From the NCBI RefSeq assembly GCF_000626635.1, contig NZ_CP007451.1, positions 3,702,501 through 3,766,500 on the forward strand: a stretch of 64,000 bases of DNA, written 5' to 3'. A program made the translations under genes and the position numbers. Within the stretch, counting starts at the first letter, position 1, and the number at the start of each line of letters is the position of its first letter. Of the stretch, positions 1 through 64,000 are shown one piece after another. This stretch comes from Draconibacterium orientale. Its GTDB lineage: Bacteria; Bacteroidota; Bacteroidia; Bacteroidales; Prolixibacteraceae. The notes under the pieces were generated by a model that was given only the letters and a program-made list of their open reading frames with translations, did not search any database and had not been told where the DNA came from.

Positions 1-792
1 GACGGAAGTACAACGGTTTTTACCTACGGTGCCACAATGGACCTGGAAATCATCCATGATTTGCTGACACACTGTATTAAAGCCTGTGATATTTTGGGTG
101 TAGATGCCGCTTTCAAGCAAGAGCGTGAAGAAACGCTGGCGAATTTGGCCCCAATCCGAATAAGCGAGAAAACCGGTAGAATTATGGAGTGGGCAGAAGA
201 CTATAAAGAAGTAGAACCACATCACCGTCATACTTCACATTTATTTGGCCTGCACCCCGGAAACCAGATCACAACTTTGGGAACGCCGGAACTGGCTGAA
301 GCAGCGCGTAAAACGTTGATAGCCCGTGGCGACGATGGAACAGGCTGGGGATTGGCCTGGAAAATAAATATGTGGAACCGCCTGCAGGATAGCGATCATG
401 CCTATAAACTGCTTTCTGTATTGCTGGCATCGAAAACATTGCCAAACCTGTTCGACAATCACCCACCTTTCCAGATTGACGGAAACTTTGGTGCAACAGC
501 AGCTATTGCTGAAATGTTGTTACAAAGCCAGTCGCAAAATGAAGACGGCAGTTATAATCTTCAATTGTTGCCATCATTGCCAACGCCGTTAAAAGACGGA
601 TCGGTAAAAGGACTAAAAGCAAGAGGGGGATTTGTTGTTGATCTGAATTGGAAAGACGGCAAAGTAACCCACGTTAGTATTCTTTCTGAAAATGGCAATC
701 CTCTGCATGTTTCCGATGGAACAAATAAGTATGATGCTGAAACAGCTCAAAACGAAATAATAAAACTGGATGAATCACTTAACAAAAAATAA
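1..792 (+). CDS. GH95-family glycosidase (alpha-L-fucosidase-like), C-terminal part
   Basis: The reading frame is open from base 1, so the gene begins outside the window and only about 263 C-terminal residues are visible. They carry segments typical of the GH95 (alpha/alpha)6 barrel and its C-terminal region: [24 protein letters not shown] and [24 protein letters not shown]95 enzymes are inverting alpha-1,2-L-fucosidases or alpha-L-galactosidases, usually periplasmic in Bacteroidota. An internal ATG at 37 is not the real start, because the conserved sequence TYGATM crosses it. The stop is one base before the start of the GH92 gene, so the two are probably cotranscribed. Substrate within the family cannot be decided from this fragment. 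Confidence 0.9.
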
Positions 793-793
793 A

Positions 794-3034
794 ATGAAAC
801 AATTAGTAAAAATAGCGCTGTTTGTGTTAGCAATAGCGTTTTTAGCTTCCTGTACAACAAGTACAGCAGAATCCGGTTCTGTGGCAAAAGAACCGGTCGA
901 ATATGTCAATCCGTATATGGGAAACATCAGCCATTTGCTGGTGCCAACTTTTCCAACAATTCATTTACCAAACAGCTTATTGCGTGTATATCCCGAGCGT
1001 CGTGATTATACTGAAATTGAATTGAATGGTTTACCTTTGATTGTAACCAGCCACCGCGGAAGTTCTGCTTTTAATTTAAGTCCTTTTCAGGGCGAAGAGC
1101 GCGAGTTGAGGCCGGTCATCCAATTTCGTTATGACCAGGAAGAACTGACTCCTTATTCCTATTCAGTTTACCTCGATGAACAAAATATCCAGGTTGATTA
1201 TGGTCTATCGCATCAATCGGCAGTCTACGAAATTCAGTTTGAGAAAGATGCTCCCGCCTATTTAATTCTGAATTCCAAAAACGGAGGGATGAACTGGGAT
1301 GGGAAAGCCATAAGCGGTTACCAGTTGATAGAAAATAATACGAAAGTTTATTTGTATATGGTGCCGGCAGAGTTGCCACAGCAGGTTTCCAGCTTAAACC
1401 GATCGGGACTTTCAGAAGCAACCAGTGCCGAAGGACGAAATGCCAGTCTGGTACTAAAATATCCGGCGGGAACAAAAACACTTGCCTTACATTATGGAAT
1501 TTCCTTTATCGACGAGCAGCAGGCCAAAGCCAACATGGAGCGTGAAGTAGCAGGGAAAACTGTTGCAGCACTTCAGGAAGCCGGGCGTGCAGCCTGGAAC
1601 GACGCTTTAGGGAAAATAGCGGTAAAAGGCGGAACCAACGATGAACAAACGGTTTTTTACACCTCGCTTTACCGTTGTTACGAACGTCCGGTTTGTATAT
1701 CTGAAGGTGGCCGTTATTACAGTGCTTTCGACGGAACAGTGCACGAAGACAACGGCCGTCCGTTTTATACCGACGACTGGATCTGGGATTCTTACCGTGC
1801 ACACCATCCGTTAAGAGTTTTGATCGATTCGAAAAAAGAAGAAGATATCCTGAATTCATTTGTATTGATGTCGGAACAAATGGATAATTTCTGGTGGCCA
1901 ACTTTCCCTGAAATCACAGGCGACAGCCGCCGTATGAACTCGAACCACGGTGTGGCATCGGTAATTGATGCTTACCGCAAAGGCCTGCGTAACTTCGATC
2001 TTGAAAAAGCATACGAAGCCTGTAAAGGTGCGATTACCGAAAAAACTTTGGCACCCTGGTCGGGAATGCCAGCCGGTAAAATGGACCAGTTTTATAAAGA
2101 CCATGGTTACATTCCTGCCTTGTACGAAGGCGAAAAAGAAACCATTCCGGAAGTACATTCTTTCGAACGTCGTCAGCCGGTAGCTGTAACTTTAGGTACA
2201 TCGTACGACGAGTGGTGTTTGTCGCAAATTGCTGAGGAGCTTGGAAAAGACGAAGATGCCGAATACTTTAAAAAAGCATCTTTCAACTACCGTAACATTT
2301 TCAACGAAGAAACTAAATTCTTTCATCCAAAAGATAAGGACGGGAAATTCATTGAACCATTTGATTATAAATTTTCAGGAGGCATGGGGGCCCGTGGTTA
2401 CTATGGCGAGAACAATGCCTGGGTTTACCGTTGGGATGTTCAGCACAATATTCCCGATCTGATTAATTTGATGGGAGGAAATGAGGAGTTTGTGAAAAAT
2501 CTGGATGCGATGTTCACCGAACCTTTGGGACGTGGAAAGTATGCATTTTATGCTCAGTTGCCTGATCACACTGGTAATGTAGGGCAGTTTTCAATGGCCA
2601 ACGAACCTTCGTTGCATATTCCGTATTTATATAATATGGCTGGTCAGCCATGGAAAACACAGAAGCGCCTACGTAAATTGTTGCACGAATGGTTCCGTAA
2701 CGATTTGATGGGCGTTCCCGGCGATGAAGACGGAGGTGGCATGTCGGCTTTCGTTGTATTTTCTTCCATGGGCTTTTACCCTGTAACACCGGGTGAACCC
2801 GTTTACACCATTGGAAGCCCGATGTTTGAACACGTTTCCATTACTCTTGAAAACGGAAAGACATTTGAAGTTGAAGCAACAAATGCTTCAGATGTAAATA
2901 AATACATACAGTCGGCAAGCTTGAACGGCGAAGCACTGGATACGCCATGGATTTCGCACGAAGATATTCAGAACGGAGGTAAACTGGTTTTCGAAATGGG
3001 CCCAAAGGCAAACAAAATGTGGGGGCTTGAATAG
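794..3034 (+). CDS. GH92-family alpha-mannosidase-like lipoprotein
   Basis: A protein of 746 residues with a lipoprotein signal (cysteine 20 in FLASC). The start at 794 is preferred over an in-frame ATG at 770 that would overlap GH95 and spoil the signal peptide. GH92 hallmarks are present: YTDDWIWDSYRAHHPL, MNSNHGVASVIDAY, NEPSLHIPYLYN with the expected general-acid Glu at about 604, and GDEDGGGMSA with the expected base Asp at 644/646, then GFYPVTPG. Known GH92 enzymes are calcium-dependent exo-alpha-mannosidases. The N-terminal segment (VNPYMG followed by LLVPTFPTIHLP) departs from the usual VNPFIGTGGHGHT-type start, so this is a divergent subgroup and mannose specificity is uncertain. It lies one base after GH95 and is followed by a terminator. 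Confidence 0.88.
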   Translation: MKQLVKIALFVLAIAFLASCTTSTAESGSVAKEPVEYVNPYMGNISHLLVPTFPTIHLPNSLLRVYPERRDYTEIELNGLPLIVTSHRGSSAFNLSPFQGEERELRPVIQFRYDQEELTPYSYSVYLDEQNIQVDYGLSHQSAVYEIQFEKDAPAYLILNSKNGGMNWDGKAISGYQLIENNTKVYLYMVPAELPQQVSSLNRSGLSEATSAEGRNASLVLKYPAGTKTLALHYGISFIDEQQAKANMEREVAGKTVAALQEAGRAAWNDALGKIAVKGGTNDEQTVFYTSLYRCYERPVCISEGGRYYSAFDGTVHEDNGRPFYTDDWIWDSYRAHHPLRVLIDSKKEEDILNSFVLMSEQMDNFWWPTFPEITGDSRRMNSNHGVASVIDAYRKGLRNFDLEKAYEACKGAITEKTLAPWSGMPAGKMDQFYKDHGYIPALYEGEKETIPEVHSFERRQPVAVTLGTSYDEWCLSQIAEELGKDEDAEYFKKASFNYRNIFNEETKFFHPKDKDGKFIEPFDYKFSGGMGARGYYGENNAWVYRWDVQHNIPDLINLMGGNEEFVKNLDAMFTEPLGRGKYAFYAQLPDHTGNVGQFSMANEPSLHIPYLYNMAGQPWKTQKRLRKLLHEWFRNDLMGVPGDEDGGGMSAFVVFSSMGFYPVTPGEPVYTIGSPMFEHVSITLENGKTFEVEATNASDVNKYIQSASLNGEALDTPWISHEDIQNGGKLVFEMGPKANKMWGLE

Positions 3035-3067
3035 ATTCGTTTTTCTATAGATTTGAGTTTTAATGTT

Positions 3068-3102
3068 AAGCCTGTGAGTTGTTTAATTCGCAGGCTTTTT
3101 TT
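3068..3102 (+). terminator. Intrinsic terminator after GH92
   Basis: AAGCCTG at 3068-3074 pairs with CAGGCTT at 3091-3097. The stem extends inward by four more pairs, two of them G-U, around an eight-base loop. A run of seven T (3096-3102) follows. It lies 34 bases after the GH92 stop and closes the GH95-GH92 unit. Confidence 0.85.
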
Positions 3103-3169
3103 ATTTACATCAATTAACAACGGAATTATTGAGTTAAATCTACTATCCTTGAAATGTAGCACTTCCAAA

Positions 3170-3444
3170 ACTTTCATGATAAGATCTTCGGACAACTGGT
3201 ATAGTAAAAACATGAAAATCTCGCTAATGCTGATTCCGGATAAGTACTGCTTCGTAAAAGAGCATTGGTAGAAACGGTAAACGATGAATTGAAAAATATT
3301 TGCTCAATTGAGCATTCCCGCCACAGATCTTTCGAAAACTTCATCACAAACCTGATTTCAGGATTAATTGCCAATAGCTTTTTCCCTAAAAAGCCTGCAA
3401 TAAAATATGAGGTGATCAAAACCGATCAAATTGCTCTATTTTAA
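3170..3444 (+). pseudogene. IS982-family transposase, decayed C-terminal remnant
   Basis: From 3250 to the stop at 3442-3444 one frame reads [16 protein letters not shown], then [25 protein letters not shown] and PKKPA. This is the conserved C-terminal end of IS982-type DDE transposases. The preceding conserved segment ([14 protein letters not shown]) is in a different frame, so a frameshift lies near 3250. Upstream of about 3170 the similarity fades, and the catalytic N-terminal part is missing. No intact terminal inverted repeats were identified. It is a dead insertion sequence in a gene-poor stretch between two glycan clusters. Confidence 0.75.
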
Positions 3445-3834
3445 AATCGAATTCAGGTTAATCGAAAGTCAATTAAATAGTAATGTATTTGTTTGTGAAA
3501 TTTCGTTCCCCAAAATTGACGAAAAATCATCTTATTCCGGTCTTGGGTGGTCACTTTGGCCGTTTTTCTCATTCCGGCCTTCCCTTTACGATTAATTACA
3601 GGAGTCGCTTTTTCAATGATAAATTGCCGTGTTTGTTCTGCTTTATTGATAACGCAGTAAGAATAGATTAAGCGGTCTAAAATAAAAAGATGTTGAGGTG
3701 TTAAATTGGTGGGGTTTAACTAAAAATTAACAGACCAATAAGAGGTAAAATCTAAAACGGGAGAAAACAGTTGCCTTTTTGATAGGGGCATACTTTAAAA
3801 ACTAATGGCAAGAAATACAGGAAAATAGACTGTG
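3445..3834 (+). other. Gene-poor stretch, possible second mobile-element scar
   Basis: No convincing gene is present. A 62-codon open frame at 3483-3671 has no signal peptide or recognisable domain. The stretch contains two copies of an ATTCCGG-x-CTT motif (3534 and 3571) around GGTGGTCACTTTGGCCG. This resembles the degenerate end repeats seen beside some Bacteroidota insertion sequences, possibly IS21-like. That assignment is weak. Confidence 0.3.
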
Positions 3835-3861
3835 AATAATGTTTCAAGTTGCAACATTATT
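3835..3861. repeat. Inverted repeat upstream of PUL 1 (possible operator)
   Basis: AATAATGTT (3835-3843) is a perfect inverted match to AACATTATT (3853-3861) around a nine-base centre. No T-tract follows, so it is unlikely to be a terminator. It sits about 65 to 95 bases upstream of the candidate -7 element at 3928, a suitable position for an activator site, for example of the hybrid regulator encoded at 18764-22786. Confidence 0.45.
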
Positions 3862-3892
3862 TATAGAGCTGCCCCAAAATTTAAAAATATCG

Positions 3893-3934
3893 GCACATTA
3901 GTTTTAGTCCGTCTTTTTCTTGCACATTAGTTTT
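3893..3934 (+). repeat. 13-bp direct repeat GCACATTAGTTTT, two copies
   Basis: The identical 13-mer occurs at 3893-3905 and 3922-3934, a 29-base period. The second copy overlaps the candidate -7 box and the first lies where a -35-region activator would sit. It could be a duplicated promoter element or a tandem regulator site. Confidence 0.5.
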
Positions 3935-3935
3935 G
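3928..3935 (+). promoter_or_regulatory. Candidate -7 promoter element for PUL 1
   Basis: TAGTTTTG matches the Bacteroidota -7 consensus TAnnTTTG exactly and lies 31 bases before the GH2 start codon. No clear TTTG is seen at -33, which is common for activator-dependent promoters. Expression would plausibly need the hybrid regulator. Confidence 0.5.
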
Positions 3936-3966
3936 CTCAGCAACCAATAAAACAACAGAAGCTTTG

Positions 3967-6396
3967 ATGAGAAACTTATTACTTACAATTAGCATTTTTA
4001 TATGCAGTGGCTTGCAGGCCCAAAATATTTCTACTTACACTCAACGCTTAAACGAAAACTGGCAGTTTGTGCGCGAAGATTTAGGCGGTATATGGGAAGC
4101 AGTGAGGCCTGTAAAAGAAGGCCAGCCTGAGGCACTTCCGCTCTGGGAAGATATAGAATTACCACATTGTTTTAATGCCAGCGATGCTGTTGATCCGGAC
4201 GTAAATTACTATGAAGGACCAGGTTGGTATCGGACAAAACTTCATATCGAAAATCCTTACGAAAATGGCAGGACACTGCTTTTATTTGAAGGGGGCGGAC
4301 AAAAAACTGACGTTTATATCGGGACAGAAAAAGCAGGATCACACGTTGGCGGATACGACGAGTGGACCGTTGATATAACCGAACAACTCGGTAGTTTTCC
4401 AAGTGATTTTAATAATGTACCCCTAAGTATTCGCTGCGATAATTCACGTGATTTAGAAATGATCCCTTCTGATCTTTCTGATTTTAATGTTTATGGTGGT
4501 TTGTATCGCTATGTGAATCTTATTTATGTACCCGAAACTTATATCTCACAGGTGCATATTCAAGCTGTTATTGGTGATGATGAAAAAACAGGCCAAATAA
4601 AAATCGATGGCTTGTTAGCCGGAGACCGTTCAAATAAAACGCAGCTAAAGCTTCAGCTATTTAATCAGCAAAATGAGTTGGTTGAAGAAGAACTGATCAA
4701 TACTGCAAACGAAACGTTCGAAAGAGAGCTGACCATTAAAAATCCGAAAGTTTGGTCTACAGACGACCCTTATTTATACAATATATCTATCGAGCTAACG
4801 GTAAACGGACAGCGTCAGAAATATACTGATCGTTTTGCTTTTCGTTCGTTTCGTTTTGAAGAAAAAGGACCATTCTATTTAAATGGCGAACGCTTGTTAT
4901 TACGCGGAACGCATAGGCACGAAGATCATGCGGGAGTTGCTGCGGCAATGACTGAGGATATGATTCGCAAAGAAATGCAGATGATTAAAGATATGGGAGC
5001 CAACTTTATTCGGTTAGGACATTATCAGCAATCGCGCATTGTTCTTAATCTTTGCGACAGTTTAGGAATTCTTGTATGGGAAGAAATTCCTTGGTGCAGA
5101 GGAGGTTTGGGTGGCGCAATTTACCAGGAGCAAGCCAAAAGAATGCTGACCAATATGATTACCCAGCATTTTAATCATCCATCGGTAATAATGTGGGGGC
5201 TTGGTAACGAAAACGACTGGCCCGGAGATTATCCTGAATTCGATAAAAATGCCATTCGTGCTTTTATGTCGGAGTTAAACGATCTGGCACATCGTTTAGA
5301 TAGTAGCCGAAAAACCAGCATCAGGCGTTGCGATTTTTGCAAAGATATTGTTGATGTTTACTCACCTTCGATTTGGGCCGGTTGGTACCGGGGAAAATAC
5401 ACCGAGTATAAAGATGTTTCGCTGGAGGAAATGAAAAGAGTGGACCGCTTTTTTCATGCTGAATGGGGAGCAAGCAGTCACGCAGGACGACACAGTGAGG
5501 ATCCGGACATGGGGCTTGAGCATGTTAGAACGGGAGGTGGAGCAGACGAACGCTCGGGCGATGCAGCATTGGTAGGTGGACAGGCTCGTGTTTCGCGCGA
5601 TGGCGACTGGACTGAAACCTACGCTTGTAATTTATTCGACTGGACTTTAAAAGAACAGGAAACGATGCCGTGGTTAACAGGTGCTGCTTTTTGGGCTTTT
5701 AAAGATTTTTCAACTCCAATTCGCCCCGAAAATCCAGTTCCTTATGTCAATCAGAAAGGAGTGGTAACACGCGACCTAACTCCAAAAGAAAGTTATTACG
5801 TTTTTCAATCTTACTGGAGCAAAAAGCCAATGGTCCACATTTATGGCCATACATGGCCTGTGCGCTGGGGTAAAGCCGGAGAATCGCGACTGGTAAAAGT
5901 ATACTCTAATTGCGAAGAGGTGGAGTTGTTTCTAAACGGCAAAAGTCAGGGGATAAAAAAGCGTGATGCACAGAATTTCCCTGCAGCCGGGCTGTATTGG
6001 AACGTAGAATTCGAATCAGGAAAAAATCACCTTAAGGCAGTTGCCATTTCAACGAAAGAAAAATACGAGGATGAGTTTGAACTCGACTATCAAACCCAAA
6101 CATGGTTGCCGGCTACACAACTGAAAATTGAAGAAATAGAAATCGATAAGCAGTATAGCTGGATAAAAGTTTCGGCTCTAGACCAAAACAAGGTGTTATG
6201 CCTTGATGCGCGAAACAAAGTGAGTTTTTCGGTTGCCGGCGATGTACAGCTAATCGACAATTTAGGAACTCCCAATGGTTCGCGGGTGGTTCAGCTTGCC
6301 AATGGAGTGGCAAAAATAAAAATCGAAAAAGAAGGAGAAAGATATAGTGTTGCAGTTCAGTCGCAGGGCTTAAAAACCGCACTACTGACTCAATAA
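3967..6396 (+). CDS. GH2-family beta-glycosidase, secreted
   Basis: A protein of 809 residues with a signal peptide ending near GLQAQ. ATG 3967 is chosen over the in-frame TTG at 3964. The order is a jelly-roll sugar-binding domain (about 25-200), an Ig-like domain (to about 300), a TIM barrel, then C-terminal beta domains. The barrel shows GTHRHEDHAG, IRLGHYQQS, the acid/base Glu at about 415 in WGLGNEN, and the nucleophile Glu at about 499 in FFHAEWG. GH2 includes retaining beta-galactosidases, beta-glucuronidases and beta-mannosidases; the sequence alone does not separate these. It is the first gene of PUL 1, 23 bases before GH88, which suggests it cleaves an oligosaccharide released by the lyases downstream. 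Confidence 0.9.
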   Translation: MRNLLLTISIFICSGLQAQNISTYTQRLNENWQFVREDLGGIWEAVRPVKEGQPEALPLWEDIELPHCFNASDAVDPDVNYYEGPGWYRTKLHIENPYENGRTLLLFEGGGQKTDVYIGTEKAGSHVGGYDEWTVDITEQLGSFPSDFNNVPLSIRCDNSRDLEMIPSDLSDFNVYGGLYRYVNLIYVPETYISQVHIQAVIGDDEKTGQIKIDGLLAGDRSNKTQLKLQLFNQQNELVEEELINTANETFERELTIKNPKVWSTDDPYLYNISIELTVNGQRQKYTDRFAFRSFRFEEKGPFYLNGERLLLRGTHRHEDHAGVAAAMTEDMIRKEMQMIKDMGANFIRLGHYQQSRIVLNLCDSLGILVWEEIPWCRGGLGGAIYQEQAKRMLTNMITQHFNHPSVIMWGLGNENDWPGDYPEFDKNAIRAFMSELNDLAHRLDSSRKTSIRRCDFCKDIVDVYSPSIWAGWYRGKYTEYKDVSLEEMKRVDRFFHAEWGASSHAGRHSEDPDMGLEHVRTGGGADERSGDAALVGGQARVSRDGDWTETYACNLFDWTLKEQETMPWLTGAAFWAFKDFSTPIRPENPVPYVNQKGVVTRDLTPKESYYVFQSYWSKKPMVHIYGHTWPVRWGKAGESRLVKVYSNCEEVELFLNGKSQGIKKRDAQNFPAAGLYWNVEFESGKNHLKAVAISTKEKYEDEFELDYQTQTWLPATQLKIEEIEIDKQYSWIKVSALDQNKVLCLDARNKVSFSVAGDVQLIDNLGTPNGSRVVQLANGVAKIKIEKEGERYSVAVQSQGLKTALLTQ

Positions 6397-6419
6397 ATTT
6401 AAAACGAATAAAATTAATA

Positions 6420-7622
6420 ATGAACAGTAGAGTACTATTCGCATTTTGTCTGGGGGCAATTATTTTAAGTAGTTGTTTAACGAAATCAACAAAGGAAAAG
6501 GCATACCAACCAGACTTATGGAGCGAACTTCAAGATCAGGAGTACATTCTGGTAAATAATGTAGATGAATTCCTGAAACATTCAACAGAAAGAGGAGAGA
6601 TGGCCCCGCGTTCGCTAACACCGGAAGGCGATTTGGACATGGTGCCGTCGTCGAATTGGTGCAGTGGTTTTTTTGCCGGTTGCATGTGGCTGATGTACGA
6701 GCAAAGTAACGATCCTAAATGGAAAGAAAAGGCGGAAGAGTATACCGCTTTATTAGCCGATCAGCAATACAATGGTAATACCCACGATATGGGTTTTAAA
6801 ATATTCAATAGCTACGGACAAGGCTATCGCTTAACACATAATCCGGAATACAGGGATGTTTTGGTACAGTCGGCCCAAACGCTGATTACACGCTTTAATC
6901 CAACAATAGGTTGTATCCGCTCGTGGGATCATAACCAGGATAAATGGCAGTTTCCAGTAATTATTGACAACATGATGAACCTGGAACTTTTGTTTTGGGC
7001 AACGCACGAAACCGGAGATTCGGTCTTTTATAATATAGCCGTATCGCACGCATTAACTACGCTTGAAAATCATTTCAGAGACGACTACAGTTGCTACCAT
7101 GTTGTTGATTACGATTCAGAAACAGGAAAAGCAGTCGCCCATGCTACACACCAGGGTTTTAGTGATGCTTCTGCCTGGTCGCGGGGTCAGGCCTGGGCAT
7201 TGTATGGGTATACAATGGTTTACCGCGAAACAGAAAATCCCGTTTTTCTGGAGCAAGCCAAACATATTGCGTCGTATATCCTTTCGCATCCGAATTTGCC
7301 CGAAGATTTAATTCCTTACTGGGATTTTGATGCTCCGCAAATTCCGAATGAACCACGCGATGTATCAGCCGCGGCAATAATTGCTTCCGCCTTGCTCGAA
7401 CTGAAAAACTATGTTCCTGAGGAAAAAAATTACTACGAGGAAAAGGCATTACTCATTCTGAGCAACCTTACCGAAAAATACCGATCACCCAAAGGCCGTA
7501 ATTACGGTTTTTTACTCACTCACTCAACCGGCTCGAAACCGCATGATTCAGAAGTAAACGTGCCGATTGTTTATGCCGATTATTATTACCTGGAATCATT
7601 AATTCGAAATGTATACCAATAA
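6420..7622 (+). CDS. GH88 unsaturated glucuronyl hydrolase, lipoprotein
   Basis: A lipoprotein of 400 residues (cysteine 19 in ILSSC) with an (alpha/alpha)6 barrel of GH88 type. Visible landmarks are WCSGFFAGCMWLM, the Asp at 123 in THDMGF, the catalytic Asp at 183 in IIDNMMNLELLFWA, HQGFSDASAWSRGQAWALYG, and PRDVSAAAI. GH88 enzymes hydrate the 4,5-unsaturated uronic acid that polysaccharide lyases leave at the non-reducing end, releasing it for catabolism. Its place between GH2 and SusC, with two lyase-fold proteins in the same locus, fits this role. The substrate could be a glucuronan-like or other uronic-acid polymer. No sulfatase accompanies it. Confidence 0.93.
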   Translation: MNSRVLFAFCLGAIILSSCLTKSTKEKAYQPDLWSELQDQEYILVNNVDEFLKHSTERGEMAPRSLTPEGDLDMVPSSNWCSGFFAGCMWLMYEQSNDPKWKEKAEEYTALLADQQYNGNTHDMGFKIFNSYGQGYRLTHNPEYRDVLVQSAQTLITRFNPTIGCIRSWDHNQDKWQFPVIIDNMMNLELLFWATHETGDSVFYNIAVSHALTTLENHFRDDYSCYHVVDYDSETGKAVAHATHQGFSDASAWSRGQAWALYGYTMVYRETENPVFLEQAKHIASYILSHPNLPEDLIPYWDFDAPQIPNEPRDVSAAAIIASALLELKNYVPEEKNYYEEKALLILSNLTEKYRSPKGRNYGFLLTHSTGSKPHDSEVNVPIVYADYYYLESLIRNVYQ

Positions 7623-7649
7623 AAATTCATCTAATTAAATTTTGAGATT

Positions 7650-10600
7650 ATGAAGAAGATTTTTAGACTTTTCATCTTTATGAATTGCTTAATGATGTTT
7701 CTGAGTCCTTCGTTGCAGGCTCAAAACAACAAATTAAGCGGCACAGTTTCCGACTCGGATGGGCTTCCCGTTCCGGGGGTTACTGTTATGATCAAGGGCA
7801 CTACAAACGGCTCGATTACCGACGTTGACGGAAAGTACACGTTGGATGTCGCAGCAGACGACCAGACCCTTGTTTTTTCGTTTGTCGGTATGACAACAAA
7901 AGAAGTACCAGTTGAAGGCAAAACCATTATTGATGTTACCATGGAGCAAGCTGTGATAGGTTTGGAAGAAGTGGTTGCTGTAGGTTATGGCGTTCAGAAA
8001 AAGGTTAATCTTACGGGGGCTGTCAGCTCCATCGACGGAGAATCGATTGTACGCAAAGCTTCATCCGATGTATTAACTGCCATGCAGGGAGAGCTTCCAG
8101 GGGTAGCTGTTTTAAGAAGCAGCGGACAACCCGGAGCTGAAACTTCCGGCATTCGTATCCGTGGTTTTTCATCGGTAAACTCTACATCGGCGTTAGTATT
8201 GATTGATGGTGTTGAAGGAGATCTTACGCTTGTTAATCCTAACGATATTGAATCGATTTCGATTTTGAAAGATGCTGCTGCCGCTGCCATTTATGGTGCC
8301 AGGGCTGCTGCAGGTGTAATGTTAATTACCACAAAATCGGGAAGCAAAGACGGCGAAGTAAAAGTAAATTACAACGGTTACTATGGTATTAATGTGCCTG
8401 GTATTATGCCCGAGCGTGTTACTGCCTGGGAAGAACAGGATATGATTAATGATTCTCGTATTGCTTCCAAAGGTTCACCGGAATGGAACGAGGAACAGTC
8501 GTCGTGGGTAGCCAATTCAAATTTTAATTATCGTCCAAACATCTCGAAAGGACGTTGGGATTATTTTTCGGCCACAAACTGGGTTGACGAAGGAACAAAG
8601 GATTATACAACGCAACAAAGTCACTCTGTTTCTATCAGCGGTGGGAATAGGCAGACAAACTATCTGTTATCGGGTGGTTACTATACTAAAAATGGTTTGT
8701 TAAAGTATGGCCCGGATGGTTACGACCGTTACAACCTCAGGTTTAAATTAAATTCGGAAATTAATGAATATGTTTCAGTAGATGCACAGATTAATTATAC
8801 CGGAGCTTTTACTGAAACCAATCCTTATGGCGTTAGATCTATTTTAGAGCGTTTGTATCGCATCAGGGCACGTCAGCCTATCTATGTTCCTGAAGAGGAT
8901 ATTAACGATACTCCGTATAACGGCGATTTACAGGTAAATCCAATTGATCTGATGATGAACGGTGGTATCACCAAAAACCGTTACGAATCGTACATGGGAA
9001 AAGGAAGTGTGACCATTCAGAATATTGTAAAAGGGCTGAAATTAAAAGTAAGTGCTTCGCGCCAAAACGGTTATTATAGTTCGCAGCAAAATCGTCGCCA
9101 TTTGATTTGGTATAACATGACCGGAACCGGTATTCGCTTCCAGGCAAACAATCCGAACTCGTTGAGAAAAACGAAAAATTCAAGTTTTCACGATAATATT
9201 GAAACACTTTTAACCTACGAGTTTAGTACTGGCAAGCACAATTTCAATGTGCTGGCAGGTACTACTTACGAAAATTACCGTAAAGACGAAATTTCGGGAT
9301 TGGCTAAGAATCTGAATTCAAACGATTTCTTTTCTTTTAATTATTACGATGCTTCAGAGCCCACAAATACCGATCTGTCAGATAAAATTGAAACCTGGGC
9401 GATGAACTCGTATTTTGGCCGTTTTAACTACAACTACGATAATCGCTATATTTTTGAAGCCAACGTACGTTACGATGGTAGTTCGCGTTTGGCACCGGGA
9501 AACCGTTGGGAAATATTCCCTTCGTTTTCGGCAGCCTGGAGGGTAACCGAAGAAGACTGGTTTGACTTTGAACCTATTTCAAATTTAAAACTAAGAGGAT
9601 CGTGGGGGCAGTTAGGTAACGGAGCTGTTCTTAGCCTTTACGACTATATCGCAACCATTTCAAGCGGTACTCAAATTACTGATGCTTACTATTATCAGAA
9701 CGAGCTCGCTTCTAAATCAAAAAGCTGGGAAACCATCGAAACGTCTAACATTGGTCTTGATCTTGGTTTCTACAACAACCGCCTGTCATTTACCGGCGAT
9801 TATTACTGGAAATTCAATAAAAATATGTTGGCGCCGTACCAGTTGCCAAGTTTAATTGGTATTAATGTTCCGTATTCGAATGTTGGTGAATTAAAAACCT
9901 GGGGTTGGGAGTTTGAAGTAAAATGGCAAGACCAGATCAATGAGTTATCGTATCAGGTGGCACTCAATGTTTCTGATAGCCAAAACGAATTGGTAAAATA
10001 CGAAGGAAAAAATATTGTAACACCGGGCACTGTTGGATTAATTGAAGGTTATCCGCTAAACACTATTTGGGGATACAAAACTGATGGTTACTGGACAAGC
10101 CGCGATGAATACCTGGCTTATAAAGAGGCTAATCCCGGCTACAAAAGTTTTAACGACTCAAAAGTTGCAGGGGGCGATGTAAAATATGTGGCCCAGGGAG
10201 CTCCAGACCACGAAATTAGTGCCGGCGATGGTACACCTGAAAGTCCGGGCGACCTGGTTAACTTAGGTACATCAAACGGCCGTTATTTATTTGGTCTTAA
10301 CCTGTCGGCTCAGTACAAAGGTTTCGATTTCTCTGCGTTCTTCCAGGGTGTAGGAAAAAGAACCTTCCTGGTAGCAACTTCAACGATTGCTCCTTTATTC
10401 CAGACTTCTACCATGCCATGGTCAATTCACCGCGACTACTGGACTGAAGATAACCAGGATGCTTACTGGCCGCGTATGTACGATGCCAGAGGCAACGACT
10501 TTAACTACAAACCTTCTGACAAGTGGGTGCAAAACGGCGCCTATATCCGACTGAAAAATATTCAGGTAGGATACACGCTGCCAATTAATAAAAATATTAT

Positions 10601-10751
10601 CGAAAAAGCCCGGGTATATGTTTCCGGAACCGATGTTTGGGAACACTCAAAAGTATTGTCGGTATTCGACCCCGAGGTTGGAAACAATGCCAGTGCAAGT
10701 TATTATCCGTTCTTCCGCACCTGGTCGCTGGGTCTTAACGTAACATTTTAA
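7650..10751 (+). CDS. SusC-family TonB-dependent outer-membrane transporter (PUL 1)
   Basis: A protein of 1033 residues with a signal peptide ending at SLQAQ. A CarboxypepD_reg-like domain (about 27-115) follows, including GTVSDSDGLPVPGVTVMIKG. Then come a TonB-box-like EEVVAVGYG, the plug domain with IRGFSSVN and SISILKDAAAAAIYG, and a long beta-barrel ending in LGLNVTF. It has no STN domain, consistent with control by the hybrid sensor rather than an anti-sigma factor. It forms a pedal-bin complex with the following SusD, 12 bases downstream, and imports oligosaccharides in a TonB-dependent way. Confidence 0.96.
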   Translation: MKKIFRLFIFMNCLMMFLSPSLQAQNNKLSGTVSDSDGLPVPGVTVMIKGTTNGSITDVDGKYTLDVAADDQTLVFSFVGMTTKEVPVEGKTIIDVTMEQAVIGLEEVVAVGYGVQKKVNLTGAVSSIDGESIVRKASSDVLTAMQGELPGVAVLRSSGQPGAETSGIRIRGFSSVNSTSALVLIDGVEGDLTLVNPNDIESISILKDAAAAAIYGARAAAGVMLITTKSGSKDGEVKVNYNGYYGINVPGIMPERVTAWEEQDMINDSRIASKGSPEWNEEQSSWVANSNFNYRPNISKGRWDYFSATNWVDEGTKDYTTQQSHSVSISGGNRQTNYLLSGGYYTKNGLLKYGPDGYDRYNLRFKLNSEINEYVSVDAQINYTGAFTETNPYGVRSILERLYRIRARQPIYVPEEDINDTPYNGDLQVNPIDLMMNGGITKNRYESYMGKGSVTIQNIVKGLKLKVSASRQNGYYSSQQNRRHLIWYNMTGTGIRFQANNPNSLRKTKNSSFHDNIETLLTYEFSTGKHNFNVLAGTTYENYRKDEISGLAKNLNSNDFFSFNYYDASEPTNTDLSDKIETWAMNSYFGRFNYNYDNRYIFEANVRYDGSSRLAPGNRWEIFPSFSAAWRVTEEDWFDFEPISNLKLRGSWGQLGNGAVLSLYDYIATISSGTQITDAYYYQNELASKSKSWETIETSNIGLDLGFYNNRLSFTGDYYWKFNKNMLAPYQLPSLIGINVPYSNVGELKTWGWEFEVKWQDQINELSYQVALNVSDSQNELVKYEGKNIVTPGTVGLIEGYPLNTIWGYKTDGYWTSRDEYLAYKEANPGYKSFNDSKVAGGDVKYVAQGAPDHEISAGDGTPESPGDLVNLGTSNGRYLFGLNLSAQYKGFDFSAFFQGVGKRTFLVATSTIAPLFQTSTMPWSIHRDYWTEDNQDAYWPRMYDARGNDFNYKPSDKWVQNGAYIRLKNIQVGYTLPINKNIIEKARVYVSGTDVWEHSKVLSVFDPEVGNNASASYYPFFRTWSLGLNVTF

Positions 10752-10763
10752 ATCTTGAAAATC

Positions 10764-12416
10764 ATGAGAAGAATATATTCATTACTACTAATAATTATGT
10801 TGTTCATGGTAAGCTGTGATTTAGACAGGTTACCTGAAACAACATTTTCGGACAGTGCTTTCTGGAAAACAGAAACTGATTTAAGAGGAGCTAATACCCG
10901 CTTGTATAATCAATTAGGAGGTTATTCGCACGATACTCGTTCTGATGAATTAGTAAGGGTTTCACAAGACGGCATTTCAAGTGGAAACTGGACAGTACCT
11001 TCTACATCCGGTTCGTGGAGCAATCCGTATAAAGCAATTTTTACTGCAAATAACATCATTGGTAAAGCGGTAAACGCCGAATTAAGCGAAGCAATAATTA
11101 ATCGTTGGCTTGCTGAAGCTTATTTCTTCAGAGCTTATTTTTATTTCGATTTAGTAAAGAAATATGGTGATGTGCCGTTAATTCTAAAAGCGATTGACGA
11201 TACCAACGATGAACTGCTTTACTCGGCCCGTACTCCACGCGAAGAGGTGATTCAACAATGCTATGATGATCTGGATTTTGCAGCCGACTGGTTACCGGAA
11301 ATTGATGAGCTTACCGGTGCCGACTGGGGCCGCGTTTCACGTTCGGCAGCTCAGGCGCTTAAAGTAAGAGTTGGTTTGTACGAAGGTACATTCTCTAAAT
11401 ACCACAATCTGGGAAGCAACTATCAAAGTCATCTGCAGGAGGCAGTTAGCGCAGCTGAAGCTATCATTACCGAGGATAAGCATTCTTTATATCCTGATTT
11501 TCAGAATCTTTTCCTGTTTGATGGAGAAGGCAGACAAAACAAAGAGAACATTTTTGTTAAAGTATATGGGCCAAACGGCGAAGGTACGGTAACACACAAT
11601 AACAGTCGCCAAATGGAAAATACAGTTTCGGTTACACGCCAAATGGTTGATATGTTTTTGTACAGCGATGGATTGCCAATGGGCAAAACAACGATGAGAG
11701 TATCGCCTGAAACCAGTTTCGATGATGTATTTGAAAACCGCGACCCACGTCTTTCGATGACAGTTTATAAACTAGGTGAAGAAGCTTACAAAGGACCATA
11801 CGTTCCTTTTGAAAATCAACATGGCTATGGTTACTCGCTAAAAAAAGGCTTCCTGGTTTCGGAATGGGAAACCAACAGCCGTGAAACCATTGATAAAATG
11901 TTGATTCGCTATGCCGAAGTATTGATTTCGTATGCTGAAGCACTTTACGAACTAAACGGTTCAATTAGCGATGCCCAGTTAGATTTAACCGTAAATGCAT
12001 TGCGCGAGCGTGTTGGTTTTGATGCTCGTTTAACCAATGCATTTGTAACAGGCAATAACTTATCGATGCTTGATGAGATTCGGCGTGAACGTGGTATCGA
12101 ACTGCTTGATGAAGGTTTCCGCTACAACGATATTATTCGCTGGAAAATAGCTGAAGACGTGTTACCAAAAGCAATAATTGGTGCTAAATATGTTGAAAGC
12201 GAAACATCAAAAGCAAGAGTCGACATTGACAACCGCTTAACCGATGCAAATGGTATGTTAGACGGAGAGCAGGCATACGACCAGGTTGATATGTATGTTA
12301 TTGAAAAAGCGGGAGATCGTAATTTCGATCCCCAAAGAGACTATTTATACCCGGTGCCATTAAACGAAATCTCATTATCGGGTGGTGCTGTTATTCAAAA
12401 TCCTGAATGGGAATAA
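10764..12416 (+). CDS. SusD-family surface glycan-binding lipoprotein (PUL 1)
   Basis: A protein of 550 residues. ATG 10764 is chosen over an in-frame TTG at 10755 because it gives a compact signal ending in MVSC (cysteine 18) followed by an acidic residue, as in surface-exported lipoproteins. RagB/SusD landmarks are visible: FSDSAFWKTETDL near the N terminus, WLAEAYFFRAYFYFDLVKKYGDVPL in the TPR-like helices, IRYAEVLISYAEALYEL, RRERGIELLDEGFRYNDIIRW, and a C-terminal YPVPLNEI. It is the partner lid of the SusC encoded immediately upstream. Confidence 0.96.
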   Translation: MRRIYSLLLIIMLFMVSCDLDRLPETTFSDSAFWKTETDLRGANTRLYNQLGGYSHDTRSDELVRVSQDGISSGNWTVPSTSGSWSNPYKAIFTANNIIGKAVNAELSEAIINRWLAEAYFFRAYFYFDLVKKYGDVPLILKAIDDTNDELLYSARTPREEVIQQCYDDLDFAADWLPEIDELTGADWGRVSRSAAQALKVRVGLYEGTFSKYHNLGSNYQSHLQEAVSAAEAIITEDKHSLYPDFQNLFLFDGEGRQNKENIFVKVYGPNGEGTVTHNNSRQMENTVSVTRQMVDMFLYSDGLPMGKTTMRVSPETSFDDVFENRDPRLSMTVYKLGEEAYKGPYVPFENQHGYGYSLKKGFLVSEWETNSRETIDKMLIRYAEVLISYAEALYELNGSISDAQLDLTVNALRERVGFDARLTNAFVTGNNLSMLDEIRRERGIELLDEGFRYNDIIRWKIAEDVLPKAIIGAKYVESETSKARVDIDNRLTDANGMLDGEQAYDQVDMYVIEKAGDRNFDPQRDYLYPVPLNEISLSGGAVIQNPEWE

Positions 12417-12435
12417 ACTTTAAAAACGATTGATA

Positions 12436-12978
12436 ATGAAAAATATAATATTACTACTTATAGCATTTGTTTCAATTTCAAGCTTATTCGTTAGCTGTGA
12501 TGAAGATGAATGGAGCAATGGCGATCCGGCCTACGATCATGTCTACTATGTTGGATTTGAGGATTGGGCCGACTATAAAAACTCGGTTAAGTTCAATGTA
12601 AATCAAGGTGATACTGTTGGAATACCGGTGCAGTTTTTTAGTGAAAATGCATTAACGGTAGATGTGGTAACTTACTACTATATTGCCGGAGATTTACAGT
12701 TAGGTGTTGATTTCGAGGTGGTTGATGCCAGTGGAAGTGCATTGATACCTGATAGTAACGGTGCTTTTTCTTTAATTTGGCCCGAGGCAACAAAAGGAGT
12801 TCAGCGGGTATATGTAAAGGCTCTTTCAACGGGGGCAACAGGATCATTCCTGGTGCAAACCTTTGATCCTGCCGATGCAGAAGGTATTTCCTATACTAAT
12901 ACTGTAAATAATGTTACCAACGACTACGAGGTAAGAGCGTTTACTCAAAACTATAAGGTCACGGTTAATATAAAGTAA
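12436..12978 (+). CDS. Small surface lipoprotein in the SusE/SusF position
   Basis: A protein of 180 residues. ATG 12436 is preferred to a TTG at 12430. The signal peptide ends in LFVSC (cysteine 21) followed by the acidic stretch DEDEW, which in Bacteroidota favours surface display. The mature part is mostly beta-strand-rich, with no catalytic motif I recognise. Its position directly after SusD and before a strong terminator is that of a surface glycan-binding protein. I do not recognise the family, so the binding role is inferred from context. Confidence 0.7.
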   Translation: MKNIILLLIAFVSISSLFVSCDEDEWSNGDPAYDHVYYVGFEDWADYKNSVKFNVNQGDTVGIPVQFFSENALTVDVVTYYYIAGDLQLGVDFEVVDASGSALIPDSNGAFSLIWPEATKGVQRVYVKALSTGATGSFLVQTFDPADAEGISYTNTVNNVTNDYEVRAFTQNYKVTVNIK

Positions 12979-12997
12979 TTTACGTGAGCGATTTTTT

Positions 12998-13035
12998 AAA
13001 TAAAGGGAAGTAGTGTGTACTTCCCTTTATTTTTT
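12998..13035 (+). terminator. Perfect intrinsic terminator inside PUL 1
   Basis: AAATAAAGGGAAGTA (12998-13012) is fully complementary to 13018-13032 around a five-base loop GTGTG, and the downstream arm runs into a T-tract to 13035. It separates the GH2-GH88-SusC-SusD-lipoprotein unit from the GH2 and lyase genes. These need either readthrough or their own promoter; no TAnnTTTG was found in the 29 bases before the next start. Confidence 0.9.
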
Positions 13036-13064
13036 ATGATTGAATACGAATTTGAACTGTAATT

Positions 13065-15677
13065 ATGAAATCAAAATTTTTCTTAATATGTCTGATTCTT
13101 GTGTTGGGAAAAAGTTATGGACAGCGCATTATCAGGACTGAAAACAGCGGTTGGACATTCACTTCAAGCCTGAACGCTGAAGAGCGCAAAGTTGTTAACC
13201 TGCCACATACCTGGAATGCTGAAGATGCCATTACCAAAGGCGGGGATTATTACCGGGGTGTGGCGACCTACCAAAAAAATATTTTTGTAGGAGAGGAGTG
13301 GAAAGACAAACGTTTGTATTTAAAGTTTGAAGGGGTTAACCAGGTTGCCAGTCTTTTTCTGAATGACAAATTGGTGGGCAAACATATCGGAGGTTACACC
13401 GGCTTTGTTTTTGATATTTCCGATTTTGTAACAATTGGCAGTAATAACCATATTCGTTTAGAGTGTGACAACAGTTATAATGCCGATGTGCCGCCACTTT
13501 CTGCTGATTTCACTTTTTACGGTGGTGCTTATCGCGATGTATACCTCGTTGTAACTAATCCTGTACATTTTTCATTGGAAGATGGGGCAGGTCTTTTAAT
13601 TCGTACACCAGAGCTTAGTGAAAATAATGCAAAAGTACATCTGACAAGCAATGTGAAGAATTATCTTCCGAAACAGGCGAATGTAATGGCAGATTTGACA
13701 ATATTCTCTCCTGATAATAAGATCGCTTATTCAGGAAGTAAAAGCCTTAACCTGGCCGGAACAGATGTAAACAAGGTTGATTTCGAGTTTAACGTGGACA
13801 ATCCTGACCTGTGGAGCCCCGAGTCGCCAAATTTATACCGTGCCGAACTTAAATTAATTGATATGGGGACACAGGACACACTGGATGCTGTGTCTGAAGA
13901 TTTTGGTTGCCGATGGTTTTCTGTCGACCCGGAAAAAGGATTTTTTCTCAATGGTAAGGCTTACCGCTTAATGGGAGTAAGCAGGCATCAGGATTATGCA
14001 GGTTTGGGAAATGCTTTACCCAATAAAATTCATGAAACGGATTTGAAAATGATAAAGGATATGGGGAGCAATTTTATTCGCCTGGCGCATTATCCGCAAG
14101 ATCCGGCTGTTTATGAATGGTGCGATAAGCTCGGAATAATTGTTTGGAGCGAGATCCCAATTGTTAATCAAATTACCGAGAGTCCTTCGTTTTTTGAAAA
14201 CTGTCTGCAAATGCAAAAGGAGAACGTTTTACAAAATATCAATCATCCATCGGTGATGATGTGGGGATATATGAACGAAGTATTTCTGCGCTTACCTTTT
14301 AACAGGCAAACAACGCAACAGGAAAAAGATAAATATGTTGAGGCAGCTGTAGAACTTGCCAGGCAGTTAAACCAGGAAACAAAAGATTTGGATCCATCAC
14401 GCCTGACTGTTATGGCGTTACACCAGAGCCAATTATACAACACGAGCGGAATTGCCGATATACCTGATATTATTGGATGGAACCTGTATATGGGCTGGTA
14501 TGGCGGTAAGATGGAACAACTGGGTGAGTTTTTGGATAAAGAACATCGTGAGCATCCGAAACGACCGGTATTAATTTCGGAGTATGGTCCCGGTGCTGAT
14601 ATTCGCATTCAAACAGATAATCCTTATGCCTGGGATTACAGCGAGGCCTACCAGATTGACATGCACGCGAGTTATGTAGATCAGGTTTTTGAAAGACCCT
14701 ATGTAGTAGGAATGGCTGCCTGGAATTTTGCAGACTTTGGCTCTGCTTCCCGGGTCGACGCAATTCCGGCAATTAACCAGAAGGGCCTTTTAACATTCGA
14801 TAGAATACCCAAAGACATCTATTACTATTACCAGAGCAGATTGCTTCAGAAACCGTTTGTTTACTTATCCGGCGAGCACCGTCAAACTTATTATTGCAAA
14901 GAGGACAGTACGGGGATGGGTACCGTAAACCTTTACTTGTTTTCAAACTGCGAAAACGTACATCTTGTTATTGACGGAAAGGACGAATTTACAACCGTGC
15001 CGGAAAATGGCGTTTCACGATTAAAATTGCAATTGGATGAGGGCACACATACAGTTACTGCAAGTGCTGATGGTGAAAGTTTTAGCCGCCAATTGGATGT
15101 GAAATTTCGTTCGAACTTACTGAACGGCATCGACATAGAGCCACTGGCCGTGAATGTAGGGTCGCTTTGCGATTTTACCTCCGACATTACCAACGAAACC
15201 TGGATTGCAGACCAACCATATACGGCCGGTGGCTGGGGGTATGTCGATGGAGAGGTGTATCAAAAATCTAGAGGCAGGGTACAGGGAACCGATCAGGATA
15301 TTAAAGGTACAAGCGAAGATCCGCTTTATCAGACGATGCGGGAAGGACTGACAAACTATAGGTTTGATGTAAAGCCCGGCGTATATCGAATAAGCTTATT
15401 GATGACTGATCCTAATGGTGCTTCGGGTGAAAGATTAGTGTATGATTTGGGACAAAACCAGAACATGAGCAAATCTTCTCAACGCCGATTTAATATTCTT
15501 GTTAATGGTAAACCGGTATCTAATAAGTTAGATCTGGCGGGAACGTATGGATACAATTACGGAGTAAACCTAGATTTTGTAGTTGAAACCCGCGATGGAA
15601 TAAACATTCAATTTGAATCAATTGAAGGAAAACCGGTTCTGTCTGCAATCAGGATTAAAAAAGAAAGTGGACAATAG
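13065..15677 (+). CDS. GH2-family beta-glycosidase with C-terminal malectin-like domain
   Basis: A protein of 870 residues with a signal peptide ending near GKSYG. It has the GH2 jelly-roll (about 25-175), Ig-like domain (to about 285) and TIM barrel. The acid/base Glu is at 405 in WGYMNEV and the nucleophile Glu at 506 in ISEYGPG. After the barrel come an Ig-like module and, from about 705, a malectin/CBM57-like region (TNETWIADQPYTAGGWGY then YRFDVKPGVYRISLLM). This extra module is absent from the first GH2 in the locus, so the two probably act on different linkages or at different places. GH2 enzymes of this architecture are often beta-galactosidases or beta-glucuronidases. Confidence 0.9.
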   Translation: MKSKFFLICLILVLGKSYGQRIIRTENSGWTFTSSLNAEERKVVNLPHTWNAEDAITKGGDYYRGVATYQKNIFVGEEWKDKRLYLKFEGVNQVASLFLNDKLVGKHIGGYTGFVFDISDFVTIGSNNHIRLECDNSYNADVPPLSADFTFYGGAYRDVYLVVTNPVHFSLEDGAGLLIRTPELSENNAKVHLTSNVKNYLPKQANVMADLTIFSPDNKIAYSGSKSLNLAGTDVNKVDFEFNVDNPDLWSPESPNLYRAELKLIDMGTQDTLDAVSEDFGCRWFSVDPEKGFFLNGKAYRLMGVSRHQDYAGLGNALPNKIHETDLKMIKDMGSNFIRLAHYPQDPAVYEWCDKLGIIVWSEIPIVNQITESPSFFENCLQMQKENVLQNINHPSVMMWGYMNEVFLRLPFNRQTTQQEKDKYVEAAVELARQLNQETKDLDPSRLTVMALHQSQLYNTSGIADIPDIIGWNLYMGWYGGKMEQLGEFLDKEHREHPKRPVLISEYGPGADIRIQTDNPYAWDYSEAYQIDMHASYVDQVFERPYVVGMAAWNFADFGSASRVDAIPAINQKGLLTFDRIPKDIYYYYQSRLLQKPFVYLSGEHRQTYYCKEDSTGMGTVNLYLFSNCENVHLVIDGKDEFTTVPENGVSRLKLQLDEGTHTVTASADGESFSRQLDVKFRSNLLNGIDIEPLAVNVGSLCDFTSDITNETWIADQPYTAGGWGYVDGEVYQKSRGRVQGTDQDIKGTSEDPLYQTMREGLTNYRFDVKPGVYRISLLMTDPNGASGERLVYDLGQNQNMSKSSQRRFNILVNGKPVSNKLDLAGTYGYNYGVNLDFVVETRDGINIQFESIEGKPVLSAIRIKKESGQ

Positions 15678-15740
15678 GAATAATATTTAACTACAAACCA
15701 AGCAATATAGAACTAGTTCAAAACCAATAGATGTAATATT

Positions 15741-17507
15741 ATGAAGAAAACTCTAACTCTCATTATAGCAATATTTTCCTGTTCGTTTTTTGTCAATGGT
15801 CAGGCTCCTGCTGCTTTCAATCACCCCGGGGTGTTAAGTAGCCAATCGGAGCTCGATAGCCTGAATGCAAAAGTAGCTTTGAACAGTGCTTCTCCAATTG
15901 TGGCCGGTTATAAAATACTGGCAAACGAAAACCTTGGAGATTTAAGCTATTCTCCAACTCCATATGCTGATGTTTATGTAATTGGTTCGGGCAGTTGTCC
16001 CGAAGAAAAAGCATTTCGCCAGGATGCTCATGCACTTTATATTCATGCCCTTAAATGGGTGGCAACCGGAAGCGAAGAGCACAGGGATAAAGCCATTGAA
16101 ATTGCTGATGTTTGGGCAGAAACATTTGAACGTATCATTCCTGAACAGAATAAGCCCAACCAGTCAACTCTTGAAGCATCGTGGGCATTGCCTATTTGGG
16201 TTGCCGGGGCCGAAATCCTGAAATATTATAATGACGGAGTGTCCGGTTGGTCGTCGACAAATTTTGATGGTTTTGTTCGCGAAGTTTTGATTTATGTAAA
16301 CGGCAACATTTATCAAACAGCAAACTGGTTAATCTCGAAAGATCTTTCGTTAATGGCGGCAGGTGTTTTTTTAAACGACAAAGATATTTACAACCAGGGA
16401 TATAACCATGTTACAGGTCAGATCGACGCTATTACTGTTAACGGGGAAATACCGGAACTAATGCGTGACTTTGTACACTCGCAGTACGTGTTGATTGGTT
16501 TGGCTCAATGTGCTGAAATTGCCTGGCAGCAAAACAACAGTAGCCTGTTTACCCGGTCGAATGCGAGATTAAAAACCGGAGCCGAAGCTTATGTGCAAAG
16601 CGTGATGGGGATAATTCAACCCAACTATTTTTCAAGTTCCGATTGGGCAAGAAAAAGTGCACCCTACGAAATTCTTCTGAACAGATATACTAAACTTGGA
16701 ATGGATGTGCCAAACGTTCAGAGTTACGTGCAAAGCTATAACCGCCCTGAAAATGGCAGCGAAGATCATTTTGTTGGCTGGTTGTCGGCAACACATGCCA
16801 TAGAAATATCAGGAGAAAGCTCCAACAATGTTCCCGGAAATGTTGCCTATCAAAAAGAAGTTCTTGCCAGCAGCGAACCTCAACTCGAAAATCCGGCAAC
16901 ATCGGTAAACGATAATAATGTTTATTCGCGTTGGTCGGCAAGCGGTTTTCCGCAATCGATCGAAATTGATTTGGGCTCAGCTCAACTAATCAATAAAACC
17001 GAAGTTATGTGCTACAATAACCGTGCGTACCAATTCGTAATCGAGACTAGAATTGCCAGTACCGATAGTTGGGAACTTGCTGTTGACCGTTCGGGAAATA
17101 CAACACCCGGAGCAGTAGACTCGCCCATTACCGACGAATTTGAGCCTTTGGAAGCCAGATATGTTCGCCTTACCGTTTCTGGTGCAGACAACTATACCGG
17201 AGATTGGGTCAGTATCTCCGAACTAAGGATTTTTGGCCCTGACGATACTACGACAGGTACTCGCGAATCGGATCTGGTGTCGAATTTATACCCGAACCCT
17301 GTTAAGGGCCTCTTAAATATCAGTGCTCAATTGCCAATTCGTTCCATTAGTATTTATAACCTGTCGGGGCAGATAATGGCCGCACAAACCGATATCAACT
17401 CGCGAACAGCACAATTCGATCTTTCGTCGTTCTCTGCGGGTACTTACATCTACCGCCTGAATGATAATAAAGGCAAACAAAAATCAGGATTATTGATTAA
17501 GGAATAG
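15741..17507 (+). CDS. Alginate-lyase-superfamily protein with CBM32-like and T9SS domains
   Basis: A secreted protein of 588 residues. After the signal peptide (FFVNGQ), residues about 25-375 form an all-alpha alginate-lyase-type domain (PF05426-like) with QDAHALYIHALKW, ASWALPIWVAGAEIL and MRDFVHSQYVLIGLAQ; His 246 in RDFVHSQ is a candidate catalytic residue. Residues about 380-500 form an F5/8-type C (CBM32-like) domain (YSRWSASGFPQSIEIDLG, ARYVRLTVSG). The last 80 residues are a type IX secretion sorting domain (LYPNPVKGLLNI, GTYIYRLND). It is the only T9SS-tagged protein in the window and would be exported across the outer membrane. The lyase family (PL5-, PL38- or other) is not resolved. 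Confidence 0.82.
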   Translation: MKKTLTLIIAIFSCSFFVNGQAPAAFNHPGVLSSQSELDSLNAKVALNSASPIVAGYKILANENLGDLSYSPTPYADVYVIGSGSCPEEKAFRQDAHALYIHALKWVATGSEEHRDKAIEIADVWAETFERIIPEQNKPNQSTLEASWALPIWVAGAEILKYYNDGVSGWSSTNFDGFVREVLIYVNGNIYQTANWLISKDLSLMAAGVFLNDKDIYNQGYNHVTGQIDAITVNGEIPELMRDFVHSQYVLIGLAQCAEIAWQQNNSSLFTRSNARLKTGAEAYVQSVMGIIQPNYFSSSDWARKSAPYEILLNRYTKLGMDVPNVQSYVQSYNRPENGSEDHFVGWLSATHAIEISGESSNNVPGNVAYQKEVLASSEPQLENPATSVNDNNVYSRWSASGFPQSIEIDLGSAQLINKTEVMCYNNRAYQFVIETRIASTDSWELAVDRSGNTTPGAVDSPITDEFEPLEARYVRLTVSGADNYTGDWVSISELRIFGPDDTTTGTRESDLVSNLYPNPVKGLLNISAQLPIRSISIYNLSGQIMAAQTDINSRTAQFDLSSFSAGTYIYRLNDNKGKQKSGLLIKE

Positions 17508-17576
17508 GAGACAGCAATATTGAAAGAAACTGAGTATCGAAGTTATTCATTAGTTTTAAAATTCTAAAAACCAACT

Positions 17577-18758
17577 ATGAAACAAATACATCTAATAGTT
17601 TTTCTTTTCGTGGCAAGCCTTATTGCCGCTTGTTCAAACGAAAGGCCGATAATAGAACAACGGGTGATCAATAATATTGAAAAAGAAACGATCCATTTGG
17701 CGGATTCTTTTCTTCTTGCAGAACCGGTAACGGTTACCTCATTTGCCAGCGAACGCAGTGCAGGAGGCATTCATGATTTTTATTCTGAAGGTGATTACTG
17801 GTGGCCCGATCCCGAAAATCCGGAGGGTCCTTATATTCGTAAAGACGGTCAAAGCAATCCGGGTAATTTTTCGGAACACCGAAAAGCGATGATTCGGATG
17901 AGTGAAGAAGTTTCAACATTAACTTCGGCCTGGATGCTTACTTCAGAAAAGAAATACGCTGATAAAGCATTGGAGCATTTAAAGGCCTGGTTTGTTGATA
18001 CAACTACCCTGATGAACCCGAATATGTTATACGCACAGGCAATTTGGGGGCGTTATACCGGTCGTGGAATTGGACTTATTGACGCCTATCATTTGGTTGA
18101 AGTAGCACAGTCGGCCTATGTCTTAATTGAGAAAAAAGGTATTAGTGCCGATGACGGAGAAAAAATAAAAGCCTGGTTTGCTGCTTTTCTCGACTGGATG
18201 ACAACTCATCCGTACGGAATTGCTGAGATGAATGCCAAAAATAACCATGGAACTTGCTGGGCGGTTACAGCCGGAATGTTTGCGAAACTTGTTGACAACA
18301 AGGAGCAGCTCCTTTTTTGCAGAGACCGGTTTAAAAATGTACTGCTTCCTAATCAGATGGCTGCCGACGGAAGTTTCCCGCTCGAACTCGAACGTACAAA
18401 ACCTTACGGTTACTCCCTGTTTAATATGGATGCAATGGCCAATCTCGCCGAAATACTCTCGGTTCCTAACGATGATTTATGGCAGTTTACTACCAGTGAT
18501 GGCCGTTCGCTACAAAAGGGAATGGAGTTTTTATTTCCTTACATTAGCGATAAAAACAGCTGGCCGTTTGCAAAAGATATTTACATCTGGGATGAATGGC
18601 CGGTTCGCCAATCGTGCCTGCTTTTTACCGGAATTGCTTACCAGCAAGAAGAGTATATAGACACTTTTTTGAAATTACCGGCTTATTCTACAAACGACGA
18701 AGTAATCAGGAATTTGCCGGTTAGGCATCCGGTTATTTGGCTTGCAAATCAACGGTAG
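17577..18758 (+). CDS. Alginate-lyase-family (PL38-like) polysaccharide lyase, lipoprotein
   Basis: A lipoprotein of 393 residues (cysteine 19 in LIAAC). The single all-alpha domain matches the PF05426 alginate lyase fold, with GDYWWPDPENPEGPYIRKDG, WFVDTTTLMNPNMLYAQAIWG, NAKNNHGTCWAV (Asn 222-Asn 223-His 224) and DGSFPLELERTKPYGYS. The segments resemble Bacteroidota proteins placed in PL38, whose characterised members cleave uronic-acid polymers; the subfamily call is from memory of motifs. It would produce unsaturated oligosaccharides for GH88. Its stop lies five bases from the stop of the convergent hybrid regulator. Confidence 0.82.
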   Translation: MKQIHLIVFLFVASLIAACSNERPIIEQRVINNIEKETIHLADSFLLAEPVTVTSFASERSAGGIHDFYSEGDYWWPDPENPEGPYIRKDGQSNPGNFSEHRKAMIRMSEEVSTLTSAWMLTSEKKYADKALEHLKAWFVDTTTLMNPNMLYAQAIWGRYTGRGIGLIDAYHLVEVAQSAYVLIEKKGISADDGEKIKAWFAAFLDWMTTHPYGIAEMNAKNNHGTCWAVTAGMFAKLVDNKEQLLFCRDRFKNVLLPNQMAADGSFPLELERTKPYGYSLFNMDAMANLAEILSVPNDDLWQFTTSDGRSLQKGMEFLFPYISDKNSWPFAKDIYIWDEWPVRQSCLLFTGIAYQQEEYIDTFLKLPAYSTNDEVIRNLPVRHPVIWLANQR

Positions 18759-18763
18759 GAACG

Positions 18764-21700
18764 CTAATTTTTAAGATCATTCATATATGCCGAAGGTGTT
18801 TTTCCAAATTGCTTTTTGAAACTTTGCGTAAAGTATGAATGTGAGTTAAACCCAACTGCATATCCTATTTCATCAATATTATAACTGCCATCCTTCATTA
18901 GTTGGATGGCTTTTTTTAGTCGCACATAGCGGATAAACTCCGTACTCGATTGGTTGGTAAGAGCGGTAATTTTGCGGTGTAGCGAACTTCGGCTGATATT
19001 CAATTCCGCAGCCAGCATTTCAACACTAAATGCCGGATCCTGCATCCGTTTTTCGATGATGCGGATTGCTTTGTTTACCAGGTTTTTATCTGCCGGCATC
19101 AGCGTGGTATTGTCTTCCCATTCCTGCTGCGATTTCACAAATGTTTCCTGTAATTTTTTGCGCGAATCCAAAAGGTTTTTCACCTGAGCTTTTAAAAGTT
19201 TTTCATCGAAAGGCTTGGTAATATAAGCATCGGCACCGGTTTGCAAACCGCTGATATGCTTATCGGTTTCTGACAGGGCAGTAAGTAAAATTACCGGAAT
19301 ATGGCTGGTTTGGATGTCTTCTTTTAGTTTCGAGCAGAACTCAAAACCATCCTGCACAGGCATCATCACATCGGAAATTACTAGGTCGGGCGAAAACTCG
19401 GAAGCAATTTTAAATCCCTGACTCCCATTGGAAGCAACCAGTGTCCTGTATTCTTTCTGAAATATATTTCGAATGAATTTTTGCATCTCCAAATGATCTT
19501 CTACAATCAAAATGGTATGACTTGGTGTTTTTGTTTCTTCGATAACTTCCGGTTGGGTATTGGTCTCATTCATGTTTTTTACTGTCACAAAATTGTCTTG
19601 TTTTACCGGCGTTTTAAGCGGCAATATCAGGCTAAAACGTGTTCCTTTGCCCGGAGCTGATTCAACATATATTGCGCCTCCATGCATAGCAGCATATTCC
19701 TTGCATAAATGCAATCCTATTCCGGTGCCCTGTGGCATTGACCTTGCTCCCTGGTGGAAACGGTTAAAAATTAGCGGAATCTCATCCTGGCTCATCCCAG
19801 GGCCATTGTCTTCCACCCTTATTTCAATTCCTCCCTCATCAAAACGTTTAACGGTTGAATAGCCTGTTTTAATAAGTTTATTTACGTTATTGTGCTGATG
19901 CAGGCTTACCGAAATTCGCCCGCCATCGGTAGTATATTTAAAAGCGTTCGAAAGAAAATTAAAAATAATCTTCTCGTATTTTTCTTCATCAAGTTGATGA
20001 AATAATTCCGAAACAGGTGTCTGAAAACTAAAATCGATTTGTTTGTCTTTTGCATAAACCTTAAAAAAATCGCAGATGTTTGATGTTAATTTGATAAGGT
20101 CGACATTGTCAGGATTAAAGGTTGATTTTCCGAGTTCTATTTTTCTAAAATCGATAATCTGGTTAATCAATTGATTTAAGCGCTCGGCATTCCTTTTTAT
20201 CATGTTCAGGTGATCATCGGTATCCGAATCAAAACGGTTTTGATTCAACAGATGGTCCAGTGGCGATAAAATCAAGGTGAGTGGAGTTTTAAATTCATGC
20301 GAGATATTGGTAAACAATTTCATTTTTGCCTGGTGTAATTCTTCCTCCTTCTCGTTTTTAACACGTTCAATAAGCAGATCGTTTTTAAGCTTCTGCCGGG
20401 TTGCTATTTCTCTCAATATAAAAAACGCAGCACTTACCAGGGCCAAAAAATAAACCAGAAATGCCCATCCGGTTAACCAGAAAGGCGGACGAATATTAAT
20501 TCCCAATTTCGTAATTTTCGAACTCCACACACCATCATTATTGGATGCACTAAGTTCGAGTGTGTAGTTGCCCGGAGGAATTTTTGTAAAAGTCGCTTTT
20601 CCCTCGGTACCTGCATTTATCCACTGATCGTTATAATTTACCAGCCTGTATTTAAAATGATTTCGTTTAGGAAGTATATAGTTGGTTGCGATAAACTCAA
20701 ACGATAATGAATTATCATTATACGGCAAGGTGATTTCTGAAAGTGTGGTTATATTATCAAATTTTGTTTTTTCATAATCTTCAATCGGTTTATTATTGAT
20801 CAACATCTCAGAAATCTGCGCTTCTGGCTCAAACAAGTTGAGTCCGATATTGGCCGGATCAATCAAATTGTATCCATTTGCACCTCCGAAAAAGAACAGT
20901 CCGTTTGAGGATTTAAACGAGGCTCCCGGGTTAAACTGGTTTCCTTGCAAGCCATCGTCTTCATTAAAAATCCGAATTTTACTGGTGCTAGGATCGTAGC
21001 ATGAAATCCCACTTTCGGTGGAGAACCACATTAAATTCTGCTCGTCTTCCAGAATGCCATATACATTGTATCCCGAAAGTCCTTCTTTTGTTGACACGTT
21101 AAACATTTTTCCGGTGCTTGGTTCATAACAATCGACACCTCCACCACCTGTTCCAATCCAGATTTTTCCATTGTGGTCTTCTGCTAACGAAAAAACTTCA
21201 TTGTTGCTTAAACTATCACCCTTTTCGGTTTGTAAAAATCGCTGAAATTTAGTACTTCCTTTCGGCAGATAATTAAGGCCGTAGTTTGTTCCTACCCAAA
21301 TTCCACCGTAACTGTCAATCAATAGACAACGGGCGGTATTTGATGTGAGGGAGCCGGAATTGTTATGGCGAACCGTGATCTGCTTTTGTTCGAAATCATA
21401 AAAAAGCAGTCCGTGGCTAAAACTTGCTAACCATAATCCATCATCGGTTGGACAAATGTCGTAAACATGAACACGCTGGCTGTTAAGAATATTTAGCGAC
21501 TCAAATTTTTGTGTTTGTTGATTAAAACGCAATAAGCCTTTGGAAAAGGTTCCTATCCACAATCGATTCTGATGATCAACTGCCAGGCATTTTATATTAG
21601 AAGTACCCACCATTTCTTCCGGCAATTGGAAGTGTGCCATTTTCAGGCTTTTGGGATCAAGCGAACTGAGTCCGCCATTTTCACTGCCAATCCAAATATT

Positions 21701-22786
21701 TCCGTGTTTATCTTCGGCAAACGAACTTACCACATCGGGCACTTCCGTTGAAAGAGGGGCCACATGCTTAATATGTAAGAAATGATTTTCGTTTTTGTTA
21801 TAGTAACATAGCCCTCCGGACCACGTTCCAATCCAAACACCATGTTGCGTATCGTTAAATAAGGCATAAATACTATTTGACGGTAGTTTGTTATATTCAT
21901 TTTTCCGGATAACCTGGTTGCCCTTGTTCGAAATCAGCACAATACCATTATAAGTTGCCAGCCAAATTTGTCCCTGATCGTCTTTTAAAATTTGCCTGAC
22001 ACGGTTGTGCGGGATATAGTTGTTATCGGTTTGGTTTTGGTCGAAATGATCAATGATGGTGCCATTTCCGTTGATATGATCAGCACCTCCCCAATCGTAC
22101 CCAACCCACAGTGTATTATTGTCGGTACACAAGGTAAGTACGGCTTCTGTGCGGTGCCTGCACAAAAGTTTAAGCGTGTCGTATGGAGCTTCACTTTTAT
22201 AGATATATCCGTGCCCGGTACCTATATACAGGTTGTTCTGGTCGTCGAAAGTTATGGCTGTCAGGTTATCATTATTCTTAAAAGTAAAAGGAAGTATATG
22301 GATTTCATTATTATTCTGATTATCGAAAACTCCAATATGCGCATAAAACAGTGCGAATAGCTGCCCTTGCTTATTTTCGATCAATTTTCGTATGGTAGAG
22401 ATTGATTTTGTTTCGGGAGAAACGGTATAATTAATTTCGGAAAACTGGTGCGTTTTATAATTGAAAAGCAATGTTTGTTCACGCGCTACTACCCATAATT
22501 TTCCATCCGAAGATGTGAGAATATCCTGTATATCATCATCGCTCAGACTATTATTGGTCTCCATTATGTGCTTTTTGATGTCTTTGCTGTCGTATCTGAA
22601 CAGGCCATGCTCCGTTCCAAACCAAATACATCCTATGGAATCCTGAGTAATTGTGCGAATAGCGCCGTAAGTAAAGCCTCCGTTAGGTGATACCTGCCGA
22701 AATAAAATAGGGTTATTCTGGCTAATTCCGTAAAACGGAACCAGAACAAAAATAATAAAAATTGACAGCAGATTTTGTTTCAACAT
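18764..22786 (-). CDS. Hybrid two-component system sensor/regulator (HTCS) for PUL 1
   Basis: A protein of 1340 residues combining sensor and DNA-binding output. The start at 22786 gives a normal signal peptide (LLSIFIIFVLVPFYG); an in-frame ATG at 22816 adds ten residues without benefit. The order is reg_prop beta-propeller repeats (about 25-690, recurrent IWIGT/LWIGT), a Y_Y_Y domain (about 700-765), a transmembrane helix (about 770-792), HisKA with His 830 in NISHEFKTPL, HATPase (GPGMSQDEIPLIFNRF, GTGIGLHLCK), a receiver domain with Asp 1139 in VISDVMMP, and an AraC-type HTH (about 1240-1335). Such proteins bind a periplasmic oligosaccharide and activate the adjacent PUL. Confidence 0.96.
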   Translation of the reverse strand: MLKQNLLSIFIIFVLVPFYGISQNNPILFRQVSPNGGFTYGAIRTITQDSIGCIWFGTEHGLFRYDSKDIKKHIMETNNSLSDDDIQDILTSSDGKLWVVAREQTLLFNYKTHQFSEINYTVSPETKSISTIRKLIENKQGQLFALFYAHIGVFDNQNNNEIHILPFTFKNNDNLTAITFDDQNNLYIGTGHGYIYKSEAPYDTLKLLCRHRTEAVLTLCTDNNTLWVGYDWGGADHINGNGTIIDHFDQNQTDNNYIPHNRVRQILKDDQGQIWLATYNGIVLISNKGNQVIRKNEYNKLPSNSIYALFNDTQHGVWIGTWSGGLCYYNKNENHFLHIKHVAPLSTEVPDVVSSFAEDKHGNIWIGSENGGLSSLDPKSLKMAHFQLPEEMVGTSNIKCLAVDHQNRLWIGTFSKGLLRFNQQTQKFESLNILNSQRVHVYDICPTDDGLWLASFSHGLLFYDFEQKQITVRHNNSGSLTSNTARCLLIDSYGGIWVGTNYGLNYLPKGSTKFQRFLQTEKGDSLSNNEVFSLAEDHNGKIWIGTGGGGVDCYEPSTGKMFNVSTKEGLSGYNVYGILEDEQNLMWFSTESGISCYDPSTSKIRIFNEDDGLQGNQFNPGASFKSSNGLFFFGGANGYNLIDPANIGLNLFEPEAQISEMLINNKPIEDYEKTKFDNITTLSEITLPYNDNSLSFEFIATNYILPKRNHFKYRLVNYNDQWINAGTEGKATFTKIPPGNYTLELSASNNDGVWSSKITKLGINIRPPFWLTGWAFLVYFLALVSAAFFILREIATRQKLKNDLLIERVKNEKEEELHQAKMKLFTNISHEFKTPLTLILSPLDHLLNQNRFDSDTDDHLNMIKRNAERLNQLINQIIDFRKIELGKSTFNPDNVDLIKLTSNICDFFKVYAKDKQIDFSFQTPVSELFHQLDEEKYEKIIFNFLSNAFKYTTDGGRISVSLHQHNNVNKLIKTGYSTVKRFDEGGIEIRVEDNGPGMSQDEIPLIFNRFHQGARSMPQGTGIGLHLCKEYAAMHGGAIYVESAPGKGTRFSLILPLKTPVKQDNFVTVKNMNETNTQPEVIEETKTPSHTILIVEDHLEMQKFIRNIFQKEYRTLVASNGSQGFKIASEFSPDLVISDVMMPVQDGFEFCSKLKEDIQTSHIPVILLTALSETDKHISGLQTGADAYITKPFDEKLLKAQVKNLLDSRKKLQETFVKSQQEWEDNTTLMPADKNLVNKAIRIIEKRMQDPAFSVEMLAAELNISRSSLHRKITALTNQSSTEFIRYVRLKKAIQLMKDGSYNIDEIGYAVGFNSHSYFTQSFKKQFGKTPSAYMNDLKN

Positions 22787-22813
22787 GATATTTTCCCAAG
22801 AAAGGTTGACAGC

Positions 22814-22821
22814 CAAAAATA
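22814..22821 (-). promoter_or_regulatory. Candidate -7 element for the hybrid regulator
   Basis: On the minus strand this reads TATTTTTG, an exact TAnnTTTG, 27 bases before the chosen HTCS start codon. Its position also supports the start at 22786, because the alternative start at 22816 would lie inside the promoter. No clear -33 element is seen. Confidence 0.5.
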
Positions 22822-22848
22822 GAAAAATTTTATCATTTCCGGTTCTGT

Positions 22849-22861
22849 GGTGTAATACACC
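22849..22861. promoter_or_regulatory. 13-bp palindrome upstream of the HTCS promoter
   Basis: GGTGTAATACACC is a perfect six-base inverted repeat around one base. It lies 27 to 47 bases upstream of the -7 element of the HTCS on the minus strand, a typical operator position. The one-base centre argues against an RNA hairpin. Confidence 0.4.
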
Positions 22862-23338
22862 TTTTTATGCTTCTTCTTACCTTCTAATTTTAATATATGA
22901 ACTTCTGGCGAGTATTGAAATTAGTGTTATTTTTATCTGTAACCGAATACGCTAGTCCTTTGCTAAAATGCAAAAAGATACAACTTGATAGAGATTTTGG
23001 AGAAAATCCTTTTAATTTTGAACAACTAGCTTGGGAAGCAGAGGATGTGTTGAATTTAATACCATTTGTCTGTCATTTAATAAATGAGTTACTTGTTACA
23101 AAAAGGTTTATCTGTATTGATTCCAAGTTATTGCTGAAACTAATTAAATGGATAAGATGTTATTATCTGTATTTTTATGCCGGAGAATTTATCACATCTT
23201 TATGCATTATGGAAAGTCGATAGTTGATTGAAATAATTAAATATCAAGTGACAAAGTATCTCATTAGTATAGACACTCCATCTGGCATAGTGAGTTGTTG
23301 GGAAATAGTTATTTAGGATTTGGATTTTAACAGGGAGT
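22862..23338 (+). other. AT-rich intergenic region between HTCS and sigma factor
   Basis: Holds only one open frame, 22897-23223 (108 codons). It has no recognisable domain, no convincing ribosome-binding context and a composition like the surrounding noncoding DNA, so I do not call it a gene. A near-match to the -7 consensus (TAGGATTTG, one base too long) lies at 23314-23322, shortly before the sigma-factor start. Confidence 0.4.
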
Positions 23339-23917
23339 ATGTCGAAACATATTTTATCATTAGTAGAGGGGAACAAGGAGTATTTCAGGAATATTTTTAA
23401 CGAATATTTCCAGCCATTATGCCATTTAAGTATACATTACCTCAATGATGAGGAGGAAGCGAAAGAAATCGTTCAGGATGCATTTTTGAAGCTTTGGGAA
23501 AAAAGAGAAGAATTGAATCCCGATTCCAATCTTAAGAATTTTTTGTTCACTCTTGTGAAGAATAATTGTCTCAACATCATAAAACGACGACAGGTAGTGC
23601 TAAAACATCACGAGAAAATAAAATGGATGGAAATGCATTACCAATACGAAAGCCTTTTTCGAATTGACGACAACTATCTAAATTTTGAAGAACTAAAGGA
23701 CAAAATTGAACAGGCAATTGAAAAACTGCCCAAAAACTGCCGACTTGTTTTTGAAATGAGCCGTTTCGAGGAACTTAAAAACCGAGAAATTGCAGAACAA
23801 TTAGGCATCTCGCAAAAAACCGTTGAAGCACACCTGACCAAAGCTTTAAAAATTCTGCGAAAGGAACTCAAGGATTACCTTCCGGTAATTGTCCTATTCT
23901 CCAATTTTCTGAATTAA
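23339..23917 (+). CDS. ECF-type RNA polymerase sigma factor (first SusC/D regulator)
   Basis: A protein of 192 residues with sigma-70 region 2 at about 15-65 (EEEAKEIVQDAFLKLWEKRE) and region 4 at about 125-180 (KLPKNCRLVFEMSRFEELKNREIAEQLGISQKTVEAHL). The length and layout are those of Bacteroidota ECF sigma factors paired with FecR. It sits 89 bases before a FecR-like anti-sigma gene, followed by an STN-bearing SusC. By the known mechanism, substrate binding by the SusC releases this sigma factor from its anti-sigma partner to transcribe the SusC/SusD operon. Confidence 0.95.
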   Translation: MSKHILSLVEGNKEYFRNIFNEYFQPLCHLSIHYLNDEEEAKEIVQDAFLKLWEKREELNPDSNLKNFLFTLVKNNCLNIIKRRQVVLKHHEKIKWMEMHYQYESLFRIDDNYLNFEELKDKIEQAIEKLPKNCRLVFEMSRFEELKNREIAEQLGISQKTVEAHLTKALKILRKELKDYLPVIVLFSNFLN

Positions 23918-24006
23918 ACGTCAGATTTAATCATTAAAATTCATTTTTTAATTTTTTTTATAAGGGTATATCAATACCTGGTTGTTAATTATTAAACACC
24001 TTGGAA

Positions 24007-24999
24007 ATGAAGGAAGAATTATTGTTGCATATTTTAACCGGAGAGGCAAGCCCAGATGAAAAAAAGCAATTTTACAGTCATCTTGCCGAAAGCAAAGAGA
24101 ATGAAGAGTTGTATTTTCAGGTAAAAAGCCTTTGGTTAAGAACTTCGATGAAACATACCCGGATAGATACAAATTCGGAATTCAACAGGTTGTGGGAGAA
24201 AATAACCGAACAGAAAAGAACGAGGATAATATCTCTGATAAGCAAGTTCGCACGTTATGCAGCTATTCTTGTTTTTGTTTTAACACTTGGCGGTGTAATC
24301 GGATATTTTATAAATAACAACAATCCCGGGGTAAGCTATTCTGGTGTACAAAAATACACAGCAATGCGTGGAAGCGTTAGTGTTGTAGAACTGGACGACG
24401 GGACAAAGATCTGGCTGAATTCAGAGTCGGAATTATCCTATTATCAGGATGCGGAGAAAATGCAACGTTGTGCCGATTTAAAAGGTGAAGCCTTTTTCGA
24501 GATCGCACATAACGAAGAAATGCCTTTTGTGGTAAATGTTGGAAATATTATCGTTCGCGATTTGGGTACCGTTTTTAATATAAAAGCTTACGCCGAAGAT
24601 AACATTGTTGAAACCTCTCTTGTTGAAGGGAAAGCCGAAATTTTAAGTTCGGGGAGCAAGCAGTTACTTGAATTGAATCCCGGAGAAAGTGCTCTGTATT
24701 TTACCAATGAGAATAGAATTGAAGTACGGTCAATCGAAAATAATGTGCTTTCGGCATGGCGCGATGGTAAATTTGTAATCCGCAACGAACGCCTTGAAGA
24801 TATTTGTAAGGAACTGGGACGCTGGTATGGAGTTGAATTTCAATTTGAAAACAAGGAGCTGTTGGATTACCGGTTTACCGGAAACATAAAAAAATCGACT
24901 ACAGTACAACATGTGTTGAAGGTGCTAAAAACAAGTTCCGGATTTAATTACCGCATAATAGAAAACATCGAAAAACCCGATTTAATAATAGTTTATTAG
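24007..24999 (+). CDS. FecR-type anti-sigma factor (first locus)
   Basis: A protein of 330 residues; ATG 24007 is preferred to a TTG at 24001. The cytoplasmic N-terminal part (about 1-75) would hold the sigma factor. A single transmembrane helix follows (about 78-98, YAAILVFVLTLGGVIGYFI), then a periplasmic FecR domain with TAMRGSVSVVELDDGTKIWLNSESEL and VGNIIVRDLGTVFNIKAY. The C-terminal DUF4974-type domain (about 250-330) contains RLEDICKELGRWYGVEFQF and FTGNIKKSTTVQHVLKVL and is expected to contact the STN domain of the SusC encoded next. Confidence 0.94.
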   Translation: MKEELLLHILTGEASPDEKKQFYSHLAESKENEELYFQVKSLWLRTSMKHTRIDTNSEFNRLWEKITEQKRTRIISLISKFARYAAILVFVLTLGGVIGYFINNNNPGVSYSGVQKYTAMRGSVSVVELDDGTKIWLNSESELSYYQDAEKMQRCADLKGEAFFEIAHNEEMPFVVNVGNIIVRDLGTVFNIKAYAEDNIVETSLVEGKAEILSSGSKQLLELNPGESALYFTNENRIEVRSIENNVLSAWRDGKFVIRNERLEDICKELGRWYGVEFQFENKELLDYRFTGNIKKSTTVQHVLKVLKTSSGFNYRIIENIEKPDLIIVY

Positions 25000-25071
25000 T
25001 TAGGAGAGAAAAGGAGACAGGTATTAATTAAAACAGATTTGCCTATGAAATAAACCTAAGAAAATAACATT

Positions 25072-25100
25072 AAAAAAACCGGGACAAATAAATCTCCCGG
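25072..25100 (-). terminator. Minus-strand intrinsic terminator of the predicted antisense RNA
   Basis: CCGGGA (25079-25084) pairs with TCCCGG (25095-25100) around ten bases. Read on the minus strand, the stem is followed at once by seven T. On the plus strand the nearest T-run (25106-25110) is five bases away, so any termination of fecR transcripts would be weaker. Confidence 0.65.
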
Positions 25101-25121
25101 CTCCGTTTTTGAAATCTTTAT

Positions 25122-25149
25122 GGTTCAGATAATTGGCCTTATCTGAACC
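25122..25149. repeat. 11-bp perfect inverted repeat before susC
   Basis: GGTTCAGATAA (25122-25132) is perfectly complementary to TTATCTGAACC (25139-25149) around TTGGCC. It would form a stable hairpin both in the susC leader and in the predicted antisense RNA, giving complementary loops suited to a kissing contact. Confidence 0.7.
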
Positions 25150-25169
25150 TCGTTATAACAAAATCAAAT

Positions 25170-25177
25170 CAAAAGTA
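25170..25177 (-). promoter_or_regulatory. Candidate antisense promoter overlapping the susC start codon
   Basis: The plus strand reads CAAAAGTA, that is TACTTTTG on the minus strand, an exact TAnnTTTG. Its last base is the A of the susC ATG. The same register occurs at 43450-43457. Confidence 0.55.
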
Positions 25178-28100
25178 TGAAGAAAAAACGATTTTTCCCA
25201 TTCGTAAATGTGTCTGGGATAATGAAATTATTATTAGTGATGAAACTAACCGGCTTATTCTTATTGATTTCAGTACTATCTATTGCAGGTAATAGCTACG
25301 CGCAGAATATGCAATTTGATCTAAATGTAAAGGATGCATCTATTGTCCAGGTTTTAGAGAAAATTGAAGAAGTAACTGAATTCGGTTTTCTGTTTAAAAC
25401 TGACCAACTGGATACCGAAACTCGTTATTCGTTAAACCTGAAAAGCGTTAAGATAGATAAAGTTATGGATGAAGTTCTGGATAAAGAGCTCTATTCATAT
25501 AAAATTATGGACAAAATCATTGTTGTCTCGAAACAGGAATCCAACAACAATATCGATCAAAACCAAAAAGAATTTCGAGGTAAGGTAACAGATTCTAACG
25601 GAGCACCGCTTCCTGGTGTTACTGTTTTAATTAAAGGGACCACAACCGGAACAACTACGAATATGGATGGTGAGTTTGTTCTGAAAAACGGAGCAGATGA
25701 AGGAGTTGTGCTTCAATTCTCGTTTATTGGAATGAAAACACAGGAAATCGTTCCTGGCGATAAAACAGAGCTTACTGTTGTGATGGAAGAGGATGCTATT
25801 GGCCTCGAAGAAGTTGTTGCGATTGGATATGGTGTTCAGAAAAAAAGTGTGGTAACGGCAGCAATAAGCCGCATAACCACTGACGAGCTTAATATTGAAA
25901 AGCCAACAAACGTACAAAACGCGATGAAGGGAAAAATTTCCGGTGTACAGATCACATCCAATTCTGGGCAACCGGGAAGTAATTCGAAAATATACATACG
26001 CGGAGTTGGAACGGTTAACGATGCAAGTCCGTTGTATGTAATTGACGGTATGCCATCTTCAAACGGGATCAATTATCTGAATCCGTCTGATATTGCATCA
26101 ATCGAGATACTGAAAGATGCCGCATCTGCTGCAATTTACGGAGCACGTGGTGCTAACGGGGTAGTTCTTGTGACCACTAAAAGCGGAAAAACAAATCAGA
26201 AAGCTGTTTTCAGCTACGAATACTCTTATGGATTCCAGAATCCTGAAAAAGAGACCAATTTGCTTGGCAGCAGCGACTATCAAATGCTCATGAATGAAAT
26301 GGGTAAAAATTCAGGACGGGGAGATGACTTTTATTTTCCAACGGCATCTGATGTAAATACTAAGTGGCAGGATGTTTTAACATACGATAATGCACCAATA
26401 CAGAACCATAAAATGTCGCTTTCGGGCGGAACAGAAAAGAGCACCTATTATGCCTCTTTCAGTATTTTGGACCAGAGCGGTATTTTTGCAAAAGGATATT
26501 CTGATTTCGAACGTTACAATGCACGTTTGAATGTTAGCAACGTGTTGGTGGATACCGAAGAGCGCCACTGGCTAAACAAAATTGTTTTCGGTGCGAAAAC
26601 TAGTTATACTTATTCAAAAACCAAGGGTAGTAGCATTGGAAACAGTGAAGCAGGTGGTATTATAGCATCGATGAATATGTTGCCACCAACCGAACCGGTT
26701 TATCAAACCAATCCGGCTCAAATCGAAATGTATAAAACGATTTATCCCAACTATCTGAGTTCGCCCGACGGGCAGGTGTACAACATAATCAACATGCGGG
26801 AAATAGTGAATCCTCTTGCTGCTTTACAAGCACGCAACAATTCACTTAACGAACCACAGATTTTTAATGCCAATTTAGATCTTACATTTACATTACTACC
26901 CGACCTTATTTATAAAACCACTGCAGATTTCGAATGGTCGACTGGAGCAAGCAGGGGATATACGCCGAAATACGACCTGAATACAGATCAGAAGAACGTT
27001 GATGCATATGTATGGAATTCGCTAAGCCGGGGTAAAGTTTGGCAATGGGAGAATACGCTGAACTATACGAAGAGTATTGGTAAAAACAACTTTGTTCTGC
27101 TTGCCGGTACATCAATTCAATCAGGTTTCTGGCAATGGATGAACGGTACCCGTTATGATCCGATTGACTTGAGCCTTGATAAAGCTTTCCTTGATATTTC
27201 GGGAGCCTCGGCAGGTGATTCGCGCGATCGTGTAAGTGGAAGTGCCTCAGATAGTAAGATGCAATCGTTTTTCGGAAGGTTGAGTTATAACTACGATGAA
27301 AAATATATGCTGGAAACCACAGTCCGTCGCGATGGTTCGTCGAACTTTGGTCCGAATCATAAATACGGTACATTTCCATCGGTTTCTGCCGGATGGGTTA
27401 TTTCAAGAGAGGATTTTATGCAGAATACTTCTTCATGGCTCAACTTTGCAAAACTTCGTTTAAGCTGGGGACAGAATGGTAACGATCGTATCGGTGCATT
27501 CGGATATACCACGACTATCGTAACAGGAAACTATCGTGCTGTTATTGACAATGTTATTATGCAGGGGGCAAAACCAAGCGGATATTCCAATCCTGACCTA
27601 AAATGGGAAACATCGGAACAAACAGATTTAGGGATTGACCTCAGGTTTCTTAACAGTTCACTGAGTATAACAGCAGACTATTTCAACAAAAAGACGAAAG
27701 ACATGCTTTTTGATCTTCCTTTACCTGATTATGCTGGTTATGCATCAATAAAAACGAATACAGGAACGGTAAGTAATAAAGGTATTGAAATGGATGCATC
27801 GTACAGGTTTAATATTGGTAAAGCCAATTTCGGAGTTGCAGCAAATGCATCGTATGTTAAAAATGAAGTTATCGATCAGGGCGATTCGAACGTTCCTGTA
27901 TCGATAGATGGTATTGGCGGTGGTCTTGGCGGTTCAGTAACATGGCGTGCCAACGGCTATCCATACGGATTTTACTATGGATATGAATCGGATGGTATAT
28001 ACCAGAATCAGGCAGAAGTTGATGCCGCGATTCAGGAAAACGCTGTTGTTGGAGGCATACGCTGGAAAGACACTGATGATAATGGGCATATCGATGGTGG

Positions 28101-28620
28101 AGACCGTACGATGATTGGAAAACCCAATCCGGACTGGACTTACGGATTCTCAATAAACGGAGATTATGCAAATTTTGATTTCAGTGTATTATTCCAGGGA
28201 GTACAAGGAAACGAAATATACAAACTATACCGACGGGGTAATGTTACACAAGCCAATTTCGACGAAGCATGGCTGGGGCGTTGGCATGGTGAAGGAACTT
28301 CCAATAAATACCCTATTCTGTATGAAGGTAATATTACTCCAACCGGTGGTGATACCGGAGCAAATACTGTTTCCGACCTTTATGTGGAAGATGGTTCGTA
28401 CTTGCGCCTAAAAGTATTACAGATTGGTTATACCTTACCTGTATCGCTTACTAAAAAAGCGCTCATTAGCAATTTGCGTTTCTATGTTCAGGGCGAAAAT
28501 CTCTTAACTTTTACCAACTACACCGGACTTGATCCTGAAGTTGGTACACGTAACGGATTCGACGGGGGTACATATCCTCAGGCCCGAACGTTAACTCTCG
28601 GCGTAAATATTTCATTTTAA
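25177..28620 (+). CDS. STN-containing SusC-family transporter (first sigma/FecR locus)
   Basis: A protein of 1147 residues with a long signal region ending at GNSYAQ. An STN (secretin/TonB N-terminal) domain follows (about 45-118, FDLNVKDASIVQVLEKIEE, YKIMDKIIVVSK), then a CarboxypepD_reg-like domain (about 130-215), a TonB-box-like EEVVAIGYG, the plug (YIRGVGTVND, SIEILKDAASAAIYGARG), and a beta-barrel ending in LTLGVNISF. The STN domain is the link to the FecR anti-sigma factor upstream, so this transporter also acts as a substrate sensor. Its partner SusD follows 62 bases after the stop. Confidence 0.96.
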   Translation: MKKKRFFPFVNVSGIMKLLLVMKLTGLFLLISVLSIAGNSYAQNMQFDLNVKDASIVQVLEKIEEVTEFGFLFKTDQLDTETRYSLNLKSVKIDKVMDEVLDKELYSYKIMDKIIVVSKQESNNNIDQNQKEFRGKVTDSNGAPLPGVTVLIKGTTTGTTTNMDGEFVLKNGADEGVVLQFSFIGMKTQEIVPGDKTELTVVMEEDAIGLEEVVAIGYGVQKKSVVTAAISRITTDELNIEKPTNVQNAMKGKISGVQITSNSGQPGSNSKIYIRGVGTVNDASPLYVIDGMPSSNGINYLNPSDIASIEILKDAASAAIYGARGANGVVLVTTKSGKTNQKAVFSYEYSYGFQNPEKETNLLGSSDYQMLMNEMGKNSGRGDDFYFPTASDVNTKWQDVLTYDNAPIQNHKMSLSGGTEKSTYYASFSILDQSGIFAKGYSDFERYNARLNVSNVLVDTEERHWLNKIVFGAKTSYTYSKTKGSSIGNSEAGGIIASMNMLPPTEPVYQTNPAQIEMYKTIYPNYLSSPDGQVYNIINMREIVNPLAALQARNNSLNEPQIFNANLDLTFTLLPDLIYKTTADFEWSTGASRGYTPKYDLNTDQKNVDAYVWNSLSRGKVWQWENTLNYTKSIGKNNFVLLAGTSIQSGFWQWMNGTRYDPIDLSLDKAFLDISGASAGDSRDRVSGSASDSKMQSFFGRLSYNYDEKYMLETTVRRDGSSNFGPNHKYGTFPSVSAGWVISREDFMQNTSSWLNFAKLRLSWGQNGNDRIGAFGYTTTIVTGNYRAVIDNVIMQGAKPSGYSNPDLKWETSEQTDLGIDLRFLNSSLSITADYFNKKTKDMLFDLPLPDYAGYASIKTNTGTVSNKGIEMDASYRFNIGKANFGVAANASYVKNEVIDQGDSNVPVSIDGIGGGLGGSVTWRANGYPYGFYYGYESDGIYQNQAEVDAAIQENAVVGGIRWKDTDDNGHIDGGDRTMIGKPNPDWTYGFSINGDYANFDFSVLFQGVQGNEIYKLYRRGNVTQANFDEAWLGRWHGEGTSNKYPILYEGNITPTGGDTGANTVSDLYVEDGSYLRLKVLQIGYTLPVSLTKKALISNLRFYVQGENLLTFTNYTGLDPEVGTRNGFDGGTYPQARTLTLGVNISF

Positions 28621-28682
28621 TTAATACGATTCAATAGAATGTGAATTACATACTGTTTAATAGAAAAACAAAATCTGGAAGT

Positions 28683-30236
28683 ATGAAAAAGATAATAATA
28701 ATGTGCCTTGTTTTAACAGGACTTACATCTTGTGATGAATTCCTGGAGATCAATCCGCGGACACAAGTTTCTACCGAAGAATTTTACAAAACCGAAGACG
28801 GTGTCATGAAAGGTTTGTATGCTGTGATGAAGGAGGTTCAAAACCGCCTTATGGAGGTACACGGTTACTCAACATTACTGTCTGATGAAGCTGAAACCGG
28901 TGGTGGAGTTGGTGAAGGCGTATATAAATTCAAGTGGGATAACTTTACCTACACCCCAACAACATGTTTCAGTAATGAATGGTACACTGGTACCGGTTGG
29001 TGGAACGAATGGGACATGGGGCTTTATGTAGGTGTTGTTGCGGCTAACGTACTTATCGATGAAATGAGTCGGAGTGGACTTAGCGAAGATTTTATACGTC
29101 CGATTGATGCAGAAACACGTTTTTACAGGGCGCTTTTCTATGCTTATCTATATATGGGCTATAAGGAAATTCCACTGTTAACGGGGCAAATAACTTCGGT
29201 AAACGATCTGTATTCTTTCGGGAATGCACCGAGAGAAGAGGTGTACGAATTTATTATGAGCGACCTGTCAAACGACATTATCCAGTATCTGCCGGAAAGA
29301 GTAGCTACACAAAAGGGCCGTATTTGCCGTGATGCAGCAAAAGTATTACGAACTAAAATCATCCTTTTTCAAAGAGACGAAACAAAATATGCTCAGGCTT
29401 TGGAAGATATGAGTGGTATTGCATCTAACCCTTTTTACGCACTTGATACCGATTATAAACATCTTTGGCATAAAGACGGCGAATGGGGAAGTGAAAGTAT
29501 CTTCGAAATTGGAATGGCCGGTGAAAACTCAGGAATGAACAATAAAGTTGCTACGGTAGGAGGACGCGATATTGTCGATCCACGGAGCGCTGAAGAAGGA
29601 GGACTTATGTCGGGCTACGGTCAGCTAACAATGACATGGAAAATTTACGACATGTTCGCATCCGGAGACTCAAGGCGTGATGGTACGGTAATCGTATACG
29701 CTGATGAGGCCGCTGATGCATTTGCTCAAACAGGGCAAAACACGTTTTCAGTAAGTTCCAATCAGGAGGGAGTAGATCTTGAGAGAGGCCTTCTCGGAAA
29801 CTATAAATATCATCCGCGCAAGGAGGCCTATACCACTGGTGGAGATCAGGTAGGCAGCCAGAATATGTCATTTCGTTTTTACCGTTTCTCTGATGTTTTG
29901 CTGCTTGGTGCCGAACTAAAAGTACGCATCAATGGAAATGCCGATCAGGAAGCACAGGGCTGGTTTGATATGGTGCGCGACCGCGCCTTCAAAGACCAGG
30001 ATCACCGGATTGAGCTTAATCAGGGTAAAGAAACCAACTTAGATATTATTTTTCAGGAAAGGTATTACGAATTTGCCTTTGAAATGCAGCGTTGGTTTGA
30101 TATTCTGCGTTTCGATAAAGGAGATGAAGTTCTGGGCAGTAAGGGCTGGACTGAAAAACATCGTTATTTCCCGATTGATCAGAATGAAATTGATCAGTCG
30201 AAAGGTGTATTAACACAGGATCCTGCATGGCTATAG
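28683..30236 (+). CDS. SusD-family surface lipoprotein (first sigma/FecR locus)
   Basis: A protein of 517 residues. ATG 28683 is chosen over 28641 because it gives a clean lipoprotein signal (cysteine 17 in LTSC followed by DE). RagB/SusD features include FLEINPRTQVSTEEFYKTEDGVMKG, AETRFYRALFYAYLYMGYKEIPLLTG, YRFSDVLLLGAELKVRING and ERYYEFAFEMQRWFDILRF, with a C-terminal YFPIDQNEIDQSKG. It pairs with the STN-type SusC just upstream. No enzyme gene lies within this transcription unit, which a terminator closes. Confidence 0.95.
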   Translation: MKKIIIMCLVLTGLTSCDEFLEINPRTQVSTEEFYKTEDGVMKGLYAVMKEVQNRLMEVHGYSTLLSDEAETGGGVGEGVYKFKWDNFTYTPTTCFSNEWYTGTGWWNEWDMGLYVGVVAANVLIDEMSRSGLSEDFIRPIDAETRFYRALFYAYLYMGYKEIPLLTGQITSVNDLYSFGNAPREEVYEFIMSDLSNDIIQYLPERVATQKGRICRDAAKVLRTKIILFQRDETKYAQALEDMSGIASNPFYALDTDYKHLWHKDGEWGSESIFEIGMAGENSGMNNKVATVGGRDIVDPRSAEEGGLMSGYGQLTMTWKIYDMFASGDSRRDGTVIVYADEAADAFAQTGQNTFSVSSNQEGVDLERGLLGNYKYHPRKEAYTTGGDQVGSQNMSFRFYRFSDVLLLGAELKVRINGNADQEAQGWFDMVRDRAFKDQDHRIELNQGKETNLDIIFQERYYEFAFEMQRWFDILRFDKGDEVLGSKGWTEKHRYFPIDQNEIDQSKGVLTQDPAWL

Positions 30237-30253
30237 AAAAGCAGGATTAAGAT

Positions 30254-30296
30254 ATAAAGCGTGTAGTGTCAAGGTGTGCACTGCACGCTTTATTTT
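30254..30296 (+). terminator. Intrinsic terminator after the first sigma-controlled SusC/SusD
   Basis: ATAAAGCGTGTAGTG (30254-30268) pairs with 30279-30293 with a single G-U pair, around a ten-base loop. The downstream arm is followed by a short T-rich stretch (TATTTTAT). It separates SusC/SusD from the amino-sugar operon. Confidence 0.85.
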
Positions 30297-30319
30297 ATAA
30301 TCCCGAATTTCTTCTATAA

Positions 30320-30332
30320 GCACAGTTTGTGC
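30320..30332. promoter_or_regulatory. Palindrome before the ROK kinase gene
   Basis: GCACAGTTTGTGC has five-base arms around GTT and lies 17 bases before the kinase start, in the only leader of the amino-sugar operon. It may be an operator. No TAnnTTTG promoter was found in this gap. Confidence 0.35.
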
Positions 30333-30348
30333 GCTAAAACAGAGTTAA

Positions 30349-31299
30349 ATGAAAAAAACGAAAACCTATCTCGCTCTCGATTTTGGGGGCACCAAACTTT
30401 TGATCGGAGAATTAGACGATTCCGGTAGTGTTCTGAATTACAAAAGATACGATACCGGTTATGTCGATCAGGTACAGGCATTACAAATTATTCAGGATTC
30501 AATCGACGATTACATTTCAAGCATTGGCTGGTCTACCGGAAAAGCACCCGTTGCAATGGGAATGGGTTTAATTGGCCGGATCGACAATGCCAACGGAATC
30601 TGGTTTCAGATGGACCCGAAAAGAAGCCAGCGAACTGAACTGGCGAAAATATTATCCGAAAAATACGATCTGCCATGTTATATCGACAACGATGTAAAAA
30701 CTGCATCAAAAGGCGAGAAATGGGTAGGAAAAGGAGCCGGGGTTGACAATTTTATTTACCTGAATGTAGGTACCGGAATTGCAGCGTCGGTTGTTGTTAA
30801 CGGCCAGATAGTTCGCGGTGGCAACAATAATTCTGGCGAAGTGGGACACACCAGTGTAGGAGTAAACACGGGTATTAAATGTGGGTGTGGCCGAACCGAC
30901 TGTGTGGAGTTGATTACTGCCGGAATTGGTTTTGACCGGCAAGCGCGAATGAACAAAGATCAATTCTCTTCCGCGCTCACAATTTCGGAAGAAAAGCCGG
31001 TTGACGTTAGCGAAGTGTACACCCTTGCCAAAAACGGTGACAAGCTTTGTATTCACTTGGTAGAACAGGCTTCAACAGCGTTGGCTAATCTGATTATGAA
31101 CCTGGTTCGGGTAAGCGATCCCGAATTGGTGGTGCTCGGCGGAGGTATTGTTTCCGACAACTACTTTTTTCAGAAAGTACAGGATAAATTAAATCCAACC
31201 ACCATTCGTTTTGTAACACAAGGCATTGTGTTAACAGGTCTCGATCCGCGTTTTGCCGGTTTAATCGGTGCCGGAGCAGTTGCAAAAAACAGTTTCTAG
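30349..31299 (+). CDS. ROK-family sugar kinase
   Basis: A cytoplasmic protein of 316 residues. It has the ATP-binding DFGGTK near the N terminus (11-16), the expected catalytic Asp 115 in YIDNDVKTA, a second phosphate-binding GTGIA, and the ROK zinc-type pattern with His 167, Cys 178, Cys 180 and Cys 185 (CGCGRTDCVE). There is no N-terminal helix-turn-helix, so it is a kinase and not a NagC/XylR-type repressor. Family members phosphorylate glucose, GlcNAc, ManNAc or related hexoses. Being 33 bases upstream of a NagB-like deaminase and cotranscribed with a sugar permease, glucosamine or N-acetylglucosamine is the likely substrate. Confidence 0.9.
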   Translation: MKKTKTYLALDFGGTKLLIGELDDSGSVLNYKRYDTGYVDQVQALQIIQDSIDDYISSIGWSTGKAPVAMGMGLIGRIDNANGIWFQMDPKRSQRTELAKILSEKYDLPCYIDNDVKTASKGEKWVGKGAGVDNFIYLNVGTGIAASVVVNGQIVRGGNNNSGEVGHTSVGVNTGIKCGCGRTDCVELITAGIGFDRQARMNKDQFSSALTISEEKPVDVSEVYTLAKNGDKLCIHLVEQASTALANLIMNLVRVSDPELVVLGGGIVSDNYFFQKVQDKLNPTTIRFVTQGIVLTGLDPRFAGLIGAGAVAKNSF

Positions 31300-31332
31300 T
31301 AAAAACATATATTTTAATAAAACAGATACAAA

Positions 31333-32076
31333 ATGACACTTAAAGTTACAGTAGCAAAAAATGAGTACGATTTCGACAGAATGGCAGCATGGAGAATTAT
31401 TACAGAAATGCTTGCAAATCCGTCGGCAGTAATTGGCTTGTCTACAGGGCAAACTACAGGAAACATGCACAAGATTGTTAGTGAAATTTTTAACATGCAT
31501 CCTTTTGATGTTTCAAAAATTACACTTTTCAATGTTGACGAGTTGACCAACCTTGCGCGCGAATACAAGGGAAGTTGTTATACCATGATCAAAGATCAGA
31601 TTGCAGGGCCACTTGGAATCGATGAAAGTAACTTTATTATGCCACCAACTCTTTCTGATGATTTTGAAAACGAATGCCGCATTTTTCAGTCGGAATTGGA
31701 GCGCCGCGGAGGAATTGATCTTCAAATGCTTGGTTTGGGAATGAACGGCCACATTGGAATTAACCAGCCGGGAACACCTTTTGAAAGCGAAACCTGGGTT
31801 TCTCCTATGGATCCTGATTTTGAAAAAAGAGTGCGCGAAGAAACCAATACACCACCTGAACATGAATTGGGTGGACTTACATTGGGAATCAAAAATATTA
31901 TGCATTCGCGGAAAATTGTTTTGGTAGCCAAAGGCGAAAGAAAAGCTGAGATTGTGGCAGAAATGCTTGAAGGACCGGTCACACTTGATATTCCGGCTTC
32001 AGTACTGCAACTACACGCCAACTGTGAATTTTTGCTTGATGCGGATGCTGCAAAACTCCTGAAAAAAGTGATTTAA
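31333..32076 (+). CDS. nagB: NagB-like glucosamine-6-phosphate deaminase, altered active site
   Basis: A protein of 247 residues, close to the short NagB form. It keeps the phosphate-binding GLSTGQTTGNMHK, the catalytic base Asp 69 in FNVDEL, and GLGMNGHIGINQPG with the ring-opening His 140. NagB converts glucosamine-6-phosphate to fructose-6-phosphate and ammonia. Two positions differ from the well-known E. coli enzyme: the Asp two residues before the active-site His is Asn 138 (also seen in other family members), and the Glu of the usual FNEPG motif is Gln 145 (codon CAG). The Glu normally belongs to the catalytic triad, so activity may be altered or the true substrate may be another amino-sugar phosphate. 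No nagA deacetylase is encoded nearby. Confidence 0.85.
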   Translation: MTLKVTVAKNEYDFDRMAAWRIITEMLANPSAVIGLSTGQTTGNMHKIVSEIFNMHPFDVSKITLFNVDELTNLAREYKGSCYTMIKDQIAGPLGIDESNFIMPPTLSDDFENECRIFQSELERRGGIDLQMLGLGMNGHIGINQPGTPFESETWVSPMDPDFEKRVREETNTPPEHELGGLTLGIKNIMHSRKIVLVAKGERKAEIVAEMLEGPVTLDIPASVLQLHANCEFLLDADAAKLLKKVI

Positions 32077-32112
32077 TAATACGTTTCTTAAACCAATATA
32101 AACTTAACCATT

Positions 32113-33426
32113 GTGAGTACACAAGAAAAACAAACCAGTTATGTTGCACCATTTATTTCATTGGTGTTTTTGTTTTTTGTTGTAGGTTTTTTAACCACAG
32201 CAAACGGCCAGTTTCAGGCTCCCCTAAAGGAGGCTTTTCTGAAAGGTGCCGGTAACCTGAAAAACACCTTTACTACCTTAATCACTTTTGCCTGGTTTTT
32301 GGCTTATCCGCTTACAGGCGGAGTTGGATCGAACTGGATTAGCAAGGTAGGCTATAAGAATACGCTGTTACGGGCGCTTGTATTAATGGTGGTGGGGTTA
32401 GGAATATTCCTGCTGTCGTCGCTTTTTACTATAAACTTTCCTGACGCAAATGTTCAGGTATTTTCGGCAAGTATACCTTTCGGATACTTTATTTTCTTAT
32501 TCGGCTCGTTTGTAGTGGGGGCTTCGGCAACCATTCTTCAGGTAGTTATCAATCCATACCTGAGTGCTTGTTATGTAAAAGGAACTCAGTCGGTTCAGCG
32601 TTTGGCAATTGGCGGATCTTCCAATTCAATAGGAACAACAATTGCCCCGTTTTTTGTTGCGGGCATTGTATTTGGCGGCTTATCTATGGAAGAGGTAACG
32701 GTAAGTCAGCTTTCCGTGCCTTTCCTGGCCTTAATGGGGGTAATGTTGCTGGTTGTGTTGGTATTGTCGCGGCTTTCGATGCCCGATATTCCGAGTACAA
32801 AAACTGAATCGGGAGAAAAACTGGAAAGAAGTGTTTGGTCGTTCAGTCATCTGAAACTGGGAGTAATCACCATCTTTTTTTATGTAGGAGTTGAAGTGTG
32901 TATCGGAAACAACATAAATCTTTATGTAATCGAACTACAGGAGGCGAATGGAGGTATTTCCTTTTTCGGGCACGAAGCACTAAAATTGTTTGGGATTAAC
33001 TTTAATATTCCGGCACTGGCGGCAACATTGTACTGGTTTAGTATTTTAATTGGCCGCCTGGTGGGAAGTTCGTTGAGTAAGGTTACTCCACGTGTTCAGC
33101 TTACCACGGTTTCGGCACTGGCGATTGTTATGGTATCAATGGCAATCGTTTTTAATAACCTTTGGATGTTGGTAGCAGTGGGTTTGTTCCATTCTATTAT
33201 GTGGGGAGCTGTTTTTACACTTGCTATTCAGGATTTAGGTAAATACACTTCAAAAGCTTCGGGAGTATTTATGATTGGAGTAGTAGGAGGTGCAATTCTT
33301 CCGCTTGTGCAGGGAGGTTTTGCTGATTCGTTACACAGCTGGCGTTGGACCTGGCTGCTTGTGCTGGCCGGTGAATTCTTTATCCTGTATTATGCCCTGC
33401 TGGGGTCGCGTGTACGAGAAAAGTAA
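32113..33426 (+). CDS. MFS sugar permease, FucP/NagP-like
   Basis: A membrane protein of 437 residues with about twelve hydrophobic segments, resembling the fucose/glucose-galactose permease group of the major facilitator superfamily (VGFLTTANGQFQAPLKEAF, LFGSFVVGASATILQVVINPYLSA, FHSIMWGAVFTLAIQDLGKYTSKASG). The start codon is GTG, 36 bases after the deaminase. Between a sugar kinase and GH18/GH9 glycosidases it would carry the final monosaccharide or a short oligomer across the inner membrane by proton symport. N-acetylglucosamine or glucosamine is the best guess from context. Confidence 0.88.
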   Translation: MSTQEKQTSYVAPFISLVFLFFVVGFLTTANGQFQAPLKEAFLKGAGNLKNTFTTLITFAWFLAYPLTGGVGSNWISKVGYKNTLLRALVLMVVGLGIFLLSSLFTINFPDANVQVFSASIPFGYFIFLFGSFVVGASATILQVVINPYLSACYVKGTQSVQRLAIGGSSNSIGTTIAPFFVAGIVFGGLSMEEVTVSQLSVPFLALMGVMLLVVLVLSRLSMPDIPSTKTESGEKLERSVWSFSHLKLGVITIFFYVGVEVCIGNNINLYVIELQEANGGISFFGHEALKLFGINFNIPALAATLYWFSILIGRLVGSSLSKVTPRVQLTTVSALAIVMVSMAIVFNNLWMLVAVGLFHSIMWGAVFTLAIQDLGKYTSKASGVFMIGVVGGAILPLVQGGFADSLHSWRWTWLLVLAGEFFILYYALLGSRVREK

Positions 33427-33470
33427 GAATTCTAAAACAATATAAATTACCAACTAAAACAACTTAAAAA

Positions 33471-34847
33471 ATGATGAAAAAACTATTTGCTGTTATGTTG
33501 CTGTTCGGTACTTCTGTACTTGCGTGGGGGCAATACCAGACAAGCCTTCCCCGAACGTGGGATGACTATCCTCCCGCTGCACAGAAGCCCGGATTCGGTG
33601 TACATAAATCTGAATTGGTGCAAATGGACGATAGTCCGGCACTCGAAAAAGTACTGCTTTTTAGTTCACATAACGGGCATTACCCTTATTTCGACTTATT
33701 CAAAAACTACTATGTTGTAGTGGATAATTATTCGAAAGAAATAAAATACATATCCGATATTACGGTTTCTACCGAGAGAGACCTTCAGCTTGAAGACCGG
33801 GATAATGACGGTAAATTCGAGTTGTACCGTAGGTACTTTAAAGACGGAGTGTTTAAGGTTGACGAAGAAGGAAATCATTTAGATGTGACCTGGTGTTACG
33901 ATTCCATCGAATTTGGTAAAAAGGTAGTGGTGGCCTACCTTACCTCGTGGAGCAGTGTTATGCCCGATCCTAAATTGGTAACGCATATCAATTACGCTTT
34001 TGGGCATGTAACAAACAGTTTCAATGGTGTGCGCATCGACAATGAAGAACGTTTGCATTCAATCACTGATTTGAAGAAGGAAAATCCATCGTTGAAAATT
34101 GCGCTTTCCATTGGTGGATGGGGCAGTGGTCGTTTTAGCGAAATGGCAGCCGACGAAAGCAACCGAAAACAATTTGCCACTGATTGTCGCAGAGTGGTTG
34201 ACGAATTTAACCTCGACGGGATCGATATCGACTGGGAATACCCGGGTAGTGATATGGCTAATATTTCGTCGTCGCCTGATGATACAAAGAACTTTACTTT
34301 GTTAATGAGCGACATTCGAGAGGCAATTGGTCGTAAGAAACTGCTTACTCTCGCTTCGGCAGCAAATGCCGAACACATCGATTTCAGGGTAATTGATCCT
34401 TACATCGATTTCGTAAATATTATGGGCTACGATATGGGAATGCCACCTAAACATCATGCGGCGCTTTTTCGTTCGGAACATGCCGGAGGGATCACTTCGG
34501 AGGAGTCGGTAAACAAGCATATAGCGGCAGGCGTGCCAATTCATAAACTGGTACTCGGAGTGCCACTTTACGGCAAAGGCGACAGAAAAGCCATTGGCGA
34601 TACAAACTACAAAAGCCTTGAAAGGCAGAAAAAGTACGAAGTAAGGTGGGATGATGTTGCAAAGGTTCCATATGTGGTGAATTCGAAGGGTGAAATGATT
34701 TATACCTACGAAAATCCGAAATCTCTGACACTAAAATGTGAATACATTTTAAGTCGCGATTTGCTGGGTGCCATGTATTGGGCTTACGACGACGATGATG
34801 AGGAAGCTACTTTAATAAAAACAGTTTACAACACCATAAGAAAATAA
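33471..34847 (+). CDS. GH18-family chitinase-like protein with extra N-terminal domain
   Basis: A secreted protein of 458 residues (signal ending near LAWG). Residues about 150-455 are a GH18 TIM barrel with VVAYLTSW, KIALSIGGWGSG and the intact catalytic motif DGIDIDWEYP, where Glu 256 is the acid/base and Asp 252/254 assist. Then come NIMGYDMG and a C-terminal GAMYWAYDDDDEE. GH18 enzymes cut beta-1,4 links next to GlcNAc by substrate-assisted catalysis. The first 145 residues hold a separate charged region (LEKVLLFSSHNGHYPYFD, LQLEDRDNDGKFELYRRYF) that I do not recognise. The amino-sugar genes upstream support a chitin-oligosaccharide or related GlcNAc substrate. Confidence 0.9.
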   Translation: MMKKLFAVMLLFGTSVLAWGQYQTSLPRTWDDYPPAAQKPGFGVHKSELVQMDDSPALEKVLLFSSHNGHYPYFDLFKNYYVVVDNYSKEIKYISDITVSTERDLQLEDRDNDGKFELYRRYFKDGVFKVDEEGNHLDVTWCYDSIEFGKKVVVAYLTSWSSVMPDPKLVTHINYAFGHVTNSFNGVRIDNEERLHSITDLKKENPSLKIALSIGGWGSGRFSEMAADESNRKQFATDCRRVVDEFNLDGIDIDWEYPGSDMANISSSPDDTKNFTLLMSDIREAIGRKKLLTLASAANAEHIDFRVIDPYIDFVNIMGYDMGMPPKHHAALFRSEHAGGITSEESVNKHIAAGVPIHKLVLGVPLYGKGDRKAIGDTNYKSLERQKKYEVRWDDVAKVPYVVNSKGEMIYTYENPKSLTLKCEYILSRDLLGAMYWAYDDDDEEATLIKTVYNTIRK

Positions 34848-34915
34848 AATATGAAACGAACATGAACATATTTAATCATAACTACACAAACAAGAATGAT
34901 TAAAAAAGTTTATGT

Positions 34916-34942
34916 GAGAGCGGAGCGATTCCATCCGTTCTC
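34916..34942 (+). repeat. Inverted repeat between GH18 and the first ThuA-like gene
   Basis: GAGAGCGGA (34916-34924) pairs with TCCGTTCTC (34934-34942) with one G-U pair, around nine bases. Only AAATTTTA follows, so termination would be weak. It lies in the 138-base gap, the longest inside this operon, and could process or stabilise the transcript. Confidence 0.4.
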
Positions 34943-34985
34943 AAATTTTAAAGTAGATTTTGAAAAACTTGAAAATTTTAAACGG

Positions 34986-35087
34986 ATGAAACGATATTTG
35001 ATATTGATAATTAGTTTTCTGATGGTGAGCGGTTTGTTTTTCGAAACCTCAGCAAAGGAAAAAGAAAAAAGAAAATCAAGGCGATGA
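34986..35087 (+). pseudogene. Signal-peptide part of the first ThuA-like gene, in a different frame from the body
   Basis: From ATG 34986 this frame encodes a good signal peptide (YLILIISFLMVSGLFF) and then a lysine-rich tail, and stops at TGA 35085-35087. The ThuA body starts at 35084 in another frame, and without the shift the two would join as a normal secreted ThuA protein: the body frame continues upstream as KIKAM. The break lies in an A-rich run at about 35058-35075. The two other ThuA genes of the operon have their signal peptides in frame, which supports a one-base shift here, either a mutation or a sequencing error. An upstream in-frame ATG at 34896 is less likely. Confidence 0.65.
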
Positions 35088-35923
35088 TCGTTACCGGTCA
35101 AGACGGCGCTCACTGGTGGCAGGGAGGCAGCGATGCCATTAAAATGATCCTTGAAAACAGCGGCCTTTTTATGGTCGATATTAAAACTACTCCCGACTGG
35201 GACGGGGATATGAAAACCTACAATCCCGATTTTAGCGCTTACGATCTGGTGGTGATTAATTACGGTGGAAATACATGGGCAGAAGAAGCCCGGAAAAGTT
35301 TCGAAAATTACGTGGCTAACGGTGGCGGAGTAGTGGTTATTCATTCGTCGATTGTTCCGATGGACGACTGGGCAGAATACAATAAAATGATTGGGCTTGG
35401 TGCCTGGAACGGACGAAATGAAAAAGACGGACCATATGTTTACTGGAAAAACGACAGGGTTGTTTACGATTATTCACCCGGTGAAGCCGGTCATCATGCC
35501 TTACAACGTCCTTTTACGCTGGAAACCCGAAATCCTGAACATCCGATTATGAAAGGGTTGCCACCGATTTGGGAGCATTTTAAAGACGAATTATACGGCA
35601 AAGCCCGAGGACCGGCTTTAAACTTGGAAGTGCTTGCTACCACGTACGATGCTGTGGAGTTGGATGGATCGGGCAGAGATGAGCCCATATTATGGACGGT
35701 AAAATACGGACAAGGCCGTGTGTTTGTAAATTTGATGGGTCATGCCGGAAACGATCCCGAGCTGCGGTATTCAATGGAATGCACCGGTTTTCAGGTTACT
35801 TTGTTAAGAGGTGCCGAATGGGTAGCAACAGGGAAAGTAACGCAGGAAGTTCCAAAAGATTTTCCGAGTGAAGGTGTGATCACTTTACGTAAAGATTTTA
35901 AGGCTCCGTTTAACGCAAAATAA
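35084..35923 (+). CDS. ThuA-like (trehalose-utilization) domain protein, first of three
   Basis: A body of 279 residues with the ThuA-like fold, a class-I-glutamine-amidotransferase-like flavodoxin shape: MIVTGQDGAHWWQGG, YDLVVINYGG, FENYVANGGGVVVIHSS, PIMKGLPPIW and VFVNLMGHAGND. It starts at an ATG overlapping the TGA of the signal-peptide frame (ATGA), so it could be translated by coupling but would then stay in the cytoplasm. ThuA-like proteins have been linked to metabolism of keto-sugars and disaccharides; the reaction of this group is not known. It is ten bases before GH9. Confidence 0.82.
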   Translation: MIVTGQDGAHWWQGGSDAIKMILENSGLFMVDIKTTPDWDGDMKTYNPDFSAYDLVVINYGGNTWAEEARKSFENYVANGGGVVVIHSSIVPMDDWAEYNKMIGLGAWNGRNEKDGPYVYWKNDRVVYDYSPGEAGHHALQRPFTLETRNPEHPIMKGLPPIWEHFKDELYGKARGPALNLEVLATTYDAVELDGSGRDEPILWTVKYGQGRVFVNLMGHAGNDPELRYSMECTGFQVTLLRGAEWVATGKVTQEVPKDFPSEGVITLRKDFKAPFNAK

Positions 35924-35932
35924 ACAGGTAAA

Positions 35933-38392
35933 ATGAGGCAAATTTTCTTAATAGTAGTATTACTCACTTTTTGCAATGTAGTTTTCGGACAAACGAAAAT
36001 CAGCATCGATACTAAACTTGAAAAGGAAATTATCCAATCGGGGATTCTTCACAGTCCGCTGCCGGTCGATGAAACCAATTCATACGAAGGAATCGGTCTC
36101 ACAAAACAAGTGTTGGAAAAGCAGGCGCTTACCGTTGCCGAAGATTTTTCGAATTGGAGCCATTCTGGTTACGGGAAAATTTCTTCTTCGAAAAAGCAGT
36201 CTGTTTCCGGCAAAAATTCTCTTCGGATGGAGTTTTCAACATCTACCGGGAAAAGGGCGCGTGGCTCTGATTCAGACCCTGATTATGCAGTTTATGGGCA
36301 TTGTTCGGCAAAATTGAATGTTGGTGGCCAAAACTGGGAAAATTACAATCGAATTGTTTTTCATATATATCCCGATTGCGAAGGTGCCCGCGTGGTAAAT
36401 ATTGATTTGAATATTGAAAATCATTCAGATAAAATAAAGGAAGGATACAACCGCCAGTCGGGTGGGCATTTGGTACAACTGCATAACCGCGAGTGGAACA
36501 CCTGTTTCCTCGATATTGACGAATACCAGCGCGACAATATTGCGCAGATTGGTTTTAGTGTAAGCCTGAAAGGAAAAGACAATACCGTAGGCGATTCGGT
36601 GATTTATTATATCGATAAGATTGAATTGCAGCTGATCGATGATCCTGAAATTGTTAGTGGATGGCAACCGGGCGAAAACCGGGTGGTTTATTCTACCTCG
36701 GGTTATTTAGCCAACGGACCAAAAACGGCTATCTTGAATATGGACGAAAGCCTGCATAAAAACAGCTTTACGTTGATTGACGCAAATAACAATCAACAGG
36801 TTTATTCAGGAAAAGTCATCAACAAAAAAACAACAACCGGCGAATTCAATATTGTTGATTTTTCTGATTTTACAACATCCGGAATTTATCAACTTAAAGT
36901 TGGCGAAGTGACTACTCCCGAATTCAGAATTGATAAAAATGTTTGGGAACCTTCGCTTTGGCGGACCATGAATTTTGTGTTTGGCCAACGTTGTGGTTAT
37001 GCTGTTCCCGGAATTCATGGCGAATGCCACGTTGATTTATTTTCGGAACACAACGGGCAACGTATTTCGTATGCCGGGGGATGGCATGATGCGGGTGATT
37101 TGTCGCAGCAAACCCTGCAAACCGGCGATGTGGCTTTTAACTTTTTTGAAGCTTACAATCAGTATAAATCAAAGAATCCGGTGTTGGCTGCCCGTTTGCT
37201 TGAAGAGGCGCGTTGGGGGCTCGATTTTATTCTAAAAAACCGCTATGGTGATGGTTACCGTGCAAGCAGTATGGGGCTGGTAATATGGCAAGACGGTATT
37301 GTTGACTCTTTCGACGACATTACTTCGGTGCGTGTGCAGAACCTTCCTTTCGATAACTTCCTGTATTCGGCTTACGAAGCTTACGCTGCAATGAGCATCC
37401 CCGATGATCCGGCAATGAAAGAACATCTGGAAACAGTGGCAAAAGAAGACTTTGCATTTGCGATGGAGCAAGATGCCGAGATTGGTTTGGGCGGATTTAT
37501 TTCGATGTTCGAGCACAGTTACAATACTTCTAAAAGCCAGTATATGGCCACGGCGTCGTGGGCGGCAAGTATGTTGTATAAATTGACCGGCGATGATTTT
37601 TATGCCCAAAAAGCAACTGAGTATATAAAATATACGATCGAATGTCAGCAAACAGACCCAATTGGAGAGCCCGGAATAAAAGGCTTCTTTTACCGCGATA
37701 CCACAAAAAAGGTAATTGTGCATTACAATCACCAGTCGCGCGAACAGGTTTACATGCAGGCCATGGCTTTGTTATGCGAAACACAGCCCGATCATCCTGA
37801 ATACAAAAATTGGGCGAGATCGATTGAGTTATATGGCGGCTATTTGAAAAGTTTAATGCCATACACCGCGCCATACGGAATGTTGGCCAGCGGTGTTTAT
37901 GGGGTAAACGAAAATCAGGACGATGACAGTTTTGATCATCTTCACCTGTTTCAACCTGCTGATGCCCGCGAGATGTACACCGTTCAGCTTAAAAATGGTG
38001 TTCAGCTCGACGAAGGGCACTACCTGAAACGTTTCCCGGTTTGGTTTAGTATTTTTAACGGGAATGCTGCAGTTCATTTATCGATGGGAAAAGCAGCGGT
38101 TATTTGTGCTAAGTTTTTGAATGATGAGGAACTGAAACAAATTGGACTGGAACAATTGTACTGGACGGTAGGAAAAAATCCGTTCGGTCAATCGCTGATT
38201 TATGGCGAAGGCCGGAATTACCCGCAAAAGGATAATTTTTCATCTGGTATAATAGTGGGCGAAATTCCTGTTGGAATACGCACGCTGGGGAATGATGACA
38301 CGCCTTACTGGCCTCAAACAAATACATCGTGTTACAAAGAAGTGTGGGTAACATCGGCTGGGAAATGGATCTCACTGGCCAGCGAATTTTAA
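35933..38392 (+). CDS. GH9-family glycosidase with long N-terminal binding region
   Basis: A secreted protein of 819 residues (signal ending at VVFG). Residues about 60-240 look like a beta-sandwich carbohydrate-binding region (SVSGKNSLRMEFS, NYNRIVFHIYPD). About 245-335 is a CelD_N-type Ig-like domain, and about 340-815 an (alpha/alpha)6 barrel. GH9 landmarks are GGWHDAGD with Asp 386 and Asp 389 and the C-terminal candidate acid Glu 803 in YKEVW. GH9 contains cellulases but also exo-beta-D-glucosaminidases acting in chitin or chitosan use. The amino-sugar context favours the second possibility over cellulose. Confidence 0.88.
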   Translation: MRQIFLIVVLLTFCNVVFGQTKISIDTKLEKEIIQSGILHSPLPVDETNSYEGIGLTKQVLEKQALTVAEDFSNWSHSGYGKISSSKKQSVSGKNSLRMEFSTSTGKRARGSDSDPDYAVYGHCSAKLNVGGQNWENYNRIVFHIYPDCEGARVVNIDLNIENHSDKIKEGYNRQSGGHLVQLHNREWNTCFLDIDEYQRDNIAQIGFSVSLKGKDNTVGDSVIYYIDKIELQLIDDPEIVSGWQPGENRVVYSTSGYLANGPKTAILNMDESLHKNSFTLIDANNNQQVYSGKVINKKTTTGEFNIVDFSDFTTSGIYQLKVGEVTTPEFRIDKNVWEPSLWRTMNFVFGQRCGYAVPGIHGECHVDLFSEHNGQRISYAGGWHDAGDLSQQTLQTGDVAFNFFEAYNQYKSKNPVLAARLLEEARWGLDFILKNRYGDGYRASSMGLVIWQDGIVDSFDDITSVRVQNLPFDNFLYSAYEAYAAMSIPDDPAMKEHLETVAKEDFAFAMEQDAEIGLGGFISMFEHSYNTSKSQYMATASWAASMLYKLTGDDFYAQKATEYIKYTIECQQTDPIGEPGIKGFFYRDTTKKVIVHYNHQSREQVYMQAMALLCETQPDHPEYKNWARSIELYGGYLKSLMPYTAPYGMLASGVYGVNENQDDDSFDHLHLFQPADAREMYTVQLKNGVQLDEGHYLKRFPVWFSIFNGNAAVHLSMGKAAVICAKFLNDEELKQIGLEQLYWTVGKNPFGQSLIYGEGRNYPQKDNFSSGIIVGEIPVGIRTLGNDDTPYWPQTNTSCYKEVWVTSAGKWISLASEF

Positions 38393-38418
38393 GAAGTTAA
38401 ACGAATAAATCTAATAAA

Positions 38419-39180
38419 ATGAAAAAATTACAATCGATCATTTTTCTATTACTGGTGCTGAATATCAGTTGTTTTGCGGTCTCGCCTAAAAAAGCGGTAA
38501 ATGTTTTGGTGCTTACCGAACGAGGTGGCTGGCACGAAGAATTTGTTGTTGCAGCCCTTGAATGGCTCGATGAATTTGGGGCTGAGAATAATTTTAAGTT
38601 TACGGAATTGAACCATGCCAAAGATATTGATGCGGCAATGCTGAAGAAATACGATGTTTTTCTGCAACTGAATTATCCTCCGTATACATGGAGCAAAGAA
38701 GGAGAAGATGCATTTATTGAATGTATTGAAAAAGGTAAAATAGGTTGGGTTGGTTTCCATCATGCTTCATTGCTTGGTGAGTTCGATGGATACCCGATGT
38801 GGAACTGGTTTTCTGATTTTATGGGTGGCATACGTTTTAAAGGTTATATTGCCGAAACGGCTTCAGGTACTGTAAACGTTGAAGACAAAACGCATCCGGT
38901 AATGAAAGACGTTAATCCTTCGTTTGTCCTTCCCGATGATGAATGGTATACTTTTGATAAAAATCCACGTCAGAATGTTCATGTTTTGGCAACGGTAGAT
39001 GAATCGACTTACAAACCAGCTTCCGATGTAAAAATGGGCGATCATCCGGCCATTTGGACAAATGGAAAAGTTAAAGCCCGTAACGTATATTTTTTGATGG
39101 GGCATGCAAAAACACTTTTTGATTCGGATGATTTTAAAAAGATGCTTTCCAATTCGTTGCTTTGGGCTGCAGGAGAATAG
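38419..39180 (+). CDS. ThuA-like domain protein, second of three, secreted
   Basis: A protein of 253 residues with an in-frame signal peptide (IIFLLLVLNISCFA) and a ThuA-like domain: VNVLVLTERGGWHEEFV, YDVFLQLNY, IGWVGFHHASL, HPVMKDVNPSFVLPDDEWY, DHPAIWTN and VYFLMGHA. The repeated His-containing motifs (GFHHAS, MGHA) are the conserved parts of the family and probably line the active site. It lies 26 bases after GH9 and 28 before a third paralogue. The natural reaction is unknown. Confidence 0.86.
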   Translation: MKKLQSIIFLLLVLNISCFAVSPKKAVNVLVLTERGGWHEEFVVAALEWLDEFGAENNFKFTELNHAKDIDAAMLKKYDVFLQLNYPPYTWSKEGEDAFIECIEKGKIGWVGFHHASLLGEFDGYPMWNWFSDFMGGIRFKGYIAETASGTVNVEDKTHPVMKDVNPSFVLPDDEWYTFDKNPRQNVHVLATVDESTYKPASDVKMGDHPAIWTNGKVKARNVYFLMGHAKTLFDSDDFKKMLSNSLLWAAGE

Positions 39181-39208
39181 TAAACTTAAACCAATAAATA
39201 CTTGATTT

Positions 39209-39988
39209 ATGAAATTAAAAAATCTTTTCCTTGCCGGTTTGTTTTTATTGGCAGGATTATCAGTTAGTGCACAATTTCCACGTTTTAAAGTGCTTGCTTT
39301 TTATTCGGAACATGTAGAATCGGCTCACGTTGAATTTGCAGAAGAAGCCATTCAGTTTTTTCAGGAACTAACTGTTGGTAACGGGTTTGTTTTTGATACA
39401 ACATCGAACATGAGCGACCTGAATGCCGAAAAGTTGAAAGATTATTCGGTAATTATGATGTTGAATGATTTTCCACATTCAGAAAAACAACGACAGGCAT
39501 TTCGCGAATACATGGAGAATGGCGGTGGCTGGTATGGCTTTCATGTGGCAGCGTATAACGACCGATCAACCAACTGGCCCTGGTTTTTAGATTTCCTCGG
39601 AGGTGGTGTGTTTTGGCGAAACAACTGGCCTCCCATGCCAGCCAAAGTGGTGGTTGATAATCATAACCATCCGGTAACAAAATCGTTACCGGAAGCTTTT
39701 ATGTCGCCCATTAACGAATGGTACCAGTGGAAACCAAGTCCGCGCCAGAATCCGGATATCGAAGTGTTGGCTTCCTTGTCGATGGACAACTATCCTTTGG
39801 GATTGAAGGATATAATTCCCGACAGCGATTGTCCGGTGGTGTGGACCAACAAAAAATACCGCATGATTTATATGAACATGGGGCACGGTACACGCATTTT
39901 TTCCGATCCAACACAAAATGCCTTAATTATTGCCGGGTTGCGTTGGGTAGTTGCTACCGATGAAAAAGGAAATGTTTTTGGTAAATAA
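39209..39988 (+). CDS. ThuA-like domain protein, third of three, secreted
   Basis: A protein of 259 residues with a signal peptide ending near SVSAQ. The ThuA-like domain shows FKVLAFYSEHVESAHVEF, YSVIMMLNDFP, GGGWYGFHVAAYND, HPVTKSLPEAFMSPINEWYQW, CPVVWTNKKYRMIYMNMGHG. It is recognisably a paralogue of the preceding gene, with matching motif order, but the sequences are well diverged, so the copies are old and may act on different substrates or as a complex. The next gene starts 11 bases after the stop. Confidence 0.86.
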   Translation: MKLKNLFLAGLFLLAGLSVSAQFPRFKVLAFYSEHVESAHVEFAEEAIQFFQELTVGNGFVFDTTSNMSDLNAEKLKDYSVIMMLNDFPHSEKQRQAFREYMENGGGWYGFHVAAYNDRSTNWPWFLDFLGGGVFWRNNWPPMPAKVVVDNHNHPVTKSLPEAFMSPINEWYQWKPSPRQNPDIEVLASLSMDNYPLGLKDIIPDSDCPVVWTNKKYRMIYMNMGHGTRIFSDPTQNALIIAGLRWVVATDEKGNVFGK

Positions 39989-39999
39989 AATTGTTAGAA

Positions 40000-41202
40000 A
40001 TGACTGAAGCGATAGTAACACCAAAGAAGCGGATACTTGCAATAGACATCATGCGGGGTCTTACTTTGTTCCTGATGCTTTTTGTTAACGATTTATACGA
40101 GTCAGGAGTTCCTTCCTGGCTCGTACATTCTAAAGCAAATGTCGATGGAATGGGACTTGCCGACTGGGTATTCCCTGGTTTTCTTTTTATGGTTGGGCTT
40201 TCAATTCCTTACGCTGTAGCCGCACGCGAAAGAAAAGGCGACAATAGAATAAAGATTCTGGGCCATATTCTTGTACGAACAATTAGTTTGCTGCTGATTG
40301 GCGTATTAATGATGAATATAGGACGGTTAAATGCAGAGCTCAGCGGAATAAACCGGAATATATGGGCAATCTTAATCTATGTTTCCATCTTTTTGGTTTG
40401 GAACAAATATCCTGAAAGCGATAAGTTAAAGTGGTTACCTGTAACTTTAAAGGCAATCGGGATAATCGGAATTGTTTCACTTGTTTCCATTTTCAGAGCC
40501 GGGGAACCCGGTCATGTGGAGTGGCTTACAACAGGTTGGTGGGGAATTTTAGGACTAATCGGATGGGGGTATTTTACATCGGTTATTGTTTATCTTCTAT
40601 GCAGGTCAAGGTTGTGGTATATTGTTGCAGCATGGTTGTTCTTTGTAACTCTGAATATATTGTCTCAATTGGGATTGACTAATTTTCTCAACTTCGCGAA
40701 ACCTGTATTTGGGGTAATAATTGGTGGGAATGTGCCTTCAATTGTTATTGCCGGTCTGTTAATTGGTGTAATTCTAAAGCAAAGTTCTGCATCGGTAGAA
40801 CGCAAAATAACAATTTTTGGAGCCATTGGAATTGCCACTTTCGCGAGTGGTTTTATCCTTCGTAATTGGTTTATTATTTCGAAAATATACGGTACTCCTA
40901 GTTGGGCAATGGTTTGCAACGGAATTAGTATTCTGGTATTCGCATTTCTGCTTTTTCTGGTCGATCATAAAGAAAAATATAAATGGGCCGGCGTATTCCG
41001 TATTGCAGGACAAAATTCGCTGACTACTTACCTGGCCCCCGATATACTTTATTTTTCTTTTTGGGCACTGGCGTGGCCGGTATTTTTCTATAAACAGGAT
41101 ACCTCGCAACTGCTGGCCGTAATTGGCTCGGCGGTTTGGGCACTGGCAATGATTGGCTTTGCCAATTTATTGTCGCGGCTAAATATTCGTTTAAAACTAT
41201 AG
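40000..41202 (+). CDS. NagX/HGSNAT-like membrane acetyltransferase (DUF5009 type)
   Basis: A membrane protein of 400 residues with about ten hydrophobic segments. ATG 40000 is preferred to a TTG at 39991. The N-terminal signature of the heparan-alpha-glucosaminide N-acetyltransferase group is clear: LAIDIMRGLTLFLML, then SWLVHSKANVDGMGLADWVFPGFLF, with His 43 in the position of the catalytic His. Characterised relatives move acetyl groups from cytoplasmic acetyl-CoA to a terminal glucosamine on the other side of the membrane. At the end of an operon with NagB, GH18 and GH9 it could N-acetylate periplasmic glucosamine units before uptake. Confidence 0.87.
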   Translation: MTEAIVTPKKRILAIDIMRGLTLFLMLFVNDLYESGVPSWLVHSKANVDGMGLADWVFPGFLFMVGLSIPYAVAARERKGDNRIKILGHILVRTISLLLIGVLMMNIGRLNAELSGINRNIWAILIYVSIFLVWNKYPESDKLKWLPVTLKAIGIIGIVSLVSIFRAGEPGHVEWLTTGWWGILGLIGWGYFTSVIVYLLCRSRLWYIVAAWLFFVTLNILSQLGLTNFLNFAKPVFGVIIGGNVPSIVIAGLLIGVILKQSSASVERKITIFGAIGIATFASGFILRNWFIISKIYGTPSWAMVCNGISILVFAFLLFLVDHKEKYKWAGVFRIAGQNSLTTYLAPDILYFSFWALAWPVFFYKQDTSQLLAVIGSAVWALAMIGFANLLSRLNIRLKL

Positions 41203-41332
41203 CAGCACAGGAAATTTCAAATATTTTTCTAAACTGTTACCAGTCAGGATCTTTAATCAATGTTTAGCGATTGTGAGTTTTGGAAGTCTATTCTCAATAC
41301 GAGTAATAAAAAAGCGTGAGTTATATAAATGT

Positions 41333-41340
41333 TATATTTG
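41333..41340 (+). promoter_or_regulatory. Candidate -7 element for the second sigma factor
   Basis: TATATTTG matches TAnnTTTG exactly and lies 97 bases before the sigma-factor start, leaving a leader that contains a hairpin at 41406-41423. No clear -33 element is seen. The rest of the 234-base gap shows nothing else I can support. Confidence 0.45.
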
Positions 41341-41405
41341 CTTCATGTTTTCGATAAAAAAGGCAGTATTTAAAAGGATTTAAAAAGTAGCATTGGCTAA
41401 GTATA

Positions 41406-41423
41406 CCACAAATTATTTTGTGG
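41406..41423 (+). repeat. Hairpin just before the second sigma-factor gene
   Basis: CCACAAA and TTTGTGG form a perfect seven-base stem with loop TTAT. A T-rich stretch leads straight to the start codon 14 bases later. It may act as a weak terminator or control translation of the sigma factor. Confidence 0.45.
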
Positions 41424-41436
41424 ATTTGTTGTTTTT

Positions 41437-42033
41437 ATGGAGGAAAAGGCGGATCTATATCTATGGGAAAACCTTCTAAATGGTGATAATAATGCCTTGT
41501 CGGATATTTATAAAAGGTATGTTGACGATTTATACTCCTATGGTCTGAAAATATCGGGAAACGAATCTCTGGTGAAAGACTGTATTCAGGAGGTTTTTAT
41601 TCGTTTGATGGCAAACCGGAAAAACCTGGTTGCCGGTTCTAATATACACGTTTACCTATTCAAATCGCTTCGGAGCAGGTTATTGGATGAAATGCGGTCG
41701 GGTAACCGAAGATCAGAGATTCTCAATACAAAAACCAGGTTTGAAGAAGAAGAAAACAGTCCGTCGGTTGAAGCAGTTACCATTCAGAACGAAGAACAGT
41801 CACACATTAAAAAGAAGCTGCAAACTGCCCTGGAAGGTTTAACTGAAAAACAACGGGAAATAATTTTTTTAAAATTTACCGAAGGATTAAACTACGACGA
41901 GATTTCAACAATTCTCGGCATCGATAAAGCTTCAGCCCGAACACTTCTTTACCGCACTCTAAAACTAATTAAGGCCAACATTAAAATGAAGGGATTAATC
42001 TTGTTTCTCTTTATGCGGTATTTCAAAAAGTAA
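41437..42033 (+). CDS. ECF-type RNA polymerase sigma factor (second SusC/D regulator)
   Basis: A protein of 198 residues. Region 2 is at about 20-65 (LSDIYKRYVDDLYSYGLKISGNESLVKDCIQEVFIRL) and region 4 at about 125-180 (LEGLTEKQREIIFLKFTEGLNYDEISTILGI, KASARTLLYRTLKLIK). The arrangement sigma, FecR, STN-type SusC, SusD repeats that at 23339-30236, but the two sigma factors are clearly diverged from each other, so they should recognise different promoters and signals. The fecR gene follows 74 bases after the stop. Confidence 0.95.
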   Translation: MEEKADLYLWENLLNGDNNALSDIYKRYVDDLYSYGLKISGNESLVKDCIQEVFIRLMANRKNLVAGSNIHVYLFKSLRSRLLDEMRSGNRRSEILNTKTRFEEEENSPSVEAVTIQNEEQSHIKKKLQTALEGLTEKQREIIFLKFTEGLNYDEISTILGIDKASARTLLYRTLKLIKANIKMKGLILFLFMRYFKK

Positions 42034-42107
42034 TTTTTTTAAAAAAATAAATTCTTTTTTGTCTATAGAAATAGATGTCGTTCGTTTATTAATAATTCTG
42101 TTAAAAC

Positions 42108-43313
42108 ATGGAGAATAATTTTTTGAATTCTGAATTTACAGAGCTGATTACCAATGATGATTTTGTTCGTATGGTAAAAGATGCTCAGGACACTGATAAG
42201 TTGTTGAATGACTTGGTAATGCAGTGTCCTCAAAACAGCAATGATTTAAAATATGCTGTTGAATTTATTCGGATTGCCCGTGAGGATAAGCAAAAAATGC
42301 AGACTGCCGATTCGGAACGAATTTTAAAGAATATACAAAACAACCCAGTCGGAAAAGATGGACGTACAATTTTATTTCGTCGTTTGGCAAATAGTAAGGT
42401 TGCTGCTATTGCATTGTTGGTGCTTGCAATTGGAGCACTTGTTATGTTCAGCAAACAAGATTCGCTAAAACAGTTTGCACATAAAAATGAAGTATCTCAG
42501 AACGACGCGATGATTGTTCTTTCCGATGGCTCAAAACACATTCTCAACGAGAATGAACTGGATATTAATTACAACAGCAAGGAAGGTGAAGTTGTGGTTC
42601 AAAAAGAGGAGAGCGTTGTTGCGACAATTAAAAATGAACCAAAAAATAAACGAGAGTTTAACGAGGTAATTGTGCCTTACGGACAACGTCAACATGTTGT
42701 TTTGAATGATGGAACGTCGGTGGAATTAAATGCCGGGAGTAAACTGGTATTTCCTGCGGTATTCTCAGGGAATAACCGAACCGTGTACCTGATTGGAGAG
42801 GGATACTTCGATGTAACAAAAGACAGTAATCGTCCCTTTATTGTAAAAACTGATTTTATTGATGTAAAAGTATACGGAACAGAGTTTAATGTTACCGCAT
42901 ACAAAGATGAAGAACTTGCTTCTGCCGTATTGGTAGAAGGTTCAGTTTCGGTTAAACAAAGCGACAAAATTCTTAAAAAACAGGCACTGTTCATTAAACC
43001 TGGCGAAGCATGTTTTTACTCAACAGTTAACGAAGAACTGGAGATAAAAGACATTGATGTAGACTTATATATTTCGTGGAAAGATGGAATTTACAATTTT
43101 AAAGATGTGCCACTTTCTTATGTAATTACACGGGTGAAGAAATACTACAACGTTGAAATTACGGTTGAGAATGCCGATTTACTGGAGACAAAACTTTCAG
43201 GAAAACTGCTAATCACAGGAGATATTGAAGAAGTGATTCAATATATCTCGAGAGCAGTAGAATGTAGATATGAAAAGCCTAAAGAAGGAAATTATTTTCT
43301 CTCGAAATACTAA
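42108..43313 (+). CDS. FecR-type anti-sigma factor (second locus)
   Basis: A protein of 401 residues, longer than the first FecR. A cytoplasmic sigma-binding part (about 1-92) is followed by a transmembrane helix (about 95-112, VAAIALLVLAIGALVMF). The periplasmic FecR domain carries VIVPYGQRQHVVLNDGTSVELNAGSKL, YLIGEGYFDVTKDSNRPFIV and VKVYGTEFNVTAY. The C-terminal DUF4974-type domain (about 320-400) has FKDVPLSYVITRVKKYYNVEI and LSGKLLITGDIEEVIQYIS. It would bind both the upstream sigma factor and the STN domain of the SusC at 43457. Confidence 0.94.
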   Translation: MENNFLNSEFTELITNDDFVRMVKDAQDTDKLLNDLVMQCPQNSNDLKYAVEFIRIAREDKQKMQTADSERILKNIQNNPVGKDGRTILFRRLANSKVAAIALLVLAIGALVMFSKQDSLKQFAHKNEVSQNDAMIVLSDGSKHILNENELDINYNSKEGEVVVQKEESVVATIKNEPKNKREFNEVIVPYGQRQHVVLNDGTSVELNAGSKLVFPAVFSGNNRTVYLIGEGYFDVTKDSNRPFIVKTDFIDVKVYGTEFNVTAYKDEELASAVLVEGSVSVKQSDKILKKQALFIKPGEACFYSTVNEELEIKDIDVDLYISWKDGIYNFKDVPLSYVITRVKKYYNVEITVENADLLETKLSGKLLITGDIEEVIQYISRAVECRYEKPKEGNYFLSKY

Positions 43314-43374
43314 CTAACTTATTGTCTAACCAAAACTTTATGAATATGACTTAGAACTATCACCAACTTATTTT

Positions 43375-43410
43375 AAAAAAAATCCGGTAGATACTGGCAT
43401 ACCTACCGGA
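43375..43410 (-). terminator. Minus-strand intrinsic terminator of the second predicted antisense RNA
   Basis: TCCGGTAG (43383-43390) is perfectly complementary to CTACCGGA (43403-43410) around twelve bases. Eight A precede it on the plus strand, so the minus strand reads stem then eight T. On the plus strand no T-run follows, so it can only terminate leftward transcription. Confidence 0.72.
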
Positions 43411-43444
43411 AAAGATCGATTAAATCCGTAATACAAATTTTAAT
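43375..43444 (-). ncRNA. Predicted cis-antisense RNA between fecR and susC, second locus (DonS-like)
   Basis: The layout is the same as at 25072-25164. A minus-strand -7 box (TAAATTTG, 43457-43450) ends on the A of the susC ATG. About 70 transcribed bases end in an eight-base-pair stem (43383-43410) followed on the minus strand by eight T (43382-43375). Finding promoter and terminator in the same register at both sigma/FecR loci, with unrelated base sequence between, is the main support. Ends are approximate and expression is not shown. Confidence 0.6.
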
Positions 43445-43449
43445 CAAAA

Positions 43450-43457
43450 CAAATTTA
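43450..43457 (-). promoter_or_regulatory. Candidate antisense promoter overlapping the second susC start codon
   Basis: The plus strand reads CAAATTTA, that is TAAATTTG on the minus strand, an exact TAnnTTTG whose last plus-strand base is the A of the susC ATG, as at 25170-25177. Confidence 0.55.
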
Positions 43458-46400
43458 TGAAAAAAAACTTTTTTCACAGGGATGACTTATGGATTCATCT
43501 CATTAGAACATTTCGCATTATGAAGTTAACATTCTTGTTTAGCCTCATGGCTGTTATAAATACCTTCGCTTCATCTTATTCGTTTGCACAAAACGTAAGA
43601 TTATCAGTGGAGAATATTCCTCTTGTTGATGTACTGCAAGAAATTGAGCAGCAAACTGATTATGTATTTTTGTACAAAAATGACCTTATTGATCCTGAAT
43701 TTAAAGTTAGTGTTGACGTTGAAGGACAAGACGTTGAGGTGATTTTGAATGAAGTATTTAAATCAACAGAGATTAAGTACGAGATACTGAAAAAGCAAAT
43801 TATTTTAACTCCAAATAAAAAAGTTAAAGATGAGCCTGCTGTAGGAGGAAGTGTAAAAGTGGCTCCGCAAAAAAAGCTTACCGGAAAGGTTACCGACGAA
43901 GATGGTGTACCAATTCCGGGGGTTACTGTTGTTGTAAAAGGAACGACTATTGGTACAGTTACCGATTTTGACGGAAACTATATGCTGGATGTTCCGCAGG
44001 ATGCACAGGTATTGTTGGTTTCGTTTGTAGGGTACAATACCCAGGAAATTACACTGAGTTCTGAAGTAAACATTAACATCGTATTACACGAAAGACTTGA
44101 AGAGCTGGACGAGGTTGTAGTTGTTGGTTATGGTAAACAAAACAAAGAATCGGTAACAGCTGCAATCTCAAGTGTTGAAGCAAAAGATCTTGTACAATCG
44201 CCAACTGCCAACATTAGTAATGCTTTGGCAGGTCGTTTATCGGGTCTTACATCTATTCAGTTATCAGGAAAACCGGGATCAGATGATGCCGATCTTTATG
44301 TACGTGGTATTGGTACTTATGCCGGATCAACTGCACCACTTATTATGGTTGACGGTGTTGCGCGCGATAGTTATAACAATATTGACCCTAATGAAATCGA
44401 ATCAATCAGCATCCTGAAAGATGCTTCGGCAACAGCTGTTTTTGGTGTGCGTGGTGCAAACGGTGTAATCCTTATTACTACAAGAAGGGGACAGCAGGGG
44501 GCTCCTCGTGTTAGTGTTTCGGCACAAACTGCAATTGTTGAATTTACCCGTTTACCGGAATATCTTGATGCGTATGATTGGACAAGTTTGTTCAACGAAA
44601 AATCATACCAGGACTACTGGAGAAAGCATGGTAATGATGGATGGGACTCATGGGCAGAATTTGCTGAAAGTCGAGAAGCCAACTGGATTTCAGAAGCTTC
44701 CCGATATACTTCAGATGAGGAGTTGATGTATTATAAAAATGCAAACAATCCACAAAGCGAGTATTACAATCCATATTTCTATCCCAATACCGACTGGCAA
44801 AGTCAGATTTTCAGAAAATCATCACGACAAAGCCAGTATAACGTAAATGTTGAGGGTGGTACAGAAAAGGTAAAATATTTTGTATCGTTAGGTTTTCTTG
44901 ATCAAGGTGGTATGTTCCAGGATTCGTATTTTCCGTTTCCCGATGAAATGGATTACACGAAAAAGCGACATAACTTTCGTGCCAACTTCGACTTTGATGT
45001 AAATAAAGATTTCCGGATCTCGGTTGACATTGGTACCAACTTCGAGAAAATTACAGGAATGAATAATGATAGCTACATGTGGAACAAACGAATTTTGTGG
45101 GCTAACCCGATTTCGTCTCCCGGACTTGTTGATGGTAAATTTGTAGTTATTGAAGGACAAGAGCTTTCGGCAAATAACTTGCTTTACGAAATTGCCAACA
45201 TTGATTTTAATGTTACCAATAACAGTACACTTAATTCATCGGTAAAGTTATCGCACAAACTCGATTTTATTACAGAAGGACTTTCTGTAAATGCCCGTGT
45301 TGCTTACGATAGCTATTTCTCAAGCCGGTCGGGTGGTGGTAGCTACACGCCAATGTTGTATCGTATTTCTCCTAACGAAAACGGAGATAAGCTGGATCCA
45401 AACTTTGAACCTTTAACTGAAAAATCGTCACTTTCATACTGGTCGGAATGGTACAATGGGAAATGGCGTAAAATCTATGGAGAGTTTTCGTTGAACTACA
45501 ACCAAAGTTTTGGCCAGCACGATGTGGGCGGTTTGTTCCTGTTTAACGCAGAAAAGAAATATGATCCGGGTTTGGATTACCAATTGCCTCATGCCTACTT
45601 AGGTTTGGTTGGTCGTGTTACTTATGGTTTTGCAAAAAGATACCTGGCCGAGTTTAACATGGGATACAACGGTTCGGAAAACTTTCCCGAAGGAAAACGT
45701 TTTGGTTTCTTGCCGGCGGTTTCTTTAGGATGGGTTTCATCAGCCGAAAGTTTCTTCCCTGAGACCGGTCTGATTGGATATTTAAAAATTCGTGGTTCTA
45801 TCGGTAAAGTTGGTAACGATAATGTTGGTGGAGCAAGGTACTTATATTTACCTGACGTATGGGAATACAGTGGTGGCTATACTTTTGGCGATTACAACAG
45901 CAGAAGTTATGTAAATGGTGCTATTGAAGGTACAATTGGTAACCCGAATGTAACCTGGGAAACGGCAACAAAAGCAAACATTGGTTTTGAAGCACGTTTG
46001 TTTGGCGACAAACTGTCGTTAACCTACGATTATTTTAAAGAAAACAGAAAGGATATCCTTTCGTACAAAGGAACCATTCCCGATATCGTTCAGGCATCGC
46101 TGCCCGCTTATAACTTAGGTAAAGTTAAAAACTGGGGTAACGAAGTAGAATTTACATGGCGAGACAATATCCGTCAGGTAAATTACTGGGTTAAAGGAAA
46201 TGCTTCAACCAACAAAAACGAAATTGTTTTTAGAGATGAAGCTATTACTCCGGGGCTTGAATACCAGGCACAAACCGGCCGTCCGATTAACCAGCCTTCA
46301 TACCTGCAGGCCGATGGTTTATACAACTCGTGGGCCGATCTGTATGAAATCGATTCGGAAGGAAATCCGGTTCTTTCGTCTCCTGTATTAGCAGTAAACG

Positions 46401-47035
46401 CTGCCGGCGAAACTTATACCAATACTGCCGGCGAACCGGTTTACCAAAAAGATTTAGGTTTTGGAGGTGCTGTTTTGCAGCCTGGTGAAATAAAACTGAT
46501 CGACGTTAACGAAGACGGTGTTATTGATGGTAAAGACTATAAGCGTAGTGGAAAAACAAATATTCCTGAGTTAACTTATGGATTCTCAATGGGATTTGAA
46601 TATAAAAGTTTCGACTTCTCGCTAATGTTCCAGGGGGTTTCTGGTGTTGCACGCTTCGTTCAAACAGGTGAATCAATGCACTTTTCAGATAACCACTCGT
46701 TACAGGAAGTTGATATATACCGCTTTACCGAAGAAAGATATGCAGCTGGAGAACGTATAGAAATGCCCATTGCTGCCTACAACACTTCAGCAGTTTACAA
46801 TACATTCTTTCATAAAGATGCATCATACTTGCGTCTGAAAAATATGGAGATAGGTTATAGCATTTCTCCGGGAATATTAAAAAGAATCGGACTTACTTCA
46901 ACTCGTTTTTATGTTAACGGTTCGAACTTGCTAACCTGGAGTAACAACAAGGTATGGGGCGATCCTGAGAATTTAGGTAATTCCGGTTATCCGATTACCC
47001 GGACGTACAACCTGGGAGTTAACCTCAATTTTTAA
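43457..47035 (+). CDS. STN-containing SusC-family transporter (second sigma/FecR locus)
   Basis: A protein of 1192 residues with a long signal region ending near SYSFAQ. An STN domain (about 48-120, RLSVENIPLVDVLQEIEQQ, YEILKKQIILTP) is followed by a CarboxypepD_reg-like domain (about 138-220, GKVTDEDGVPIPGVTVVVKG), EEVVVVGYG, a plug (YVRGIGTYAG, SISILKDASATAVFGVRG) and a beta-barrel ending in YNLGVNLNF. The STN domain implies signalling to the FecR upstream. It is the first of two SusC genes in this unit; its own SusD follows 21 bases after the stop. Confidence 0.96.
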   Translation: MKKNFFHRDDLWIHLIRTFRIMKLTFLFSLMAVINTFASSYSFAQNVRLSVENIPLVDVLQEIEQQTDYVFLYKNDLIDPEFKVSVDVEGQDVEVILNEVFKSTEIKYEILKKQIILTPNKKVKDEPAVGGSVKVAPQKKLTGKVTDEDGVPIPGVTVVVKGTTIGTVTDFDGNYMLDVPQDAQVLLVSFVGYNTQEITLSSEVNINIVLHERLEELDEVVVVGYGKQNKESVTAAISSVEAKDLVQSPTANISNALAGRLSGLTSIQLSGKPGSDDADLYVRGIGTYAGSTAPLIMVDGVARDSYNNIDPNEIESISILKDASATAVFGVRGANGVILITTRRGQQGAPRVSVSAQTAIVEFTRLPEYLDAYDWTSLFNEKSYQDYWRKHGNDGWDSWAEFAESREANWISEASRYTSDEELMYYKNANNPQSEYYNPYFYPNTDWQSQIFRKSSRQSQYNVNVEGGTEKVKYFVSLGFLDQGGMFQDSYFPFPDEMDYTKKRHNFRANFDFDVNKDFRISVDIGTNFEKITGMNNDSYMWNKRILWANPISSPGLVDGKFVVIEGQELSANNLLYEIANIDFNVTNNSTLNSSVKLSHKLDFITEGLSVNARVAYDSYFSSRSGGGSYTPMLYRISPNENGDKLDPNFEPLTEKSSLSYWSEWYNGKWRKIYGEFSLNYNQSFGQHDVGGLFLFNAEKKYDPGLDYQLPHAYLGLVGRVTYGFAKRYLAEFNMGYNGSENFPEGKRFGFLPAVSLGWVSSAESFFPETGLIGYLKIRGSIGKVGNDNVGGARYLYLPDVWEYSGGYTFGDYNSRSYVNGAIEGTIGNPNVTWETATKANIGFEARLFGDKLSLTYDYFKENRKDILSYKGTIPDIVQASLPAYNLGKVKNWGNEVEFTWRDNIRQVNYWVKGNASTNKNEIVFRDEAITPGLEYQAQTGRPINQPSYLQADGLYNSWADLYEIDSEGNPVLSSPVLAVNAAGETYTNTAGEPVYQKDLGFGGAVLQPGEIKLIDVNEDGVIDGKDYKRSGKTNIPELTYGFSMGFEYKSFDFSLMFQGVSGVARFVQTGESMHFSDNHSLQEVDIYRFTEERYAAGERIEMPIAAYNTSAVYNTFFHKDASYLRLKNMEIGYSISPGILKRIGLTSTRFYVNGSNLLTWSNNKVWGDPENLGNSGYPITRTYNLGVNLNF

Positions 47036-47056
47036 TCAACTAAATAGAAAGTTATT

Positions 47057-48916
47057 ATGAAAAGGAAATATATAGCAAACCTGGTGATAGCGAGTGTTTT
47101 TATATCACTCTTTATGTCGAGTTGTCTCGACGATTTTCTCGAAAAACCAGCGGGGGGAGCAGTAACAGTTGATACAATTTTTCATACAAAAAACCAGGCG
47201 CAATATGCAGTTGCAAGCATGTACCAGTCGGGTATGCAAAATTTATATGTATACAATGCCGGAGGTTTAGGACATTCAAACAGCTGTGCCCGGCCTGGAA
47301 TAATTACCGATGAAGTTTATTTGGAATCAAATGTTACCTGGATTGCACAAAACGTAGGTGTAGGAGCTTATTACTCCGGAACAATGACCTCAGGAAATAC
47401 GCCTGATATTCCTGGTTATGGTGCCCATTACCGCGGTATCCGAAGAGCTAACCTTGTTTTAAAGAATATTGATATGGTTATCGATGCCGACCAGGCATGG
47501 ATTGATGATGTAAAAGGACAAGCATTATTTATAAGAGCGTTACAGCATTTTGAGTTATTTCGCTACTACGGAGGTATACCAATTGTAACCGATGTTTTAG
47601 GTGAAGGTGAACTTAAACTACCTCGTAGATCTGTTAAAACAGTTGTAAGTACAATTGTAAAATGGTGTGATGAAGCTGCTGTCTTGTTGCCTTCATCGCG
47701 TTCGGCAACAGAATATGGTAAAGTTACAAAGTTAGCTGCTTTGGCTTTAAAAGCACGTGTTTTATTATATGCTGCAAGTCCTATGTATAATACTCCTTCA
47801 GGCATGACATCGGAGATTATACGTTTTGGTGATGACCGTGACTCGGTTTTGTGTTATCCTGACTACGACGTAAATCGTTGGAAATTAGCTGCCGATGCTG
47901 CAAAAGCAGTTATTGATAATGCAGGTGCTGCTGGTGTTTCAATTTATAATACATCAACACCAGAAACAACCGGTGATACATATGCTACAATTGGCGATTA
48001 CGAATCGGTTTGGAACGTTTACGCTAACGAGGAAATGATTTTACAATGTACCGAGTTTAACAGCAATGACTGGGGGAATAAAATTTGGGCACTTACCAAC
48101 CAAAGTCGTTCTGGATGTGGCGCTGCAGGTCTTGGAAGCTGGGGGCCAATGAACAACGTGCCGGTAGAATTTGCCATGTTGTACGAAAAACGCGACGGAT
48201 CGAATTGGAGCGTTGAGCCAGGAGATCAGGGCGACGATTTAGCCGCTTTTATCGAAGGTTTGGATCTTGATCCTCGTTTTTACCAATCAATTGCTTATGG
48301 TGGCATGCAATACAACTCAAGTTATGGTAAACTGCAGTTTTACAAAGGTGCCGATGGTTTTAGCGATGGTAAACTTGGCGGAAATGACCAGGATCCTCAC
48401 GGTTTTGCTATGGAAGCATACAAATTTGCTCCACGCATTGAAAATGCAGCAAGACAGCATTTCTCGTGGCCGGTGTTCCGTTTGGCCGAGTTTTATTTAA
48501 GTTATGCCGAAGCTTTAAACGAATTCGAAGGACCTACAACCAAAGCTTACGATGCTTTAAACGTAACTCGTGACAGAGCCGGTATGCCCGAAAAATCAAA
48601 TTTAAGTCAGGAAGAATTCCGTGCAGCAGTTCATAACGAGCGTACTGTAGAACTGGCGTTCGAAAACCACCGTTACAACGATCTTTTACGTTGGATGCAA
48701 GCCGATGAAGTTATTAACGACAGATCTTTCTACGGATTTAAAACTGTGGCTAAAGACGCCGGAGACGGAACAGCATTACACGCCTGGACTGTTTCAGTTT
48801 TCTCAAAACGATTTTTCCCTGATAAATATTATTACCTGCCTTTCTCAAACGCAGAAGTAAGTAAAAACTACTTGGGCGACCGCGAAGCATGGGATGGTCA
48901 AAATCCGGGATGGTAA
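47057..48916 (+). CDS. SusD-family surface lipoprotein, first of the tandem pair
   Basis: A protein of 619 residues, larger than the other SusD proteins here. The lipoprotein signal ends in FMSSC (cysteine 23), followed by LDDFLEKP. RagB/SusD features are KGQALFIRALQHFELFRYYGGIPIV, WPVFRLAEFYLSYAEALNEF, NERTVELAFENHRYNDLLRWMQ and a C-terminal YYLPFSNAEVSKN. It partners the STN-type SusC immediately upstream and is followed 33 bases later by a second SusC. Confidence 0.95.
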   Translation: MKRKYIANLVIASVFISLFMSSCLDDFLEKPAGGAVTVDTIFHTKNQAQYAVASMYQSGMQNLYVYNAGGLGHSNSCARPGIITDEVYLESNVTWIAQNVGVGAYYSGTMTSGNTPDIPGYGAHYRGIRRANLVLKNIDMVIDADQAWIDDVKGQALFIRALQHFELFRYYGGIPIVTDVLGEGELKLPRRSVKTVVSTIVKWCDEAAVLLPSSRSATEYGKVTKLAALALKARVLLYAASPMYNTPSGMTSEIIRFGDDRDSVLCYPDYDVNRWKLAADAAKAVIDNAGAAGVSIYNTSTPETTGDTYATIGDYESVWNVYANEEMILQCTEFNSNDWGNKIWALTNQSRSGCGAAGLGSWGPMNNVPVEFAMLYEKRDGSNWSVEPGDQGDDLAAFIEGLDLDPRFYQSIAYGGMQYNSSYGKLQFYKGADGFSDGKLGGNDQDPHGFAMEAYKFAPRIENAARQHFSWPVFRLAEFYLSYAEALNEFEGPTTKAYDALNVTRDRAGMPEKSNLSQEEFRAAVHNERTVELAFENHRYNDLLRWMQADEVINDRSFYGFKTVAKDAGDGTALHAWTVSVFSKRFFPDKYYYLPFSNAEVSKNYLGDREAWDGQNPGW

Positions 48917-48949
48917 TAGTTGGTAAAATCACTTTTAACAAGAAGTAGT

Positions 48950-51781
48950 ATGAAAAATAAACATATAAAACAATTTTTATTGCTTTCCTTGTTGTGCAGT
49001 GCCTTGTTTATCAATGCACAAGAAACAAACTTGGAGGTAGAATCAGATTCCATAATAACTCTTGAAAATGAACCACAAGTTGATATGGGGCTTGGCACCG
49101 AAGATTTGTGGAGATACACGGGAGCCTCTTTTTCCATTTCGGGAGAGGAACTTGCCCGCGAATTGACAGGGAATTTATTGAAAACATTGCAAGGACGTAT
49201 TCCCGGCCTGACGGTTCTTTTTAATTCAGGAGAACCTGGGTATGATAATCCGGCATTGTATGGCCGGGGCATGACCAGTTGGAATAGCGGAGGTAATGAT
49301 ATTCTTATTTATCTGGATGGATTTAGGGTAGATGTAGAACTAATTGCTTCGCTTTCAGTTGACGAAATTAAAACCGTAACCTATGCAAAAGATGCTGCTG
49401 CTCTTTCTGCTTACGGAATGGAAGGTGCTAACGGAGTTTTGTCAATTAGAACGAAACGTGGAGAAGTGCAAACATCAACAAAAATTATTGCCAATGCCCG
49501 TTATGGTGTATTAAGCGTAATTGATCTTCCTACTGTAATGAATGCGTTTGATTATACCACAATGTACAATCAGGCTCGTGAAAACGATGGACTTACTCCG
49601 CGGTATGCTAATCCTGACTTGTACAAAAACGGTGGAGATGTTGCTCACCCCGATGTTGACTGGTATGACGAGGTGTTGAAATCCAATTCAACCATTCAAA
49701 ACATGAATCTTTCGTTTACCGGTGGTGGAGAAACAGCAAAATTTTATGTATTGTTAGACTATAAAGGTTTTTCCGGATATTACAAAGATGCCGACACGGA
49801 AGGTGAAGAGTTTGGAACAAATGCACAAAATAATAAATTCAATATTCGTGGTAATGTCGATTTAAATATCACCAAAAGTCTGGCAATAAAAGCAGAGGTA
49901 GTTGGTAGTATTGATGATAAAGACACCCCGGCAGGTTTTAGTGCAGGTAGTCTCTTCGATAATCTTATGGGAATTCCGGCAGCGGCTTTTTCTGTAAAAA
50001 ATCCAAACGGAACCTGGGGGAATAGTTCGGTGTATAATTTTAATCCGGTGGAGCGATTACGCACCAATGGTATCTGGAATTCGCACACGCGGGGTTTACA
50101 AACCAACTTTTCTTTCGATCAGAAGCTTGATGTGGTTACAGAAGGACTAAGTTTAACTGGTGCATTGTCATTCAGCAACCAGTACATTGGTTACACTGGA
50201 AAAAGTTTCTCTGGTTTATCATACGAAATGCTGAAAGATGATAACGATGATCCAATTTTGGATAACGATGGAAATTATACGTATAAAGAGTTAGGCTCAA
50301 TTTCAGACGATATTACTGATGGTTTAACTAACCTCTGGAATCGTCAGGTTCTTCAGTTGGGCCTGAATTACAAACGCGATTTTGATAAACATTCATTTGT
50401 TGCGTCATTATTGGCACGTCGTCAGAATTACAGCTATTTTATGCTTACTTTCCCAATCCGCAACCAGGGTTTGGCATTTAACGGATCATATGCATTCGAT
50501 AAAAAATACATCGCTTCAGTAGCAGTAGGATACAATGGTTCAGCCGATTTTGAAGACGGAGAACGTTATGGCGTATTCCCATCGCTTGGTTTAGGCTGGA
50601 TTGTTTCAAACGAAGATTTCCTGGCTAATAATGACAAGGTTAATTTTTTGAAATTAAGAGGATCATACGGTATTACCGGTAGCACCAACAACGACTACCG
50701 CTTTTTATTTGAACAAAAAGCACAAAATGGTGGTGGCTGGAGACTTACATCGGATAATACCTGGTATACGGGGCGTAGAGAAGGCGCTTATCCAAACCTC
50801 GGTTTTACATGGGAGGAAAAAACTATGGCAAACTTTGGGGTAGATGCTAAATTATTCGACCTTGTAACAGTAAACCTTGATGTTTTCTCTGAAAAACGTA
50901 CACAAATTCTGGAAAGCGCAGGTGCTGATGTTCCTGCTTACACTGGTTTTCGTTTAGCAAACCAAAATACCGGAGAGGTTAAAAACTCGGGTGTAGAACT
51001 TAGCTTACGACTGGATAACAACAAAAACGATTTTAAATATTTTGTACAGGGTACATTTGCTTATGCCCACAACGAGATTACAAAACGTTCTGAAATTGTT
51101 CAGCCTCATGAGTGGTTGTACCTGCAGGGATACAGTATTAATACTGCCCGCGGTTTGGTTTTCGACGGATTTTACGAGGAACCCGATTTTGACGCGAATG
51201 GTAATTTAAACAGTGGAGTTGTGGCATCGTCGTACACCAACGTGCGTCCCGGCGACATGAAGTATGTTGATCAAAACGAAGATGGTATTATTACTGATTA
51301 CGATAAAATACCGATGGACTACAATGCTATTCCTGAAATAACAGGAGCCATTAAAGGTGGATTTACATACAAAGGTCTTGATTTTAACGTTTTTGTTATG
51401 GGGGTAACAAACAGAACAGTTGCTCTGCCATATAATTACACTCATCCATTTGTTCAAAACAATAACATTACTGCTTTCTCTGCTAATCCATGGACTCCTG
51501 CAACTGCTGCTACAGCAACCAGTCCCAGATTAACAACTCAAGATAACATCAATAATAATCAGGCTACTGATTTTTATATGCGCGACGGCAGTTATATCAA
51601 ACTGCGTAATATTGAGTTGGGATACACTTTCGGTTTAGGTAAAATTGAAGCAGTTCGTCTATCAGTTACAGGTACTAACCTTTTTACCTGGGATAAAATC
51701 GACGACCTTGAAGCAGAGAGCCTTTCAACCGGATATCCACTTTCAAAAGCAGTCTCACTTGGTTTAAAAGTAAATTTCTAA
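48950..51781 (+). CDS. Short SusC-family transporter without STN or carboxypeptidase-like domain
   Basis: A protein of 943 residues. ATG 48950 is preferred to a TTG at 48920 because it gives a normal signal (FLLLSLLCSALFINAQ). After the signal it goes almost directly into the plug domain (FSISGEELARELTGNLLKTLQGRIPGL, LYGRGMTSWN, TVTYAKDAAALSAYGMEG) and the beta-barrel, ending in VSLGLKVNF. The usual CarboxypepD_reg-like domain and a clear TonB-box-like EEVV motif are missing. It therefore cannot signal through FecR and may be a second channel controlled by the first. A SusD partner follows 18 bases after the stop. Confidence 0.93.
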   Translation: MKNKHIKQFLLLSLLCSALFINAQETNLEVESDSIITLENEPQVDMGLGTEDLWRYTGASFSISGEELARELTGNLLKTLQGRIPGLTVLFNSGEPGYDNPALYGRGMTSWNSGGNDILIYLDGFRVDVELIASLSVDEIKTVTYAKDAAALSAYGMEGANGVLSIRTKRGEVQTSTKIIANARYGVLSVIDLPTVMNAFDYTTMYNQARENDGLTPRYANPDLYKNGGDVAHPDVDWYDEVLKSNSTIQNMNLSFTGGGETAKFYVLLDYKGFSGYYKDADTEGEEFGTNAQNNKFNIRGNVDLNITKSLAIKAEVVGSIDDKDTPAGFSAGSLFDNLMGIPAAAFSVKNPNGTWGNSSVYNFNPVERLRTNGIWNSHTRGLQTNFSFDQKLDVVTEGLSLTGALSFSNQYIGYTGKSFSGLSYEMLKDDNDDPILDNDGNYTYKELGSISDDITDGLTNLWNRQVLQLGLNYKRDFDKHSFVASLLARRQNYSYFMLTFPIRNQGLAFNGSYAFDKKYIASVAVGYNGSADFEDGERYGVFPSLGLGWIVSNEDFLANNDKVNFLKLRGSYGITGSTNNDYRFLFEQKAQNGGGWRLTSDNTWYTGRREGAYPNLGFTWEEKTMANFGVDAKLFDLVTVNLDVFSEKRTQILESAGADVPAYTGFRLANQNTGEVKNSGVELSLRLDNNKNDFKYFVQGTFAYAHNEITKRSEIVQPHEWLYLQGYSINTARGLVFDGFYEEPDFDANGNLNSGVVASSYTNVRPGDMKYVDQNEDGIITDYDKIPMDYNAIPEITGAIKGGFTYKGLDFNVFVMGVTNRTVALPYNYTHPFVQNNNITAFSANPWTPATAATATSPRLTTQDNINNNQATDFYMRDGSYIKLRNIELGYTFGLGKIEAVRLSVTGTNLFTWDKIDDLEAESLSTGYPLSKAVSLGLKVNF

Positions 51782-51799
51782 ACCTGTAAATAGAAGAAT

Positions 51800-53479
51800 A
51801 TGAAAATGATCAAAAATATCTCAATTTTATTCTTACTTGCTCTTGCAATCTACTCGTGCGAGGATGATTATTTGCAAGTGAAGAACGTTGACACTGGAGT
51901 AGCCATAGAAGATTTGTATAGCCGTTACAGTCAGATTCAGGGCGTAATATGGGAAGCATACAGCTATTTACCTGATGGTCTGGGCGAATTATGGCTCGAA
52001 GGTGCAACAGATATAGCTGAAGCAACAAGAGAAAGCAATGCAGCTCAATTATATAACCTGGGAACCTGGACACAGTTTAGAAACCCTGACGATGTTTGGG
52101 CAACCAATTTTGCCGGAATTGACCAGGTTAACCGTTTCTTGAAAAACAAAGATAACGTTACTCTTGAGGAGATTAAAGCAAATAGTACCGACGGAGATTC
52201 TACCGCATATTATAAGGCACTCGACAATATGATGTTAATGGAAGGTGAAGCTTTGTTTCTGAAAGCTTTCTTTTACATGGAACTGACACAACGTTACGGA
52301 GGCGTACCAATTTTTGACGAGCCGCTTGATTACAATGATCCATCGAGCTGGAAAAATGTACAACGTAACTCGGTAAAAGAATGTCTGGATTATATTGTTG
52401 AGCTTTGCGATCAGGCAAATGCAATTGTTACCGACGATGTACATTCACGCTTCTCGTGGTACGAGAACGGACGTATAACAGGCAGCGGTATTAAAGCGCT
52501 AAAAGCAAAAGCGACACTTTACGGTGCAAGCCCGCTATTTAAAGATGCCGGTTCTTCAATAACCTGGGAAGACGCTGCCGAAGCTGCACATGCTGTTATA
52601 GCAACCGGAAAATTCAGTTTGGTTAGTAATTATTCCGACTTATTCGGTTCGGGTAATGCCAATTCGGGCGAAATCATTTTTAAACGTCGATATGGTTCGA
52701 TAAACTGGTTCGAATACAACCAGTTCCCGATTGCCTTTGTTGGTAGCAACGGTAACAGCTTAACTCCAACTCAAAACTTTGTTGACGCGTTTGAAGTAAC
52801 AAGTGATGGTACATCAGAGGCTTTCGACTGGAATAACGCAACTCATGCAGTTGATCCTTACGCTAACCGCGACAGTCGTTTTTATACAACAGTGGTTTAT
52901 AATGGTTCGGATTTCTCATCACAAAACATCGAAACATACACCGGTGGTAACAGTGGTTTGCCAAAAGAAAATGCAACCAAAACAGGTTATTATCTTGGTA
53001 AATGGGTTAACAAGGGTATTGATCTTATAAACGCAACAACTGCTAACCATACCTGGGCATATTCACGTTATGCAGATATCTTGCTAATGTATGCCGAGGC
53101 AATGTACAATGCCTATGGAGCCGATGCCGATCCTGAGGGCTACGGAATGACTGCCTTGGAGGCCATCAATTTAGTAAGAGCCAGATCGAATGTACAGGCA
53201 CTGCAAGCATCAGAGTTGAATCAGGCTGCTATTGAGCACGAGCGTATGGTTGAGTTGGCCTTTGAAGGCAAACGTTACTGGGATGTACGTCGCTGGAAAA
53301 AAGCAACTACTTATTTCAATCAACCGGTGACCCGCATTGAAATCACTAAAAACGGGGATGACTTCAATTACGAAGTTAAAACCCTGGAAAACCGTGTTTT
53401 TTCTGAAAAAATGAATTGGTATCCAATTCCTCAATCTGAAATCTCAAAAACAGGATGGGAACAAAATCCTTCCTGGTAG
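51800..53479 (+). CDS. SusD-family surface lipoprotein, second of the tandem pair
   Basis: A protein of 559 residues with a lipoprotein signal ending in IYSC (cysteine 20) followed by EDDYLQ. SusD features are EGEALFLKAFFYMELTQRYGGVPIFDEPL, GIKALKAKATLYGASPLF, WAYSRYADILLMYAEAMYNAY, EHERMVELAFEGKRYWDVRRWK and a C-terminal NWYPIPQSEISKT. It pairs with the short SusC just upstream. The operon ends at the hairpin at 53501-53530. Confidence 0.95.
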   Translation: MKMIKNISILFLLALAIYSCEDDYLQVKNVDTGVAIEDLYSRYSQIQGVIWEAYSYLPDGLGELWLEGATDIAEATRESNAAQLYNLGTWTQFRNPDDVWATNFAGIDQVNRFLKNKDNVTLEEIKANSTDGDSTAYYKALDNMMLMEGEALFLKAFFYMELTQRYGGVPIFDEPLDYNDPSSWKNVQRNSVKECLDYIVELCDQANAIVTDDVHSRFSWYENGRITGSGIKALKAKATLYGASPLFKDAGSSITWEDAAEAAHAVIATGKFSLVSNYSDLFGSGNANSGEIIFKRRYGSINWFEYNQFPIAFVGSNGNSLTPTQNFVDAFEVTSDGTSEAFDWNNATHAVDPYANRDSRFYTTVVYNGSDFSSQNIETYTGGNSGLPKENATKTGYYLGKWVNKGIDLINATTANHTWAYSRYADILLMYAEAMYNAYGADADPEGYGMTALEAINLVRARSNVQALQASELNQAAIEHERMVELAFEGKRYWDVRRWKKATTYFNQPVTRIEITKNGDDFNYEVKTLENRVFSEKMNWYPIPQSEISKTGWEQNPSW

Positions 53480-53500
53480 TTTTTCGCATAGATCAATAGA

Positions 53501-53530
53501 ATATGCTGGAGGCTTAGGCCTTCAGCATAT
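53501..53530 (+). terminator. Hairpin terminator after the tandem SusC/SusD operon
   Basis: ATATGCTGGAGGC (53501-53513) pairs with 53518-53530 through thirteen pairs, one of them G-U, with loop TTAG. The T-tract after it is weak (CACTTCTTTAG), so termination may be incomplete and let some transcripts reach the GH5 gene. The remaining 250 bases before that gene hold only the promoter candidate at 53750. Confidence 0.7.
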
Positions 53531-53749
53531 CACTTCTTTAGTTTCAAACCTATCTGTCGGTACTGAAGTTGATATCGTCTAATCATCGGATGATAGAAAT
53601 TTTTAAAAACTGGTATGAGATTAATGTACTTCCGGCAGCGGTAACGAGCTGAAGTCCTTGGGTGCGTTTTTGTTTACAAATGTTTGATTGTTAAATGATT
53701 TGTATTCATGGGTGTACATGGTTGTATATGGAATGAATGTTGACTACCT

Positions 53750-53757
53750 TACGTTTG
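53750..53757 (+). promoter_or_regulatory. Candidate -7 element for the beta-glucan enzyme genes
   Basis: TACGTTTG matches TAnnTTTG exactly and lies 23 bases before the GH5 start at 53781. This supports that start over the in-frame ATG at 53688, which would lie upstream of the promoter. Confidence 0.5.
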
Positions 53758-53780
53758 ATTTTACTTTAAACCAACATAAA

Positions 53781-55037
53781 ATGAAAACCTATTTTTTATT
53801 TATCTTTTGCTATGTTTTGTTGGCAAGTTGCCAGCCTAAACAAGAGCAGTCATTTGGGCAAACATCAACTTCTTCTGATTCTTTTATCAAGGTTGATGGT
53901 CCAAACCTAATTACCCCCGATGGTGAAAAGTTTCTAATCAGAGGTACCAACCTTGGTAACTGGTTAAATCCTGAAGGCTACATGTTCCGTTTTCGTAATA
54001 CGAATTCGGCAAGTAGGATAAACCAGGCATTTTGCGAAATGGTTGGACCCGATTTTATTGCCGGTTTCTGGAAACAATTCAAAGACAATTATGTGACTAT
54101 AGACGATATTATGTTCTTAAAATCAGTGGGTGTTAACTCGCTTCGTTTACCATTTCATTATAAATTATTTACCGACGAAGATTATATGGGGTTGACTGCA
54201 GATCAGGACGGATTTGAACGCGTGGATCAGCTGATAAACTGGTGTAAAGAGGCGGGTATTTATCTGATCTTAGATATGCACGATGCACCGGGTGGGCAAA
54301 CCGGAGATAATATCGATGATAGCTATGGTTATCCCTGGTTGCTGGAAAGCGAAATATCTCAGCAGCTTTTTATCGACATTTGGGTGAAGATTGCCGATCG
54401 CTATAAAGATGAACCAATCATACTAGGATACGACCTGTTGAATGAGCCCATTGCACCGTATTTTGAGAACCTGGATGAGTTAAATTCAAAACTCGAGCCA
54501 TTGTATAAAAAAGCCGTAGCGGCTATTCGCCAGGTGGATAATAACCATGTTATTTTGCTGGGAGCAGCTCAATGGAACAGTAATTTCAAAGTATTTAGCA
54601 ATGCTGATTTTGATGATAATCTGATGTATACCTGTCATCGTTACGGGGGCGAACCAACTGCTGAGGCCATTAAATCATACATCGATTTCCGCGACAAAGT
54701 AAATCGCCCAATGTACATGGGAGAAACCGGACACAACACCGACGAATGGATGGCAGCTTTCAGAACAATGATGGAAGAGAACAACATCGGATGGCACTTC
54801 TGGCCTTATAAAAAAATGGACGGATCGTCATGTGTTTCTATTCCGGCTCCTGAAAACTGGGACCTTGTTGTTGATTTTGTTGAAGCCGACCGCAGTTCAT
54901 ATAAAGCAATAAGGGAAGCTCGTCCTGATCAGGAAGTGGCAAAGAAGGTATTGTCGGATTTTCTCGAGAATTGTAAGTTTAGTAATAACGAAATTAACCA
55001 TAACTACCTAAATGCCCTTGGATTGGGAACAAAATAG
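53781..55037 (+). CDS. GH5-family glucanase, lipoprotein
   Basis: A lipoprotein of 418 residues (cysteine 17 in LLASC). The single GH5 TIM barrel shows IRGTNLGNWLNPEGYMF, VNSLRLPFHY, DMHDAPGGQTGDNIDDS, the acid/base Glu 222 in LLNEP and the nucleophile Glu 315 in MGETGHN. The combination of GxNLGNWL and DMHxAPGGQTG resembles the exo-beta-1,3-glucanase branch of GH5 more than cellulases; the subfamily is not resolved. It opens an enzyme block with two GH30 proteins and a beta-helix protein, which suggests a beta-1,3/1,6-glucan target. A related GH5 with a CBM is encoded at 59677. Confidence 0.9.
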   Translation: MKTYFLFIFCYVLLASCQPKQEQSFGQTSTSSDSFIKVDGPNLITPDGEKFLIRGTNLGNWLNPEGYMFRFRNTNSASRINQAFCEMVGPDFIAGFWKQFKDNYVTIDDIMFLKSVGVNSLRLPFHYKLFTDEDYMGLTADQDGFERVDQLINWCKEAGIYLILDMHDAPGGQTGDNIDDSYGYPWLLESEISQQLFIDIWVKIADRYKDEPIILGYDLLNEPIAPYFENLDELNSKLEPLYKKAVAAIRQVDNNHVILLGAAQWNSNFKVFSNADFDDNLMYTCHRYGGEPTAEAIKSYIDFRDKVNRPMYMGETGHNTDEWMAAFRTMMEENNIGWHFWPYKKMDGSSCVSIPAPENWDLVVDFVEADRSSYKAIREARPDQEVAKKVLSDFLENCKFSNNEINHNYLNALGLGTK

Positions 55038-55123
55038 CATAGCTTTTTCACCCCAATCGTATTCTTTGTGCAATGATGTTTTAAACAATACTCTCATCAT
55101 AAAAAACTTGAATTTTAGAACCA

Positions 55124-56629
55124 ATGAAAAATAAATTAATTCTCACAGGCATAATCACAGCTGTTCTTTCAATGAATGCTGTTTTTGTGAAGGCTCAGTC
55201 GTCAAAATCAGAATCGATTGAAGCCTGGGTAACAACTTTAGATCGCTCACAGCTTTTTACAAAACAGGAAGAAGTTATTGAATTTGGTAACCGTCCGCGT
55301 GGGTGGGGAGCTACAACTATAACTATTGATGATAATTTGCAAATGCAGGCCGTTGATGGATTTGGCTTTGCCTTAACCGGAGGTAGCGCTGGCCTGATGA
55401 TGGGTATGAGCCAACCCGAACGTACTAAATTAATTAACGAGCTTTTCAGAACCGACGAAGATAATATTGGTGTCAGCTACATCCGTTTAACAATAGGAGC
55501 TTCAGACTTAAATAGCTTTGTTTTTTCGTACAACGATTTGGAAGATGGTGAGGTCGATCTGAAACTTGAAAAGTTTAATTTGTCACAAGACATGTACGAT
55601 GTAATTCCGGTAGTGAAGGAAATCCTTGCCGTGAATCCGGATATAAAAATCCTGGCATCGCCATGGTCGGCACCAACCTGGATGAAAACAAACAACAAGG
55701 TAAAAGGCGGTAAATTAAAAGAAGAGTATTATCCGGTGTACGCACAATATTTTGTAAAATACATTAATGCAATGAAAGAGCAGGGTATTACAATTGATGC
55801 CATTACGGTTCAGAATGAGCCGCTCAATGTAAACAATACTCCGAGTATGCAAATGTTACCCAACGAACAACGGATTTTTATTAAAGATCACCTGGGACCT
55901 GCCTTTGAACAAGCCAACATAAAAACTAAAATTGTTTTATTCGATCATAACCTCGATCGGATAGACCATCCGCTTACTACTTTAAGCGATCCGGAAGCAG
56001 CAAAATATGCCGATGGATCAGGTTTTCATCACTATGGAGGCGAATTAAGTGCCTTAACAACCATGCATATTGCTCATCCTGAAAAGAATTTGTATTTCAC
56101 CGAGCAAATGGTAGTTGAAAGACCAGGTAGCGAAACAATTGAGATTGCTAACCAGGTAGCGCGACTAATTATTGGTGTAACGCAAAACTGGAGCAAAAAC
56201 GTAATTCTTTGGAATTTTGCTGCTGATCCGTTAAATGATCCGCACACTGAGGACGGAGGTTGTTCGATGTGCCAGGGAGCAGTTACAATAGAGGGTGACA
56301 ATGTTAGCAGAAACATTGCTTATTATGTGGTGGCACATGCGTCAAAATTTGTTCGCCCGGGTTCGGTAAGAATCGGCTCAACTCAAAAAGGCGATACAAT
56401 GGTTAATCTTACACAAGATGAAGAGCATCGTGGTGAAAATGCACTACGTGTAGGGCTATCAATAACTTACAATGTCTTTCCTAATGTAGCATTTCGTACT
56501 CCATCGGGAAAAACAGTGTTAATTGTGGCCAACGATTCGCGTTCGGCCAGGTCGTTCAGAATTAAATACAACGGACAATATGCCAACGTAAATCTTAGTC
56601 CCGGAGCAGTTGGAACTTATGTATGGTAA
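55124..56629 (+). CDS. GH30-family glycosidase, secreted
   Basis: A protein of 501 residues with a signal peptide ending near FVKAQ. The GH30 barrel plus side beta-domain includes VDGFGFALTGGSA, SYIRLTIGASDL, ILASPWSAPTWMKTN, the acid/base Glu 232 in TVQNEPL and the nucleophile Glu 327 in YFTEQMV. The C-terminal ribbon domain ends in SPGAVGTYVW. GH30 clan members of this type are beta-glucosylceramidases, beta-1,6-glucanases or beta-glucosidases. In a block with GH5 and a GH55-like beta-helix, endo- or exo-beta-1,6-glucanase activity is the best inference. Confidence 0.9.
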   Translation: MKNKLILTGIITAVLSMNAVFVKAQSSKSESIEAWVTTLDRSQLFTKQEEVIEFGNRPRGWGATTITIDDNLQMQAVDGFGFALTGGSAGLMMGMSQPERTKLINELFRTDEDNIGVSYIRLTIGASDLNSFVFSYNDLEDGEVDLKLEKFNLSQDMYDVIPVVKEILAVNPDIKILASPWSAPTWMKTNNKVKGGKLKEEYYPVYAQYFVKYINAMKEQGITIDAITVQNEPLNVNNTPSMQMLPNEQRIFIKDHLGPAFEQANIKTKIVLFDHNLDRIDHPLTTLSDPEAAKYADGSGFHHYGGELSALTTMHIAHPEKNLYFTEQMVVERPGSETIEIANQVARLIIGVTQNWSKNVILWNFAADPLNDPHTEDGGCSMCQGAVTIEGDNVSRNIAYYVVAHASKFVRPGSVRIGSTQKGDTMVNLTQDEEHRGENALRVGLSITYNVFPNVAFRTPSGKTVLIVANDSRSARSFRIKYNGQYANVNLSPGAVGTYVW

Positions 56630-56682
56630 CAACTTTTAAAAAGTCAGATTAACCCAGTTTAAATATTTATTAAAGACCTAGA

Positions 56683-59661
56683 ATGTACAAATTAACTTTT
56701 CTTGTGCTGTTGCTTTTGGGCAGTATGCAAATGAGGGCCGAAAATGGTTCTTCATTTTATTCTCAGAAACCAGAAGATGCGGAAGCCGTTTATTTCACTT
56801 CCGAAAATTTTGATATTACAAACGACGGAAAAACAGATGTTTCCGAGCAGTTACAGCAGGCAATCAATCAATTAAAAAAGGATAAGAATTTTGGTGTATT
56901 ATTTATTCCTGAAGGAACATACACCATTTCAAAAACTATTTATGTGCCTTCTGCTATTCGTTTAATTGGTTATGGTAAAAAACGTCCGGTAATTGTTTTA
57001 AAAAAGAATTCACCGGGTTTCCAGGAAGTGGTTCCGAATGATAAAGGTAAAGCCAGTTATATGTTTTGGTTTACCAGCGGAGTGGTTGAGTCGGATGGGC
57101 CGGTTTACGATGCAGGAGCAGGAACTTTTTACAGTGCGTTATCCAATATCAACCTGAAAATTGAAGCAGGAAATCCGGAGGCAGTGGCGCTTCGTACGCA
57201 TTTTGCGCAACACAGCTTTATTGCCCACAGCGATATTTTTATTGGTGATGGGAAAGCTGGTTTGTTCGATGTGGGAAATATGATTGAAGATGTTCGCTTT
57301 TTTGGTGGCGAATATGGTATTTATACCACCAAAGCTTCGCCGGGCTGGCAGTTTATGATGCTCGACAGCTATTTTGAAGGCCAGCGAAAAACAGCCATAA
57401 AAACACAGGAAGGCGGTTTTACAATTGTTCGCATGCATGTTAAAGATTGCCCGGCTGCCATTCAGGTGGATGACAATTACTGGGAAAAACTGATTTTGGA
57501 CGAATGTACTTTTGAAGATGTTTCGGGGCCAGCAATTGTGGTAAGCAACGAAGGAAATGCAAACATGCAGCTCAATATTCGTAACATGGTGTGCAAAAAT
57601 GTTCCGGTGTTGGTGAAATATCCAAAAACGAAAACTGAGACTCTTGCTCCCGGAAAAACATACAAAGTAAACAAACTTGTGTACGGTTTGCAGATGGACG
57701 ACATCGACGCGGAGGCAAAAATAGAAACCACTTTTGAGGCAGAAGAAATAAACGAATTACCCGCCCAGGCGAATGATATTCCGGCTCTTCCTTCAATGGA
57801 TAAGTGGGTAAATGTAAAAACGTACGGAGCAAAAGGAGATGGTGTAAGCGATGATACCGAAGCCATTCAGAATGCAATTGATAACAATCAATGTGTTTAT
57901 GTGCCGCAAGGTTCGTATTTAATTAGCGAAACCATCAGATTAAAATCAAATACGGTATTACTTGGTCTGCATCCGATGGCAACCAATTTTGCACTGAAGG
58001 AAAATTCAGAGGCTTTTGGTGGATTTGGCAGCCCAAAGCCAATGGTTGAAAGTCCTGAGAACGGCAATTGTATTCTTGCGGGAATTGGCTTGTCAACCGG
58101 AGCCTGTAATTACCGTGCTGTGGCCTGTAAATGGATGGCTGGCGAAAATTCGATGGTGGATGATGTGAAGTTTATTGGCGGCCATGGTACCATGCGTCCC
58201 GATTCGAAAGTTCCGTGGAAATGGCAGGAGTTGGATCATGGCAACGGCAGAACTCCTCACGGAGGTTATGCTTCAACCTGGGACACGCAATACTGGAGCC
58301 TTTGGGTTACCAATAACGGCGGAGGGATTTTCAAAAATATCTGGTCAGCAAATACTTATGCTACATCGGGTATTTATGTTTCTAACACGAATACCGCCGG
58401 ACGTATTTACGCCATGTCGGTTGAGCATCACGTGCGCAACGAGGTGCGTTTCAACAAGGTTTCAAACTGGAAAGTATATGCTCTTCAGCTGGAAGAAGAA
58501 AGTGTGGAGAGTTCAGAGTGTCAGCCGCTGGAAATAGGAGAATGCAGTAACCTGGTATTTGGCAATTTGTACATGTTTCGTGTTATTCGGGTGAAAGTTC
58601 CTTATCCGTATTCAATCAGAACCTGGGACTGCACCGATCTCGAATTCTTAAATGTTCACAATTACAGCCAGATAAAATATACAACCGATAATCCGTTGTA
58701 CGATATTAACACCAATACTGAAGTTCGTCCGGTTGAACTTGCCAGACTCTTTGTAAGTGGAAAAACCGCTAAAAACAGCACAAAAAATACAGATGATAAT
58801 GTGCAGCTTTTAGCCAAAGGTTTTGAGTTTGCAGTTGGTGCATGCCACGATTCGCAAGGAAATATTTATTTCTCGGAACAACGAATGAAGCGTATTTACA
58901 AATGGTCGGTTAAAACACAATCCTTAGCATTACTTGCCGATTTTCCCTGGCAGCCTTTGTCGCTGGCCTGCGATTCGGAAGACAATTTGCTGGTGGTATT
59001 TCGTTACGATGCGCAACCAGGATTCCTCGTAAACGGTAAAGTAGAAAGTTTCCCTACGCCTGATGATGCGAGTGGAACTTCGTTTGCCGGTTGGGGAAAT
59101 ACCGGGTTTGGAGTATTGGTTTATTCCATCGATCCTGAAAATCCGGACGAAACAATTTCAATGCTAAGCAAAGTAAAAATGGGAACCGTTGCTCCAATTC
59201 ACAAGGCTTTGTATCCGTCGAACCGCTGGCGCGATTTCCACGATTTTAACGAAGTTTCAATTAACCGGAATGAAGAGTGCTGGCTGGCTCCCGATGGTAA
59301 AACTATCATTCCTACCTGTTACGATTTGGCACGTGCGTGTGCATTAGTAGAAGCATTTCCGGGAGAAACAATGTATGCGGCCGACGAATACGATAAGCGC
59401 ACAGTAAGCTATGATGTTGATGAAAAGGGCTATATATCCAAGTTGAAATACTTTGCCGAAAAAGGTGAATTTAGCTCGGTGCCCGATCAGCAAGGAAATG
59501 TATATGTTGCTGATGGCGAGTTGTATGTTTTTGATAAAGAAGGAAATCAAACCAATATGATTCGTATTCCTGAACGCCCGTCAACAATGTCGTTTGGGGG
59601 AAAAGATGGAAAAACACTTTTTGTAACCGGTAGATCAGAATTTTTCAGAATAAATAAATAG
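56683..59661 (+). CDS. Tandem beta-helix (GH55-like) protein fused to a beta-propeller
   Basis: A secreted protein of 992 residues with a short signal peptide (FLVLLLLGSMQMRA). Two right-handed beta-helix domains of the pectate-lyase-3 type start at about 35 (ITNDGKTDVSEQLQQAINQL) and about 375 (VKTYGAKGDGVSDDTEAIQNAI), the tandem arrangement of GH55 beta-1,3-glucanases. From about 705 the C-terminal part looks like an SMP-30/NHL-type beta-propeller (GACHDSQGNIYFSEQRMKRIY, QQGNVYVADGELYVFD). I cannot assign catalytic residues with confidence. Adjacent GH5 and GH30 genes favour beta-glucan; a pectin- or other uronide-active beta-helix enzyme is the alternative. Confidence 0.78.
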   Translation: MYKLTFLVLLLLGSMQMRAENGSSFYSQKPEDAEAVYFTSENFDITNDGKTDVSEQLQQAINQLKKDKNFGVLFIPEGTYTISKTIYVPSAIRLIGYGKKRPVIVLKKNSPGFQEVVPNDKGKASYMFWFTSGVVESDGPVYDAGAGTFYSALSNINLKIEAGNPEAVALRTHFAQHSFIAHSDIFIGDGKAGLFDVGNMIEDVRFFGGEYGIYTTKASPGWQFMMLDSYFEGQRKTAIKTQEGGFTIVRMHVKDCPAAIQVDDNYWEKLILDECTFEDVSGPAIVVSNEGNANMQLNIRNMVCKNVPVLVKYPKTKTETLAPGKTYKVNKLVYGLQMDDIDAEAKIETTFEAEEINELPAQANDIPALPSMDKWVNVKTYGAKGDGVSDDTEAIQNAIDNNQCVYVPQGSYLISETIRLKSNTVLLGLHPMATNFALKENSEAFGGFGSPKPMVESPENGNCILAGIGLSTGACNYRAVACKWMAGENSMVDDVKFIGGHGTMRPDSKVPWKWQELDHGNGRTPHGGYASTWDTQYWSLWVTNNGGGIFKNIWSANTYATSGIYVSNTNTAGRIYAMSVEHHVRNEVRFNKVSNWKVYALQLEEESVESSECQPLEIGECSNLVFGNLYMFRVIRVKVPYPYSIRTWDCTDLEFLNVHNYSQIKYTTDNPLYDINTNTEVRPVELARLFVSGKTAKNSTKNTDDNVQLLAKGFEFAVGACHDSQGNIYFSEQRMKRIYKWSVKTQSLALLADFPWQPLSLACDSEDNLLVVFRYDAQPGFLVNGKVESFPTPDDASGTSFAGWGNTGFGVLVYSIDPENPDETISMLSKVKMGTVAPIHKALYPSNRWRDFHDFNEVSINRNEECWLAPDGKTIIPTCYDLARACALVEAFPGETMYAADEYDKRTVSYDVDEKGYISKLKYFAEKGEFSSVPDQQGNVYVADGELYVFDKEGNQTNMIRIPERPSTMSFGGKDGKTLFVTGRSEFFRINK

Positions 59662-59676
59662 TAAAGAATTTAAAAA

Positions 59677-61305
59677 ATGAAATTAATAAGTATAAAGGTA
59701 TTGGGTGTTATGCTCATTTCAATATGGGCCTTAAGTTCTTCTGCCCAGTCTTTTTTGCATACCGAAGGACAGGATATGGTTAACGAAGAAGGAAAAAAAG
59801 TTTTTCTTCGGGGTGTTGGTCTTGGTAACTGGATGTTGCCTGAAGGATACATGTGGAAATTTGGAAAATACGGTGACAGACCACGAAATATTGAGAAAAT
59901 TGTAGCTGCTCATATTGGTCAGGAAAAAGCAGATGAATTCTGGAAAGAATATCGAAAAAATTACATTACCGAGGCCGATATTAAACGGATCGCAGAATTG
60001 GGTTATAACTCTGTAAGACCGGCTTTAAACTCACGACTTTTTATTACCGAAGGCCAAAACAACGAGTTTATTGATGAAGGTTTTGAATTATTGGACAACC
60101 TTGTTAAGTGGTGTAAAAAATATCACTTGTATGTAATTATTGATATGCACGGTGCACCGGGCGGACAAACCGGACAAAATATCGACGACAGTCCTAACGA
60201 TTTACCCGAGTTGTTTATGAATCCTAAAAACGAGGAGCTCTTGGTTAAACTTTGGGTGAAAATTGCCGAACGTTACAAAGAAGAACCAATTGTTGCAGCA
60301 TACGATCTTTTAAATGAACCGCTTCCTGAGCGAACCGGAGCTGCAGAAAAGCACAAACATCAATTGGTACCGCTTTATAAAAAGCTGATTACTGAAATTC
60401 GTAAAGTGGATAAAAAGCACATGTTTACACTGGAGGGATATAATTGGTCCAACAATTGGTCTGAATTTACTGAAGCTCTTGACGACAATATGTTTTTCCA
60501 GTTTCATTTCTATAATTGGGATCGTCCTGATCATTTAAAAGACATTAGTTATTTTCTGAAAAAGCGTGAAGAGTTGAATACTCCTGTTTGGGTGGGCGAA
60601 ACCGGCGAAAAAAACAATACGCTGTATTTCTCAACTTCTCAGCTGTTCAGTACAACCAATATTGGTTGGTCTTTTTGGCCATGGAAAAAAATGGATACCG
60701 AAAACACGCCGTATTCAATAAAATCGCCCGAAGGTTGGCAGGAAGTAGCTGCTTATTCCCGCCGTGGCGAAAATGTTACTGCAAAGAATCCGGAAAAGAT
60801 ATTTAACCAACTTCTGGAGAATATAAAGATTGAAAATTGTGTTTATTTCCCTGATGTTGTTAATGCCATGTTTTGCCGCATTCCCTTAAAAATTGAAGCT
60901 GAAAATTATGGTCATAAAGGATATCTGAAATCGTATTTTGTAAAAGATACGGCAACTATGTCGGCCAACTACCGCAGAGAAGAACCAGTCAAAGTAGAGG
61001 TAATCAACAGTAACAAACAGTCGCTTATTTCTGATCAGGCAATTCATTTGTCGGAAGGAGAGTGGACGGCATACAATTTTGTTTCCCTGCAAGAAAAACA
61101 GTATAAAATGTCTTTTGAAATAAAGACGGTTGGTACAGCAGATATTGTTTTAAGGATTAACGGGAACCGAATTACAAAACAAGTCAACGCTTCAGAATGG
61201 ACCGAAATAGAACTTGATCCACAAGTGTTTACTGCTGGCGAAAACGAATTAAAAGTTGAAGTTGAGACAGGTGACATTCAGTTGAATTGGATAAACATTT
61301 ATTAA
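59677..61305 (+). CDS. GH5-family glucanase with C-terminal CBM6-like domain
   Basis: A secreted protein of 542 residues (signal ending at SSAQS). The GH5 barrel has LRGVGLGNWMLPEGYMW, YNSVRPALNS, DMHGAPGGQTGQNIDDS, acid/base Glu 214 in LLNEP and nucleophile Glu 308 in VGETGEK. It is a paralogue of the GH5 at 53781 but lacks a lipoprotein cysteine. From about 405 it carries a beta-sandwich resembling CBM6 (IEAENYGHKGYL, GEWTAYNFVSLQ, DIVLRINGNRI). The module may keep the enzyme on the glucan. It starts 15 bases after the beta-helix gene and is 17 bases before GH30. Confidence 0.88.
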   Translation: MKLISIKVLGVMLISIWALSSSAQSFLHTEGQDMVNEEGKKVFLRGVGLGNWMLPEGYMWKFGKYGDRPRNIEKIVAAHIGQEKADEFWKEYRKNYITEADIKRIAELGYNSVRPALNSRLFITEGQNNEFIDEGFELLDNLVKWCKKYHLYVIIDMHGAPGGQTGQNIDDSPNDLPELFMNPKNEELLVKLWVKIAERYKEEPIVAAYDLLNEPLPERTGAAEKHKHQLVPLYKKLITEIRKVDKKHMFTLEGYNWSNNWSEFTEALDDNMFFQFHFYNWDRPDHLKDISYFLKKREELNTPVWVGETGEKNNTLYFSTSQLFSTTNIGWSFWPWKKMDTENTPYSIKSPEGWQEVAAYSRRGENVTAKNPEKIFNQLLENIKIENCVYFPDVVNAMFCRIPLKIEAENYGHKGYLKSYFVKDTATMSANYRREEPVKVEVINSNKQSLISDQAIHLSEGEWTAYNFVSLQEKQYKMSFEIKTVGTADIVLRINGNRITKQVNASEWTEIELDPQVFTAGENELKVEVETGDIQLNWINIY

Positions 61306-61322
61306 TAACTTCTATATAAATT

Positions 61323-62801
61323 ATGAGGAAATCAATTTTTTATTCTATCCTGACATTATTTGTCGCTGCTGCTTGTACAAATTCGAATGACGAGAAACAA
61401 GTTCCCGATAGTGCTTCGGCAGATCAAAAGGTTGTTAAAGTAACAGAGGCGAGTGTATATGTAACCGCAAAAGATACAGATCTTAAGCTGAGTGCTGTTG
61501 GCCAGTTTAAATTTGCTGAAATTGGGCAACCTTTGGAGACACAGCCATTTGTTTTGATTGACCCGGCAAAAACGTTTCAAACGATGGAAGGTATCGGTGC
61601 TGCCTTGTCTGATGCAGCGGCTGAAACATTTTATAAAATGCCAAAAGACGTGCAACAACAGCTTTTATCCGCCTTTTATGATAAAGATGAGGGTATTGGT
61701 TACAATTTTGCCCGTACTAATATTGCCAGTTGTGATTTTTCAAGTGGTTCTTATAATTATGTGGAAGAGAACGATGCTGAACTAAAGACGTTTAGTGTTG
61801 CACACGACGAAAAGTATCGTATTCCGTTTATTAAAGAGGCATTTAATGCAGCCGATGGAAAAATCAAGTTATTTGTTAGTCCGTGGAGCCCACCAGCCTG
61901 GATGAAAGATAATAATAATGTGCTAAAAGGTGGAAAATTACTTGACGAGTACAATCAAAGTTGGGCTAATTATTACATTAAATTTATTCAGGAATATGAA
62001 AAACATGGAATTCCAATTTGGGGGCTTTCGGTTCAGAACGAACCAATGGCTGTTCAAAAGTGGGAATCGTGTGTTTATTCTGCGACTGAAGAACGTGATT
62101 TCATTAAAAATTACCTGGGGCCAGCGTTGCACAACAATGGCATGAGTGAGAAAAAGCTAATTGCCTGGGATCATAACCGCGATCAGGTTTACCAAAGAGC
62201 TACCACTATTTTAAGCGATCCTGATGCCGCAAAATATGTTTGGGGAATTGGTTTTCACTGGTACGAACCATGGACTGGAGGCGATATGCAGTTTGAAAAC
62301 CTGAAGCTGGTAAATGATGCTTTCCCGGAAACAAAGCTTGTGTTCACCGAAGGTTGTATAGAAAAATATGATGCTGAGCGCGTAACCGAATGGTGGCTTG
62401 GTGAGCGTTATGGGTATTCAATGTTACACGACTTTAACAATGGTACTGTAGCCTGGACAGATTGGAACGTTTTTCTTGATGAAAATGGAGGGCCAAATCA
62501 CGTAGGTAACTTCTGTTATGCACCGGCACATGCCAACACGCAAACGGGAGAAGTGGTATTTACCAATTCTTACTATTACATCGGCCATTTTTCGAAGTTT
62601 ATAAAAGCCGGAGCAAAAAGAATAGCTGCCTCTTCAAGTCGTACCGACCTGGAGTCGACAGCTTTTATAAACCCCGATGGTTCGTTGGCTGTTGTGGTTC
62701 TTAATCGTTCAGAGGAGGAATTTAACTACTCCTTAATGCTTAACGGAAAGGCTACTGTTTTAAAAAGTTTGCCAAGATCGATAATGACTATTATTCTGTA
62801 A
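61323..62801 (+). CDS. GH30-family glycosidase, lipoprotein
   Basis: A lipoprotein of 492 residues (cysteine 18 in VAAAC). GH30 landmarks are MEGIGAALSDAAAETF, YNFARTNIASCDFS, FVSPWSPPAWMKDNN, acid/base Glu 240 in SVQNEPMA and nucleophile Glu 343 in VFTEGCIE. It has the ILSDPDAAKYVWGIGFHWYEPW segment typical of bacterial GH30_1/GH30_3-like enzymes, and a C-terminal side domain. It differs well from the other GH30 at 55124, so the pair probably divides the work, for example endo-beta-1,6-glucanase and exo-acting glucosidase. It is the last gene of the enzyme block. Confidence 0.91.
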   Translation: MRKSIFYSILTLFVAAACTNSNDEKQVPDSASADQKVVKVTEASVYVTAKDTDLKLSAVGQFKFAEIGQPLETQPFVLIDPAKTFQTMEGIGAALSDAAAETFYKMPKDVQQQLLSAFYDKDEGIGYNFARTNIASCDFSSGSYNYVEENDAELKTFSVAHDEKYRIPFIKEAFNAADGKIKLFVSPWSPPAWMKDNNNVLKGGKLLDEYNQSWANYYIKFIQEYEKHGIPIWGLSVQNEPMAVQKWESCVYSATEERDFIKNYLGPALHNNGMSEKKLIAWDHNRDQVYQRATTILSDPDAAKYVWGIGFHWYEPWTGGDMQFENLKLVNDAFPETKLVFTEGCIEKYDAERVTEWWLGERYGYSMLHDFNNGTVAWTDWNVFLDENGGPNHVGNFCYAPAHANTQTGEVVFTNSYYYIGHFSKFIKAGAKRIAASSSRTDLESTAFINPDGSLAVVVLNRSEEEFNYSLMLNGKATVLKSLPRSIMTIIL

Positions 62802-62917
62802 TAAATAAAGACATTGATTTATATAATATTTATCATAGATCAACCTTTTTCATGATTATAAGAGAAGTTGGAAGGTTTGTTTATTTTTTAAATAGTTTAG
62901 TTTGAGTAAAGGTAAGT

Positions 62918-62950
62918 GGCACCGGAATTAATAATGATGGTGCCCTTCTT
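62918..62950 (+). terminator. Probable intrinsic terminator after the GH30 gene
   Basis: GGCACC (62918-62923) pairs with GGTGCC (62939-62944) around a fifteen-base AT-rich loop, followed by the pyrimidine- and T-rich CTTCTTTATTT. It lies about 115 bases after the GH30 stop and is the only terminator-like structure before the insertion-sequence remnant. Confidence 0.6.
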
Positions 62951-63055
62951 TATTTGTAGAGTTAGCTTTTTTCCTGAGTTCCGCACTTTCTCAAAGGTGA
63001 AAAATCTAATCTGCACATAAACAGGTGATTAGTCTGTTTTTAGTTGATTTGCACT

Positions 63056-64000
63056 ATGTTTGTGAGAAAAAAAAGAATAAAAGCGGAATTGTAAGTGTGC
63101 AAATCATTGATAAAAGCAGTGGGAAATACAAAATGGTTAAGACAATTGGCAGCTCAAACGATGCTACCGAGATCGACATACTCTACAATCAAGGATTAGA
63201 TTACATCGAGCATTACCAGGGGCAGCAAATCTTTGATTTCTCTACCCGGGATTTCAAAAAAACAATCAAACAAAGCATTCAAAAAATATACATCGATGGG
63301 ATTCATCTTTTACTTGGCAAAATTTATACTGAAATAGGTTTCAATGAAATTTGCGATGATCTTCTCAAACAGCTGGTTTTGGTATGGCTCTCGCACCCGG
63401 CCAGCAAATTAATGACTACGCACAATTTGCAGCGATATTTTTCTGTTGATATCAATGAGGATCGCATCTACAGATACCTGGCAAGATCTATACAGATCAC
63501 AAGGAAAAACTTCAGCAAATTAGCTACAACCATACCAGGAAGATTCTTGGAGGTATTGTTAATGTTGTTTTTTACGATGTTACGACTATCTACTTTCAAA
63601 TAGACGATGAAGATGAAATTCGAAAACGAGGTTTTTCCAAAGAAGGAAGGCATCAAAATCCACAAATAGTTTTAGGACTTCTTGTTGGTCTGGAAGGCTA
63701 TCCGCTGGCCTATGAGATCCACGAAGGGAACAAGTTTAAAGGCCATACAATACTCCCCATTATTGATGCATTTAAAGCTAAATACAAACTGGATAAGCTA
63801 ATTGTAATTACCGACACGGGATTGCTCTCATCATCGAATGTAAAAGAGTTGCAGAAAAAAGGTTACGAGTTTATTCTTGGAGCAAGAATAAAAAATGAGA
63901 GTACAGCCGTAAAACAAAAAATACTTTCACTGAAGCTAGATGATAAAAACTGGGATTCTTCATTACTATTCTATAAGCGGGCAGATTGATTATATCAAAA
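63056..64000 (+). pseudogene. IS1634/IS4-type transposase with several frameshifts, truncated by the window
   Basis: The expected protein begins at ATG 63056 (MFVRKK), but one A is missing from the run 63067-63074, and the frame continues as KNKSGIVSVQIID to about 63480. There a one-base loss (CTGGCAAG where CTGGACAAG is expected) moves the frame again. The body then reads YTDHKEKLQQISYNH, VNVVFYDVTTIYFQ, RKRGFSKEGRHQNPQIVLGL, PLAYEIHEGNKFKG and ITDTGLLSSSNV, the IS1634-type DDE core. A stop at about 63987 conflicts with GRLIIS in another frame, pointing to a third shift. The inverted repeats are not identified, and the 3' end lies outside the window. Confidence 0.82.

Follow-up and report, generated by a model that had tools for sequence, protein, structure and literature searches.

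A probable DonS-type antisense RNA gene opposite the start of a FecR-linked susC in Draconibacterium orientale

The window analysed here is a 64,000-base stretch of Draconibacterium orientale DNA, corresponding to positions 3702501-3766500 of the 5.13-Mb genome. On its plus strand, an ECF sigma factor gene (41437-42033; Pfam Sigma70_r2 and Sigma70_r4_2) and a FecR anti-sigma factor gene (42108-43313; Pfam FecR, 4.8e-16, and FecR_C, 2.3e-11) are followed, after a gap of 143 bases, by susC (43457-47035). The latter encodes a TonB-dependent transporter with matches to Pfam Plug, TonB_dep_Rec_b-barrel and TIGR04057, and a weak STN match below its cut-off, and would be the target of the RNA proposed here.

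At the susC start the plus strand reads CAAATTTATG, with the A of the ATG at 43457. Read on the minus strand from 43457 to 43450, this gives TAAATTTG, a putative -7 promoter box whose register is conserved across the junction sets described below. Its first T lies opposite the A of the ATG, and direct reading bears out the earlier note, which had the box ending precisely on that base. Nearer to fecR, the plus strand consists of A8 at 43375-43382, TCCGGTAG at 43383-43390 and CTACCGGA at 43403-43410, followed after 43410 by AAAAGATC, which contains no T-run. The minus strand thus has a hairpin (43383-43410) with a stem of eight perfect pairs, or 12 counting G-U pairs, and then T8 (43375-43382), a predicted intrinsic terminator. 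The 8-bp stem with its eight T had been noticed correctly, but its distance of "about 65 bases" from the box was loosely given, as the stem begins 40 bases and the T-run ends 75 bases past the box. A leftward transcript had also been called the only terminator reading; indeed, the plus strand has no T-run, and a terminator scan of 43300-43700 found one terminator against 0.2 expected, on the minus strand only.

From this box, transcription would start at the G five bases further (43445, minus strand), a position deduced from the C at -12 of susC. The predicted antisense RNA of 71 nt (43375-43445, minus strand) is complementary to susC bases -12 to -82 and folds into a 5' hairpin (43418-43445) and the terminator hairpin, with -24.2 kcal/mol and a z-score of -6.2, against -2.0 for the plus-strand stretch 43350-43470 over it. 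The terminator loop reads TGCCAG on the minus and CTGGCA on the plus strand. At gathering score, Rfam had no match in the window, hits at the junction itself staying at chance level (smallest E-value 0.22; 15.2 bits, with the gathering score at 76), and across 16 loci with such junctions it matched only a tRNA, elsewhere in locus L249. The best protein-level orthologue of this SusC reaches only 44% identity, so that the covariation analysis below draws on other junctions.

A second fecR-susC junction in the window (24999-25177) has the same layout. Its -7 box TACTTTTG (25170-25177, minus strand) stands in the identical register, as had been claimed for the two loci, with a stem at 25079-25100 and a T7; the predicted antisense RNA of 95 nt (25071-25165, minus strand) folds with -33.7 kcal/mol and a z-score of -5.5. 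This hairpin also scored as a rightward terminator under a looser rule. Separately, at 25041-25047 and at the fecR end of many junctions, the plus strand carries TGCCTATG(a/t)AA..TAAAC upstream of the terminator, with exact GCCTATG in 17 of 61 junctions against 0.1 expected from base shuffles; this element may be a mini-ORF of the start-stop type, or else the ECF promoter from which susC is read in sense.

For comparison, a genus set of 100 junctions was drawn from 704 FecR_C matches in 26 genomes; 29 were taken as returned by the search, 60 were picked among the matches listed and 11 came from the D. orientale genome itself. Removal of 29 near-duplicates left 71 non-redundant junctions. The locus L068, a duplicate of the window's other locus, was excluded, a control from 14 genomes of the family was left out, and junctions whose downstream gene is not susC were counted as misses. 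A scan of fecR-susC junctions, proposed in the earlier note for this genome and here made on the genus set, found CAAAnnT directly before the ATG in 64 of the 100 (43 of the 71 non-redundant ones) and [CT]AAAnnT in 83 (57 of the 71), with leftward terminators, by a strict rule, upstream in 27 of the 71. By comparison, [CT]AAAnnT was present at none of 29 other susC starts of the D. orientale genome, genes defined by the lack of a FecR_C neighbour and not by a demonstrated hybrid regulator; here L034 was excluded since its start was not found, and L038, perhaps formerly FecR-linked, was retained. Among 237 starts of ORFs of at least 200 codons within 400 kb of the D. orientale genome, CAAAnnT did not occur and [CT]AAAnnT occurred once (Fisher's p 2e-47 against genes, 6e-15 against other susC). 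The register of the box is therefore more than chance, as had been argued from its two occurrences, and the equal frequency before unrelated genes that would have spoken against the antisense reading was not found.

The word CAAANNTATGAARAA has nine matches in the D. orientale genome, six of which are FecR-susC starts by cross-checked positions; the other three precede a 387-residue protein with a signal-peptide-like start, a 20-codon ORF and a 6-codon ORF. Counted by hand, six of the 11 junctions of this genome have the box; by rule, five do, the start rule having taken an upstream ATG at L008, where no box was scored and the next ATG has one. In a phylum-wide exact search, CAAANNTATGAAAAAAA matched in 18 of 148 genomes; outside the D. 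orientale genome there were 24 matches against 11 for a backward control, whatever the neighbouring gene, a weak enrichment of the strict word. As an observation apart, the start motif with an A-run and hairpin stands near 1335225 of the same genome (L093) before a 20-codon ORF, with neither susC nor FecR adjoining and with what we take to be a lepA-like frame downstream; it may be a stray or reflect another role of the module. At L038 (625900-629500), no FecR_C neighbour accompanies a susC that has a similar hairpin and shares the N-terminal leader, and the ORF upstream on the opposite strand presumably resembles an IS1595-type transposase, as if an insertion had separated this susC from its fecR.

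The bases next to the start codon were compared as well. C stands at -7 in 66% of FecR-susC starts versus 7% of other susC starts, and at -12 in 54% of the 71 non-redundant ones versus 3% of the 29 others, while ordinary starts are A-rich at -12 (A in 65% of the 237 ORFs). Both C depart from the A-rich context and correspond on the minus strand to the G of TTTG and to the probable starting G. The T at -1 is frequent at other susC starts too (76%), so that part of the box may serve translation. A -33 TTG on the minus strand, sought at several spacings, was not enriched in three junction sets: CAA at +17 to +25 was found in 2 of 57 box-bearing junctions of the genus, 5 of 31 of the phylum and 3 of 12 of Bacteroides, a frequency similar to that of regions lying further downstream. 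With no -33 element visible in any set, a promoter here would depend on the -7 box and the T-rich sequence around it.

The terminators of these junctions point predominantly in one direction. Under a perfect-stem rule, the 71 genus junctions have 23 leftward terminators against 0.4 expected from shuffles and two rightward ones against 0.2, one of the two being at the window's other locus; the 29 other susC leaders have none leftward and one rightward. A stricter rule gave 27 leftward and no rightward terminators in the 71, with predicted antisense RNAs of 59-150 nt. Under this rule, rightward terminators were also lacking from the phylum set (76 junctions), the order set (24) and the Bacteroides set (30). 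Of the 71 genus junctions, 10 are without a folded terminator. Folding also reveals the strand, because G-U pairs on one strand are A-C mismatches on the other. In 63 of the 69 junctions folded from the genus set, the minus strand gave the more stable structure (p 4e-13); in the phylum set it did so in 30 of 30 with and 23 of 32 without the box, as compared with 18 of 29 control susC leaders, which is not significant. Stems of at least 10 bp occur on the minus strand in 43 junctions with 53 G-U pairs and on the plus strand in 13 with seven. In nine orthologue groups from other junctions, chosen by eye from the protein starts, the helices are kept: two-sided changes were found in 18 of 240 consensus pairs, and 36 of 1075 cells do not pair, with structures derived from the same alignments and without a shuffled control. 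Box and terminator are not significantly associated inside the genus (24 of 57 versus 3 of 14, p 0.22); outside it they are, both in the phylum set (17 of 31 versus 10 of 45, p 0.007) and among the junctions of the order (4 of 9 versus 0 of 15, p 0.012). Terminator polarity and fold polarity together point to a leftward RNA, and on this sequence evidence the minus strand ahead of susC very probably makes a short antisense RNA.

We also examined the loops of the terminator hairpins, normalised by opening end pairs until at least 6 nt were unpaired. Loops of 6 or 7 nt account for 59 of 61 such hairpins in the genus and 28 of 33 outside it, as compared with 703 of 1337 hairpins of terminator type from other places in the DNA analysed. 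YUNR stands at the start of 48 of the 61 genus loops, on the minus strand in 21 and on the plus strand in 27, whereas loop shuffling predicts 7.3; other hairpins of the same junctions have it in 18 of 44. As the idea arose on the genus loops, the set outside the genus served as the test: 33 of 36 box-bearing junctions there have such a hairpin, and YUNR begins 21 of the 33 loops versus 3.9 expected, four loci of apparently close genera being omitted from this test and included in the terminator and fold sets. Under the strict terminator rule the motif is found in 21 of 27 genus, 13 of 27 phylum (3.4 expected) and two of four order loops, and is thus rarer in the strict phylum set than in the genus. 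Ordinary intergenic terminators have it in 1 of 10 and 3 of 23, and terminator-like hairpins anywhere in 207 of 1337, or 109 of 703 among those with 6-7-nt loops. The junction before the susC at 43457 carries it in its plus-strand loop CTGGCA; the paralogue has YUNR only via an AT-rich loop, which is unconvincing.

In CopA/CopT and similar plasmid antisense RNAs, pairing begins by a YUNR loop-loop contact. Those RNAs control replication, whereas the RNA predicted here would act on a chromosomal outer-membrane transporter. A YUNR U-turn rule for pairing between antisense and target loops, with the motif in a recognition loop of either RNA, has been described (PMC4485353); the loops counted above follow this pattern, and by analogy a loop-loop contact may also open the pairing of the antisense RNA with susC. 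The D. orientale genome has 11 different terminator loops at its 11 junctions, which fits private pairs of RNA and target; the earlier claim that each RNA would act only on its own susC is thus plausible, on loops from this one genome.

Many branches of Bacteroidota show the layout, while some lack it. Excluding loci without a downstream ORF (5 of 29 order and 4 of 80 phylum loci), the box was found in 9 of 24 junctions from elsewhere in the order (all of other genera, one within the same family) and in 31 of 76 junctions of the phylum set, where 27 of 76 have a strict leftward terminator. Its phylum bearers include Chitinophagaceae, Sphingobacteriia, three marine Flavobacteriales genera and Parabacteroides goldsteinii; it is absent from 45 of the 76, including all eight Flavobacterium loci. 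In Bacteroides oleiciplenus and Bacteroides sp. GM023, represented by 30 of 89 FecR_C matches and overlapping there with the phylum set, 13 of 30 FecR junctions have the box, 12 of them as exact TAnnTTTG in the same register, with seven leftward and no rightward terminators and better folding of the minus strand in 21 of 24. Beyond the genus, box-bearing junctions show the C at -12 more weakly, in 10 of 31 of the phylum set and 7 of 12 of the Bacteroides set.

Antisense RNA at susC is already known as a kind, the DonS type in Bacteroides. DonS represents a group of cis-antisense RNAs of 78-128 nt that are divergent to susC homologues of PULs and lower their expression (PMC7366714), and the family (Cao et al. 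2016) is described for Bacteroides fragilis and B. thetaiotaomicron (PMC7366714, PMC10994844, PMC11697453, PMC9723704). For the latter species, ten and later 32 such RNAs were counted, whose correlation with their PULs is negative in some cases and positive in others (PMC10994844); the positive ones count against a reading as repressors. DonS itself is reported to repress its PUL, by a mechanism called unknown in 2025 (PMC11697453). The housekeeping promoter, TAnnTTTG with a -33 TTTG, precedes 52% of the cis-antisense RNAs of B. thetaiotaomicron (PMC7366714), and a paper on Flavobacterium psychrophilum lists antisense RNAs and, for PULs, in the part considered here, only cites the Bacteroides case (PMC9723704).

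Like DonS, the RNA predicted here is short and lies opposite the 5' end of a PUL susC homologue, and the same box in the same register at Bacteroides FecR junctions ties it to the DonS kind. From the sequence, we consider it likely that a small gene on the minus strand of the fecR-susC gap encodes such a cis-antisense RNA, 71 nt long, which probably damps its own susC. There are differences: the genus is another, and the 71 nt predicted here lie below the family's range of 78-128 nt, the 95 nt of the paralogue within it. Of the housekeeping promoter type, the -7 box is present and a -33 element was not found in any set. Expression and repression are reported, in the passages on DonS, for Bacteroides only, whereas the RNA here is predicted from sequence. 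The predicted RNA has its own intrinsic terminator, a feature that those passages do not make family-defining. FopS of B. thetaiotaomicron represses susC translation near the start codon and is a group of trans-encoded paralogues common to many targets (PMC11697453), whereas one cis-encoded RNA per junction is predicted here. The literature surveyed, in which DonS is covered by passages of later papers, mentions neither a start-codon register nor U-turn loops nor cases outside Bacteroides; the fixed register, the occurrence beyond Bacteroides and the YUNR terminator loops are apparently new.

Beside the box, its register, the terminator, the strand polarity and the loop motif, which rest on sequence comparison, we propose a course of events for transcription, start site, pairing route, repression and switching. 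RNA polymerase would start near 43445 from the TAnnTTTG box overlapping the susC start codon, and the RNA would fold into its 5' and terminator hairpins and end in the T8 before fecR. The loop of the terminator hairpin would meet the complementary loop of the susC leader first, a contact aided by a YUNR U-turn in one or the other; pairing would then spread, and the duplex, reaching up to -12, would hinder ribosomes and expose the leader to cleavage. As no strict rightward terminator lies between fecR and susC, susC mRNA made at a low level or by read-through would be silenced by the antisense RNA while the sigma factor is off. Conversely, strong sense transcription across the ATG would interfere with the antisense promoter, so that susC would switch sharply between on and off.

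Alternatively, the antisense promoter might act mainly by transcriptional interference between colliding polymerases, the RNA being a by-product. Such a promoter would indeed lie head-on to susC transcription and within the transcribed region; a by-product, however, would not need strand-biased folding, two-sided pair changes or U-turn loops, and we regard this as rather unlikely. Less probable still, at perhaps an outside chance, is that the conserved CAAAnnTATGAAAAAAA is a translation-start site, or a site for a trans-acting sRNA or RNA-binding protein on the susC mRNA, whose A-richness mimics a -7 box. Start contexts in Bacteroidota are indeed A-rich (PMC7366714), trans-acting FopS RNAs pair with susC start regions in B. 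thetaiotaomicron (PMC11697453), the T at -1 is shared with other susC starts and the -33 element is lacking. Nevertheless, none of the 29 other susC starts has the box and 236 of the 237 gene starts lack it, the C at -7 and -12 contradict the A-rich rule, and leftward terminators and fold polarity would be left unexplained.

That the hairpins act in sense, as a structured susC leader (a stability element or attenuator) without an antisense transcript, is very improbable. The better folding of the minus strand (63 of 69 and 30 of 30), its excess of long stems (43 junctions with 53 G-U pairs versus 13 with seven on plus), the A-run on the wrong side for a sense terminator and the complete lack of strict rightward terminators all speak against it, even though a palindromic hairpin forms in the leader too. 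Chance or functionless pervasive antisense transcription, of which AT-rich genomes are likely to have some (a caution given in PMC7366714), can hardly be credited in view of the gene-start, other-susC, fold and loop controls and of a register, terminator, structure and loop motif conserved in many genomes.

Returning to a DonS-type RNA that pairs with susC, we give about even chances to a broader proposal, namely that in many branches of Bacteroidota sigma/FecR-switched transporters commonly carry a private antisense RNA, with its promoter fixed to the start codon and its terminator serving as a locus-specific U-turn kissing loop, and that these RNAs would form a mutually non-interfering repertoire older and wider than Bacteroides. 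The data suggest that, far outside Bacteroides too, SusC import under sigma/FecR control is often regulated at the RNA level as well. Register, terminator and U-turn loop would together make a sequence signature for predicting such RNAs from bare genomes, and the loop-loop contact offers a concrete model for the action of the DonS kind, testable by compensatory loop changes.

Two minor observations, both made by eye, concern the ends of the sequences discussed. In the L079/L121/L148, L001-type and L066-type orthologue groups, the predicted antisense RNA hardly varies over its first 30-40 bases. The SusC encoded from 43457 (43457-43520) and most of the other FecR-linked ones compared have about 20 extra residues (MKK...) preceding a second in-frame start at the MKLT-like core of the signal peptide; this N-terminal extension may exist because its DNA must also hold the antisense promoter region.
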